Assembly (NCBI GenBank): GCA_002723035.1 | Contig: PBNH01000019.1 | Location: 1-46,868 of the forward strand | From: Rhodobiaceae bacterium | GTDB taxonomy: Bacteria; Pseudomonadota; Alphaproteobacteria; MED-G09 | Reading direction: 5' to 3' | Length of the DNA stretch: 46,868 nucleotides | Part shown: positions 1-46,868 of the stretch, piece by piece | Position numbering within the stretch: the first letter of the stretch is position 1 | How the letters are laid out: each line of letters opens with the position of its first letter | The notes under the pieces: generated by a model | Database searches by the model: none | Told to the model about the DNA's origin: nothing | The model's input: the letters and a program-made list of their open reading frames with translations, nothing else | Position numbers and translations under genes: made by a program

Positions 1-2
1 AA

Positions 3-1823
3 GTAGAAATACTTAAAGGCCCTAGTTCAGCTCTATATGGTTCAGATGGATTAGCTGGAGCAATTTCTTATACTACTAAAGATGCATCTGATTTAGCTGA
101 TTTAAATAATCCATTCTTTTCAGCGACGGCTTCATATGATGAAGCAAATGATGGAACAAAATATGGTTTTTTATCGGCCTTCGTTGGGAATAAGATGGAA
201 GGTCTTATTCAGATAACAAGAAGAGATATGAATGAGAGAAATCTTCATGATCAGATAAGCACTAAACCAAATGATATGAATGGTGAATCAAATAGCATCT
301 TATCAAAAATTAAATTTCTATTGACAGAGTCAATTGATCTAACTTTTACAATTGATGTTCAAGAGTGGGAAAGTGAATGGGATCTTCAAACTGAAACAGG
401 TTTCAGTTTCTTTCCAATACCTACTCAAACCTCATCAGCATTAGGTAATGATGAATCCTCAAGACATAGATTTTCTGTTGAACTTGGTTTCAATAATGAG
501 AATATGTTTTTTGATAATGGAAGAATTACAGTTTTTGCTCAAAACACTGAACAAGACCAAGTAACAAATAAATCAAAATTAGTTTTTTCAATGGGCATGA
601 GGGCAAGACCAACCCCATTTTCTGAATATCAAAATTTTCAATTTAACCAAGAAATATTCGGATTTTCTTCTGAGTTTTATAAAGAAATTAGACAATCTTC
701 AGGGATAAAACATCAAATTGTTTATGGATTTGAATATGAGTCAATTGAAGTTGAAAGACCTAGATATAGATATGAAACAAATTTAATTACTAGACAGTTA
801 AATTATAATATTAGCGGTCATACTTATCCCGATAAAACATTTCCTGATACAGAAACAATAAGACAAGGTATTTATTTTTCTGATAGAATTGAAGTCACTC
901 CCAAAGCAAGCATTGTTATAGGTGCACGGTATGACTCTTACGAACTTAAACCATCAGTCGATGAACTATTTAATAGAAGCAATGTAGCCAGAAATGAACT
1001 TTCTTATATAGATGATAGTGCCGTTTCATCCAAATTAGGTTTTATTTATGATCTAAATGATAATATTTCTCTATTTGCTCAATATGCTGAAGGTTTTAGA
1101 AGCCCTGATTATGAGAGTGCAAATATATCATTTACAAATTTTGCATTCCGTTACAGCGTAACGCCTAATCCAGACCTTGATTCTGAAGAAAGTGAAGGAT
1201 ATGAATTGGGTTTAAGAGGAAATAATTCGTTAGGGAACTCAAAAATAAACTGGTCGTTAGTTTATTTTGAAAATGATTACAAAGATTTCATTGAAACTCA
1301 ATTAACTGGAAGGTCACCTCAAGGGATTAGTTTATATAAATATGTAAATCTTAATGACGTTACAATCGATGGTTTTGAATTTGAATTACAAGCCATAATA
1401 AATGACAATTATTCTTTATACTTGGGTCATACAAACACAGAAGGAGAGCAGAATAATGAAGAGCTAATATCAATTGACCCTGATCAAACCATTTTAGGTT
1501 TAAGCTGGATTTCTGATAATGGAGGCTTCAATATTAAAGGAATAGCAAATATTTCTGAAAAAAGTATTGATGGATTAGCTCCTGTTTGCGGAAGAGGAGG
1601 ATGTAATAAATTATTAGAGCTTCCGGGAAGAGTTACTTATGATTTATTCTTCAACTTTAATATCAGTGAAAAAGTATTTGCAAATCTTGCAGTTAGAAAC
1701 CTTACAGATAAAAAATATTGGGACTGGGCATCAGTTAACGGTAAGGCAGAGAATGATCCTGAATTAGATCTTTATGTAAACTCCGGAAGAACAATAAGTG
1801 CCTCAATTAAGTACCTATTTTAA
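3..1823 (+). CDS. TonB-dependent receptor, heme/hemoglobin type (5' truncated by window)
   Basis: The reading frame is already open at base 3, so the start lies upstream; this is the end of the plug plus the whole beta-barrel of an outer-membrane, TonB-energised importer. The visible plug ends with VEILKGPSSALYGSDGLAGA, the usual plug motif. In the barrel, an FRSP segment and NPDLDSEESEGYELGLR (bases 1101-1216) resemble the FRAP/NPDL box of heme receptors, and the tail NLTDKKYWDW...SGRTISASIKYLF matches that family's C-terminus, ending in the terminal aromatic residue of outer-membrane barrels. A cysteine pair (CGRGGC) sits in a predicted surface loop before the last strands. It lies 18 bases upstream of a secreted microprotein and the NiSOD genes on the same strand. 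Heme is the best guess for the ligand; another metal complex is possible. Confidence 0.9.
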   Translation, partial: VEILKGPSSALYGSDGLAGAISYTTKDASDLADLNNPFFSATASYDEANDGTKYGFLSAFVGNKMEGLIQITRRDMNERNLHDQISTKPNDMNGESNSILSKIKFLLTESIDLTFTIDVQEWESEWDLQTETGFSFFPIPTQTSSALGNDESSRHRFSVELGFNNENMFFDNGRITVFAQNTEQDQVTNKSKLVFSMGMRARPTPFSEYQNFQFNQEIFGFSSEFYKEIRQSSGIKHQIVYGFEYESIEVERPRYRYETNLITRQLNYNISGHTYPDKTFPDTETIRQGIYFSDRIEVTPKASIVIGARYDSYELKPSVDELFNRSNVARNELSYIDDSAVSSKLGFIYDLNDNISLFAQYAEGFRSPDYESANISFTNFAFRYSVTPNPDLDSEESEGYELGLRGNNSLGNSKINWSLVYFENDYKDFIETQLTGRSPQGISLYKYVNLNDVTIDGFEFELQAIINDNYSLYLGHTNTEGEQNNEELISIDPDQTILGLSWISDNGGFNIKGIANISEKSIDGLAPVCGRGGCNKLLELPGRVTYDLFFNFNISEKVFANLAVRNLTDKKYWDWASVNGKAENDPELDLYVNSGRTISASIKYLF

Positions 1824-1841
1824 TTAAGAAGGATTAAAATT

Positions 1842-2042
1842 ATGAAAATTTATATTTTTACTTTTGTTTCATTATTCTCTGTTAGTGTTATGGCTCATCC
1901 TGGTCATGAGAATACTTTTTTTCATCATGAGGTAAATTCCATATTTTCCTCAATTTTGGCAATTTTATTTTTATATGCTATATTTCTTACCATAAAAAAA
2001 ATAACGAAAAATGCATTTAATAATATTGAAAAGAAAGGATAA
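1842..2042 (+). CDS. Secreted/membrane-anchored His-rich microprotein (HPGHE N-terminus)
   Basis: A 66-residue protein with a clear signal peptide (about residues 1-18, ending VMA) followed by HPGHENTFFHHE, then one hydrophobic segment (about residues 33-51) and a short basic tail. If cleaved after VMA, the mature protein starts with His and carries four histidines within 11 residues, a likely metal-binding end outside the membrane. The HPGH start is also found at the mature N-terminus of HupE/UreJ-type nickel permeases, but the multi-spanning permease body is absent. An AGAAGGA-like ribosome site precedes the ATG. It sits between the TonB receptor and sodN with short gaps, suggesting a role in nickel supply or NiSOD maturation. 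That role is inference; I know of no characterised homologue. Confidence 0.75.
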   Translation: MKIYIFTFVSLFSVSVMAHPGHENTFFHHEVNSIFSSILAILFLYAIFLTIKKITKNAFNNIEKKG

Positions 2043-2047
2043 TTTGT

Positions 2048-2521
2048 ATGTTTAAAGATTTTCAAATAGCTGAGGCACATTGTGATATCCCATGCAAAAT
2101 ATATGATCCTGCAATAGCACAAGTTGCAGCGCTAAGTGTAGTAAGATTAATTGATCTTCTTCATGAAATTGATGATGATGATAATAGCCTTAAATCAATT
2201 GCTCACAGATCTCGTTTAGTTATAGAGAAGGAAGCTCAAGCAAAAATTGTCAAAAATGAAGTTAATATAATTTGGGGTGATTATTTTAAAGCTCCACAAA
2301 TTGAGTCTCATCCTAATATCCATACCCTGGTCCATGAAATAATGATGACAGCATCTAAATGTAAGCAAGATGTAATTAGAGAAAATGCTGAAGAGCTAGT
2401 TAAAAAAGTTAATGAATTTGCTACAATTTTTTGGTCAACTAAAGGAATTGATACTGAAAATGTTGTTTGCCCCTATCCCCCAGAACTTATTGTTTCTAGA
2501 CCAAAATTAGATAGTGTTTAA
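2048..2521 (+). CDS. sodN: Nickel superoxide dismutase precursor
   Basis: NiSOD converts superoxide to oxygen and hydrogen peroxide using one nickel ion. The nickel hook HCDIPCKIY lies at residues 11-19: after removal of a 10-residue leader, His11 becomes His1 and Cys12 and Cys16 become the Cys2 and Cys6 ligands; Tyr19 corresponds to the conserved Tyr9. The remaining 140 or so residues are helical, as expected for the four-helix NiSOD subunit. A lysine (residue 17) replaces the usual glycine after Cys6. An AAAGGA ribosome site precedes the ATG. The stop overlaps the GTG start of the maturation protease by 8 bases, so the two are translationally coupled. Confidence 0.95.
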   Translation: MFKDFQIAEAHCDIPCKIYDPAIAQVAALSVVRLIDLLHEIDDDDNSLKSIAHRSRLVIEKEAQAKIVKNEVNIIWGDYFKAPQIESHPNIHTLVHEIMMTASKCKQDVIRENAEELVKKVNEFATIFWSTKGIDTENVVCPYPPELIVSRPKLDSV

Positions 2522-2810
2522 AATTTACAAAGTTCAAGGTAGTAGCATGTTGCCTACTATAAGGCATAACGATTATCTACTAACTTTTAAAGTTAAAAAA
2601 ATAGAAAAAAAAAGTATAATTGTATCTTTCTTAGACGACAAAAGATTTATAGTAAAAAGAGTCAAAGATATCTCTGAAAATTTTTTTACTCTTTCATCTG
2701 ATAATAAAATGACAGAGTCTGAGTTTTGTAATCAAAAATTTTCTGCGAACAAAATTTTTTATAAGGCTGTTTTAGCATACAGATATCCTTTTAAATTTAA
2801 TCTTTTATAG
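2514..2810 (+). CDS. sodX: NiSOD maturation protease (SodX-type, S24/S26 fold)
   Basis: A 98-residue small serine protease of the signal-peptidase/LexA fold. GSSMLPT (residues 9-15) supplies the nucleophile Ser11 and the lysine in RFIVKRV (Lys48) is the likely general base. It has no membrane anchor, unlike LepB. Homologues next to sodN are known to remove the short NiSOD leader so that the N-terminal histidine can bind nickel. The start is GTG at 2514, overlapping the sodN stop by 8 bases. The 3' end overlaps the convergent ceramidase-like gene by 14 bases. Confidence 0.88.
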   Translation: MFKIYKVQGSSMLPTIRHNDYLLTFKVKKIEKKSIIVSFLDDKRFIVKRVKDISENFFTLSSDNKMTESEFCNQKFSANKIFYKAVLAYRYPFKFNLL

Positions 2811-3762
2811 ATCTCTCTGTTCTATAGAATTTAAAGAAACACCATGTAGCGAAAGCTGTCATTAAATGCCAAATTCCATGAGGTTGAATAAATGAATCTG
2901 GGTTACAAAATCTAGTATCAGGATAACCTTGAAGCCATATTATAAAGGCCACAATATAGCTTACCATTCCAAGAAAAAACCATGGATAATGATTTCTTAT
3001 TTTTGACGGAGGTTTATTCGACAATAGAGCTGGTAACCAAAAAAGTATAATCCACCAATAATTTTGTAAATTTAAAAAAATTTCAATGGGAAAAATTCCA
3101 AAAATTGCTGCAACTAAAAAACCAATAAAGCCTGAATACCATTTATTAAATTTACCCCAAAATTTAAAAAGAAATTCTGAGATAATCCATAAAGCTATTG
3201 AAACACCAAATAAATCTAAATTAATACCCATACCTGTTCCAAAAAACCAACTTAGCAATGAAAATAAAAAAACGATCAATATATAATTAGTAAAAAATCT
3301 TTTTGAAGACCACTTACCTAATTCTTTTAGATTATATAACCAAGGAAGAATGATATAAGTGACCATACTTACATTATCAATCCATTGTCCCCAATAAGAA
3401 TGGGTTCCATGCATTAAAAAAGACCCTGGACCAAGAAAAATAACAACACTTGCATATAAAATTGAAATATTAGTTAAACCAATAAAATTATTTAATTTTT
3501 TTTTGACTTTATCTTCCTTAGATAAAATCCAAAGCATTAATAAGCCTACAAATATGAAGCCTAAATTACTGAAGGCATTAATAGGCTCACGAAAAATACC
3601 AGAACTTACTCTTTCACACCAACGTGAAACTCCTCCAATTTTGACATTAGCCTCTAAAGTAATAATTAACCCTAATTTAGCTAAAATAAAATAAACTATA
3701 AAAAAAGATAGAGAGAAAATTAATCCAATAATGAAGGAATTTTCTTTTCTAAAGATATTCAT
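2797..3762 (-). CDS. CREST-superfamily ceramidase-like membrane hydrolase
   Basis: A 321-residue protein with about seven membrane segments. Its conserved residues fit the zinc site of alkaline ceramidases: Ser114, His118 and Asp129 (GPGSFLMHGTHSYWGQWID) have the same spacing as Ser77-His81-Asp92 of human ACER3, and HGIWH near the C-terminus (His295, His299) matches His217/His221. A WCE motif at 48-50 resembles the ACER3 N-terminal calcium-site region, and SGIFREP...SNLGF follows. It probably hydrolyses an amide bond in a membrane lipid such as ceramide or another N-acyl lipid; the substrate is inference. It follows the cyclase-family gene by 2 bases on the same strand. Confidence 0.8.
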   Translation of the reverse strand: MNIFRKENSFIIGLIFSLSFFIVYFILAKLGLIITLEANVKIGGVSRWCERVSSGIFREPINAFSNLGFIFVGLLMLWILSKEDKVKKKLNNFIGLTNISILYASVVIFLGPGSFLMHGTHSYWGQWIDNVSMVTYIILPWLYNLKELGKWSSKRFFTNYILIVFLFSLLSWFFGTGMGINLDLFGVSIALWIISEFLFKFWGKFNKWYSGFIGFLVAAIFGIFPIEIFLNLQNYWWIILFWLPALLSNKPPSKIRNHYPWFFLGMVSYIVAFIIWLQGYPDTRFCNPDSFIQPHGIWHLMTAFATWCFFKFYRTERSIKD

Positions 3763-3764
3763 AT

Positions 3765-4697
3765 TTAATTTATCGCAATTGGATTAATGATCATTTGAAC
3801 AGCACCCTTTACTTTTGCTTGGCCTAAAACAAATAGAAACTCTAATACACCATCTTTTACAAGAGGTCCTGTATTCATAGACTCTAGTATATATATTCCA
3901 TTCTCTTTCAATAAAATTACATGGCCCTGATAAGGTTCATTTGGATCTTCGGGAGGAACAACATCTAAGCCAGATGTATCTGCACCAACTGCAACCACAC
4001 CTTTAGAAGCTAAATATCGAGCAACCTCTGGACTTTGACCAGGCTCAGATGAAACCCATAAAATTGGATCAGTTTCAAATTTTGCATCTATCCAGCCAGT
4101 ATGAAAAATGACTACATCACCCTCTTGAATAGGAGTTCCTTGCTTTTTTGCTATTGCCTTTACATCTTTAACTGAAAACGATTGACCAGCTTCTAAGTAT
4201 TCGACCCCAAAATGGTCTGTCATATCTAAAATGATACCTCTGGCTACAATCGGAGGTATTGTTTCAACTCCTAATTTTGTTAATCCATCAATTTGAGCAA
4301 AGTCTTTTCCCTTATTGCAGTTATAGAAAATACCATCAGGATCGCCTAAATGACCAAAGCCATCAATTTGTGACCCTATTCCAAACCAACCTTGAAAAAT
4401 ATCATCGTTATAAGTTGAATTAGGAAAAGGTTTATTACCAAATTGCTGATTGGGTTGAACAATTTGTAAAGATAGTGAGCGAGGTGGAAAAGCTGGAGTA
4501 TTAGCATCAATAGTTATACCTAAACTATATACCTTTCCAGTCTTAATTAATTTAGAGGCTTTTAAAATCGACTCAGGTGTAATTAGGTTTGCATTACCTA
4601 TTTCGTCGTTTGGACCCCATTTTGAAAACTCACACTCACTAGCATTTGATATTTGAATTAAATACAAATTCATAATTAAAATTAAAAAATATCTCAT
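3765..4697 (-). CDS. Secreted cyclase-family (kynurenine formamidase-like) metal hydrolase
   Basis: Cyclase/PF04199-type protein of about 310 residues with an N-terminal signal peptide (MRYFLILIMNLYLIQISNAS), so it acts in the periplasm or outside. The fold is suggested by the opening SKWGPNDEIGNANLIT, the central GSQIDGFGHLGDPDG segment, GDVVIFHTGW and VGADTSGLD. The classical HxGTHxDxPxH metal motif is altered: GSQ replaces the GTH part while the Asp and final His remain. The ATG at 4697 comes one base after the tag stop; a GTG nine bases upstream in the same frame (4706) is an alternative that would overlap tag by 8 bases. Family members hydrolyse amides or lactones; the substrate is unknown. 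Confidence 0.82.
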   Translation of the reverse strand: MRYFLILIMNLYLIQISNASECEFSKWGPNDEIGNANLITPESILKASKLIKTGKVYSLGITIDANTPAFPPRSLSLQIVQPNQQFGNKPFPNSTYNDDIFQGWFGIGSQIDGFGHLGDPDGIFYNCNKGKDFAQIDGLTKLGVETIPPIVARGIILDMTDHFGVEYLEAGQSFSVKDVKAIAKKQGTPIQEGDVVIFHTGWIDAKFETDPILWVSSEPGQSPEVARYLASKGVVAVGADTSGLDVVPPEDPNEPYQGHVILLKENGIYILESMNTGPLVKDGVLEFLFVLGQAKVKGAVQMIINPIAIN

Positions 4698-4698
4698 T

Positions 4699-5322
4699 TT
4701 ACTCACTCATTATCCTTTTTTTTAAATTAATTCCCTTAAGCAACACAGAACTATATAGAGATTTTAATTCTTTGTATCGAAAACAATCCTTTTCGTGATC
4801 ATTTATTATTCCTACAGCCTGTAAATACGCATAACAAATAGTTGGGCCAACAAATTTAAAACCTCTTTTTTTAAGTTCAGAAGAAATATTATTACTTAAC
4901 AATAGTTTACAATTATTATTTAATGTGTTTTTATTTTTTGTATCAATTGACTTTCTATTTGTAAAAGACCAGATATAATTATCAAAACTGTTAAATTCTT
5001 TTTGAATTTTTAAAAATGCTTTTGCATTATTTCTTATTGAAAAAAGTTTAAGTTTATTTCTTATTATCCCCTCATCCTTTAAAAGGATAATAATTTCTTT
5101 ATCTGTCATATTTGATACTTTTTTAATATTAAAATTGTAGAAAGCGTGTCGATAATTATTTCGTTTTTTAAGAATTGTTATCCAGCTTAATCCTGCTTGT
5201 TGTCCTTCTAAACATAGATTTTCAAACAATACTTTATCGTCATGAACAGGAACACCCCACTCCTCATCATGGTAACGAATATATAAATCGTCATCACCAG
5301 GCCATAAACATCTTTTTTTCAT
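4699..5322 (-). CDS. tag: DNA-3-methyladenine glycosylase I
   Basis: Removes 3-methyladenine from alkylated DNA, the first step of base excision repair in the cytoplasm. At 207 residues it is slightly longer than the E. coli enzyme. The zinc ligands are all visible: Cys5 and His18 near the N-terminus (RCLWP, RYHDEEWG), His176 and Cys180 in NDHEKDCFRY. The conserved LCLEGQQAGLSWITIL block carries Glu39, equivalent to the active-site Glu38 of E. coli. The helix-hairpin segment around FKFVGPTICYAYLQAVG is intact. It is the first gene of a minus-strand run with the cyclase-family and ceramidase-like genes; the grouping looks positional rather than functional. Confidence 0.95.
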   Translation of the reverse strand: MKKRCLWPGDDDLYIRYHDEEWGVPVHDDKVLFENLCLEGQQAGLSWITILKKRNNYRHAFYNFNIKKVSNMTDKEIIILLKDEGIIRNKLKLFSIRNNAKAFLKIQKEFNSFDNYIWSFTNRKSIDTKNKNTLNNNCKLLLSNNISSELKKRGFKFVGPTICYAYLQAVGIINDHEKDCFRYKELKSLYSSVLLKGINLKKRIMSE

Positions 5323-5418
5323 AGGTTATTCTATCAATCAAAGTATTAATAAGATATTAGAAAAAACTCTAGTAAAATTTTGTGTTTTAATTTTAAATGA
5401 ACCTATAAAGGAATTGTA

Positions 5419-5865
5419 ATGGAAAAAATTAATAATTTAATAAACTCAATAACAGAACCATTTTTATTAATTGGAGACTTCATTGTTCGTTTTGGATTAG
5501 GGGTTTCTTTCTTTCTTCATGGCTATGGAAAGCTTCCAATAAGTCAAGGATTTATAGACTTTTTAAGCTCTAAGGGAGTTCCACTGGCAAACATAACAGC
5601 GTATTTAGTGGCTTGGGGTGAAATTTTAGCTGGAATAAGTATAATTTTAGGCGGATTAATAATTAAATTTAAACCAATAATAGCAAATTTAATTACTAAA
5701 TTATCTGGATTAACTATTGTTATAATTATGATAAATGCCTTATTTATTGCCCATTCTAATTGGAGTATTTTTATAGGTGATAGAGGTTCAGTGTTATTTG
5801 CTAGTGAGCAACTTTTCTTATTAATTCTTGGTTTTTTCTTTTTTATTAAAGGAAATAGAACCTAG
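5419..5865 (+). CDS. DoxX-family inner-membrane protein
   Basis: A 148-residue protein with four predicted membrane helices. The DoxX signature is present: RFGLGVSFFLHGYGKL after the first segment, then a glycine-rich second half (VAWGEILAGISIILGG) and an ASEQLFLLILGFFFF final helix. DoxX/DoxD-family proteins are associated with quinone-linked or thiol redox processes, but most members lack a defined reaction. An AAAGGAAT ribosome site precedes the ATG. It is transcribed alone, divergently from tag, with the aldehyde dehydrogenase converging on it. Confidence 0.85.
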   Translation: MEKINNLINSITEPFLLIGDFIVRFGLGVSFFLHGYGKLPISQGFIDFLSSKGVPLANITAYLVAWGEILAGISIILGGLIIKFKPIIANLITKLSGLTIVIIMINALFIAHSNWSIFIGDRGSVLFASEQLFLLILGFFFFIKGNRT

Positions 5866-5983
5866 AAAACTTTTACCAATATTTTTTTCGATAATATTAG
5901 TTTTAATTCCATCAATTGAAAGTGTGTTTGCATTACTCATTAAATTTAGTTTTTTTAATGTTATATCCACAAAAATATTAAAT

Positions 5984-7468
5984 TTAATCTAATTTTATGC
6001 TTACTGTTTTTTGCTCTAAATAGGTTTTAAAACCCTCAATTCCTAATTCTCTTCCCCATCCAGACTCTTTATAACCACCAAAAGGTAAGGTTGGATGCAT
6101 GCCTCCATAATGATTTACCCAAACATTACCCGCTTTTATTCTATTAGCGACATTATGAACTTTATTTATATCATTAGAAAAAATACCTGAACCTAATCCA
6201 TACCTTGTATCATTTGCCAGATCCACAACCTCATCAACTGAATTAAATGGACATGCAGCTAACACAGGTCCAAAAATTTCTTCTTTTGCAATTCGCATAT
6301 CTTTACTTACTTTTCCAAAAACAGTTGGATTGAAAAAAAATCCATTATCATCATCTATAGAACCACCAGAAATAATATCTGCTCCCTCTTTTAGTCCAAT
6401 ATCTACATATTCAGAAACTTTTTTATATTGTGAACTAGATATTAAAGGGCCAAGAACAGTATCTTTATCAAATCCATTTCCAACTTTAAGATTTTTACTA
6501 AAATCAGCAATTCCTTTTATAGCTTCATCGTATATATCCTCTTGAATAAATAAACGAGAACCAGCAAAACAAACCTGACCACTATTACTAAAAATTGCCA
6601 TTGCTGCACCAGGAATTGCTATATCAAGATTTGCATCATTAAAAATTATACATGGTGATTTACCGCCTAACTCAAGTGTAACTCTCTTTAAATCATTGCT
6701 GCATTGACTAACAATTTTTTTGCCAACCTCGGTTGATCCTGTGAATGAAATCTTATCAAGATTAGAATTTTTAACTAAAAGCTCACCTGCACTTCCATCG
6801 CCAATTATTACATTTAAAACACCCGATGGAATACCAGCTTCTAATGCAGCTTCAGCAATAATTAGAGCGTTTAAAGGGGTGTCTTCAGCTGGCTTGACAA
6901 CACAACTACAACCTGCAGCTAATGCAGGCGCAACTTTTATAATAAATGTACCAAAAGGACCATTCCATGGAATTATTATTCCTACGGCACCAACTGGCTC
7001 ATAAGAAGTATAGCTATGAAATCTTTGATTATCACCACTAATAACATTTGAAAAATTATCACCAGTTACTTTATCAACCATACCAGAGTAGTATCTTATC
7101 CAATCAATAGCCCAACCAATAAAGGTTTTTGCAACTATAACAGGCATACCGTTATCAATGACTTCAACTTCTACTATTTGTTCGATTCTCTCCTCTAAAA
7201 GATCTGCCCATTTCCATAAAATTTTACCCCTTTTAGATGCGGACATATCCCTCCAAATACCACTATCGAAAGCCTCTCTTGCTGATTTACATGCAAAATC
7301 CACTTCTTCTTTTCCTGCCAGTTGAACTTTTGAAATAACTTTTTTTGTGGCAGGGTTTATAACATCCAAGACATTATCATTAGCTGAATTATGCCAGTTT
7401 CCATTAATCATATGATTATGATTTTTTTCTAAAAATTTATTTGTTTTATCTAAAATTTTATAGCTCAT
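5984..7468 (-). CDS. NAD(P)-dependent aldehyde dehydrogenase
   Basis: Oxidises an aldehyde to the acid. With the ATG at 7468 the protein has 494 residues, a standard ALDH length. The cofactor region (IIPWNGPFG, KPAEDTPLNA, FTGSTEVGK), the general-base Glu in VTLELGGKSP, the catalytic Cys in NSGQVCFAGSR and the EEIFGPV and LPFGGYKESGWGRE blocks are intact. An in-frame ATG ten codons upstream exists, but the later ATG has AGGA five bases before it. The sequence resembles the betaine-aldehyde/phenylacetaldehyde group; the substrate cannot be read from the sequence. It stands alone, with no operon partner to hint at a pathway. Confidence 0.93.
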   Translation of the reverse strand: MSYKILDKTNKFLEKNHNHMINGNWHNSANDNVLDVINPATKKVISKVQLAGKEEVDFACKSAREAFDSGIWRDMSASKRGKILWKWADLLEERIEQIVEVEVIDNGMPVIVAKTFIGWAIDWIRYYSGMVDKVTGDNFSNVISGDNQRFHSYTSYEPVGAVGIIIPWNGPFGTFIIKVAPALAAGCSCVVKPAEDTPLNALIIAEAALEAGIPSGVLNVIIGDGSAGELLVKNSNLDKISFTGSTEVGKKIVSQCSNDLKRVTLELGGKSPCIIFNDANLDIAIPGAAMAIFSNSGQVCFAGSRLFIQEDIYDEAIKGIADFSKNLKVGNGFDKDTVLGPLISSSQYKKVSEYVDIGLKEGADIISGGSIDDDNGFFFNPTVFGKVSKDMRIAKEEIFGPVLAACPFNSVDEVVDLANDTRYGLGSGIFSNDINKVHNVANRIKAGNVWVNHYGGMHPTLPFGGYKESGWGRELGIEGFKTYLEQKTVSIKLD

Positions 7469-7473
7469 TTTAA

Positions 7474-7477
7474 TCCT
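7474..7477 (-). promoter_or_regulatory. Ribosome binding site deciding the ALDH start
   Basis: AGGA (minus strand) lies five bases upstream of the ATG at 7468. The alternative ATG ten codons upstream has no comparable site, and the later start gives the N-terminus expected for the family. Confidence 0.55.
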
Positions 7478-7582
7478 GAAAAATTTTTTAATAGTCAAAT
7501 ATTAAATACAATCAAAATTATCTCAAGAAAAATTTAACATTAAAATTTTCTTATTTATTAATTATTAAATTAGAGCTGTGTC

Positions 7583-7990
7583 TTATTTATCTTTTTTTTT
7601 CTCAAGACTTAATTTATCTTTTAAACTCATAATATATGCTGCAGCTGATAAGATTAAAATAGCACCAGCCTCACCCAATAGCATCAAGGCATCCATCTCT
7701 TTGCTTTGCATTATTATTAAACGACAAAGAGCTGTAATAGCAATAATTATTGGCAAAGTAACTGGTATTCTGTTGGTACTGTAAAAAGCTCCCACCATTC
7801 CAATTATTTCTGCGTAAATAAAAAGTAAAAAAAGATCAGCAAGCATTATATTTTTTGCAAGAATCATTGAAAAAGTATACTGTGCTGCAGCAATACAGGT
7901 TGCAATTCCAATAACTGCAAGAAGAACCCTTTCACTGGCTACTGTTGTCCAGTGGAGACCTTTAACTATTTTTGTAAATTTAAAATCCAT
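7583..7990 (-). CDS. PsiE-like integral membrane protein
   Basis: A 135-residue protein with four predicted membrane helices and a charged tail. The pattern of a loop with YAEIIGMVGAF and NRIPVTLPIIIAITALCRLIIM fits the phosphate-starvation-inducible PsiE family. PsiE has no defined biochemical role; in E. coli it is induced by phosphate starvation. No Pho-box-like element is evident upstream. It follows the methyltransferase gene on the same strand with a gap of about 24 bases, so the two may be cotranscribed. Confidence 0.75.
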   Translation of the reverse strand: MDFKFTKIVKGLHWTTVASERVLLAVIGIATCIAAAQYTFSMILAKNIMLADLFLLFIYAEIIGMVGAFYSTNRIPVTLPIIIAITALCRLIIMQSKEMDALMLLGEAGAILILSAAAYIMSLKDKLSLEKKKDK

Positions 7991-8014
7991 AAATGATAAT
8001 ATCTAGTTATTAGT

Positions 8015-8680
8015 TTAAAGTAAATTTTTAATTGCTTTATATTTTTGATTAGGAATAGCATATCCCCAATAATTATACCCTGCAATTTTTGGTATTTTTG
8101 GAATATACATTTCTTCTATTTCAACCACCTTAAAACCTGATTTTTTTATTAAACTAGGAATATTTCTATTTATATTACATCCACCAGCAATTTTAGACCA
8201 AAACTTATTAATCCTATTTTGCCATTTTTTTATATTCTCATCAGGTGATATACCATGTTCACAAAAAATTAATTTTCCGTTCTTTTTCAATACTCTTCTT
8301 ATTTCTTTATTTGCTTTTATTACTTCAGGAATAGTACACATTGTATAAGTAACCAAAACAGTATCAAAATAATTATCAGGTAAGGGAATTTCTTCAGCAC
8401 TTGAAGTTATAAAGTTAACACTAAGTTTCTCTTTCTTTGCAATATTTTTAGCCATAATATTGAGCTCTTTAGATGGGTCTATACCCCAAAGTTCAATTAT
8501 TTTTGACTTATCATAAAATGGTAAATTTAAACCTGAGCCAATTCCAACCTCTAAAATTTTACCCTTAGCAAAAGGGGTAACTTTTTTTCTTTGATAGGTA
8601 ATTTGTTTTGAAGAACAAGCACAATTTAAAAATCTCGGTAATAAATATTTTTCATAAATATTCATTTTATCATTTCTCAT
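8015..8680 (-). CDS. Class I SAM-dependent methyltransferase
   Basis: A 221-residue methyltransferase. Motif I (LEVGIGSGLNLPFY), the acidic ribose-binding end of strand 2 (LWGIDPS), motif II (FDTVLVTYTMCTIPE) and motif III (LKKNGKLIFCEHG) are all visible. Together with the CACSSKQITYQR segment before motif I, this resembles the METTL7/phospholipid N-methyltransferase-like branch, so a lipid or thiol acceptor is possible. A second ATG five codons in (MNIYEKYLLP) could be the true start; neither has a convincing ribosome site. It probably heads a short operon with the PsiE-like gene. Confidence 0.85.
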   Translation of the reverse strand: MRNDKMNIYEKYLLPRFLNCACSSKQITYQRKKVTPFAKGKILEVGIGSGLNLPFYDKSKIIELWGIDPSKELNIMAKNIAKKEKLSVNFITSSAEEIPLPDNYFDTVLVTYTMCTIPEVIKANKEIRRVLKKNGKLIFCEHGISPDENIKKWQNRINKFWSKIAGGCNINRNIPSLIKKSGFKVVEIEEMYIPKIPKIAGYNYWGYAIPNQKYKAIKNLL

Positions 8681-8728
8681 ATTGTTATTTCTTTTAAATA
8701 GAAATTTTAAAAAAATTCTTTATAAAAA

Positions 8729-9790
8729 TTATTTATCGATATGCCCATTAATTATTAATTCTATTTCATTTATCGAAATAATATTACCTTTACCATAGTT
8801 TTCTGCCTGTTCAAATAATCTCACAAATAAGATATCATCATTTACATTTTGATTAATTGTAATTTTTTTTGAATTTTCTATTTTTTTTGTCCATATGTCT
8901 CTGACTTTTTGCCAAAAATCCTTTGTTTTTGACCAATATACATCACCTGCTGACCAATCAAAATTTTTAATTCTTTGATATCTTGCTAAACCAATTTCTT
9001 TAGCCAAAACAAAATCTTCTAAGGTTACTTTATTGTTGTTTTGTTCATGAACCCATCCACTAGGGGTAATTGTATGAATATTTGTCCCAACAATTAAATC
9101 ATAATCACTTCTAAAAGATTTTTCTCTTCTTGGAAGGGGTCTAGATGTTTCATTGCTTTTCCATGTTGAGGAATTTAGATAATGCTTCCATTTTCCGTAT
9201 CCCTCATATCTTGGCGAGTCATCTACTTGATAAACAAATTGAGACCATGTTCCTTTTCTTTTATCTATAGGAATACTATTTTTTTTCCAAGTATCATTAC
9301 CAATATAGGTATTTATTGATTTATCCTCATACTTCCAATCTTGTCTCCAATGCTTAACAACAATTGGTTCTGAGACAGTACCGTCGGCTTCTTCGAAAAA
9401 CATCACCATAATATGCTGTAAACTAATAAAATTTTCTTCATCTTTTATAACAATCACAAATTCAGTACCCCATGATTGATATGGTTTTGAAGGTATATAT
9501 CCATTTACAAAACCCATAGTCTCCATAAAGTCAAAATTAACTTTATATTCACCCTGCATGGCTAGAATAGCTAGTCTATCCTTTTCAAACTTACTTAAAT
9601 TATTATTTTGTAATTCTAACCAAAACGGATTTGGGTTTTTATCTAAATCAACATTTGGCCCAGTTGAGGTTCCACCTCTGGGAATAAAAATCTCTGGATT
9701 ATCTAATTGAGTCCATCCAAAAATATAATTATTTTCACTAGCAAAGGTACTATGACTAAAAATTATTAAAAAAAATAAAAAAAATTTCAT
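8729..9790 (-). CDS. Secreted DUF6607-like protein of unknown function
   Basis: A 353-residue protein with a signal peptide (about 1-17, ending FAS). It is rich in Trp, Tyr and charged residues, with conserved-looking blocks VVKHWRQDWKYED, KGTWSQFVYQVDDSPRYEGYG and PLPRREKSFRSDYD. From memory these resemble the DUF6607 family found in marine proteobacteria and Bacteroidetes; the assignment is tentative. The Trp/Tyr-rich, beta-prone sequence suggests a periplasmic or surface binding protein. No enzymatic motif is recognisable. It stands between the FabH-like gene and the methyltransferase on the same strand with gaps large enough for its own promoter. Confidence 0.7.
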   Translation of the reverse strand: MKFFLFFLIIFSHSTFASENNYIFGWTQLDNPEIFIPRGGTSTGPNVDLDKNPNPFWLELQNNNLSKFEKDRLAILAMQGEYKVNFDFMETMGFVNGYIPSKPYQSWGTEFVIVIKDEENFISLQHIMVMFFEEADGTVSEPIVVKHWRQDWKYEDKSINTYIGNDTWKKNSIPIDKRKGTWSQFVYQVDDSPRYEGYGKWKHYLNSSTWKSNETSRPLPRREKSFRSDYDLIVGTNIHTITPSGWVHEQNNNKVTLEDFVLAKEIGLARYQRIKNFDWSAGDVYWSKTKDFWQKVRDIWTKKIENSKKITINQNVNDDILFVRLFEQAENYGKGNIISINEIELIINGHIDK

Positions 9791-9969
9791 AAGAATTTAT
9801 TCGGTTTTAATTAGAGATATAGGTTTAAAATATCCATAATTAATTAAAAAAAAGGTTAATAAAAAAGTTTTTAATTTGGTAATTTTTAGCATAATTATTT
9901 TCTCCACAAAATTAATTTAAGACAATGAGGCAAAAATATACAAGCTTTTATTTGTATCATTTAAATAAA

Positions 9970-11094
9970 TTATAAGGTTTTTTTAAGGATCACACTTCCA
10001 GCAGAATATCCAGCTCCAAATGAACATAAGACCCCTATTTCATTTTTTTTCATGTCTTGACTATATAAGGAAAAAGCTATTATGGAACCTGCTGATGAGG
10101 TATTAGCATAATCTTGTAATATATTAGGTTGCTCATGGTCCTCTGGAACTCTGCCCAAAACTTTTTTTCCAATAAAATCATTCATGCTTTTGTTTGCTTG
10201 ATGAAGCCATAATCTTTTAATTTTTTCAATGCCAATATTTTCTTCAGAAAGATGATCAATTATTAATTGACTAACCATTGGAACAACTTCTTTAAAAACT
10301 TTTCTACCTTCTTGCATAAATAATAAATCTCTATCCAATGGAGAAGATTTTTTTGCATTATTGAGGAAACCAAAATTATTTCTAATATTGTTAGAAAATT
10401 GAGTAATACATTTGGTCGAAATTATCTCAAAGCAGTTATTTGAAGCAGCTGTATCTCCATCTTCTAGAATCATCGCTGTGCATACATCACCAAAAATAAA
10501 ATGACAGTCTCGATCTTTAAAATCTAAATGGCCCGAACAAATTTCTGGATCAACTATTAGAATAGTCTTTGCGCTTCCGGATCTAATCATATCTGCTGCT
10601 GCTTGAATAGCAAATGTAGCAGATGAACATGCAACATTCATATCAAAAGCAAATCCTTTTATGCCAAGTAGCTCTTGGACCTCGATTGATATAGCAGGAT
10701 ATGCTCTTTCAAGATTTGAACAAGCGGTTATTACTGCATCAATATCTTCAGGGGTCTTACCTGCTTTATCTAGAGCTTCTTTAGAGGCTTTTAATGACAT
10801 TTCAGCAAGAATTGACGGTTCATCATTACTTCTTTTATCTAAAATTGGATGCATTATTTCTGGATCAAGAATACCCTTCTTATCCATTACATATCTATTT
10901 TTAATACCAGAAGCATTAAAAATAAATTCTTCATTTGATAATTCTAAAGCAACTTTTTCACCAAGATCTATTTTATTTTTGTTAGCTAAATTATAATTTT
11001 TCGCATACTGATTGTAAGCACTAACTAATTCCTCATTAGTAATAGATTCCTTTGGAGTAAATACGCCCGTACCGCTAATTACAATTTGTTTCAT
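9970..11094 (-). CDS. Beta-ketoacyl-ACP synthase III (FabH2/PA3286-like)
   Basis: A thiolase-fold condensing enzyme of 374 residues with the FabH-type catalytic triad Cys156 (NVACSSATF), His298 (WLHQANKSM) and Asn331 (YANTSSAGS). It is about 50 residues longer than E. coli FabH, with an insertion after the first strand (roughly residues 28-60). Its length and motifs match the Pseudomonas PA3286 type, which condenses octanoyl-CoA with malonyl-ACP and so feeds beta-oxidation products into fatty acid synthesis. It has no fab neighbours. Assignment to that subfamily rests on length and remembered motifs; a secondary-metabolite ketosynthase is the alternative. Confidence 0.85.
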   Translation of the reverse strand: MKQIVISGTGVFTPKESITNEELVSAYNQYAKNYNLANKNKIDLGEKVALELSNEEFIFNASGIKNRYVMDKKGILDPEIMHPILDKRSNDEPSILAEMSLKASKEALDKAGKTPEDIDAVITACSNLERAYPAISIEVQELLGIKGFAFDMNVACSSATFAIQAAADMIRSGSAKTILIVDPEICSGHLDFKDRDCHFIFGDVCTAMILEDGDTAASNNCFEIISTKCITQFSNNIRNNFGFLNNAKKSSPLDRDLLFMQEGRKVFKEVVPMVSQLIIDHLSEENIGIEKIKRLWLHQANKSMNDFIGKKVLGRVPEDHEQPNILQDYANTSSAGSIIAFSLYSQDMKKNEIGVLCSFGAGYSAGSVILKKTL

Positions 11095-11198
11095 ATCATT
11101 AAAATAAAACTAAATATAAAATTTTAACAGAAAAACTTACTTAATAATTAAGAAGAATGTGAAATGTAAGTATTTGAAAATTTTTTGTTCAATTATTT

Positions 11199-12020
11199 TT
11201 ATTGTTTGCTCTCAATTAGAATTTTTGTCTTTATTTCTTCGTCTGACTCGCCAACTCTGATACCCGAAATTGGAATTACATCAAGATAATCAAAGCCTAC
11301 AGCTAATTTTACATACTTATCATCCGGTGAAATACCATTGGAAATATCAAAACCTACCCAACCTAAATTTTCAATAAAAACTTCTGCCCATGCGTGGCTT
11401 GCATCTTGAATATTAGTATTATTTAGCATTAGATAACCACTAACATATCTTGATGGATAGCCTAACAATCTACTAGAAGCTAAAAAAATATGCACATGAT
11501 CTTGGCATACACCAAAACCTAAACCCAAGGATTCCTCGGCAGTAGTTTTTATACTAGTTTTTCCTTTTAAATATTTAACTTTTAGCAATATATTTTTTGA
11601 CAGAAGATTTAATAACTCAATATCTGAAAAAATTTTTTTATCAATATCCTTAAAAAGATCAGATACTAGTTTTTTAGTCTTAGAGCCTGCATAAGTATAA
11701 TCAGAAGAGGAGAATTTAAAAAGATCAATCGGAACGCAGCCTTTATGAGGACCAGTAATGCCATCTGTGTCCCATATTTCTAATTTACCATAGCTTGTTA
11801 TTTCTATTTGTTTAGCCTCGTTAATTGTTTTACATAAGTGGATTTTATTACCTTGAAAGTCATTAGTTTCCAGCTCAATTGAACAGCCGCTTACATCAAT
11901 ATTCCAATTTAATATTTTTTGATTACCCTCATTCATAGGCGTAATTCTTAATTTTTGAATAGCTGATAAGGGGGCATTATTATAGCTAAATATAGTTTTA
12001 TGTCTTATATTAAAAATCAT
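11199..12020 (-). CDS. Transglutaminase-like cysteine protease/transferase
   Basis: A 273-residue protein with the N-terminal beta domain typical of bacterial transglutaminase-like proteins (about residues 1-80) followed by the papain-like catalytic core: Cys in GFGVCQDHVHIFLASSR, His in DASHAWAEVF and Asp in GWVGFDISNG. It is the last gene of a three-gene operon, 3 bases after the alpha-E gene. In this conserved neighbourhood it is thought to process or transfer a peptide made by the ATP-grasp partner. The reaction has not been established to my knowledge. Confidence 0.88.
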   Translation of the reverse strand: MIFNIRHKTIFSYNNAPLSAIQKLRITPMNEGNQKILNWNIDVSGCSIELETNDFQGNKIHLCKTINEAKQIEITSYGKLEIWDTDGITGPHKGCVPIDLFKFSSSDYTYAGSKTKKLVSDLFKDIDKKIFSDIELLNLLSKNILLKVKYLKGKTSIKTTAEESLGLGFGVCQDHVHIFLASSRLLGYPSRYVSGYLMLNNTNIQDASHAWAEVFIENLGWVGFDISNGISPDDKYVKLAVGFDYLDVIPISGIRVGESDEEIKTKILIESKQ

Positions 12021-12023
12021 TTC

Positions 12024-12962
12024 CTAAACCAGATTAAATTCTTTTGTGATCGTATTGTGTAACTCTTCATTTTTTTCTGTATATTCTTTAATAAAGTTAT
12101 ATAGTTTTTTATTATGAACCGTTCTAATAATACCGCTTGTAAGATTTTTTTGAGTACTCTTTGCTAAATTGAATGATTTAAATTTTTTTTCATACGTCTT
12201 TTGAAGATAACCCAAATTAGATAATATTTCTTTATTACAAAAAGATAAAGATCTTGGCATTCTCTCATCAAAAACTAAAAAATTAGTAATTGCTGCAGGG
12301 TCTAAATATTCTCCGCTAAGCCAATTAAAAGACCTCCAGGCAGATAATGACCTCAATAATATTTCCCATCTATTATAATCTATTTTACTTACCAAAACCG
12401 TTTTTCTTAATAATATTCGATAATATTTTGTATTTAAGATTAAAGCAGTATTATTAGACCTCTCTATAAACGTACCAATTCTAATAAAGTGAAATGTGTC
12501 GTTTCTTAACATGGTTCCGTAAACAGAACCTCTAAAAACAGTTCCAGTATTTAATATTTTCTCAATAATATCAGGTAAATTATTTATCTTTATAGGGCTA
12601 TCTAAAATTTTTTGGGCAGAGTCCCAAGATTGATTTAAAGAATTAGAAACCTCTCTTGTTAAAGCAGTTCTGACAATTTTTCCATTTGTACGCGCTTTTT
12701 GTAAAAGGTTTTTAATATTGTTTTCATTATCCTCATCGTTAATTAAAAATTTTAAAACATTATTTAATGAAAAATCATCATATTTTTTTTTAAAAATATT
12801 TTTATCATATTCCTCAATTAGGAACCTTACAAGATCATTATTACTCTCTTTAGATGTGATTGAGTAATGAAGACCAGCCTGTATTTTTCTAGCAGTATTT
12901 TCTGCTCGTTCCAAGTACCTTGCCATCCAATACAAATTATCCGCATATCGTCCAAGCATCAT
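12024..12962 (-). CDS. Alpha-E domain protein
   Basis: A 312-residue all-helical protein starting MMLGRYADNLYWMARYLERAENTARK, the hallmark N-terminus of the alpha-E family. Other typical segments are SWDSAQKI, FRGSVYGTMLRNDTFHFIRIGTFIERSNNTA and WRSFNWLSGEYLDPAAITNFLVFDERMPRSL. No catalytic residues are known. It overlaps the upstream ATP-grasp gene by one base (TAATG), indicating tight coupling, and probably forms a complex with it and the downstream transglutaminase-like protein. Confidence 0.92.
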   Translation of the reverse strand: MMLGRYADNLYWMARYLERAENTARKIQAGLHYSITSKESNNDLVRFLIEEYDKNIFKKKYDDFSLNNVLKFLINDEDNENNIKNLLQKARTNGKIVRTALTREVSNSLNQSWDSAQKILDSPIKINNLPDIIEKILNTGTVFRGSVYGTMLRNDTFHFIRIGTFIERSNNTALILNTKYYRILLRKTVLVSKIDYNRWEILLRSLSAWRSFNWLSGEYLDPAAITNFLVFDERMPRSLSFCNKEILSNLGYLQKTYEKKFKSFNLAKSTQKNLTSGIIRTVHNKKLYNFIKEYTEKNEELHNTITKEFNLV

Positions 12963-14383
12963 TAATCAATTATCCATGTATCTTTTGTTCCACCACCTTG
13001 GCTTGAATTCACTAATAAAGAGTCCTTTTTTAGGGCTACTCTTGTTAAGCCTCCATCAGTGACATGAATTTCAGAGGGCGACATTAAAGCAAAAGGTCTT
13101 AAATCTACATGTCTTGGAGATAGACCCTTATCTGTTAAAATTGGTACAGTTGATAATGCAATCGTCGGCTGTGCAATGTAATCATTGGGTCTTGAAATTA
13201 ATTTCTTTTTAAATTTTTTAATTTCACTTTTACTGCTAGTAGGACCAATTAACATTCCATAACCACCTGATCCATGAACTTCCTTAACAACTAATTTTTC
13301 TAAATTTTCTAGAACATATTTGAGCGAATTTTCTTCAGAGCACCTCCATGTTTTTACATTTTTTAAAATTGGTTTTTCAGCAAGATAAAATTTAATTATT
13401 TCAGGAATATATGAATAAACAGCTTTATCATCTGCAATCCCTGTGCCTGGCGCATTAGCAAGCATTATATTGCCTGATCTGTAAACATCAAACAAACCAG
13501 GTAATCCAATCAAACTGTTTGGATTAAACGTTAGAGGATCCAAATAATCATCGTCTACACGTCTGTAGAGTATATCAATAATTTCCTTACCTTTTGTTGT
13601 TTTTATAACAATTTTATTATTATCGATAATTAGATCACGCCATTCTAATAAATTTACACCCATTTCGTCAGCAAGAAAGCTATGTTCAAAATAAGCAGAA
13701 TTAAATATGCCAGGTGTTAACACAGCTAAATTTGGAGTATTAGAGTGACTACCATAGCATTTAATTAGTGATTTAAATAAAAGATCTGGATAGTTATAAA
13801 CATTTTTAACATTGTATCTTGTAAATAACTCAGGAAACATATGCATCATAGTTGATCTATTCTCAATCATGTAGGAGGAGCCCGAGGGAACCCTCAGATT
13901 ATCCTCCAAAACATAAAATTGTTTTTTAGAGGTTCTTATCAAATCAATACCAGAAATATGGATATAAATACCGCCAGGAGGTCTAAAACCACACATCTGT
14001 GGTTTAAATGCAGAATTATTATTTATTAATTTACTTGGTATTATTCCATCTTTTATTATTTTTTGATTAAAATAAATATCCTCTATAAATAAGTTTAATG
14101 CCTTCAATCTCTGAATAATTCCCTTTTTTACGAAATTCCATTCTTTTTTTTCAATTATTCTTGGTATCAAATCAAAAGGTATTAATCTCTCCTCAGCCTT
14201 ATCATTTCCATAAACATTAAAAGTTATGCCGACCTTTCTGAATAATTCCTCGGCCTTAATTGATTGTTTTAACAATATTGACGAGTTTTGATCATTAAGC
14301 CATGAATATAATCTCTTATATAACTTATTTGAAGTTTCTCCATTCCTATTTAACATTTCATCATACATAATAATTAAAGACAT
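12962..14383 (-). CDS. Circularly permuted ATP-grasp protein
   Basis: A 473-residue member of the circularly permuted ATP-grasp family (formerly DUF404/DUF407). Typical parts are the opening YDEMLNRNGE, GIDLIRTSKKQFYVLEDNLRVPSGSSYM, LEWRDLIIDNNKI, the LANAPGTGIADDKAVY loop, KEVHGSGGYGMLIGP and RHVDLRPFALM. These proteins are predicted amidoligases that join amino acids or peptides using ATP. It heads the operon with the alpha-E and transglutaminase-like genes, a pairing repeated across many bacteria and predicted to make or attach a peptide. The true start may be the internal ATG at codon 6, just before YDEML. Confidence 0.92.
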   Translation of the reverse strand: MSLIIMYDEMLNRNGETSNKLYKRLYSWLNDQNSSILLKQSIKAEELFRKVGITFNVYGNDKAEERLIPFDLIPRIIEKKEWNFVKKGIIQRLKALNLFIEDIYFNQKIIKDGIIPSKLINNNSAFKPQMCGFRPPGGIYIHISGIDLIRTSKKQFYVLEDNLRVPSGSSYMIENRSTMMHMFPELFTRYNVKNVYNYPDLLFKSLIKCYGSHSNTPNLAVLTPGIFNSAYFEHSFLADEMGVNLLEWRDLIIDNNKIVIKTTKGKEIIDILYRRVDDDYLDPLTFNPNSLIGLPGLFDVYRSGNIMLANAPGTGIADDKAVYSYIPEIIKFYLAEKPILKNVKTWRCSEENSLKYVLENLEKLVVKEVHGSGGYGMLIGPTSSKSEIKKFKKKLISRPNDYIAQPTIALSTVPILTDKGLSPRHVDLRPFALMSPSEIHVTDGGLTRVALKKDSLLVNSSQGGGTKDTWIID

Positions 14384-14544
14384 TTTTCATGCCAAAATAG
14401 GAATAGTTACTAAATTAGAAAATTTTATGAAGTTTTAGTTGTTTAAATTCACTCAAATGTTAAGAAGTTGTTTATAATTCTTATTTGTTAATCATATTCT
14501 ATTTTTTCTTAGATGTAACTATTCTACCGGATACGCACTTAAAA

Positions 14545-16374
14545 CTACTCTACCGTCACAGACTTGGCTAAATTTCTTGGCTGATCAACATCTGTACCTT
14601 TTAATAAAGCAATATGATAAGCAATCAATTGATTAGGTAAAGTGTAAACAAATGGAGCTGAAATAATGTCAGTTTCATCAACTAAAAATGTTTTAATTTT
14701 ATTTTTAATTAGACCAATATTATGCAAACCCTCATTATCGGTAAGAAGAATTACAGATGCATCTCTTGCAATTACCTCATAGAGATTTGAAACAGTCTTT
14801 TCGTATAAACTATTACTTGGAGCAATCATAAAGATAGGTAAATCTTTTTCTAACAATGCAATAGGTCCATGCTTCATCTCTCCAGCAGGATAACCTTCCG
14901 CATGAACATAAGAAATTTCTTTTAATTTTAAAGCACCTTCCATTGCCACAGGATACATTTGCCCCCTTCCAAGATATAATGTTGTAGTTATATTTGAAAG
15001 ATCATGAGCTAAATCAATAATTTCATCCTCTTTATCCAAAGTATTTGAAATTAATCTAGGTATGGATAGAAGGGATTTAACATACTCTTTTTCTTGCTCT
15101 TTTGATAGAGATCCGTTTGAAGTACCAATTTTTATTGCTAAACAAGCTAAGACAACAAGCTGACAAGTGAAAGCTTTGGTTGATGCAACACCAATTTCAG
15201 GACCAGCGTAAATTTTTAAAGATGCATCTGAGTCTCTACACATTGATGAGTCACCAACATTAACTATTGATATTGTCTTCTGCCCTCGAGATTTACAATG
15301 CTTTAAGGCGGCAAGTGTATCAGCAGTTTCACCAGATTGAGATATAAAGATTGTTAATCCATTGGAGACCATTGGAGGCTCTCGATATCTAAACTCAGAA
15401 GCTATCTCAACATCAACCTTAACATTTGTAAATTTTTCAAACCAATCTCTAGCAATTAAACCAGCGTAGTAAGAACTTCCACATGCAACCAGCGTAACAT
15501 TAGTGATTGTAGAGAAGTCATAGGGTAAGCTGGGAATATTTAAAACACCTTTATCCATATCAATATAATTTGATAATGATTTAGCAATAACTTCAGGTTG
15601 TTCATGAATTTCTTTTGACATAAAATGTTTAAAAATACCTTTTTCGGATAGGCTAACACTCTCAATAATACTTTGCTTCTCTCTTTTAACTGAAGAGTTA
15701 GAATAATCAAAAACACGAAACGAGTCATTTTCAATTACAGCAACATCACCATCTTTTAAATAAGTAATGTTATCTGAATAAGCACTTAAAGAATAAGTAT
15801 CTGACCCAATGAAATTTTCATTTCTAGCTGATCCAATCGCAAGAGGACTCCCCCCTCTAACAGCAAATAATTTATCAGGTTCATTTAATATTAAAACACC
15901 AAAGGCATAGCTACCCTTTACATCATTCATGGTCGCCCTTATGGAATCATAAGCATTTAATCCTGAATTGATATATGAAGTTATAATATGACAAACGACT
16001 TCAGTATCGGTATCACTAGAAAATTTTACGCCGGCCTCAATTAATTGATTTCTGAGTTGATTATTATTTTCTATAATACCATTATGAACTACCGCGACCT
16101 TATTGGTAATGTGAGGGTGAGCATTTTTTTCTTCAGGTGAGCCATGAGTAGCCCAACGAGTATGGCCAATACCTATTTTCCCAGGTAAAGAGATATTTGC
16201 TAGTTTTTCTTCCAAAAAGCTTAAATTACCTTTTGACCTTACTCTTTCTATTTTTTTGTTATTAATTGTCGCTATACCTGAAGAATCATAACCTCTATAC
16301 TCCAGTCTCTTTAATCCCTCTAATAGAGTAGAGGAGACCTCTCTTTTACTTACTAAGCCAATTATTCCGCACAT
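14545..16374 (-). CDS. glmS: Glutamine-fructose-6-phosphate aminotransferase
   Basis: Makes glucosamine-6-phosphate from fructose-6-phosphate and glutamine, the entry to UDP-GlcNAc, peptidoglycan and lipid A. At 609 residues it equals the E. coli enzyme. The N-terminal nucleophile Cys2 (MCGIIGLVS) is present with RLEYRGYDSSG and GHTRWATHG of the glutaminase domain; the two SIS domains carry CGSSYYAGL, SQSGETADT and EIGVASTKAFT, and the C-terminus DQPRNLAKSVTVE is canonical. The start overlaps the glmU end by 13 bases. There is no room for a glmS ribozyme upstream, because the leader is glmU coding sequence. Confidence 0.98.
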   Translation of the reverse strand: MCGIIGLVSKREVSSTLLEGLKRLEYRGYDSSGIATINNKKIERVRSKGNLSFLEEKLANISLPGKIGIGHTRWATHGSPEEKNAHPHITNKVAVVHNGIIENNNQLRNQLIEAGVKFSSDTDTEVVCHIITSYINSGLNAYDSIRATMNDVKGSYAFGVLILNEPDKLFAVRGGSPLAIGSARNENFIGSDTYSLSAYSDNITYLKDGDVAVIENDSFRVFDYSNSSVKREKQSIIESVSLSEKGIFKHFMSKEIHEQPEVIAKSLSNYIDMDKGVLNIPSLPYDFSTITNVTLVACGSSYYAGLIARDWFEKFTNVKVDVEIASEFRYREPPMVSNGLTIFISQSGETADTLAALKHCKSRGQKTISIVNVGDSSMCRDSDASLKIYAGPEIGVASTKAFTCQLVVLACLAIKIGTSNGSLSKEQEKEYVKSLLSIPRLISNTLDKEDEIIDLAHDLSNITTTLYLGRGQMYPVAMEGALKLKEISYVHAEGYPAGEMKHGPIALLEKDLPIFMIAPSNSLYEKTVSNLYEVIARDASVILLTDNEGLHNIGLIKNKIKTFLVDETDIISAPFVYTLPNQLIAYHIALLKGTDVDQPRNLAKSVTVE

Positions 16375-17714
16375 TGTTCTTCCTCTTTGTTATTTTTTTT
16401 GAATTTTTTAGACCAATTACTTATAAATCTTATAGGGGCTCTTGTTATTGCCAGAGAGTCAGAGTCAACATTTTTTGAAATAGAAGATCCTGCTGCAACA
16501 TTAGCATCGTCACCAATATTAATAGGAGCTATTAAGGATGAATTTGACCCGATGAATGCTCTTTTACCAATAGTTGTTTTATGTTTATTAACTCCATCAT
16601 AGTTACAAGTAATTGTTCCAGCTCCAATATTTGTTGAAACATCAATTTCAGCATCACCAATATAAGATAAATGACTTACCTTGACTTCTTGCTCAAGCCT
16701 GGAGTTTTTAATTTCAACGAAATTTCCGATATTTGAGTCTTTGCCAATATCAGCATTATTTCTTAATCTTGCAAAAGGTCCTATAGATGCGCCATCCTTA
16801 ATAATTGAATTTTCAATTGAACAAAATGATTTGATTATAACATTATCTTTAATTAATACATTTTCTCCAAAAACTATATTTGAACCTATTTCAACATTTT
16901 TTCCAATCTTAGTATCATGATGAAAAAAAACTGTTTCCGGATCTAAAATTGTTGTACCGGATTCCATAAATTTATCTCTGAGCTTATTTTGATAGATTTT
17001 TTCAGCTTTACTTAGACCTTTTTTACTATCAACGCCTATGGTTTCTTCATAATCGCACTCTATAAAGGATGATAAACCACCAGAATTATTATTAATTTCA
17101 ACTAAATCAGAGAGAATGAATTCTTTTTTTGCATTATTATTGTTTATAAGATCTAGATTTTCTCTGAGTCGGTCAGCTTTAATAATCATTATTCCACCAT
17201 TACATAAAGTTATTTTTTTCTCATCCTCATTGGCATCTAATGCCTCAACAATTTTCAAAAGCACTTTATTTTTGACCAGAAGTCTTCCATATCGTCCTGG
17301 ATTATCAGTCTTAAAGCCCAATACAGTTAAATTATTTTTTTTATTAATATTAATTAAATTACTTAATGTTTCTGTTGATAACAAAGGCGTATCACCAAAT
17401 ACAACTAATACATTTTCTACACAGGAAAGATCAATGTCTTTAATACCTTCTTTAACGGCGTCGCCAGTTCCCAATTGATTTTCTTGAAATGCAAAAGTTA
17501 AACCAGTATTAATTTCTTTTAAAAATTTAAAAAATTTTTCGTTTTCTTTATTTAAAACAATAACTGACTCATCATAACCAGCATCCTTAATATTATGCAA
17601 AATATGCTCAATAATAGTTTTACCTGCAATTTTATGTAAAGGTTTTGGAATATTAGAATTCATCCTAGAACCCTTGCCAGCAGCAAGTATTATAGCTATA
17701 TTTTTTTTATTCAT
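16362..17714 (-). CDS. glmU: Bifunctional GlcNAc-1-P uridyltransferase / GlcN-1-P acetyltransferase
   Basis: Makes UDP-GlcNAc from glucosamine-1-phosphate by acetylation then uridylation. The N-terminal pyrophosphorylase domain has LAAGKGSRMNSNIPKPLHKIAG, VVFGDTPLL and NGGIM; the C-terminal half is a left-handed beta helix of hexapeptide repeats (IGKNVEIGSNIVFGENV, IGAGTITCNYDG with the active-site Asn-Tyr, FIGSNSSLIAP). At 450 residues it is close to the E. coli length of 456. It is the first gene of the glmU-glmS operon, divergent from the rhomboid gene. Confidence 0.97.
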   Translation of the reverse strand: MNKKNIAIILAAGKGSRMNSNIPKPLHKIAGKTIIEHILHNIKDAGYDESVIVLNKENEKFFKFLKEINTGLTFAFQENQLGTGDAVKEGIKDIDLSCVENVLVVFGDTPLLSTETLSNLININKKNNLTVLGFKTDNPGRYGRLLVKNKVLLKIVEALDANEDEKKITLCNGGIMIIKADRLRENLDLINNNNAKKEFILSDLVEINNNSGGLSSFIECDYEETIGVDSKKGLSKAEKIYQNKLRDKFMESGTTILDPETVFFHHDTKIGKNVEIGSNIVFGENVLIKDNVIIKSFCSIENSIIKDGASIGPFARLRNNADIGKDSNIGNFVEIKNSRLEQEVKVSHLSYIGDAEIDVSTNIGAGTITCNYDGVNKHKTTIGKRAFIGSNSSLIAPINIGDDANVAAGSSISKNVDSDSLAITRAPIRFISNWSKKFKKNNKEEEQCAE

Positions 17715-17839
17715 AATAAAGAAGCCTTTTAAATTAGGTTATAATATCCAATGAATTGATACTAATTTGAAATAAACTCTTGTTTCATTATGTAACTTAA
17801 ATAATTAATTAAAATTTTAAAATAAATAGTTGATATAAA

Positions 17840-18622
17840 ATGTTTTTTTTTCCATTCAAAGATGACAACCCTACAAAAAATAAACCTTTTATTTCTTATT
17901 TTATTATTTTTTTATGCTGCATAATCTATCTATTTCAATTTAGTTTATCTTCTGAGGACGGCTATTCAATAATAAAAGTTTTCGGAGCAACACCTTATTT
18001 GCTTACAAATGAGCTATTCCAATATTGGTATTCTGTCTTAAGCTCTATGTTTCTTCATGGCGGATTTATGCATCTACTGGGCAATCTTATATATTTATGG
18101 ATATTTGGCGACAATATAGAGGATGAATTTGGAAAATTTAATTTTATAATCTTTTATATTTTATGCGGTATAGGTGCCGTAATTGCTCAAATAATACTTG
18201 ACCCACAAAGTAATGTTCCAATGATAGGGGCAAGCGGTGCAATAGCAGGCCTTTTAGGTTCATATATAGTTCTTCACCCAAAAGCAAAGATATATGTTTT
18301 TGCCTGGATTGTTATATTTGTAAAACTTATAAAAGTTCCTGCTTTTATAGTTATAAGTATATGGATAGGCCTTCAATTTATGAATGTTTTTGACCAAGGT
18401 TCTTCAGGTGTTGCCTATTCTGCTCATATTGGGGGGTTTTTTACTGGATTAATTCTAACCCCAATTTTTAAAAAAAATACTACAAAAATCTTTACACAAG
18501 ATAATAATAAACCCTATATTTCTAGGGTTATATCGAATGAATTAGATAAAGATAGTATTCTTCGACATTTGCCTTCAAATAAAAAGAAAAAAAATTCAAA
18601 TAAAAATCCATGGGATTTATAA
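17840..18622 (+). CDS. Rhomboid-family intramembrane serine protease
   Basis: A 260-residue, six-helix membrane protein with the complete rhomboid active site: nucleophile Ser132 in IGASGAIAGLLG, catalytic His196 in YSAHIGGFFTG, and the oxyanion-side HGGFMHLLGN motif (His73, His78, Asn82) in the second helix. It cleaves transmembrane segments of other membrane proteins; the substrate is unknown. The cytoplasmic C-terminal 45 residues are lysine/asparagine-rich. The stop codon is immediately followed by the ATG of the acyltransferase gene, so the two form an operon. Confidence 0.93.
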   Translation: MFFFPFKDDNPTKNKPFISYFIIFLCCIIYLFQFSLSSEDGYSIIKVFGATPYLLTNELFQYWYSVLSSMFLHGGFMHLLGNLIYLWIFGDNIEDEFGKFNFIIFYILCGIGAVIAQIILDPQSNVPMIGASGAIAGLLGSYIVLHPKAKIYVFAWIVIFVKLIKVPAFIVISIWIGLQFMNVFDQGSSGVAYSAHIGGFFTGLILTPIFKKNTTKIFTQDNNKPYISRVISNELDKDSILRHLPSNKKKKNSNKNPWDL

Positions 18623-19489
18623 ATGGAATACCTTGATACAAAATATTTTAGTTATGCAGATCCAAACGATCCAATACATAGAAAAGCACTCATAAGATCG
18701 ATTGAATTTGTTACAGGTCAACCATACCTTTATAATATTTATAGAAAATATCAAAAAAATCCTGAGAAATGGAAAAGCTTCTGGGATGGATGCGTTGACT
18801 TATTGCAATTAGACGTTGATTTTGACGAGGAAAAAATAAAAAAAATTCCTTCAGAAGGCCCTTTAATGATAGTGGCAAACCATCCTTTTGGTGTTCTGGA
18901 TGGTTTAGTAATTTGCTGGCTAACAAGTAAAATTAGATCTGAGTTCAAAGTTCTAACTCATTCTCTTCTTCTCAGAGCATCAGAGACAAAAGATTTTCTT
19001 TTACCCATTGATTTTAGTGAAAGTAAAAATGCTATGATTACAAATCTTGAAACTAGAAAAGCAGCGAGAAAAATTCTTGATGAAGGAGGTACAATAGTTG
19101 TTTTTCCTGGGGGAACCGTATCAACAACAAAAAGATTTTATAATAAGACTGCTCTTGATCCAAGCTGGAGAAACTTTACTTCGAGGCTTATTAAAAGATC
19201 TAAACCAACAATTCTTCCATTACATTTTACTGGTCAAAATAGTTTTTTATTCCAGGCAGCTAGTCATTTAAGTGAAACACTTCGTTCCTCTCTTCTTTTT
19301 CATGAGGTAAAAAGAAGAATTAATACAAAAGTTCCAGTAATTATTGGCGATCCAATAAGTTATTCAGATATTGATGAAAATTTATCTAATACTGAACTAT
19401 CTGAATATCTTAGAAATACAACATATAGAATTAATCCTATTTGGAAATCAAAAGATGTTCCATTGGGTAAAGACTTCAAAGAGTTTTAA
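18623..19489 (+). CDS. Lysophospholipid acyltransferase (PlsC-like, HX5D)
   Basis: A 288-residue glycerolipid acyltransferase-fold protein. The catalytic block is NHPFGVLDG with His87 and Asp93, i.e. HX5D rather than the classical HX4D; this longer form is typical of the OlsA/hemolysin-like branch of acyltransferases. The second conserved block is VVFPGGTVSTTKRFY and the third PTILPLHFTGQNSF. It has no clear membrane-spanning helix and would act at the inner leaflet. It starts directly after the rhomboid stop. Lysophosphatidic acid or ornithine-lipid precursors are plausible acceptors; the choice is inference. Confidence 0.85.
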   Translation: MEYLDTKYFSYADPNDPIHRKALIRSIEFVTGQPYLYNIYRKYQKNPEKWKSFWDGCVDLLQLDVDFDEEKIKKIPSEGPLMIVANHPFGVLDGLVICWLTSKIRSEFKVLTHSLLLRASETKDFLLPIDFSESKNAMITNLETRKAARKILDEGGTIVVFPGGTVSTTKRFYNKTALDPSWRNFTSRLIKRSKPTILPLHFTGQNSFLFQAASHLSETLRSSLLFHEVKRRINTKVPVIIGDPISYSDIDENLSNTELSEYLRNTTYRINPIWKSKDVPLGKDFKEF

Positions 19490-19490
19490 A

Positions 19491-19949
19491 TTAATCAATT
19501 AATTCAGGAAACGGGTTGGCGGTTCCTGTCATATTTCCTGTTCCGTTATCATTATATAAAACTGCATATTTCCTTAACTTAAAGAGCCATTCACCATTTT
19601 CTTTAATGTATTTATCTTGGTAAACTCCAATATTAAAAAATCCAACAGGATTATTTTCTGGATCTTTTTCTTTAGTTTGAATATGTTCAACAATGTACCA
19701 TCTGCCAGTTGCGGTATCACCATTAACTTCTGTAGTACCATTTTGAATTAATTGAGCAACATAAGAAAAGCCAGCCATTGCATTAACCCAAAGTTCTACA
19801 ATTGCGTCTTTTCCTTTTACTGATGGCATACTGCTTAAATCCCATTCAGAGTCCTCACACCAAGTTGAAGACCAATCTTCTTTGTCTACTCGGTTTACAG
19901 CGTCAGCATATTTCTCAACTAAACTTCTAATTTCTTCTTTATCACTCAT
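19491..19949 (-). CDS. SnoaL-like NTF2-fold protein
   Basis: A 152-residue protein with the NTF2/SnoaL fold: an opening helix pair (IRSLVEKYADAVNRVDKEDWSSTWCEDSEWDLSSM) followed by the cone-shaped beta sheet (VNGDTATGRWYIVEHIQ, GVYQDKYIKENGEWLFKLRKY). Family members include polyketide cyclases, dehydratases and ring-hydroxylating beta subunits. A strong GGAGGG ribosome site precedes the ATG and overlaps the end of the upstream ABM-fold gene, so the two are cotranscribed. It is one of three NTF2-fold proteins in the window. Confidence 0.85.
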   Translation of the reverse strand: MSDKEEIRSLVEKYADAVNRVDKEDWSSTWCEDSEWDLSSMPSVKGKDAIVELWVNAMAGFSYVAQLIQNGTTEVNGDTATGRWYIVEHIQTKEKDPENNPVGFFNIGVYQDKYIKENGEWLFKLRKYAVLYNDNGTGNMTGTANPFPELID

Positions 19950-19963
19950 ATTTAATTTCCCTC

Positions 19964-20308
19964 CTAAGAAAAATCAGCTCTAGCCACACCTGTTTCATCA
20001 TAAACAGGTTCTTCTTTTGCAATTTTATATTTTGCAGAAAAAGCGCTTAATAAGCCAACTTCATTCAGTGTTGCTCCCATATTTTTATACCAATCATCTT
20101 CAAAATGTTTTTTCAAAGACTCTTCGCTTTCCCATCTTTCCATAACCCATATTCTACCTGGTACATATGGATCTAATGTCCAACTGTAATCCTGACATCC
20201 CTCTTCAGTAAGCGCACCATCAATTAGAGGTTTGCATCTTTTCATCAAATCATCAATCTGTTCAGGGTCTATATCAAAAGTTGCAGTAATAATTATGTCT
20301 GTTGCCAT
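19964..20308 (-). CDS. Antibiotic biosynthesis monooxygenase (ABM) domain protein
   Basis: A 114-residue ferredoxin-like-fold protein of the ABM/YgiN group. ITATFDIDPEQIDDLMKRCKPLIDGALTEEGCQDYSW and VWVMERWESEESLKKHFE-type segments (here IWVMERWESEESLKKHFED) are characteristic. Some members are cofactor-free quinol monooxygenases; others bind heme or have no known reaction. GGAGG lies just before the ATG. It is the first gene of a two-gene operon with the SnoaL-like gene, divergent from the MscS channel gene. Confidence 0.85.
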   Translation of the reverse strand: MATDIIITATFDIDPEQIDDLMKRCKPLIDGALTEEGCQDYSWTLDPYVPGRIWVMERWESEESLKKHFEDDWYKNMGATLNEVGLLSAFSAKYKIAKEEPVYDETGVARADFS

Positions 20309-20444
20309 CTTTAGCCTCCAATAAATGTAATTAAAAAATATTAATGCATTACAAAATCAAAAAATAAAGAGTTTATTTATTTTTTTTCTTAAGATTTAAA
20401 ATTTGTATTTATAGATAAAGAAACGAATCTGATAACATTTTAAC

Positions 20445-21404
20445 ATGGCTAATATTTTTAAAAATTTGTTAAAGCCTGAGTCAGGTTCAGCTAAATTTCT
20501 TTTAATTGCTTTCGTACTATTTTTCTTTTCTTTAGAGTTTTTACCTTTTCTTGAACCCATCAAACAATTTTTAGATGCCGATGAGCTTTCAGTAAGTATT
20601 GGGGAATCAAAATTTTCTGCTTATCTTATAATTCAAGGAACTTTAATAATAGCAACACTACTATGGCTAACTGGTATTCTATCCGATATTGCAGCAAAAT
20701 TTGTTAAAAAAATTCCTGGGATTAATTCAAATAACAGAAATCTTATAACCAAAGCCCTACAAATTTTAATTTATTTTATAGCATTCCAAATTGGAATGAA
20801 TTTTCTTGGAATAGACCTTACTGCTTTAGCAGTTTTCAGTGGTGCCCTAGGAATTGGTATAGGTTTTGGCCTTCAAAAAATTACATCTAACTTCATTAGT
20901 GGAATAATTATTTTATTTGAAAAAACTGTACAAAATGACGATTTAATTGAATTGAATGATGGAACATTAGGTTTTATTAGAAATACCGGCTCAAGAGCAT
21001 CCCTGATTGAAACATATGACGGCAAAGAGGTAATGGTTCCTAACGAAGACCTGATTACAAATAGAGTTATAAATTATACTCACAGTAATAAAAAAGCTAG
21101 AATAACTATAAATATAGGTGTCTCTTATGATTGTGATATTAAAAAAGCACAAGAATTGATATTAAAGGCAGCGAGTGAACACCCAAAGACAGCAAAAAAT
21201 CCAGAACCTTTATGCTTTTTAAGAGAATTTGCCGATAGCTCTGTAAATTTCCTTTTATTATTTTGGATCAATGATGTGATAGATGGCCGCTATGGACCAC
21301 AAAGCGATGTATTATTTTCGATTTGGGAAAAGTTTAAAGAAAATAATATAGAAATTCCATATCCGCAAAGTGATGTCCATATTAAAGAAAGCAAAAGCGA
21401 ATAA
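20445..21404 (+). CDS. Small mechanosensitive channel, MscS family
   Basis: A 319-residue MscS-type channel. Membrane segments lie at about 17-32, 55-75, 100-120 and 125-145; the pore helix ALAVFSGALGIGIGFGLQKITSNFISGIIIL has the Ala/Gly packing pattern of the MscS pore, followed by the beta domain (GFIRNTGSRASLIETYDGKEVMVPNEDLITNRVINYT) and the alpha-beta vestibule (PLCFLREFADSSVNFLLLFWI). It releases solutes on hypo-osmotic shock. It overlaps the next gene by one base (TAATG), so they are coupled. Confidence 0.93.
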   Translation: MANIFKNLLKPESGSAKFLLIAFVLFFFSLEFLPFLEPIKQFLDADELSVSIGESKFSAYLIIQGTLIIATLLWLTGILSDIAAKFVKKIPGINSNNRNLITKALQILIYFIAFQIGMNFLGIDLTALAVFSGALGIGIGFGLQKITSNFISGIIILFEKTVQNDDLIELNDGTLGFIRNTGSRASLIETYDGKEVMVPNEDLITNRVINYTHSNKKARITINIGVSYDCDIKKAQELILKAASEHPKTAKNPEPLCFLREFADSSVNFLLLFWINDVIDGRYGPQSDVLFSIWEKFKENNIEIPYPQSDVHIKESKSE

Positions 21405-22147
21405 TGTTAAATATTAAAAATATAATTTTTTTGTGTTTTTCATTATTTTTTTTAGGAGATAATTTATTTGCACAAATAGTAAATATGGAATCTGCCAGAA
21501 AAGAAAACCTCTCAGGATTTCATTTTCAAGCAAATTTAGGTTTGAACGGTTCCAGCGGTACAGTAGATAGAACGAATTATTCTGTTGAAACTAGATTAGA
21601 TTATAACTCAAATAATTGGCAGAGATTTGGTGTTTTTTCTTACAAAAGAGAAGAAAAAGATGACTCAATTACATCTAATAATACTTTCTTACACCTAAGA
21701 GCAGTAAGAAAAGTTAATGACTTAGTTTCCTGGGAAATATTTGCGCAACTAAGTGAGAAACCTTTACAGAAAATTAAAAGAAGAGAGCTTTTTGGAGCAG
21801 GTTTGAGATTCAGCCCATTTAAATCCCTTAGAATTGGTTTAGGATTATTTGACGAAAATGAGAAGAGGATATTATCAGAAACGAGAAAAACAACTCGTTT
21901 AAATACATACATAACTAATGATTTTAAAATATCTGACACAGCAATATTTGAGTCAACTTTGTATATTCAACCTGATATTGACGACCTTTCAGAAGTAAGA
22001 TCATTTTTTGTTGCTGGGTTAAGATTAAAAATAACTGAAAAATTTTCTTCAATTATTTCCTTTGAAAATACATATGACTCATCTCCTCCCCCTAATACAG
22101 ATGAATCTAATATATTTTATGGTATAAAATTTAGCTTTGAATATTAA
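21404..22147 (+). CDS. Outer-membrane beta-barrel protein, DUF481/YdiY-like
   Basis: A 247-residue secreted protein with a signal peptide (about 1-23, ending LFA). The rest alternates beta strands with charged turns and ends in FEY, the C-terminal aromatic signal of outer-membrane barrels. NSNNWQRFGVFSYKREEKDD and LGAGLRFSPFKS-like segments fit the DUF481 (YdiY, salt-induced) family. Coupling to the MscS gene by a one-base overlap suggests a shared response to osmotic change. The specific function is not known. Confidence 0.75.
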   Translation: MLNIKNIIFLCFSLFFLGDNLFAQIVNMESARKENLSGFHFQANLGLNGSSGTVDRTNYSVETRLDYNSNNWQRFGVFSYKREEKDDSITSNNTFLHLRAVRKVNDLVSWEIFAQLSEKPLQKIKRRELFGAGLRFSPFKSLRIGLGLFDENEKRILSETRKTTRLNTYITNDFKISDTAIFESTLYIQPDIDDLSEVRSFFVAGLRLKITEKFSSIISFENTYDSSPPPNTDESNIFYGIKFSFEY

Positions 22148-22154
22148 ATAATTA

Positions 22155-22274
22155 TTAATTCTCAATGTAATATAATAGTAAATTAAAGTAATCAATTATT
22201 ATATTTTTAAACTCAGGTGTAATATATAAACTTACAAAAATACCTAAAAGAAATCCAAATAAAAATTTAATCAC
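22155..22274 (-). CDS. Putative 39-residue membrane microprotein
   Basis: A GTG-initiated frame encoding MIKFLFGFLLGIFVSLYITP then a short polar and a second hydrophobic stretch, ending YIEN. It overlaps the upstream 38-residue frame by 8 bases (GTGATTAA), the same coupling style used by recognised gene pairs in this window. The first 20 residues look like one membrane helix or an uncleaved signal anchor. No family is recognised and chance ORFs of this size are common in AT-rich DNA, so this is tentative. Confidence 0.4.
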   Translation of the reverse strand: MIKFLFGFLLGIFVSLYITPEFKNIIIDYFNLLLYYIEN

Positions 22275-22383
22275 AAATTTTTTCCTTTTTTCTATTATAA
22301 ATCTTTTTATTTTTTACAACTCTTTGATAAGTTGCTTGTTTTTGCCTAATAATTCTTGGCTTTTTAGGATTTTTCTCTTTCAT
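22267..22383 (-). CDS. Putative 38-residue very basic microprotein
   Basis: ATG at 22383 inside the 3' end of the TPR gene, in another frame. The product starts MKEKNPKKPRIIRQKQATYQ, has about 14 Lys/Arg in 38 residues and no hydrophobic segment, suggesting nucleic-acid or ribosome binding, or simply chance. It overlaps the TPR gene by 20 bases and the next micro-ORF by 8. No family recognised. Confidence 0.35.
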   Translation of the reverse strand: MKEKNPKKPRIIRQKQATYQRVVKNKKIYNRKKEKICD

Positions 22384-22948
22384 TGCTTGCTTTCCAAAGA
22401 CCAGCCTCTTTTAACTTTCTTCTTTTATTTTCAAAATAATCAATTAAGGATGGATTTAAGGTAACCGCTTTTTTATAGAGACGAACTGCCTCATCAATAT
22501 TTCCAAGGTATTCATGAGCCATTCCTTTATTAAAATAAATAGCAGAAATATCCTCTAAGTTATTATCATAAGAAGCCTGATATTTTTCTAATGCACCATA
22601 ATAATCTTTTAATAATAATAAGCTATTTCCTTGGTTTAAAAGTACCTCAGCTCTCATACTTTCGTTTTTAAATGCAATTTCAAATTGCTCCAGAGCCATT
22701 CTTGGTTTTGATTTATTGTTATATATAATGCCAAGATTTACTCTTGTAGCAGCAAGGTCTTTTTTTGAAATTGTATTTTCAGAAATTGCCTTTAAACATG
22801 TAAAAACAGATGCTTGATTGGTGTATCCATATTTAGCATGTTTATAACATATTAGAGCATCACTACTTCCAATAACAGTAATCGCAGCATTCAAATTATT
22901 TGAACCAAAAAAAAATAAAAAAGAAAAAGTTATGAATTTTTTTAACAT
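22364..22948 (-). CDS. Secreted tetratricopeptide-repeat protein
   Basis: A 194-residue protein with a signal peptide (about 1-21, ending LNA) and TPR-type helix pairs: AATRVNLGIIYNNKSKPRMALEQFEIAFKN, AEVLLNQGNSLLLLKDYYGALEKYQASYDN and SAIYFNKGMAHEYLGNIDEAVRLYKKAVTLNP are three clear repeats. It is a periplasmic protein-protein interaction scaffold; partners are unknown. It follows the NTF2-fold gene by 9 bases on the same strand. The start region contains two cysteines (residues 34 and 51 or so) that could form a disulfide. Confidence 0.85.
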   Translation of the reverse strand: MLKKFITFSFLFFFGSNNLNAAITVIGSSDALICYKHAKYGYTNQASVFTCLKAISENTISKKDLAATRVNLGIIYNNKSKPRMALEQFEIAFKNESMRAEVLLNQGNSLLLLKDYYGALEKYQASYDNNLEDISAIYFNKGMAHEYLGNIDEAVRLYKKAVTLNPSLIDYFENKRRKLKEAGLWKASNEREKS

Positions 22949-22957
22949 TAAATATCC

Positions 22958-23467
22958 TTAAAACTCTATTGAAAAACCATCAGAAATATGACGTTCAGGC
23001 CAAAAAAATTCTAAGTTCATATTCTTAATTTTCCATTCTCCATCAATTTTGACATATTCTTCATCATAAAGAGCAAACCATAAAAAATTACTAGATCCAG
23101 GCTCTAAATCTGACCCATCCATATTTTTAGTTAAACCGTCAAGAAGATATACTCTTCCTTTAGCTGTTCCAGGACCAGTTATTTTTATAAGATGATTTGT
23201 ATTTATATGCATACTTAAAAATGGTGTATCCAATGAATCCTTAAAAGTTTCTTTATAATTATTATAAATTACTTCTTTACCAACCCAATCTCCGTAAGGT
23301 CCGTAACCGCAAACAGCACCCTCAGCAAAAACATCCATCAATTTATCAAGATCTCTTGCATCCATATGATATGAATACCTCAACCTTAATTCTCTAATTT
23401 TTTCAATACTAATTAAGTTTCTTAAAGATTTAATTTCCTCTGCTGATAAATTTTCCTCATTACTCAT
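22958..23467 (-). CDS. SnoaL-like NTF2-fold protein
   Basis: A 169-residue SnoaL-like protein with the typical opening SIEKIRELRLRYSYHMDARDLDKLMDVFAEGAVC and sheet segments TPFLSMHINTNHLIKITGPGTAKGRVYLLDGL and YVKIDGEWKIKNMNLEFFWPE. Tyr/His/Asp in the opening region match the pocket residues of the SnoaL/scytalone-dehydratase-like group. It overlaps the end of an upstream 63-residue frame by 8 bases. Substrate unknown; cyclase, dehydratase and isomerase roles are all possible. Confidence 0.85.
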   Translation of the reverse strand: MSNEENLSAEEIKSLRNLISIEKIRELRLRYSYHMDARDLDKLMDVFAEGAVCGYGPYGDWVGKEVIYNNYKETFKDSLDTPFLSMHINTNHLIKITGPGTAKGRVYLLDGLTKNMDGSDLEPGSSNFLWFALYDEEYVKIDGEWKIKNMNLEFFWPERHISDGFSIEF

Positions 23468-23651
23468 CTCTTTCTCCTTTGCAATTTTGTTGAAACTTAG
23501 CCATACCCAATGAAGATACTTTTACTGGAGGATGAATATAATCCTTTTTAGTATTATGTACCGGAGGTAGAAAAGATATAGAACCAAAAGATGTTTCTAC
23601 TATACCTGAATTTTTAATTATTGACTTCCAATCATTATGTCTATTTTTCAT
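23460..23651 (-). CDS. Hypothetical 63-residue protein
   Basis: Starts MKNRHNDWKSIIKNSG and contains a proline-containing core (SISFLPPVHNTKKDYIHPPVK). It ends inside the start of the NTF2-fold gene with an 8-base overlap, the arrangement seen for coupled genes elsewhere here. There is no obvious ribosome site and no recognised family. The balanced composition and overlap favour a real gene, but the evidence is moderate. Confidence 0.5.
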   Translation of the reverse strand: MKNRHNDWKSIIKNSGIVETSFGSISFLPPVHNTKKDYIHPPVKVSSLGMAKFQQNCKGERDE

Positions 23652-23714
23652 AAAAATATACTAAAATAATTTTCTCAATATTTCAAAGAATATCATTTTC
23701 TGATACCTTAAGTT

Positions 23715-24131
23715 ATGACAATTAATAAAGATCTTAAGAATTTTAAAAAATGGTATGAGACAGAACCTTTTGAAGATTTTGTTGGTCCTTTTTTTTACAA
23801 AAAAAATAAAAATAATTATATTTCTGCTTTTGAATGCAAGGATCATCATCTTAACGCAATGAGAAGTCTTCATGGCGGTATGATTATGTCATTTATTGAT
23901 TATACAATGTTTGTGGTTTGTCTTGAAGTCATAAAAGAACAATCATTTGTAACCGTATCGTGCTCAACTGAATTTTTAAACCCTTCCATAGACGATAAGA
24001 TAATTTATGGTAATGGTGAAATTACTCAAGAGACTAAATCTATGATTTTTGTAAAAGGTAAAATTTTTAATAATCAAAATAAAACAATATCAACATTTAG
24101 TGGCATTCTTAAAAAAATAAGATCTAAATAA
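23715..24131 (+). CDS. Hotdog-fold thioesterase, PaaI-like
   Basis: A 138-residue acyl-CoA thioesterase-type protein. The catalytic-loop motif MRSLHGGMIMSFIDYTMF is the PaaI signature (HGG followed by an acidic residue), and SFVTVSCSTEFLNPSIDDKIIYGNGEITQETKS fits the central sheet. It hydrolyses an acyl- or aryl-CoA, substrate unknown. The 3' end overlaps the convergent DUF3429 gene by 8 bases. A second PaaI-like gene lies near 40.5 kb. Confidence 0.87.
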   Translation: MTINKDLKNFKKWYETEPFEDFVGPFFYKKNKNNYISAFECKDHHLNAMRSLHGGMIMSFIDYTMFVVCLEVIKEQSFVTVSCSTEFLNPSIDDKIIYGNGEITQETKSMIFVKGKIFNNQNKTISTFSGILKKIRSK

Positions 24132-24552
24132 TTACAGGAATAATTAAACACACTACAACAAGAGTTGTAATAAGAACTCTTAAATAAAAATATTTTTTTT
24201 GCGTAATATTTTGCTTATAAATATAAAAATCAATTAACAAAAGAATAATTAAAATTAATATTTGTAATAAGAAAAAATAATTTGTTATCAAAAATAAAAT
24301 TCCAAAAAAACTTGAGATTGTAAGAAAGTTACTTAAAAAAAATAAATTAACTTTAAGATTGTTATTTGTTAAAAATATTCCCCAGTGACTTCCACAAATA
24401 AACGATATTATCGATAAACTGTATATTGCTAGTATATAATTAATATCCAAATTAAAAAATTTTTCAAAAGACAGTATTCTTAAAAATGCAAAAAAAATAA
24501 AAGGAATGCTTCCCAAGGAAATTAGTATATAAGCTAAATTTTTTTTAATCAT
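24124..24552 (-). CDS. DUF3429 membrane protein
   Basis: A 142-residue protein with four to five hydrophobic segments. The opening LGSIPFIFFAF and the central SIISFICGSHWGIFL, with the conserved His-Trp-Gly, fit DUF3429. The function is unknown. It starts with a 4-base ATGA overlap with the DUF2256 gene, which itself follows typA, so the three are probably one transcript. Confidence 0.75.
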   Translation of the reverse strand: MIKKNLAYILISLGSIPFIFFAFLRILSFEKFFNLDINYILAIYSLSIISFICGSHWGIFLTNNNLKVNLFFLSNFLTISSFFGILFLITNYFFLLQILILIILLLIDFYIYKQNITQKKYFYLRVLITTLVVVCLIIPVII

Positions 24553-24686
24553 TTATTTTTATTTCTTCTACATCTCTCAGAGCAATATAAAACTTGATCC
24601 CAACATGATTTCCATTTTTTTCTCCAAGAGAAATCTTTTTTACATACTTTACAAATTTTTGTTGGTAAATTTTTTTTATTCATCAT
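24549..24686 (-). CDS. DUF2256 small zinc-finger-like protein
   Basis: A 45-residue protein (or 44, from the second of two consecutive ATGs) starting MMNKKNLPTKICKVCKKDFS, then WRKKW, and ending with CSERCRRNKNK. CxxC (ICKVC) and CxxxC (CSERC) flank the WRKKWKSCW core, exactly the DUF2256 layout. The four cysteines probably bind zinc. It lies 7 bases after the typA stop and overlaps the DUF3429 start by 4 bases. The function is not known; its place beside typA hints at a translation-related role, which is inference. Confidence 0.85.
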   Translation of the reverse strand: MMNKKNLPTKICKVCKKDFSWRKKWKSCWDQVLYCSERCRRNKNK

Positions 24687-24693
24687 CAAATAA

Positions 24694-26508
24694 CTAAACT
24701 TTACTCATTTTTTTTCTTTCATTTGGGTCTAAATACCTTTTTCTGAGCCTCAGATTATTTGGTGTTACCTCCAATAATTCATCATCTTCAATGTATGCCA
24801 TCATTTGTTCAAGAGACATTTTTTGATGTGGTACAAGTATTACCGCTTCATCTGCACCAGATGACCTAACATTGGAATGCTTCTTTCCCTTTAAAACATT
24901 TATACCTAGGTCATTATCACGGTTATGTTCTCCAACTATCATTCCCTCATAAACTTCGGCCTGAGGACCCACAAACATTATGCCTCTATCTTGAAGATTA
25001 AATAATGCATAAGCAACAGCTGAACCAGTTTCGGTCGAGATTAAAACACCATTTCTCCTTCCATCTATGTCGCCTTTATAAGGTCCATAATTATAAAAAA
25101 CTCTATTTATTACACCTGTTCCCTTAGTAAGGGTTAAAAATTTATTTTGAAAGCCAATTAAGGCCCTTGAGGGTGCATGAAAAATAATTCTAGCCTTACC
25201 CTCACCCGATGAACGCATATCAACCATATCGCCCTTTCTTCTATTCATATTATCAAGAACTGAGCTAGAATATTCTTCATCAACATCAATTGTAACTTCT
25301 TCAATAGGCTCTAATTTTTCATTTTCGGTACTTAGTTTATATAATACTTTTGGTCTTGAAACAGTAAGCTCAAAACCCTCTCTTCTCATAGTTTCAATTA
25401 AAACACCCAATTGAAGCTCCCCTCTTCCACCAATTTCAAAAGACTCTTTTCCGTCAGCCTCAGAAAAGGTAATTGCAACATTTGCTTTAGACTCAGCAAT
25501 TAGTCTCTCCCTAATAACTGTGGAAGTAACCTTTTTTCCATCTCTACCAGCAAAAGGAGAGTCATTAATGGTAATTATTACAGACATTGTTGGTGGATCT
25601 ATTGGTGAGGATTTTAAAGGGGTTGTAACATTAGTATTACAGATTGTATCTGAAACAGAAGCTTTTGTTAATCCAGCTATACAAATAATATCACCACAAA
25701 AAACTTGATCAACTGGAACTTTCTTTGTTCCCTCAAATTTAAAAAGTTTTGTTAAACGTCCATTCTCAATTAAGGTTGAATTTAAATCAATCGCTTTTAC
25801 CGAGTCATTAATTTTTGCATTTCCTGATATTACCTTTCCAGTTAAGCACCTGCCTAAGTAAGAGTCATAATCAAGCAAGGTAGCAAGCATTGCAAAATCA
25901 TTTTCTTCGTCAACCATTGGTTCAGGGACGTGATCAACTATTAAACTCATTAAAGGTTGAAGATCCCTAGACTCATCATCCAAATCGTTAACACACCATC
26001 CTGACCTTCCAGATGCATATAAGATGGGAAAGTCAAGTTGTTCATCATTAGCATCTAATGAAACAAATAAATCAAATATTTCATTCACGACCTCATCAGG
26101 TCTTTTGTCTTGTCTATCAATCTTATTAACAATAACAATGGGTCTTAAACCAAGCTTGAGAGCTTTTCCTAAAACAAACTTTGTTTGAGGCATTGGGCCT
26201 TCAGCTGAGTCAACAAGTAAAATACCCCCATCCGCCATACCCAATACTCTCTCTACCTCTCCACCAAAATCAGCGTGACCAGGTGTATCAATAATATTAA
26301 TCCTAACATCATTCCAAGTTATCGAAGTTGGTTTAGCTAAAATTGTAATACCACGTTCTTTTTCAAGGTCACCAGAGTCCATCAATCTTTCGTCAATTTG
26401 TTGATTATCTCTAAATAAGCCGCTTTGCTTCATCATGGAGTCTATTAATGTAGTCTTTCCATGATCAACATGTGCAATAATAGCAATATTTCTTATTTTT
26501 TGATTCAT
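24694..26508 (-). CDS. typA: Ribosome-associated translational GTPase TypA/BipA
   Basis: A 604-residue translational GTPase of the EF-G-like class. G motifs: AHVDHGKTT (G1), ERGITI (G2), DTPGHADFGG (G3), NKIDRQDKRPDE (G4). Domain II, the EF-G-like domain III (VRERLIAESKANVAI-like segment, here VIRERLIAESKANVAI), domain V and the BipA-specific C-terminal domain (GTGVINRVFYNYGPYKG, VGEHNRDNDLGINVLKGKKHSNVR) are all present. It assists ribosome assembly and stress adaptation. It heads a probable operon with the DUF2256 and DUF3429 genes. Confidence 0.97.
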   Translation of the reverse strand: MNQKIRNIAIIAHVDHGKTTLIDSMMKQSGLFRDNQQIDERLMDSGDLEKERGITILAKPTSITWNDVRINIIDTPGHADFGGEVERVLGMADGGILLVDSAEGPMPQTKFVLGKALKLGLRPIVIVNKIDRQDKRPDEVVNEIFDLFVSLDANDEQLDFPILYASGRSGWCVNDLDDESRDLQPLMSLIVDHVPEPMVDEENDFAMLATLLDYDSYLGRCLTGKVISGNAKINDSVKAIDLNSTLIENGRLTKLFKFEGTKKVPVDQVFCGDIICIAGLTKASVSDTICNTNVTTPLKSSPIDPPTMSVIITINDSPFAGRDGKKVTSTVIRERLIAESKANVAITFSEADGKESFEIGGRGELQLGVLIETMRREGFELTVSRPKVLYKLSTENEKLEPIEEVTIDVDEEYSSSVLDNMNRRKGDMVDMRSSGEGKARIIFHAPSRALIGFQNKFLTLTKGTGVINRVFYNYGPYKGDIDGRRNGVLISTETGSAVAYALFNLQDRGIMFVGPQAEVYEGMIVGEHNRDNDLGINVLKGKKHSNVRSSGADEAVILVPHQKMSLEQMMAYIEDDELLEVTPNNLRLRKRYLDPNERKKMSKV

Positions 26509-26732
26509 AATGCCTTGATTTAATTTTTGAATGGCTTTTATATCTTTATTTTAATAGTAGATAGTTTTTTATAAAAAGCATTTTAAGTACCATAATAATA
26601 ATAATACTGTAATCACTGGAAATATAAATAAGGATATAATTCTAAACATTGTTACTTAATCAAAGATATCATATATTAATGCAAGTAAAATATTCATTAA
26701 ATTAAAAGGATTTTATAAAAAGAGAAATTTTA

Positions 26733-26891
26733 ATGATTGACTCACCCTGTATTGGTATCTGTGCGCTTCATAAAATTAACGATCAAACACTCTGTGCAGG
26801 TTGTAAAAGAAACCCAAATGAGATTAGAAACTGGATAAAGTTTTCTTATAAAGAAAAAAAAGAAGTAATAAAAAAATTGAAATTAAGATAA
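26733..26891 (+). CDS. DUF1289 small cysteine-motif protein
   Basis: A 52-residue protein starting MIDSPCIGICALHKINDQTL followed by CAGCKRNPNEIRNW. CxGxC then CxGC, followed by an R..EI..W segment, is the DUF1289 signature; the four cysteines probably bind iron-sulfur or zinc. The full frame from ATG to TAA is 53 codons. Its function is not established. It ends one base short of the stop of the convergent zinc-ribbon microprotein. Confidence 0.88.
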   Translation: MIDSPCIGICALHKINDQTLCAGCKRNPNEIRNWIKFSYKEKKEVIKKLKLR

Positions 26892-26892
26892 C

Positions 26893-27042
26893 TTAATAAA
26901 TAAATGGTAAGGATAAACCACATTCAATACATAAATTTCTTTTTAGACTTTTAACAGGATTTATATGTTTGCAATTGTAACAAGTAATATGGCCACTCAC
27001 TTCAATTAGTTTTTTACTTATCTTTTTTCTTTCTGTTTTCAT
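26893..27042 (-). CDS. Putative 49-residue zinc-ribbon microprotein
   Basis: ATG at 27042, TAA at 26893. After a basic start (MKTERKKISKKLIEVSGHIT) come CYNC and CIEC, two CxxC knuckles 16 residues apart in a beta-prone context: a rubredoxin/zinc-ribbon pattern unlikely to arise by chance. It follows the PEMT-like gene by 6 bases without a clear ribosome site, suggesting reinitiation. No family recognised; nucleic-acid or ribosome binding is a guess. Confidence 0.68.
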   Translation of the reverse strand: MKTERKKISKKLIEVSGHITCYNCKHINPVKSLKRNLCIECGLSLPFIY

Positions 27043-27048
27043 CTAAAA

Positions 27049-27504
27049 TTAAATCCAACGTCTAACCTTTGAACAATAGTCCGAATATTCATCTTTAAAT
27101 ATACCTTTCATTGTTTCCTCTTCAGGAATAATTTGAAAAACTGTTATGTAAAGGATAAAAAGAGGAATATAAACTATAATTCCAAGCAGTGAACTAAAAT
27201 AAAAGCATGACGCCAATAGAATGCTTGTTAAACCAAGGTACATAGGATTTCGTGAATAATTAAATATACCTGAAGTAACCAAACTGGTTGATGTTTCTGG
27301 TTTCATTGGATTTATTGTTGTTTCAGATTTTTTAAATTCCTTTGTTGCTAAAAAAATTATTATAAAACCAAAAATTAAAAATAGAAATGACAGCGTATTT
27401 TGTAGATGCGGATGTAAATAAAGTATTAAAATATAATCTTTAGATAAAAAAATTAGCAATATACCAATTAAAGTAACTATGGGTGGTGGTATTCTTAAAT
27501 GCAT
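27049..27504 (-). CDS. PEMT/ICMT-like membrane methyltransferase
   Basis: A 151-residue protein with four predicted membrane segments and the isoprenylcysteine/phospholipid methyltransferase core: GIFNYSRNPMYLGLTSIL (SAM-binding RNPxY motif) and IPEEETMKGIFKDEYSDYCSKVRRWI (EE motif and C-terminal R.RRW). It methylates a membrane-associated small molecule, lipid or thiol; the acceptor is unknown. It lies downstream of the SDR gene, separated by about 100 bases that could hold a 25-residue membrane micro-ORF. Confidence 0.88.
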   Translation of the reverse strand: MHLRIPPPIVTLIGILLIFLSKDYILILYLHPHLQNTLSFLFLIFGFIIIFLATKEFKKSETTINPMKPETSTSLVTSGIFNYSRNPMYLGLTSILLASCFYFSSLLGIIVYIPLFILYITVFQIIPEEETMKGIFKDEYSDYCSKVRRWI

Positions 27505-27520
27505 AATGACCTCAAAAAAT

Positions 27521-27598
27521 TTATAAAATTAGTATCCAAATGAAATAGCTTATCAACAACCATACAATTGATCCTAAAAATAGTTTAAAAAAAAACAT
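27521..27598 (-). CDS. Possible 25-residue hydrophobic microprotein
   Basis: ATG at 27598 to TAA at 27521, beginning MFFFKLFLGSIVWLLISYFI: a single membrane-spanning segment with one lysine. It sits between the SDR stop (8 bases away) and the PEMT-like start (16 bases away), filling the gap. There is no ribosome site and no recognised family, so chance is a serious alternative. Confidence 0.25.
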   Translation of the reverse strand: MFFFKLFLGSIVWLLISYFIWILIL

Positions 27599-27606
27599 AA
27601 TACTAT

Positions 27607-28347
27607 CTAAAAGTCCTGGGCAGTTGGTCTAAGTACAATCTCATTTGCGGCAACACCCGGTTTCTGCTCTAAAGCATATAAAATTGAATCTGCAATAACT
27701 TCTGCTGGCTGTGCTAAATTTTCATATTGCGCTTGGGTGGCTAAATACTCAAGCATAGACTCATCTTTAATGGATGCTCCAAGCTCAGTTTCAAAAGCTC
27801 CAGGGAAAATGCATGTGATTTGAAGTTTTCCAGCACTTTCTATTCTTAAGCCTTCCGAAATTGCACCAACAGCAAATTTTGTACCAGAGTAAACTGCGCT
27901 TCCTGGAATAAGTCTTTTTCCTGCCACAGATGAAATATTTATAATTTGACCACTTCCTCTCTCCATCATGTGATTGTAAACAGAATCTATTGCATATAAG
28001 ACACCTTTAATATTAACATCAATCATACTATCCCATTCATCAGTTCTACCTTGTTCAATAAAAGATAAGGGCATAATTCCAGCATTATTAACCAATGAGT
28101 CTATTTGACCAAATGTATCAATTCCGTATTTTGTTAAATCGTTAACATTTTGCTTGTTTGTAACATCTGTTTGTTTAAATATTGCATTTTCATTGCCCAA
28201 GGATTCGCATAGCTCAGATAATCTATCCTCTCTTCTGGCTCCTAAAACAACTTTTGCACCATGCTCAACGCATTTCTTAGCGGTTACCATTCCAAAACCA
28301 GAACTTGCTCCAGTGATTAAAATAACTTTTCCTTCAATACAGCTCAT
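27607..28347 (-). CDS. Short-chain dehydrogenase/reductase
   Basis: A 246-residue classical SDR. The cofactor motif is TGASSGFGM (residues 12-20), Arg in LGARREDRL after strand 2 favours NADPH, NNAGIMPLS follows strand 4, and the catalytic Ser, Tyr and Lys are in NISSVAGKRL and YSGTKFAV. The sequence resembles the YdfG-like/serine-type oxidoreductase group. An AAGGAG ribosome site precedes the ATG. Its substrate is unknown; it lies upstream of the PEMT-like gene in the same direction. Confidence 0.92.
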   Translation of the reverse strand: MSCIEGKVILITGASSGFGMVTAKKCVEHGAKVVLGARREDRLSELCESLGNENAIFKQTDVTNKQNVNDLTKYGIDTFGQIDSLVNNAGIMPLSFIEQGRTDEWDSMIDVNIKGVLYAIDSVYNHMMERGSGQIINISSVAGKRLIPGSAVYSGTKFAVGAISEGLRIESAGKLQITCIFPGAFETELGASIKDESMLEYLATQAQYENLAQPAEVIADSILYALEQKPGVAANEIVLRPTAQDF

Positions 28348-28523
28348 AATAACTCCTTAAAAAATTAAATTAGTTAATAATGGTTATTATAAACATACAA
28401 GTATTAATTTAATAAAATTTAAGCATTAGTAATTTTTGACATAACTTTGTTACAAATCAACGAAATCAGGTTATTGAGAGATTCAAATAAAACCCTATTA
28501 TAAAGTAGTCTTTAGTTAATTTG

Positions 28524-28600
28524 TGGTGATCCCGAGAGGATTCGAACCTCTGACCTACGGATTAGAAATCCGTTGCTCTATCCAGCTGAGCTACGGGACC
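28524..28600 (-). tRNA. tRNA-Arg(TCT)
   Basis: Read on the minus strand, the acceptor stem GGTCCCG pairs with CGGGATC (one G-U pair), the D arm is AGCTCAGCTGGATAGAGC, the anticodon stem CGGAT/ATCCG encloses loop TTTCTAA with anticodon TCT, and the T arm contains GGTTCGAATCC. The CCA tail is encoded (28524-28526). It stands alone between the SDR gene and a secreted microprotein gene. It decodes AGA, a preferred Arg codon in this AT-rich genome. Confidence 0.97.
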
Positions 28601-28667
28601 ACGCCTTAAATTAAAACAAACATGAGATTAGAAACAGTTTAAAATTTTATGTATAATAAAATATAAA

Positions 28668-28856
28668 CTAATATCTATTGGTCATATTATTTTTATAACT
28701 ATCACTCTTTTTTTCAGTATCATTATGTTCTTTATTGTCCATTTCAATATGCTCTTTAGAAGCCGCTGCGTGAGCCTCAGCATCACCACAATGAGCAAAA
28801 ACCTGATTAGAAAGTAATAGAACTGATAATAAACCAAATACGATATATTTATTCAT
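28668..28856 (-). CDS. Secreted His-rich microprotein (HCGD N-terminus)
   Basis: A 62-residue protein with a convincing signal peptide (residues 1-21, ending VFA) followed by HCGDAEAHAAASKEH and a charged, His/Asp/Glu/Lys-rich tail without hydrophobic segments. Cleavage after VFA would give a mature N-terminus of His-Cys, with further histidines that suggest metal binding in the periplasm. GGAG lies at suitable distance before the ATG. No family recognised. It is a monocistronic gene between tRNA-Arg and the COMT-like gene. Confidence 0.7.
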   Translation of the reverse strand: MNKYIVFGLLSVLLLSNQVFAHCGDAEAHAAASKEHIEMDNKEHNDTEKKSDSYKNNMTNRY

Positions 28857-28920
28857 AAAATAACTCCAAATTTTTATATAATTTTTTATAATATACTAAT
28901 TTTTTTATAATATAAATGTC

Positions 28921-29667
28921 TTAATAGTCTAGTGAGTAAGTTGATATTTCAACCTCATCCTCTGCTTTTGAGTATTCAAGAAAAGTTTTAATATTTTTAT
29001 TTTTGTATTTGTTGTTATTTCTTACATAATCTAAATAATTATCAGATTGACCTCTTTTACCAACAAAAGCAGAAATTAACTTACCAACATTATCGGCAAA
29101 AATAATAGAACCATTTTTTAAAAGACCTCTTTTTTCAATTGCTATAAGATCCCTTTTATAGAGATTTTTCCAATGATCGAGCAAAATTAGATCAAATCTA
29201 TACCTCAGACTTCCTATAATTTTATCAGACGATCCCTGAATTATTGTGATTTTATCTTTGAGCCCTGCGAAATTAATAATTTCTGAGGCATTCTCTGCAT
29301 AAGTTCTATTTATCTCCAAAGAAACAACCTTTCCTGCATTGCCTAAATTCTTAGCCATCAAAATTGCTGAATAGCCACAGAAACATCCTAATTCAAGAAT
29401 TAAAATATTTCTTCCGAGTTTTTTTATTTCTTTTGAAAGCAAAAAACCTTTTTCATTACCAATATTCATTAAAAATCTCTTATTTTTTGCGAAATCATCC
29501 ATAGCTTTTAAAATACTGTCAGGATCATTTTGTTTAGCATTTTCAAAAATATAATTTTTTACGGTTTGAGAGATTTCATCTCTTTTAAAGATACTATCTA
29601 GAAGATTTTCAAAAAAAATTCTTAAAATAAATTTTAAATTATCTGGTTTAAAAAAAACTGTTTTCAT
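28921..29667 (-). CDS. Catechol O-methyltransferase-like enzyme
   Basis: A 248-residue SAM-dependent O-methyltransferase unusually close to animal COMT. Motif I is LELGCFCGYSA (residues 91-101), then VVSLEIN and INFAGLKDKITIIQGSS. The COMT metal and catalytic residues are all in place: Asp164 and Lys167 in LLDHWK (rat Asp141, Lys144), Asp192 and Asn193 in ADNV (rat Asp169, Asn170) and Glu231 in FLEYSKAEDE (rat Glu199). It should methylate a catechol with a divalent metal. The N-terminal 45 residues are basic and helical. It stands alone, upstream of the secreted microprotein on the same strand. Confidence 0.88.
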   Translation of the reverse strand: MKTVFFKPDNLKFILRIFFENLLDSIFKRDEISQTVKNYIFENAKQNDPDSILKAMDDFAKNKRFLMNIGNEKGFLLSKEIKKLGRNILILELGCFCGYSAILMAKNLGNAGKVVSLEINRTYAENASEIINFAGLKDKITIIQGSSDKIIGSLRYRFDLILLDHWKNLYKRDLIAIEKRGLLKNGSIIFADNVGKLISAFVGKRGQSDNYLDYVRNNNKYKNKNIKTFLEYSKAEDEVEISTYSLDY

Positions 29668-29716
29668 ATCTTATATTTAATAATAAAAAATATATGGTTA
29701 GTAAAAAAATTTAACT

Positions 29717-31168
29717 TTAACCTCTAATTATTTGTTTTAATTGAGTAAATTCAAGTATTCCCTCATCACCACATTCTTTACCCCAGCCGGATTTTTTATA
29801 GCCTCCAAATGGTTGCATAAATGATATGCCTGCAGTATTAATTGCGACACTTCCTGATTCAATTTGTTTTGCCATATTCATCATTAAATCCTCATCTTTA
29901 CCATAAATAGATGCTGCCAAACCAAATTCTGACTCATTTGCAAATTTTATTGCCTCATTATGGTCAGTGTAAGTCATAACTGATGTAACAGGACCAAAAA
30001 TCTCCTCTCTTACAACTCTCATAGAATTATTTGTATTTGATATTAAGGTTGGTTCATACCACCACCCCTTTTCAAATTTGGATGGTTTTTTTCCTCCAGT
30101 AACTATTAGAGCACCCTCTTGCTTAGCAGAGGAAACATATTTTTCGGTCCTTTCAAGTCCTCTATATACAGAAATAGGACCCTGTTGAGAGTTTGCCAAT
30201 AAAGGGTCGCCAATCTCAAAGGAATTATATTTTGAAGCCAGAACTTCTAATATTTCGCTTTCTCTACTTTTTGGAACTAGAATTCGAGATAAATTAACGC
30301 ATACTTGACCCATAAATGCTGTGCTACCAGGTACCAAAGTTTCCAAAGTAGTTTCTAAATCAGCATCTTCCAAAATAATAGCAGGAGATTTTCCTCCAAG
30401 CTCCAGAGCAGTTCTTGCTAAACGATCTGCCGTTTGTTTAACAACCTCTATTCCAATAGAAGTTCCTCCTGTAAGAGATACCATGTCTACAGATGGATGA
30501 GAAACTAAATACTGAGTTACTTTTGTGTCTGCGGCTAATAAAGTTAAAATACCTGGTGGTAGTTCTGCTTCTTCAATTGCCTCAGAAATTAATCTTGAAG
30601 TTAATTGTGACTCAGGAGCATGTTTTCCTATAACTGTACAACCTGCTAATAGAGCAGGAATAATTTTCATACCCATTAAAACTATTGGACCGTTAAAAGT
30701 CATAATTGATAAAACTGTTCCGATAGGCTCTCTAAATAATAGAGCATCTTCTCTTTGTTCCTCCCAGTTTATGTTTTTTGCAGATTTCAGCATTTGACGC
30801 CAGACTGCTACACCAACCTGATCATTAATTATTTCTGCATGCGAAATTGTAGGTCCTGACTCTAAAACCCAGGCTTTGTTTAATTCAGGTAATCGACTTT
30901 CCATAGCGTTACACAATTTCTCACATACCTCAATTCGATCTTTTAATGGTAATTTTGACCATGAACCATTATCAAAAGTTTCTCTTGCAAGATTTACTGC
31001 ATAATCAGCATCTTCAATGGAGGGTAAGCTTACCTGCGCTATTATTTGTTCTGTAGATGGTGAAATAACTGGAAAATCATTTTTTTGAGATTTTATCCAT
31101 TTTGAACCAATAAATTGACCATCAAGAGCCTTAATATCGATATCTAATCTATGATTAATTACACCCAT
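29717..31168 (-). CDS. NAD(P)-dependent aldehyde dehydrogenase (second copy type)
   Basis: A 483-residue ALDH. Visible motifs: MTFNGPIVLMGMKIIPALLAGC (in place of the usual PWNxP), LTGGTSIG (cofactor turn), the general-base Glu in TALELGGKSPAI, catalytic Cys in MGQVCVNLSRILV, EEIFGPVTSV and MQPFGGYKKSGWGKE. It is only distantly similar to the ALDH near 6-7.5 kb, so it probably acts on a different aldehyde. Its nearest neighbours, a COMT-like enzyme and an orphan gene, give no clear pathway. Confidence 0.92.
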   Translation of the reverse strand: MGVINHRLDIDIKALDGQFIGSKWIKSQKNDFPVISPSTEQIIAQVSLPSIEDADYAVNLARETFDNGSWSKLPLKDRIEVCEKLCNAMESRLPELNKAWVLESGPTISHAEIINDQVGVAVWRQMLKSAKNINWEEQREDALLFREPIGTVLSIMTFNGPIVLMGMKIIPALLAGCTVIGKHAPESQLTSRLISEAIEEAELPPGILTLLAADTKVTQYLVSHPSVDMVSLTGGTSIGIEVVKQTADRLARTALELGGKSPAIILEDADLETTLETLVPGSTAFMGQVCVNLSRILVPKSRESEILEVLASKYNSFEIGDPLLANSQQGPISVYRGLERTEKYVSSAKQEGALIVTGGKKPSKFEKGWWYEPTLISNTNNSMRVVREEIFGPVTSVMTYTDHNEAIKFANESEFGLAASIYGKDEDLMMNMAKQIESGSVAINTAGISFMQPFGGYKKSGWGKECGDEGILEFTQLKQIIRG

Positions 31169-31248
31169 GATTTTATATTATTTAATCTACAAAATTATGC
31201 AAATATAATATTATTATATAATTAATTGTCTAATGAAGAAAAAATAAA

Positions 31249-31830
31249 ATGGATGAAAATTTATCAGAATACTTAATTGATCAAGAATTTCTGCAGTTTA
31301 TCAAAGCTATGAAGGTCTATTATTGGACACAAGATCTTTATGATCTAAATATTTTGAAAAAAAAATGTAATGAAAATTTAAAAAAAAAACTAAAAATGAA
31401 TAAAGTTACAAATGAAATACTGGAGGAGTATTATCGTTTTTTTGAGGAATCCATCTCAAGTGATTTAAAAAAGAAAAACCCTAGAAACTACCTTGAAACA
31501 GTAGATAGTTTAGTATTGTTATCTCAAAAACATGATAAAATGATCCATGATTTTGGAAAAGATAGCATAGAGGCAAATCAAATATTGAATGAATACCTTG
31601 ATTACAGGTTAAAATTAAAGATTGATATTGAAGAAAATATAGCTAACATTAAGGAAGAAGAAATCGAAGAAAAAATAAATTCATATCAGCAAATAATATG
31701 GTCTTTTTTTAATAAAACAAAAATAATTTACTTGGAACATCTCAATGAAGTATTAATAATTTGGAATGATGATGAAGATAAATCAATTTTTCTTCCCTCA
31801 GAGAAACCAACAGATATAAATATTAATTAA
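31249..31830 (+). CDS. Uncharacterised charged helical protein
   Basis: A 193-residue protein with no recognised family. It is rich in Lys, Glu, Asp and Asn and predicted mostly helical, with possible coiled-coil stretches at about 35-65 (KKKCNENLKKKLKMNK) and 120-145 (EENIANIKEEEIEEKI). There is no signal peptide, membrane segment or cysteine cluster. The aromatic start (FLQFIKAMKVYYWTQDLYDL) and the WSFFNKTKIIYLEHLNEVLIIW patch suggest a folded protein rather than a chance frame. It is divergent from the second ALDH and overlaps the convergent NTF2-fold gene by 8 bases. Confidence 0.65.
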   Translation: MDENLSEYLIDQEFLQFIKAMKVYYWTQDLYDLNILKKKCNENLKKKLKMNKVTNEILEEYYRFFEESISSDLKKKNPRNYLETVDSLVLLSQKHDKMIHDFGKDSIEANQILNEYLDYRLKLKIDIEENIANIKEEEIEEKINSYQQIIWSFFNKTKIIYLEHLNEVLIIWNDDEDKSIFLPSEKPTDININ

Positions 31831-32335
31831 TTTGTCTCCAAGTATGAACAAGGCATTTCCAAGAACCATCTTCTTGACGCTTAAGTAAGTCGAAATAAAT
31901 ACTGTCAGATACAGTATCTTGTAATGCTCCTTCTGAGGGAACACTTTTTTCATTTCCCAAGAAATTTATATAGACGACTATATTATATTCCACGGTAGCA
32001 AAATTTCCATAAAACTTAATATCCCTAGGTGTTTTTTGTTCAAGTTTATAGGTTGCTACCTCAAAAACAGGTCCTAAAAAATTTCTATAACTATCTCTTC
32101 CAGTTATTGTTGGTCCACTTGGAGGAATAAGAATTATATTCTCATCTAGGGAATTTACGTATCCATCAATATTACTTGCCTCAACAGCAATATCCCAATC
32201 TTCATAAAGCTGAAAAATTTTCATTTTATCAAGCTCTCTCTCATGATGCATTGCTTCAAGATTTAAAGGAATTAAGAAGGTTATAAATAGTAAAATTAAA
32301 AATGAAATTTTTTTTGAAAATGAAAAATTTATCAT
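31823..32335 (-). CDS. Secreted SnoaL/DUF4440-type NTF2-fold protein
   Basis: A 170-residue NTF2-fold protein with a signal peptide (MINFSFSKKISFLILLFITF..., ending LEA). The NTF2 pattern follows: QLYEDWDIAVEASNIDGYVNSLDENIILIPPSGPTITGRDSYRNFL, then ATVEYNIVVYINF and GSWKCLVHTWRQIN. The ATG at 32335 is preferred because GAGG precedes it; a TTG seven codons upstream would overlap the nitroreductase end. It is the last gene of the carotenoid oxygenase-NDUFS4-nitroreductase operon and the only secreted one of the three NTF2-fold proteins here. Confidence 0.82.
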   Translation of the reverse strand: MINFSFSKKISFLILLFITFLIPLNLEAMHHERELDKMKIFQLYEDWDIAVEASNIDGYVNSLDENIILIPPSGPTITGRDSYRNFLGPVFEVATYKLEQKTPRDIKFYGNFATVEYNIVVYINFLGNEKSVPSEGALQDTVSDSIYFDLLKRQEDGSWKCLVHTWRQIN

Positions 32336-32340
32336 TGTTA

Positions 32341-32344
32341 CCTC
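32341..32344 (-). promoter_or_regulatory. Ribosome binding site deciding the secreted NTF2-fold start
   Basis: GAGG on the minus strand lies five bases before the ATG at 32335 and supports that start over the upstream TTG at 32356. Confidence 0.5.
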
Positions 32345-32346
32345 TA

Positions 32347-32904
32347 TTAAGACCAATTTTGAACAAAATCATTTATATTAGAAACTTCTGGAGCTTCAAT
32401 TTTTTTTTCAGTTGAGCCAATGTACAAATATCCAACTATTATATCGTTTTTATTTAAACCAAAAGAAAGAGAAACCTCTTCATTAAAAGAAAGTAACCCT
32501 GTTCTCCAAATTGCTGAATATCCTAAAGAATGACATGCAATAAGAATATTCTGTGCGGCCGCTCCAGCAGATAACATTTGTTCAACTTCAGGTATTTTAG
32601 ATTCCTTATTAATAGATGCAATAACAACTATAATCAATGGAGCTCTGTAAGGTGCATTTAAAATTTTGTCTTTATTATTTATAGCTTTGTCTGGATCAGA
32701 TATTTCTATCGCCTTGAGAGCTGCCTCCGCTAATTTCTTTCTACCATCGCCAGAAACATTTATAAATTTCCAGGGTTTTAATGCGCCATGATCAGGTGCT
32801 CGAAGAGCCGACTTATATATTAACTCTAACTCTTTTTCATTTGGTCCTGGCTCTTGTTGTCTTGGAGAGGATTTTCTTGATAATATTGCTTCGATTGCAT
32901 CCAT
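32347..32904 (-). CDS. Nitroreductase-family oxidoreductase (YdjA-like)
   Basis: A 185-residue FMN-dependent nitroreductase of the compact YdjA type. The FMN phosphate-binding RKSSPRQQ (residues 10-17), ALRAPDHGALKPWKFI, the AGAAAQNILIACHSLGYSAIWRTG helix and the terminal VGYLYIGSTEKK are typical. Family members reduce nitro groups, quinones or enones with NAD(P)H. It lies 11 bases after the NDUFS4-like gene and just before the secreted NTF2-fold gene, all on one strand. Confidence 0.9.
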   Translation of the reverse strand: MDAIEAILSRKSSPRQQEPGPNEKELELIYKSALRAPDHGALKPWKFINVSGDGRKKLAEAALKAIEISDPDKAINNKDKILNAPYRAPLIIVVIASINKESKIPEVEQMLSAGAAAQNILIACHSLGYSAIWRTGLLSFNEEVSLSFGLNKNDIIVGYLYIGSTEKKIEAPEVSNINDFVQNWS

Positions 32905-32915
32905 AATATTTATAC

Positions 32916-33221
32916 CTAATGAGTCCAGGGAGTTTTTTTGTCATGTGAAAAATTATCGGAATATGACTTTGGCTTAATTTTTTGTTTTTTAGGCTCTCTA
33001 ATTAAATAATCAATTGAATTTTTTTCTGCAAAAGCTACTGCCAGTTCCTTAGTTTTAAATTTAATCTTAACTTGCTGTTGTGTATCCCTAGAGGAAGTCC
33101 ATTTCATAACAGGATCTAGTGAGGTTTTTGAAGACCTGGAATATTCCAAAACCCAAGTTGAACTCTTAGCTTTGCCTGATTGGGTTACAGATTTTGATGG
33201 TTGATAAATTTTTGCTTTCAT
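32916..33221 (-). CDS. Complex I accessory subunit, NDUFS4-like (ETC complex I subunit)
   Basis: A 101-residue member of the family of the mitochondrial 18-kDa complex I subunit. Diagnostic blocks are KIYQPSKSVTQSGKAKSSTWVLEY, DPVMKWTSSRDTQQQVKIKF, KELAVAFAEKNSIDYLI and the C-terminal YSDNFSHDKKTPWTH. In alphaproteobacteria and mitochondria it stabilises the NADH-oxidising arm of complex I. No nuo genes are in the window. It starts 3 bases after the carotenoid oxygenase stop and has no clear ribosome site, so translation is probably coupled to that gene. Confidence 0.92.
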   Translation of the reverse strand: MKAKIYQPSKSVTQSGKAKSSTWVLEYSRSSKTSLDPVMKWTSSRDTQQQVKIKFKTKELAVAFAEKNSIDYLIREPKKQKIKPKSYSDNFSHDKKTPWTH

Positions 33222-33224
33222 AAT

Positions 33225-34655
33225 TTAATTTGCTAGCCAACTGCCATGCGCTCCAAAAGGTACTCTTTGAGGTAATATCACCTCACATACTGGCTTTTTA
33301 TCAAAATTCTTAACATCTACAATAATTAATTTTGATTTATTTATATTGCCATCAAAAACAATAGCCATAATCCATCCATCATCTTCGCTTGAGTCATATT
33401 TTTTAGGAACAAATACAGGTTCACCACCAAATACATTATGACCTAGATTATGATCAATTCTCTCGTTGTTTTCTAAATTAAATTTATATAAAAACTGCCC
33501 AAATGTTAATGTTTTAGCATTCTCATCAATGGCCATAGCATATCCGTTTTTTGCCTTTAAACCTACTAACCTATCGTCAACTCTTGCAAAGTCACAAGCC
33601 TTGTTGTCAACCTGTTCTTCTTTACAGGTTTCTTCATCAAGATTAATAGTCCATTTCCAGAGTTTTCCAGTGGTATCTTTACCGCCATATATTTCGTTCA
33701 TTCCACCAACCATTGCTGAATTTTGCCTACATACATGAAGAATAATTTTATTATCCTCCTCATAGGCATTCATAGGGTGAAAAACGAAACATGGATCTAT
33801 ATCTATCCATTTAATATCTTTATTTAATCCATTTCTAGGCATAACACCTAACCTTGCCCCAAACTCAGGTCTAAAACCAAATGGATCAGCACCGTTAACT
33901 GCCTGATCTAAATCAAAAACCAAGGGAAGATCCATAAAAATAACATAATTTCTTGTAATGCTCCAATCATGCATCATAACTGGTCTTGGTATATCAATCT
34001 CTTCAGATTGCACAAGTTCACCCTCTGAGGATACTCTATGATAAGTCAAATATGGTTTTTTCATCATCTGATAACCAAAAAATAATAATTCATTTGTTTC
34101 AGGGCAAACCCTTGGATGTGCTGTCATTGGTCCGTTAAGTTTACCATTAAAATTATGGGGTCCCAGAGTCTCTAAATCATCATCAACAATCCAAGGAAAA
34201 TGCGCTTCTTCTAAAGTCAAAATTTTATCTGCATGTCTAATTACATGTGTATTTGCAGGAGAAGCGTTTAAATCAAATGATCCCTCCATCATACCCATAT
34301 CCTCCTCATAGTAAGGAGTTTTTACATATTTATTTTTATAAGATGCTTTTCCATCTCTGATTTCAATACTATGAAGCATTCCGTTACCAAAAAACCAATG
34401 ATCACTATAACCAGAAACAGGATTCATACCATTTCTAATATATTTCCCATTAATTTCTTTTGGTATTTCTCCAATGGTCTCTAAGTTTTGTATTTCAATT
34501 TCCTCCTCAACTGGTGCCCAATTACCTTTTAAGTGCCATGGCTTTTGATTGTTTTTGATATTTCTATTACTTTTTGGCATAGACTTCATTAGCTTATTCA
34601 ATATAGGCTGCGGCAATTTTAAAAGTAGCTTTGTGGTAACAGTTTGAATATTCAT
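33225..34655 (-). CDS. Carotenoid cleavage oxygenase (RPE65/lignostilbene dioxygenase family)
   Basis: A 476-residue iron(II)-dependent seven-bladed propeller enzyme that cleaves a double bond of a carotenoid, stilbene or related molecule. The four iron-binding histidines are visible: His180 (MTAHPRV), His229 (MMHDWS), His293 (FHPMNAYEE) and His470 (GAHGSW). The N-terminal blade has GKYIRNGMNPV and WFFGNGMLHSI. It heads a four-gene run with NDUFS4, nitroreductase and NTF2-fold genes. No carotenoid biosynthesis genes are in view, so the substrate is open; retinal production for a rhodopsin or use of phenolics are both possible. Confidence 0.92.
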   Translation of the reverse strand: MNIQTVTTKLLLKLPQPILNKLMKSMPKSNRNIKNNQKPWHLKGNWAPVEEEIEIQNLETIGEIPKEINGKYIRNGMNPVSGYSDHWFFGNGMLHSIEIRDGKASYKNKYVKTPYYEEDMGMMEGSFDLNASPANTHVIRHADKILTLEEAHFPWIVDDDLETLGPHNFNGKLNGPMTAHPRVCPETNELLFFGYQMMKKPYLTYHRVSSEGELVQSEEIDIPRPVMMHDWSITRNYVIFMDLPLVFDLDQAVNGADPFGFRPEFGARLGVMPRNGLNKDIKWIDIDPCFVFHPMNAYEEDNKIILHVCRQNSAMVGGMNEIYGGKDTTGKLWKWTINLDEETCKEEQVDNKACDFARVDDRLVGLKAKNGYAMAIDENAKTLTFGQFLYKFNLENNERIDHNLGHNVFGGEPVFVPKKYDSSEDDGWIMAIVFDGNINKSKLIIVDVKNFDKKPVCEVILPQRVPFGAHGSWLAN

Positions 34656-34756
34656 TTCAACCTCAATTATTTTTGTTGTTGTGATATTAATAATATAGAT
34701 ACATATTATACTTTGAAATAAAATTATACATTAAAATAAAACCTTAGGAGATTTAA

Positions 34757-35245
34757 ATGAAAAGAATTTTATATTTCTTAGTGGCAGTTCTTTTTGTTTC
34801 AAATCTAAACGCTGAAATCATTAAAAAACCTATCATAACTCTTAATGTTGCAAAAAAAATGGCTGACTCCTGTCTTAATTTGGCAAAAGAAAGTGATAAA
34901 AAAATTAATATTGCAATTTATGAGTCTCCAGGCTCACTTAAGTATTACGCGTCAATGGATGGAACCTACCCAGCCTCAGAGGAAATTTCGCGACTTAAAG
35001 GTAAAACTACAGCAGGATTACCATACTCAACAGATGAATTAAGAGATATGGCATTTTCAAATGATAATCCTAATCAAGGATTATTAACACTGCCAACTGT
35101 TGTTTTATTAAAAGGCGGCGTTCCAATTATATTAAAAGATGAAACACATATTGGTGGGGTTGGTGTTTCTGGAGCAAACGGTGAGTTTGATAAGAAATGT
35201 GCTGAAGAAGCTGTCAAAGTAGCCAAGAATATAATGGTAGAATAA
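34757..35245 (+). CDS. Secreted GlcG/HbpS-family protein
   Basis: A 162-residue protein with a signal peptide (about 1-19, ending LNA) and the GlcG/HbpS (DUF336) fold: LNVAKKMADSCLNLAKESDKKINIAIYE, then SMDGTYPASEEISRLKGKTTAG, and the glycine-rich LLKGGVPIILKDETHIGGVGVSGA. HbpS-type members bind heme or small ligands. An AGGAG-like site precedes the ATG. The following DUF2141 gene starts 3 bases after its stop, so the two secreted proteins form an operon. Confidence 0.87.
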   Translation: MKRILYFLVAVLFVSNLNAEIIKKPIITLNVAKKMADSCLNLAKESDKKINIAIYESPGSLKYYASMDGTYPASEEISRLKGKTTAGLPYSTDELRDMAFSNDNPNQGLLTLPTVVLLKGGVPIILKDETHIGGVGVSGANGEFDKKCAEEAVKVAKNIMVE

Positions 35246-35248
35246 TTT

Positions 35249-35695
35249 ATGTGCAGAAGTTTATTATCCTTCATAATAATTATTTTATTTTCTTACGAAA
35301 ATGTATATTCCGAAACATTGATTATTAATATCGAAAGCAAATTTGATGATGGTTATGCAATGCTTGGCGTATATGACAAAGAAAATAATTTTGGTAAAGC
35401 TAAGGTAAATGAAAAACCTAATGCAGATATAGTTTTAATGGGAACTGTAGTCAAAATTACCAATAAGAAAGCAATAGCAATTATCGATGTACCTTTTGGT
35501 GAATATGCTATAGCTGGATTTCAAGATCTTGATGGTAATGGTTTTCTTTCTGGTAACTTCCTTGGAATACCAAAGGAGCCTATAGGTTTTTCAGGGAGTG
35601 CTAAAGTCAGATTTGGGCCACCTAAATGGAATGATGCAGTATTTCAATTTAAAAAAATAAACCAAGAAATATTTATATATTTAGATAAAATATAA
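35249..35695 (+). CDS. Secreted DUF2141 protein
   Basis: A 148-residue protein with a signal peptide (about 1-21, MCRSLLSFIIIILFSYENVYS) and an immunoglobulin-like beta-sandwich of the DUF2141 family: AMLGVYDKENNFGKA, VPFGEYAIAGFQDLDGNGFLSGNFLGIPKEPIGFS and the final WNDAVFQFK. The DLDGNGFL segment is conserved in the family and could bind calcium. The function is unknown. It starts 3 bases after the GlcG-like gene. Confidence 0.85.
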   Translation: MCRSLLSFIIIILFSYENVYSETLIINIESKFDDGYAMLGVYDKENNFGKAKVNEKPNADIVLMGTVVKITNKKAIAIIDVPFGEYAIAGFQDLDGNGFLSGNFLGIPKEPIGFSGSAKVRFGPPKWNDAVFQFKKINQEIFIYLDKI

Positions 35696-35728
35696 TATTT
35701 TCAATATTTTAAGTATTTTTATTAATGT

Positions 35729-35733
35729 AGGAG
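35729..35733 (+). promoter_or_regulatory. Strong ribosome binding site before a TTG start
   Basis: AGGAG lies six bases before the TTG at 35740 and fixes that non-ATG codon as the start of the DsbA-fold gene. Confidence 0.65.
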
Positions 35734-35739
35734 ATAATT

Positions 35740-36315
35740 TTGAAAAAGGTAAAATGTTTTTTTAATTTCAGAAGCCCATATGCATATTTAGGTGTAAAAA
35801 AAGCAATTGAAGAAAATATAGATATGGAATTTTTTCCTCTTTGCTATATGCCCAAAGAAATAGTTGAATTTTTTGTTAAAGCATCTGGTAATGAATATAA
35901 AAGATCCTACCTTTATTTAGATTGTGAGAGATTATTTAAACAAATTGGAATTGAAAATGTTGGAGATATTTTGTCAAAAGAGGCAAATTGGCCAAAAGTT
36001 CATGCTGCGTGGCTTTCAGCTAACGATAATGGATTAGGTAATGATTTTATGATGGAGGCATTTAATCAAAGATGGCATCAAAAAAATGATCTGGGTCACA
36101 CTGAAATAATTTCTAATATCTGTGAAAAAATTGGTTTTAGTTCAGATACTGCATTATCGGCCATGGATGACAAAGATTTTGATGATAGGTTGAAATCATA
36201 TACAAAAATAATGAGAAAATATAAAGTTTTTGGTGTCGCAACATTTGTTTATGAAGGCGAGATATTTTGGGGGCAAGATAGAGTTTATGCACTAAAAGAT
36301 AAAATAAATGAGTAA
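35740..36315 (+). CDS. DsbA-fold isomerase/oxidoreductase, HCCA isomerase-like
   Basis: A 191-residue thioredoxin-fold protein of the 2-hydroxychromene-2-carboxylate isomerase/GST-kappa group. VKCFFNFRSPYAYLG gives the Ser-Pro that replaces the DsbA CxxC motif and binds glutathione; WPKVHAAWLSANDNGLGNDFMMEAFNQRWHQ is the helical insert; VFGVATFVYEGEIFWGQDR is the cis-proline region, although the usual GVPTF is GVATF here, so the cis-proline position holds alanine. The start is TTG with a strong AGGAG. It converges on the VOC gene with a 6-base gap. HCCA isomerases act in aromatic-ring catabolism, but the substrate here is unknown. Confidence 0.85.
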   Translation: MKKVKCFFNFRSPYAYLGVKKAIEENIDMEFFPLCYMPKEIVEFFVKASGNEYKRSYLYLDCERLFKQIGIENVGDILSKEANWPKVHAAWLSANDNGLGNDFMMEAFNQRWHQKNDLGHTEIISNICEKIGFSSDTALSAMDDKDFDDRLKSYTKIMRKYKVFGVATFVYEGEIFWGQDRVYALKDKINE

Positions 36316-36321
36316 AATCTT

Positions 36322-36861
36322 TTAGTTATCCCATTTAGTTTTTCTTTCAAGTTTATAGGTATCACCAATTTTAAATTTTTCATGTGCCCTTCTCCATCTT
36401 GAGAATTCTCCTAATATATGGTTTGGGTCCCCATGAATTTCGGTGAAAACACCATTTACAGACCTTGTATCAATATAAGCTGCGTCAACTCCATCAGCCC
36501 AAAGTCTACATGCTAAATCAAAACCCATATTTAAAAATCTATTTAGTTCCTCTTCAAAGTCAGATACTAAAATACCTATATGATGGAAGCCCTCCTGACC
36601 TTTTTGAAACATATCCCTATATATAGAAGGTGTTTCATCATGCTGTTCTATAAACTGGATCATTGTATCTCCAAGATATCCAAAGGCATAGGAAACATCT
36701 GCTTCATCTGGTGTATTTCTGTATTCAAATTTATCAGTTTTATGATGATGAGTGAAAACAAAAGGACCTGCCCCATATAGATCACTCCACTTCTTTGCGG
36801 ACTCATCGATACTATTCACAAAATAAGCTTGTTGAAAAATAGGATTTTTTTCTATTATCAT
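36322..36861 (-). CDS. VOC (glyoxalase/dioxygenase) family protein
   Basis: A 179-residue vicinal-oxygen-chelate protein with two beta-alpha-beta-beta-beta units: QQAYFVNSIDESAKKWSDLYGAGPFV, TMIQFIEQHDETPSIYRDMF, then EGFHHIGILVSDFEEELNRFLNMGF and AAYIDTRSVNGVFTEIHG. His in FHHIGI and Glu in FTEIHG are candidate metal ligands. Members include glyoxalases, epimerases and ring-cleaving dioxygenases. Its AAGGAG ribosome site lies inside the end of the amidohydrolase gene, only a few bases upstream, so the pair is coupled. Confidence 0.85.
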   Translation of the reverse strand: MIIEKNPIFQQAYFVNSIDESAKKWSDLYGAGPFVFTHHHKTDKFEYRNTPDEADVSYAFGYLGDTMIQFIEQHDETPSIYRDMFQKGQEGFHHIGILVSDFEEELNRFLNMGFDLACRLWADGVDAAYIDTRSVNGVFTEIHGDPNHILGEFSRWRRAHEKFKIGDTYKLERKTKWDN

Positions 36862-36864
36862 TAA

Positions 36865-38577
36865 TTAACTCCTTATTAATTTTCCAGGAAGTTCTCCAGT
36901 TGAAATCCCATCCTTATAAGTAACCTTACCTGATACAATTGTATATTTATAACCATCAACCCTTTGAACAAGTCTTTTACCACCGGCTGGAAGGTCATAT
37001 CGTATTTCGGGTGAATAAAGGGTTAGATTATCAAAATCTATAATATTTATATCTGCTTTCATTCCTTCTTTGATTAAACCCCTATCATCAAGACCAATTG
37101 CTAGAGCATTATCTCTTGAATATGATTTAATAATCCAAGGTAAATCTAATTTTTTACCTCTAATCCTATCTCTTCCCCAAAAAGTAAGCATATGAGTTGT
37201 AAAGCTTGCATCACAAATAGTTGCACAATGCGCTCCTCCATCACCTAATCCTAATAATGTATGATCACTACTTATCATTTCTAGACTTGCCTCAAGGGAA
37301 TGATCCAAATAGTTTCCTATTGGATAATACAAAAGGCTATTACCATCATCCTCCAATAAAACATCATAGATATAATCATTAATTTCTCTATTTAGTTTCT
37401 TTGCTTTTGAGCCTAAGCTGGTTTCTTTATGCGGCTCATAATCTGGAATTTTGTCAAGAACATAAATATTATCGATATTCCTTATTATTGATTTAACCAA
37501 TCCATTACTTGAAGAGCCCTTTTCGCTGAGTATTTTATTCTTAAAATCCTCATTTTTCATTATGGCAACCCTTTCCTCAAGGGGAAGGTCAGCTATTTCA
37601 ATATATGAGGGATGTCCAGAAAAAGGATTTAATGTAAGATTTAAACCAAGCATAAGTCCTATTGGTCTTCCACATGCTTGAGCCCTTACAGGAAGTCCTC
37701 TATTTGCAGCATCCTCAATCCAACCAAGTAAATCTTTATAGTCATATTTAGTTCCATCTGTTTGAGCAAGTGTTATAGAGATTGGACAACCGGAGGTCTC
37801 TACCATTTTTTCAAGCATCTTAAATTCTTCATAACCTCCTAAAAAATCAGAAACTAACTGCAAAACACCTTTACCAGTTTTGCCAATTTCTTTTGCTATT
37901 TGAATTAATTCATTTCCAGCAGCATCGAAACTTGGAACCAATTCGCCTTTTGATGTTTTATGAAATACTGTTCTGGATGTTGTGAAACCTATAGCTCCAG
38001 ACTTTATAGCCTCAGCGCTAATTTCTGCCATTTTTTTTATATCCTCTTCAGTAGCAGGTTCTCTATCAGCACCTCTTTGGCCCATAACATATAGGCGAAG
38101 TGCTCCATGAGGAATTTGAGCTCCAATATCCATATCGAAGCCCTTGTTATCAAGAATATTTAGATAGTCAGAAAATGAATTCCAATTCCACTCTAAACCT
38201 TCAGTTAAAACAACATCGGGAATATCTTCGACACCTTCCATTAAACTAATGAGTCTATCATGATCATGATCATGTACTGGAGCAAAGCCAACACCGCAGT
38301 TTCCCATTAAAGCTGTTGTTACACCATGCCATGAAGATGGGGATAAATAATTATCCCATGTGGCTTGCCCATCATAATGAGTATGAATATCAACAAAACC
38401 AGGGGTTACTATAAAACCATTTGCATCAATCTCTTTCTTTGCTTTAATTGATGGATTGAACTCTCCTATTTTTTCAATTTTTCCATCTTTTATTAAGATA
38501 TCCGAAAAAATTTCTGGACCACCTGATCCATCAATGATTTTACCATTTCGAATTATTAAATCTGAAATTTCTTCCAT
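36865..38577 (-). CDS. Amidohydrolase, N-acyl-D-amino-acid deacylase type
   Basis: A 570-residue metal-dependent amidohydrolase of the D-aminoacylase group. The metal motif is VDIHTHYDGQATWD, followed by GNCGVGFAPV (family cysteine and glycines), GALRLYVMGQRG, LAQTDG, HTLLGLGDGGAHC with a late metal-binding Asp, and the composite beta-sandwich formed by both ends (IRNGKIIDGSGGPE, DINIIDFDNLTLYSPEIRYDLPAGGKRLVQ). It hydrolyses an amide or cyclic amide; the true substrate is unknown. GGGGG precedes the ATG. It follows the P450 gene and is coupled to the VOC gene. Confidence 0.9.
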   Translation of the reverse strand: MEEISDLIIRNGKIIDGSGGPEIFSDILIKDGKIEKIGEFNPSIKAKKEIDANGFIVTPGFVDIHTHYDGQATWDNYLSPSSWHGVTTALMGNCGVGFAPVHDHDHDRLISLMEGVEDIPDVVLTEGLEWNWNSFSDYLNILDNKGFDMDIGAQIPHGALRLYVMGQRGADREPATEEDIKKMAEISAEAIKSGAIGFTTSRTVFHKTSKGELVPSFDAAGNELIQIAKEIGKTGKGVLQLVSDFLGGYEEFKMLEKMVETSGCPISITLAQTDGTKYDYKDLLGWIEDAANRGLPVRAQACGRPIGLMLGLNLTLNPFSGHPSYIEIADLPLEERVAIMKNEDFKNKILSEKGSSSNGLVKSIIRNIDNIYVLDKIPDYEPHKETSLGSKAKKLNREINDYIYDVLLEDDGNSLLYYPIGNYLDHSLEASLEMISSDHTLLGLGDGGAHCATICDASFTTHMLTFWGRDRIRGKKLDLPWIIKSYSRDNALAIGLDDRGLIKEGMKADINIIDFDNLTLYSPEIRYDLPAGGKRLVQRVDGYKYTIVSGKVTYKDGISTGELPGKLIRS

Positions 38578-38606
38578 AAAGTAAAAAACCCCCTTTTTTT
38601 TAAAAT

Positions 38607-39863
38607 TTAATTATTAGAATTAAATACAAGATCAAGTTTTTGATATCCTCTAGTTGCGAAGGTAGGAATATGACTCAAATCTGCTTTTTCATCTAATTTA
38701 ATATCTTTTAATCTATCAAAAATAGTTTCAAAAGCAATCCTTGCTTCTGCTTTAGCCAAACCAAGACCAACGCAAATATGTGGCCCAAAACCAAAACCAA
38801 CATTCTTCTCAGCATTATGTCGATAAAGATCAAATTTATTTGGATCATCAAAATACTTAGGATCTCTTCCAGCAGTTCCCCATCCGAGCATTATATTCGA
38901 TCCCTTTGAAATCTTTACTTCACCAATACAGGTATCTTCTGTTACGATTCTATACAAACACTGAACAGGTGCGTCATAACGCATAACTTCATTAATAAAT
39001 AAAGGTATCAGAGAATAATCATTTCTTAATGTAGCCATTAAATCTGGTGACTTAATTAATAAACCCATAGCATTACCGATAAGATTGGTAGTAGTTTCAT
39101 TGCCCGCAAGCATTAACGTATTTACTATTGGAAGAACTTCTGAGGTATCCAATGATTTTCCCTCGACTTTAGCAGTGGCTAAAGATGTAATTAAATCGCC
39201 TTTTGGTACCTCTCTTCTTTTTTCAACAGTAGACTCAAAATGTTTGTTTGCCTCTACAAAAGATTTCGCAACCCTTAAACGAGCATTGTGATCCAGAACA
39301 TCTAAGTTTCCTGAAAGAATATCATCAGACCAAATCTTAAATTGTCCAGCATCCTCTCGAGACATTCCTAAGGCTTCTGCAATTACAATCATAGGGACAT
39401 AAACAGCATAATCTCTTATAAAATCAGTTTTATTGCTGTGAATAAATGTATCAATTAAACCATTAGCAATATCTCTTATTCTTGGTTCCATTGAACGAAC
39501 CCACCTTCCAGTAAAGGCTTTGTTTACTAATTTTCTATGAATTGTATGTTTTGGTGGATCGGTTGTCCATAAAGCATTCACAACTTTTGGTCCGTCATTA
39601 AATATTTCTTTAACATCATCCTCAAGTGGTTCTCCGCTAACACCTGTTGGTAAAGGCCCACCTTCTGAGAAATAACTATTTGAAAAAACTGAAGTATTTT
39701 TGGTTATTTCTTTTATATCGTCCATGCGACCTATCCAATAGCCAACACCTTCAACATGCACTGCTCTAGCATTGTCATTATGAATTGCAGTATAAAATTC
39801 ATAAGGATCTTCCATAATTTTAGGATCGGTTAGATTATAATCAGACGCTTTCTTCATAGACAT
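38607..39863 (-). CDS. Cytochrome P450, bacterial class I type
   Basis: A 418-residue soluble P450. The heme loop FGFGPHICVG places the thiolate at Cys364; the I-helix oxygen-activation motif is LAGNETTTN, the K-helix ExxR is EVMR, and RDPKYFDDPNKFDLYRH is the meander region. It hydroxylates a hydrophobic molecule with electrons from a ferredoxin and reductase, neither of which is in the window. It lies between the chorismate mutase (15-base gap) and amidohydrolase genes. The sequence resembles terpene/steroid-type bacterial P450s; the family number cannot be assigned by eye. Confidence 0.95.
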   Translation of the reverse strand: MSMKKASDYNLTDPKIMEDPYEFYTAIHNDNARAVHVEGVGYWIGRMDDIKEITKNTSVFSNSYFSEGGPLPTGVSGEPLEDDVKEIFNDGPKVVNALWTTDPPKHTIHRKLVNKAFTGRWVRSMEPRIRDIANGLIDTFIHSNKTDFIRDYAVYVPMIVIAEALGMSREDAGQFKIWSDDILSGNLDVLDHNARLRVAKSFVEANKHFESTVEKRREVPKGDLITSLATAKVEGKSLDTSEVLPIVNTLMLAGNETTTNLIGNAMGLLIKSPDLMATLRNDYSLIPLFINEVMRYDAPVQCLYRIVTEDTCIGEVKISKGSNIMLGWGTAGRDPKYFDDPNKFDLYRHNAEKNVGFGFGPHICVGLGLAKAEARIAFETIFDRLKDIKLDEKADLSHIPTFATRGYQKLDLVFNSNN

Positions 39864-39877
39864 TTTACGTAGAAATT

Positions 39878-40156
39878 TTAATCATTAAAATGGTCGATTT
39901 CGTATCTTATCGACAGCTCAATAAGAAATCTCCATAAATATTCCATAGAATTAGGATCCAAACCTAATTCCTCTGATTGCGCTCTAATACCTGAAATAAC
40001 CTCTTCAATTCTATCATAATCTCTAATTTCATTTGTATTTTTTTTTATAATTGAAGCTTCATGAATCAAGTTAAAACGATCTTTAAATAAAGATAAAAGA
40101 GATGTGTCAATTTTGTTAAGCTCATGCCTTAAATCAGCCATATTATCGTACTTCAT
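39878..40156 (-). CDS. Chorismate mutase, AroQ type
   Basis: A 92-residue all-helical chorismate mutase domain: LRHELNKIDTSLLSLFKDRFNLIHEASIIKK with the first-helix Arg and Lys ligands, DYDRIEEVISGIRAQSEELGLDP and EYLWRFLIELSIRYEIDHF. It converts chorismate to prephenate, or as in PchB acts as an isochorismate-pyruvate lyase. It is monofunctional, without a fused prephenate dehydratase or dehydrogenase. GGGAG precedes the ATG at 40156, which is favoured over the internal ATG at codon 6. The 3' end of tRNA-Pro lies only 15 bases upstream, so the two probably share a transcript. Confidence 0.88.
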   Translation of the reverse strand: MKYDNMADLRHELNKIDTSLLSLFKDRFNLIHEASIIKKNTNEIRDYDRIEEVISGIRAQSEELGLDPNSMEYLWRFLIELSIRYEIDHFND

Positions 40157-40171
40157 TTTTATCTCCCAAAA

Positions 40172-40248
<77 letters not shown>

Positions 40249-40273
40249 ATATATTTAAATATTATATAAACCT

Positions 40274-40717
40274 TTAACGTTTTTTTGTAATTATTTTTTT
40301 TAAGGACACATTTTTCCTTAATTTAAAAATTGATGTAACACTTAAAACATTTCGTGTCGATACTTTAAGCATTGTATCACAGTAAACATAATCTCCTTTT
40401 ACATGGGAAACATTACCGTACCCCTCAAGCCATTCCCCTTCCCTTGCTGCAGACAAAAACTCGGAGTTAAATTTTATAGTTACACCAGCTTTTTTTGTTG
40501 CATAATAAACTGTATGTCCCAGAACTCCATCAGCAAAAGCCATTAACATGCCTCCATGCGCTATATTTGCGGCATTACAGTGTCTATCTAAAATAAATGC
40601 CCCATGTATCCATTTATTATTTTCTTCTTTTATATAAAAAGGGCCATTATGATTTGTGTATGGCCCTCTTCTTTCGTTGACAGTGAAGCCCTCAGGTATA
40701 ATTTTATTTTCGGACAT
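40274..40717 (-). CDS. Hotdog-fold thioesterase, PaaI-like
   Basis: A 147-residue hotdog protein with the PaaI loop NIAHGGMLMAFADGVLGH (HGG plus Asp in the long helix), followed by KAGVTIKFNSEFLSAAREGEWLEGYGNVSH and VYCDTMLKVSTRNVLSVTSIFKLR. It probably hydrolyses an acyl- or aryl-CoA. It is upstream of tRNA-Pro on the same strand and divergent from the molybdenum-hydroxylase operon. It is a different subgroup from the thioesterase near 24 kb. Confidence 0.87.
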   Translation of the reverse strand: MSENKIIPEGFTVNERRGPYTNHNGPFYIKEENNKWIHGAFILDRHCNAANIAHGGMLMAFADGVLGHTVYYATKKAGVTIKFNSEFLSAAREGEWLEGYGNVSHVKGDYVYCDTMLKVSTRNVLSVTSIFKLRKNVSLKKIITKKR

Positions 40718-40837
40718 ATAGATTTCTCAAAAAAAAGTTAAAATATATTATAAAGTTTATAATTTTCTCTTTCCTTATTAAACCGATAAATTGTATAACT
40801 CCATAAGTTATTATTAATTTAATAAGGAGTATTTCCT

Positions 40838-41410
40838 ATGGAAATGAAAGGTGAAAAAATTATCTTTACTTCTAGACAAAAAGTTTGGGAAGCTTTAAAT
40901 GATCCAGATCAACTTCTTAAGGCAATACCTGGTGCTCAAAGTGTTGAAAAAATAGATAGCGAAAATCTTACAGCTACTGTAAAAACAAAAATAGGGCCAA
41001 TTAGCGCCAAATTTAACGGTAAGATTAAGCTATCAGATATCGATCCACCCAATAGTTACAAATTAACGGGCGAAGGTACTGGAGGAGCAGCAGGTTTTGC
41101 AAAAGGTCAGGCCGAAGTTCAGTTAACCGATCATGAGGAAGGAACAAAACTATCATATTCTGTAAATGCTAGTGTTGGAGGTAAATTAGCTCAAATTGGT
41201 CAAAGACTAATTGATACTGCAGCAAATAAACTTGCCGATGAATTTTTTGGTAAGTTTAATGAGATTTTGTCAGAAAACAAAAGCACTGAAAAATTAGAAA
41301 AAATTGTTGATGGTAGTGGCAGTGGAATAAATCCATCAAAATGGGTTATCTCAATAATTATTCTTGTGATTTTAAGTATTGTTTTCTGGTACTTTTTAGG
41401 TCAAATATAA
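40838..41410 (+). CDS. CoxG-type SRPBCC protein
   Basis: A 190-residue CoxG-family protein. The SRPBCC domain has the family opening GEKIIFTSRQKVWEALNDPDQLLKAIPGAQSVEKI, then TVKTKIGPISAKFNGKIKLSDIDPP and GTGGAAGFAKGQAEVQL. A C-terminal segment (about residues 169-189) is a single membrane helix. In CO dehydrogenase systems CoxG recruits the enzyme to the membrane. An AAGGAG site precedes the ATG. It is the first gene of the operon, 27 bases before coxS. Confidence 0.9.
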   Translation: MEMKGEKIIFTSRQKVWEALNDPDQLLKAIPGAQSVEKIDSENLTATVKTKIGPISAKFNGKIKLSDIDPPNSYKLTGEGTGGAAGFAKGQAEVQLTDHEEGTKLSYSVNASVGGKLAQIGQRLIDTAANKLADEFFGKFNEILSENKSTEKLEKIVDGSGSGINPSKWVISIIILVILSIVFWYFLGQI

Positions 41411-41437
41411 CAATATTGTTATTTTAATGGGGTAAAG

Positions 41438-41899
41438 ATGTCTTTAGTAGAATTAGAAATTAATGGAAGTAAGGTTTCACAGGATGTTGAAGAACGCCAA
41501 TTACTAGTTCATTTCATAAGAGATGATTTAAATCTTACAGGAACTCATGTTGGATGTGATACTAGTCAGTGTGGTGCTTGCGTGGTTCATGTTGATGGAA
41601 AAGCTGTCAAAAGTTGTTCTATTCTGGCTGTACAAGCTAATAATTCAAAAATAACCACAATTGAGGGTCTTGCAGACGGTGAAAATCTTCATCCTGTTCA
41701 AGAAGCTTTTAGAGAAAATCACGGTTTACAATGTGGTTTTTGTACACCAGGAATGATAATGGCAGCTGTTGATATAATTAATAGAAACTCAATTTTAGAT
41801 GAAAAAACTGTTAGAGAAGAACTTGAAGGAAATTTATGCAGATGCACTGGATATCAAAACATTGTAAAATCTATTATAGCCGCTTCAAAAAAAATGTAG
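41438..41899 (+). CDS. Molybdenum hydroxylase small [2Fe-2S] subunit (CoxS-like)
   Basis: A 153-residue iron-sulfur subunit of the xanthine oxidase family. The plant-type [2Fe-2S] ligands are Cys40, Cys45, Cys48 and Cys60 ([10 protein letters not shown]...SC) and the second cluster uses Cys99, Cys102, Cys134 and Cys136 (QCGFC...CRC). It carries electrons between the molybdenum centre and the FAD subunit. Six bases separate it from the FAD-subunit gene. The molybdenum-binding large subunit that should contact it is not encoded nearby. Confidence 0.95.
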
Positions 41900-41905
41900 G
41901 TAGAT

Positions 41906-42706
41906 ATGTATCAATTCAATTATAAAAAAGTAGAAACTATTAGAGAAGCTGTAAATGAATTAACAGCCAACCCTGAGTCTAAAATATTAGCAGGAGGAAT
42001 GACCTTAATTCCTACAATGAAGCAGAGGTTAGCATCTCCAGAACAATTAATAGATATTAGAAACATTGAGGAACTAAATTTTGTTAGAGAGGAGTCAAAT
42101 AATATAATTATTGGCTCAACTACTAATCATTTTACTGTTTCTTCTTCTAAACTCATCAAAGAAAAAATTCCTTCTTTATCTATGTTAGCAGAAGGCATAG
42201 GTGATCCCCATGTTAGAAATATGGGAACAATTGGTGGAGCAATATCAAATAATGATCCAACAGCAGACTATCCTGCGGCATGTCTTGGTCTTGGAGCTAA
42301 AATTAAAACTACCAAAAGAGAATTAACTGCAGATGAATTTTTTATTAGTCTATTTGAGACGGCTTTGGAAGAGGATGAAATCGTAATATCAATTTCATTT
42401 CCAATAATTAAGAGCTCATTTTATATGAAATTTCCTAATCCTGCTTCAAGGTATGCAATGGCGGGGGTTTTTATATCAAAAAATGACTCTGATGTAAGAG
42501 TGGCTGTAACTGGGGCTAGTGAAAATGGTGTTTTTAGATGGTTTGAAATGGAGGAGTCTCTGTCAAATGATTGGTCAAAGTCTAGTGTAGAAAAAGTTAA
42601 ACTTTCACCTGAGGGTATAATGTCAGATATTCATGGAAGTTCAGAATATAGAGCAAACCTTGCAAACATTATGGCTATAAGAGCCTTTGAAAGTATTAAT
42701 GAGTAA
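41906..42706 (+). CDS. Molybdenum hydroxylase FAD subunit (CoxM-like)
   Basis: A 266-residue FAD-binding subunit. AGGMTLIPTMKQRL (residues 29-42) and GTIGGAISNNDPTADYPA are the two FAD-binding loops of the CoxM/XdhB family, and IRNIEELNFVRE follows the first. It passes electrons from the iron-sulfur subunit to an acceptor such as the quinone pool. The stop overlaps the ATG of the next gene by 8 bases. It is slightly shorter than typical CoxM (about 288 residues) at its C-terminus. Confidence 0.94.
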   Translation: MYQFNYKKVETIREAVNELTANPESKILAGGMTLIPTMKQRLASPEQLIDIRNIEELNFVREESNNIIIGSTTNHFTVSSSKLIKEKIPSLSMLAEGIGDPHVRNMGTIGGAISNNDPTADYPAACLGLGAKIKTTKRELTADEFFISLFETALEEDEIVISISFPIIKSSFYMKFPNPASRYAMAGVFISKNDSDVRVAVTGASENGVFRWFEMEESLSNDWSKSSVEKVKLSPEGIMSDIHGSSEYRANLANIMAIRAFESINE

Positions 42707-43025
42707 CGATCCTATTGAAAATGCACTGGAATGGCTAAAAAAAGGTCATAATGTTGCCATTGCCACAGTTGTAAAAACCTGGGGATCAGCCCCAAGAAAA
42801 GCTGGATCTCAATTAGCTATTAGAGAAGATGGTCTGATGATTGGATCAGTATCAGGAGGTTGTGTTGAGGGTGATGTGGTTGCAAATGCTCTTGAAATCA
42901 TAAATACTCCCGCTTCTGTAAGGCTTTTACAGTATGGTATCACAAATGATACTGCTTGGGAGGTTGGCCTTGCTTGTGGAGGTGATATAAAAATTAGAAT
43001 CGATACAATAAAAAGTAATGGATAA
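42699..43025 (+). CDS. XdhC/CoxI-like N-terminal-domain protein
   Basis: With the ATG at 42699 this has 108 residues and matches the N-terminal XdhC/CoxI domain: ENALEWLKKGHNVAIATVVKTWGSAPRKAGSQLAI, GSVSGGCVEGDVV and EVGLACGGDIKI. XdhC/CoxI proteins mature the molybdenum cofactor, adding the sulfido ligand to the metal, before insertion into the enzyme. An in-frame TTG four codons upstream is less likely. It overlaps coxM by 8 bases and the next gene by 8 bases. Confidence 0.9.
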   Translation: MSNDPIENALEWLKKGHNVAIATVVKTWGSAPRKAGSQLAIREDGLMIGSVSGGCVEGDVVANALEIINTPASVRLLQYGITNDTAWEVGLACGGDIKIRIDTIKSNG

Positions 43026-43737
43026 GGCTCTTCTAGAAAAAATTATAAAGAATAAAAATAAAAAAATATCATTTTGCTTGATTTCACAGGCTGATATTAA
43101 TGAAACGGTCTTAGTAAAAAATAAAGAAATTGATAAACACCAATTTTCAGAATTTATTAAAAAAGCAATCAATGAAGATAGGTTAATTTTGGAGGAAATT
43201 AATGGTAAAGAATGGATTTTTAATCCATTTAATCCTCCTGCAAAGTTAATAATAGTTGGCGCAGTCCACGTGGCGCAATCATTATCAATCATTGCAGAAA
43301 ACGCAGACTTTGAGGTAACAATTATTGATCCAAGAGAAGCATTTGCTGCTCAAGAAAGGTTTCCTAACAACAAAGTAATATGTGCTTGGCCAGATGATGC
43401 ATTTAAGGAAATCGATTTAGATAATAGAACAGCAGTAGTAACATTAACCCATGAACCAAATTTAGATGATATTGCCCTAAAAAATAGTTTAAATAGTAAT
43501 TGTTTTTACATTGGTGCTCTTGGAAGTAAAAAAACCCACAAAAAGAGAATTGATAGATTTATTGAAGCCGGATTTAACAACAAAACACTTAAAAGGATAA
43601 ATGGGCCAATAGGCCTACCTATAAATGCCCAAACACCTCAAGAAATAGCAATTTCTATAATGGCAGAGATTATTTCATCATTACGGTTTCAAAAAGAAAG
43701 TATCGAAGAGCTTAGAGAAAATTGGAAAAATCGATAA
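43018..43737 (+). CDS. XdhC C-terminal Rossmann-domain protein
   Basis: A 239-residue protein whose core is the XdhC C-terminal Rossmann domain: PAKLIIVGAVHVAQSLSIIAENADFEVTIIDPREAF, WPDDAFKEIDLDNRTAVVTLTHEPNLDD, YIGALGSKKTHKKRI and INGPIGLPINAQTPQEIAISIMAEII. Residues 1-75 are a divergent leader. With the upstream protein it makes a complete XdhC split into two chains. It starts inside the previous gene's stop (8-base overlap) and its end overlaps the nucleotidyltransferase gene by 16 bases. Confidence 0.9.
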   Translation: MDKALLEKIIKNKNKKISFCLISQADINETVLVKNKEIDKHQFSEFIKKAINEDRLILEEINGKEWIFNPFNPPAKLIIVGAVHVAQSLSIIAENADFEVTIIDPREAFAAQERFPNNKVICAWPDDAFKEIDLDNRTAVVTLTHEPNLDDIALKNSLNSNCFYIGALGSKKTHKKRIDRFIEAGFNNKTLKRINGPIGLPINAQTPQEIAISIMAEIISSLRFQKESIEELRENWKNR

Positions 43738-44324
43738 ATAGAATTGATTGCTTTATTCTTGCGGCTGGAATGTCGAAACGTATGGGAAATCAAAATAAAT
43801 TATTAAAAAAAATAAATAATAATACTATTTTAAATCAGACACTTAATAATCATATTGAAAGTAAAATTAATAATATTAATTTAATTTTAGGTCATCAAAA
43901 AAATATTGTTTTAGAATATATAGATAAAAATAAAGTTTTTATAATTGAAAATAATAATTTTAAAAGCGGAATGCTATCATCAATACTGAAAATTGACGAA
44001 AATATTAGTTATGATACTGGAGGAATACTTATATCTCTAGCGGATATGCCATTTGTGACCTCTGAGGATATAAATAAATTAATAAAAATTTTTAATGAAA
44101 ATGATCAAAAGATAATTTGTATACCTGAAAATAAAGGAAAATTAGGTAATCCAATCTTATTACCAAAAGAAATTTATAAAGATTTAATTAAAGATAAAAG
44201 TAAATTATCAAATGACAAAGGATTAAAAAAATTAATTTTGGATAAAAAATATAATTATATTAAAGTTAATCTCTCCGAAGGAGTGACAAAAGATTTTGAT
44301 ACAATTGACGACTTTAATTTATAA
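43722..44324 (+). CDS. MocA/MobA-like molybdenum cofactor nucleotidyltransferase
   Basis: A 200-residue nucleotidyltransferase with LAAGMSKRMGNQNKLL (nucleotide-binding loop, residues 13-28) and ISLADMPFVTSEDI (metal-binding Asp), the two hallmarks of MobA/MocA. MocA transfers CMP to molybdopterin to make the cytosine dinucleotide cofactor used by xanthine-oxidase-family enzymes, which suits this operon. The start is TTG at 43722, inside the upstream gene, with GAG nearby; no ATG exists before the nucleotide-binding loop. The last gene of the operon; it overlaps the convergent sirtuin gene by 11 bases. Confidence 0.88.
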   Translation: MEKSINRIDCFILAAGMSKRMGNQNKLLKKINNNTILNQTLNNHIESKINNINLILGHQKNIVLEYIDKNKVFIIENNNFKSGMLSSILKIDENISYDTGGILISLADMPFVTSEDINKLIKIFNENDQKIICIPENKGKLGNPILLPKEIYKDLIKDKSKLSNDKGLKKLILDKKYNYIKVNLSEGVTKDFDTIDDFNL

Positions 44325-45060
44325 AATTTATATTTTTTGATAAAAAACAACCTATTTCTTCATTAATAACTAAATCAGCATAACTATCTAAATCAGTTTT
44401 TTCTCTGTTTAAGATTATTAATTTTGCACCATTCTTTTTCGCCATTATAGGAAAACCTGCAGCTGGATAGACCTGCAATGAGGAACCTATGGCAATAAAT
44501 AGATCACAAGAAAGAGATGTTTCCTGCGAGAGCATCATCTCTTTTTCTGGCATTGCTTGACCAAAAGAAATTGTAGCAGCTTTTACAATACCAGAACACA
44601 TATCGCAATACGGAGGTTTATTAGTTTTTTTAAAATTTTTCATAATCACTGCTAAATCATATGTTTTTCGACAATCTAAACACTTGGCATAGGTAGTATT
44701 TCCATGAAGCTCAATAACCAAATCGTTTGGGATGCCGGATTCTTGATGCAGGTTATCAATATTCTGGGTGATTATTTTTTTTACTTTTCCATCATTTACT
44801 AGCTTAGCAATGGCAAGGTGACCAATATTCGGTTTTGCTTTTGAAATACTTTTATCTGTTTCAAATTTTCTTCTCCAAGCCTCTGCTCGAATATCTTCAG
44901 AAGATAAAAAGTCTTTAAATTCAATTGGCTGATATTTTTTCCAGATACCGGTTGGACTTCTAAAATCTGGAATTCCAGACTCAGTTGATATACCTGCCCC
45001 AGTAAAAACGACTATATTAGAGCTATCCTCAATAAGCTTTCTAAAACTTTGATCAATCAT
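44314..45060 (-). CDS. Sir2-family NAD-dependent protein deacylase
   Basis: A 248-residue sirtuin. GAGISTESGIPDFRS (residues 21-35) binds NAD, TQNIDNLHQESG (98-109) and the catalytic His119 in ELHGN follow, and the zinc is bound by Cys127, Cys130, Cys152 and Cys155 (CLDC, CDMC). IGSSLQVYPAAGFP and ILNRE complete the Rossmann half. It removes acetyl or other acyl groups from lysines using NAD. It is transcribed away from the bacterioferritin-like gene, in the same direction. Confidence 0.95.
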   Translation of the reverse strand: MIDQSFRKLIEDSSNIVVFTGAGISTESGIPDFRSPTGIWKKYQPIEFKDFLSSEDIRAEAWRRKFETDKSISKAKPNIGHLAIAKLVNDGKVKKIITQNIDNLHQESGIPNDLVIELHGNTTYAKCLDCRKTYDLAVIMKNFKKTNKPPYCDMCSGIVKAATISFGQAMPEKEMMLSQETSLSCDLFIAIGSSLQVYPAAGFPIMAKKNGAKLIILNREKTDLDSYADLVINEEIGCFLSKNINFIN

Positions 45061-45083
45061 ATTTGAATAATAATGTATTAAAA

Positions 45084-45521
45084 TTAGTTTGAAAAATCTT
45101 TAAGCATTTTTTTCAATTCAAGGCTATGTTGCTCTTCTTGACCAATCATACCCCTAGTGTACTCCTCGAGATAAACTGAGGCATCTTCAACACAAGCTAA
45201 TAATTTCTTATAGAGGTCTAATGCATGAATCTCATGTTCAAGACTTTCATTTAAAATATCTTGAATAGAATGCCTATTACTTTCTTTAATCTTGGTTATT
45301 TTTTGACTTGGATGCCCATCTAAACCAGTAATTAGTTCACCAGCCTGCTGAGCATGTGCAAGAGATTCGTTGGCTTGAGCTTGAAGAAATTTAACAATTG
45401 GAATTCTATTAGGACCTGAAACCATAAGAGATGAATGCGTATATCTAACTACACCTGCTAATTCATATTCCATAATTTCATTTAATATTTCACATACTTT
45501 ATTTTCATTTAAATTTTTCAT
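45084..45521 (-). CDS. Bacterioferritin-like ferritin-superfamily protein
   Basis: A 145-residue four-helix-bundle ferritin-like protein. The ferroxidase ligands are recognisable: Glu in NEIMEYELAG, Glu and His in NESLAHAQQ, Glu in SLEHEIHALDLY and Glu/His in GQEEQHSLELK. It stores or detoxifies iron, or binds it as a non-storing bacterioferritin relative. The ATG at 45521 is chosen because GGAG lies six bases before it; an upstream in-frame ATG would add a 25-residue hydrophobic extension without support. No bfd (ferredoxin partner) gene is visible nearby. Confidence 0.88.
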   Translation of the reverse strand: MKNLNENKVCEILNEIMEYELAGVVRYTHSSLMVSGPNRIPIVKFLQAQANESLAHAQQAGELITGLDGHPSQKITKIKESNRHSIQDILNESLEHEIHALDLYKKLLACVEDASVYLEEYTRGMIGQEEQHSLELKKMLKDFSN

Positions 45522-45527
45522 AATATT

Positions 45528-45531
45528 CTCC
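45528..45531 (-). promoter_or_regulatory. Ribosome binding site fixing the bacterioferritin-like start
   Basis: GGAG on the minus strand, six bases before the ATG at 45521. Confidence 0.6.
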
Positions 45532-45674
45532 ATTAATAACTGAGGAAGGTATAACAAAAAAAAATAGGTATGTGTGCTAATGCAATTTATTTGCATATTT
45601 TTTTTGAATTATTTTAATATCAAATTTGCAAACACTATTTACTAAAGTAATCTAATTTAAAAAAGGAGAGAATA

Positions 45675-45839
45675 ATGGAAGCATCTTTAATTGATAATAT
45701 ATTCGCTTGGTGCTTAATAGTTGCCGTAATATTATTAAGCTGGTTAATAATAAGATTGTCTTTACTTTTAGATAGCCACCAAGACCGTTTAGAGGAAACA
45801 TTAAATAAAATTGAAAAATCACTTATCGAAAAAAAATGA
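45675..45839 (+). CDS. 54-residue single-pass membrane microprotein
   Basis: ATG at 45675, TGA at 45837-45839. The product starts MEASLIDNIFAWCLIVAVIL, continues through a single membrane helix (about residues 9-31) and ends in a charged amphipathic helix (DSHQDRLEETLNKIEKSLIEKK). A good AGGAGAG ribosome site lies at 45664-45670, the strongest evidence that it is real. No family recognised; the layout (N-terminal helix, cytoplasmic coiled tail) is typical of small regulators or subunits of membrane complexes. It is divergent from the bacterioferritin-like gene. Confidence 0.7.
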   Translation: MEASLIDNIFAWCLIVAVILLSWLIIRLSLLLDSHQDRLEETLNKIEKSLIEKK

Positions 45840-45847
45840 TTTAAAAA

Positions 45848-45919
45848 ATGCAAAAGATATTATTATATTTAATTATAATAGTAATTTTACTTTCTTTTTT
45901 GTTAAAAAGAATTATCTAA
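45848..45919 (+). CDS. Possible 23-residue membrane microprotein
   Basis: ATG at 45848 (8 bases after the previous stop) to TAA at 45919. The product starts MQKILLYLIIIVILLSFLLK and ends RII: one hydrophobic helix flanked by lysine and arginine. It lies in the same direction as the 54-residue gene. There is no clear ribosome site and AT-rich DNA makes such frames easily, so it is tentative. Confidence 0.3.
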   Translation: MQKILLYLIIIVILLSFLLKRII

Positions 45920-45927
45920 TCTATGAT

Positions 45928-46868
45928 TTAAATATCTTCTAAAGAATCGACATATGCTCTCACAATTGAGTTTGTTCTGTCTTCACCAAAAAGGTCCTCT
46001 TCCATTTTAATTGGAGTATAGCCCAATGATGAGTTATTTTCTCTATCAGCAATTGATAATGATCCTCCCCAACCAGCCCAATAGCATATTTGATTATTAT
46101 TGAAATAACCCATCCATGAGTCATTTTTTACAGGTAAACCAAATCCAATACCCCATCTAATAAGCCTATTAAAGAATAAATCATTATCCATAATCTGTTC
46201 TATAAAGATATTATCCAATATTTCTTTGGATAATATTTTTTTATTATTATATTTTCCGTTGTTAGAAACTAAAGCCATACATTCTGCAATAGATTTTCCA
46301 TTTCCGTGTCCACCCGCGGCAGGTATTTCAGCTTTCCTCCAATCATCTTCCAGAGCAAATATAGGATCCATAGATGGATTTAATGCTGCCTTTTCAACTT
46401 CAGACTCACTATTATCGTTTTCAATAAGATCTCCTGAGGTTATTGCACCAGGCATAAAAATTTCAGCAACACGATCAAAATCCTTTTCTTTTAAACCAAT
46501 ATGAAAATCACTTTCAAGCGGATCAGCTATTTCATCCTTGAAAAATTTGCCAATTGTTTTTCCAGAAATTCTTTTAACCAATTCTCCAACTAAATAACCA
46601 ACAGTTATCGCATGATATCCAACATACTTTCCTGGTTCCCAAAAAGGTTCTTGATTAGCTAATAAATTACATACTTTATCCCAATTGTAAAAATCAGTAT
46701 GTTTAATAGGTTCTTTCCAGCCTGATAAACCTGAAGAGTGGCTCATTACCTGGCTTATAAGAACATCTTTCTTGCCTTTATTCGAAAACTCAGGCCAATA
46801 TTTGATTACAGGATCTTGAAAATTTAAAAGACCTCTTTCAGCTAATATATACATGCATAAAGATGCCA
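45928..46868 (-). CDS. Serine hydrolase, class C beta-lactamase/esterase family (N-terminus outside window)
   Basis: The frame is open to the window edge, so the N-terminal part with the SxxK catalytic motif is missing. What remains is typical of class C beta-lactamase-related esterases: LAERGLLNFQDPVIKYWPEF, SQVMSHSSGLSGW, the catalytic Tyr in VGYHAITVGYLVGELV, and a C-terminal GWGGSLSIADRE block where the third motif lies. Family members are often esterases or peptidases rather than true beta-lactamases, and this is likely here. Substrate unknown. The stop is close to the two membrane microprotein genes, which converge on it. Confidence 0.9.
   Translation of the reverse strand, partial: ASLCMYILAERGLLNFQDPVIKYWPEFSNKGKKDVLISQVMSHSSGLSGWKEPIKHTDFYNWDKVCNLLANQEPFWEPGKYVGYHAITVGYLVGELVKRISGKTIGKFFKDEIADPLESDFHIGLKEKDFDRVAEIFMPGAITSGDLIENDNSESEVEKAALNPSMDPIFALEDDWRKAEIPAAGGHGNGKSIAECMALVSNNGKYNNKKILSKEILDNIFIEQIMDNDLFFNRLIRWGIGFGLPVKNDSWMGYFNNNQICYWAGWGGSLSIADRENNSSLGYTPIKMEEDLFGEDRTNSIVRAYVDSLEDI

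Follow-up and report, generated by a model that had tools for sequence, protein, structure and literature searches.

A single-helix microprotein with a predicted N-terminal histidine, encoded beside nickel superoxide dismutase in marine bacteria, as a candidate nickel-handling protein

The window, meaning the whole stretch of 46,868 nucleotides analysed in this study, derives from a Rhodobiaceae bacterium whose assembly amounts to 0.97 Mb and is 61% complete, and it opens with genes for a TonB-dependent receptor, a 66-residue microprotein, nickel superoxide dismutase (NiSOD, sodN) and a SodX-like peptidase (Table 1). The microprotein gene starts 18 nt past the receptor and ends 5 nt ahead of sodN, with AAAGGA, a Shine-Dalgarno-like sequence for sodN, placed within its last codons, and the end of sodN is overlapped for 8 nt by the sodX-like gene. 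The named records nearest to this sodN are those of PS1-clade alphaproteobacteria.

Table 1. Features of the sodN locus in the window, and related microproteins of urease operons in other genomes.
Feature	Position or locus	Strand	Basis and remarks
TonB-dependent heme-type receptor	3..1823	+	TIGR01785 best match; 5' end off contig
His1 single-TM microprotein CDS, 66 aa	1842..2042	+	ORF, orthologs upstream of sodN, dN/dS
Predicted signal peptide MKIYIFTFVSLFSVSVMA	1842..1895	+	Sequence; cleavage before His; A(-1)-H(+1) junction in sodN-linked relatives
Mature N-terminal segment HPGHENTFFHH, proposed to bind metal in the periplasm	1896..1928	+	Conservation of His
Predicted TM helix, limits approximate, then Lys-rich cytoplasmic tail	1938..2000	+	Hydropathy, AF2 helix 28-65
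sodN, nickel superoxide dismutase	2048..2521	+	PF09055 1.9e-44, TIGR02753 8.4e-44; leader MFKDFQIAEA then HCDIPC
sodX-like S24/S26 peptidase	2514..2810	+	PF00717 7.5e-11; TIGR02754 4.4e-08, under its cut-off
Post-ureG microproteins	L217-L220, L222-L226, L228-L230		60-66 aa, His1, single-TM

The reading frame translates into MKIYIFTFVSLFSVSVMA, the predicted signal peptide, followed by the mature part HPGHENTFFHHEVNSIFSSILAILFLYAIFLTIKKITKNAFNNIEKKG, which carries four histidines among its first 11 residues and continues as one hydrophobic helix, followed by a tail rich in lysine. The secreted, single-helix protein with an HPGHE mature end that had been described in the earlier note was thus recovered, with open reading frame, signal peptide and one transmembrane (TM) helix all found, and with cleavage before the first mature histidine (His1) predicted from sequence and alignment. 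An AlphaFold2 model, for which an alignment of 54 relatives served as input, gave a signal helix (2-16) and a single long helix (28-65), with a mean pLDDT of 77. Moreover, a genome of the same genus (G008) has a full-length, in-frame ortholog at the same location that is 77% identical, with dN of 0.11 and dS of 0.31 (dN/dS about 0.35) and HPGHE unchanged, and the microprotein is therefore under selection. More distant orthologs lie directly 5' of sodN in G012 and G017. Conservation, dN/dS and position rule out a chance reading frame, and we regard the gene as real. No Pfam or NCBIfam family covers the protein, and the models of both collections miss these 48-99 aa microproteins. A second match in the host genome (C18:20643) has an internal stop and was dismissed as chance, and the weak matches in sodN-less PS1 genomes contained stops or fell in unrelated frames.

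The position between a TonB receptor and sodN-sodX, also pointed out in the earlier note, is correct; however, the receptor does not count as evidence for nickel, since it belongs to the heme subfamily TIGR01785. Its full-length ortholog in G008 passes the TIGR01785 cut-off and adjoins hmuTUV/hugZ-like genes, and a nickel TonB receptor was ruled out by this subfamily and these neighbours. Furthermore, this full-length form faces an ABC operon with an ATPase passing the heme-transporter model, together with a HugZ-like gene (L214:10180-15892). Within the host family it was found only in the sodN-positive genomes and in G013, where the contig ends inside the receptor, and it is best read as a heme-uptake gene sharing a variable neighbourhood with NiSOD. 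Its proximity in PS1 might suggest that the microprotein is a heme-related small protein of the adjoining uptake locus, but outside PS1 the neighbours are a TPR-like gene, groEL or sodX, with sodN as the constant element and heme genes not shared, and we consider this explanation extremely unlikely.

The link of the family to NiSOD, for which the earlier note had called for a co-occurrence count, is strong. Among 18 genomes of the host family, the four with sodN (G000, G008, G012 and G017) all have an HPGH microprotein of 61-66 aa directly upstream, and the remaining 14 have neither gene. In 80 sodN loci drawn from genome contigs of diverse marine bacteria, a single-TM microprotein with a mature N-terminal histidine stands directly 5' of sodN at 61, a 3-TM version at three (L086, L091, L103) and a fusion to NiSOD at one (L066), the other 15 having no version of any kind; L010 and the fused L009 are additional 3-TM cases from a genome search. 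The loci belong to SAR86, Porticoccaceae, Alteromonas, Marinomonas, Oceanospirillales-type genera, PS1 and others. In the gammaproteobacterial family f150 (247 genomes), the microprotein adjoins sodN in all 26 genomes with a full-length, cytoplasmic-type sodN at E<1e-40. An automatic detector requiring a signal peptide, [AS]H and a TM helix inside a window upstream of the gene was positive at 85/107 sodN genes versus 11/552 other genes, reading by eye adding four missed cases and removing one 3-TM tail. In addition, microprotein distances track NiSOD distances (Mantel r 0.71, 0/2000 permutations, 54 loci), the sampled sodN loci being phylogenetically non-independent. The microprotein gene overlaps the sodN start in 22 of 54 cases and lies at most 50 nt away in 31 more. 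The association between microprotein and sodN is far above chance.

Some loci depart from this arrangement or extend it. In gammaproteobacterial sodN loci the microprotein is preceded by a conserved, unannotated protein of about 145 aa, TPR-like by eye (...NLADLY...; for example L039:4516-4968 and L142:1679-2107), which had no NCBIfam match. Six sodN operons, in g403 (L142, L143, L136, L145) and g317 (L140, L144), still have their TPR-like gene, microprotein and sodX around a NiSOD reduced to an open reading frame of 40-62 aa that retains the NiSOD leader (e.g. MFYQLIARLDKKLNFATVSAHSDGGKK...); this frame stays open, with its leader, in four species of one genus, and may be either a relic or a repurposed minigene. 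In one Marinomonas locus (L061), the slot is occupied by a paralogue that lacks the N-terminal histidine (QANECASWFTVHN...) and keeps the helix and an H15-like histidine.

Mature His1 is present in 54/54 sodN-linked microproteins, a count that is partly built in because a histidine after a signal-like stretch was itself a condition for entering the set, the other positions being free. Alanine stands at position -1 of the cleavage junction in at least 90% of them, 52/54 have at least two histidines ahead of the TM helix (His1 and at least one more), and the C-terminal tail is net positive in 53/54, with variable sequence. The window microprotein matches this set in its signal peptide, mature His1, one TM helix, basic tail and location directly upstream of sodN. 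In the gammaproteobacterial subset the mature positions H1, G3, H4, D5, H6 and H15 are invariant; against this HxGHDH set the window copy scored 20.2 bits over its full length (6/1320 shuffles equally good) and 5.0 bits with the mature part only (13/1320), making homology to the gammaproteobacterial family no more than suggestive. The pattern of conservation also bears on whether so short a gene, translationally coupled to or overlapping sodN in many species, is a regulatory upstream reading frame, whose exported nascent peptide would sense nickel or export and control sodN translation. Arrest peptides conserve their C-terminus, whereas here the C-terminus is variable and the mature N-terminus invariant; members of the family also occur downstream of ureG in urease operons, and fused forms would be senseless for a leader peptide. 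We judge such a role very unlikely.

A search of f150 with the gammaproteobacterial profile gave 53 matches, of which 26 lie beside sodN, six in sodN operons that have lost the body of NiSOD, and one (G720) in a genome where the TPR-like gene is present and sodN absent. Twelve others are His1 single-TM microproteins located directly 3' of ureG in urease operons, and a similar one (L221:2725-2934) has the gene for a hydrogenase maturation protease (HycI) on one side and hypF-hypD on the other. Two matches are full-length HupE/UreJ proteins, one of which fills the post-ureG slot in L227; the remainder comprises three PCuAC-like proteins, one in an RND cluster and one orphan near an azurin gene. 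Of 1320 shuffled controls, all or nearly all scored lower than the mature parts of the urease and hydrogenase microproteins, so these proteins are related to the sodN set by sequence and not by shape alone. Their presence in urease and hydrogenase clusters, together with the position before sodN, makes the microprotein a probable nickel-enzyme helper. The earlier note would have given up its proposal for a family absent from other sodN loci and occurring mainly beside copper or zinc genes; we found such a gene at most of the sampled sodN loci, and the profile-detected relatives away from sodN and its relics to belong mainly to urease and hydrogenase operons.

In this context, the choice of metal deserves attention. 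A free N-terminal histidine binds Cu2+ well, and the microprotein might handle another metal such as copper or zinc, either to keep the wrong metal out of NiSOD or to scavenge stray ions; the few weak profile matches to PCuAC-like or RND-linked proteins, together with the orphan near azurin, could be read in this sense, as could published His1 domains, which bind both Cu and Ni (PMC12537917). However, the copper-linked matches are long proteins aligned only over an HxGHDH-like stretch, a copper or zinc linkage was rejected because nothing beyond these proteins and the one orphan appeared among the matches away from sodN, and the family is linked to three unrelated nickel enzymes. We regard a different metal as quite unlikely; with the operon pattern as the best evidence, the metal of the sodN, urease and hydrogenase microproteins is very probably nickel.

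HupE/UreJ permeases (PF04955) share with the microprotein a signal peptide and a mature N-terminal histidine, often within HTGH or HPGH in the HupE set, and occur in urease and cobaltochelatase clusters in the same slots, after ureG (L227) and before cbiX (L177, a full-length HupE). They differ in having about six TM helices and an HPxxGxDH motif, whereas the microprotein has one TM helix and no GxDH, and the window protein had no match to PF04955 at E<=1. The 3-TM sodN-linked proteins, which are alphaproteobacterial, are, on profile evidence, short HupE/UreJ relatives and the only versions with a detectable likeness to HupE, the 3-TM part of L009 passing PF04955 (24.9 bits, cut-off 23) and L086 being borderline. 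Comparison of mature parts by hhalign gave P 4e-5 for the 3-TM form versus HupE, P 1.4e-4 for the single-TM gammaproteobacterial form versus the 3-TM form, and P 0.10 for the single-TM form versus HupE. On the last value we do not claim direct HupE homology for the single-TM form; since this form matches the 3-TM form weakly and HupE non-significantly, descent from HupE is no more than possible, and the window protein is not classed as a HupE.

Other small metal-linked proteins were also compared. DUF6732 proteins (PF20506) are likewise short, with a signal peptide, HxGH and one TM helix, but differ in their linked enzyme: in the B12 operons of three alphaproteobacterial genomes (L112-L114) they directly precede a His-rich CbiX-type cobaltochelatase, named by eye from sequence, and their metal is probably cobalt instead of nickel. 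The window protein reached 13.7 bits against PF20506 (cut-off 27), over the signal peptide and HPGH only, and one sodN-linked gammaproteobacterial member (L097) passes the model (28.3 versus 27 bits). CbtB (PF09489), a small cobalt-transporter subunit, has about 60 aa, one TM helix and a His-rich segment; its model had no match in our Pfam scans, and no partner cbtA was seen. The Ang-1/Ang-2 domains of HupE/UreJ-2, with a free N-terminal histidine, bind Ni and Cu in vitro, and their His1, on the periplasmic face of the inner membrane, is proposed to feed the nickel permease (PMC12537917). Unlike the short, foldless end and single helix of the microprotein, they are folded domains of about 180 residues fused to a multi-TM permease. 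In cyanobacteria, SodT, a membrane protein of the UreH family that adjoins sodN-sodX, has been proposed as nickel supplier (PMC4284471); it is a six-TM permease of another family. No description of the microprotein family was found in the open-access literature searched.

The host NiSOD has a 10-aa leader that is not a signal peptide, and the host SodX lacks a signal or TM helix; on these grounds NiSOD is most likely cytoplasmic, with the histidine end of the microprotein facing the periplasm. A periplasmic delivery factor for NiSOD, as the earlier note proposed, is therefore unlikely, and the NiSODs that do carry a Sec signal (L011, L012, L111) are all without the microprotein; a better fit would be that nickel is caught at the membrane on behalf of an enzyme in the cytoplasm. 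Moreover, in L066 the microprotein and NiSOD form one reading frame in which no start codon (ATG, GTG or TTG) separates the helix from HCDIPC, and in L009 a 3-TM HupE-like part is fused to NiSOD with one internal ATG, each fusion being known from one draft sequence in which an error is possible in principle. A cleaved signal peptide followed by one or three helices would place the fused NiSOD in the cytoplasm. These fusions speak for a joint action of microprotein and NiSOD on the two sides of the membrane, and favour capture and transfer across the membrane over periplasmic delivery.

The same fusions, which join the microprotein directly to the NiSOD leader, and the tight coupling with sodN would also be consistent with a membrane tether or assembly platform that holds pro-NiSOD (and SodX) beside a separate nickel importer, where the histidine end merely docks. 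Against this, proteins of this kind are also encoded with urease and hydrogenase, which mature by other routes, and it is the periplasmic histidine end, not the cytoplasmic tail, that is conserved; we hold a tether to be unlikely. As to other nickel routes, PF04955 detected no HupE in the 18 host-family genomes, no NicO or CbiM was found in the 16 sampled, and no obvious HupE/UreH-like gene was seen by eye among the reading frames listed at the microprotein-less sodN loci.

Taken as a whole, we favour, with a probability of about 0.55, the reading that the microprotein is a minimal protein of the inner membrane that handles nickel specifically for the nickel enzyme of its operon. Removal of the signal peptide would expose a free His1 and nearby histidines on the periplasmic side, where they could capture Ni2+; the single helix, either in an oligomer of its own or paired with a permease, would then pass the ion to the cytoplasmic side, where SodX would expose the Ni-hook of NiSOD. 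The microprotein would act as a stripped-down HupE/UreJ, taking the place of HupE/UreJ in nickel operons. Gene, architecture, operon linkage, fusions and the relatives in urease and hydrogenase operons were observed; topology, Ni2+ binding, direction of transfer and the oligomer or partner are inferred. Several observations count against this nickel-handling role: the window copy has no significant HupE match and only a suggestive match to the gammaproteobacterial set, 15/80 sodN loci have no microprotein, the L061 paralogue lacks His1, a single helix would be an unusual transporter, and several genomes keep the microprotein although the NiSOD body is deleted. A bolder version, in which the His1 microproteins are the smallest nickel importers, assembling as homo-oligomers with a histidine Ni2+ entry site, with one version per enzyme (NiSOD, urease, hydrogenase), and either descend from the first helix of HupE/UreJ or resemble it by convergence, is speculative and rather unlikely.

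In brief, the family is real, conserved, unannotated and linked to nickel enzymes. NiSOD is an important superoxide dismutase of marine bacteria. In 16 sampled host-family genomes (G000-G015), with or without sodN, no Fe/Mn-SOD (PF02777) was found. To our knowledge, no dedicated nickel chaperone for NiSOD has been established; the proteins described so far are SodX and, in cyanobacteria, SodT. Unannotated, present in most sampled sodN operons and sometimes fused to NiSOD, the microprotein is a direct candidate for this role, and it may bear on how cells direct nickel to one enzyme when the metal is as scarce as it is in the ocean, a question that is now testable.
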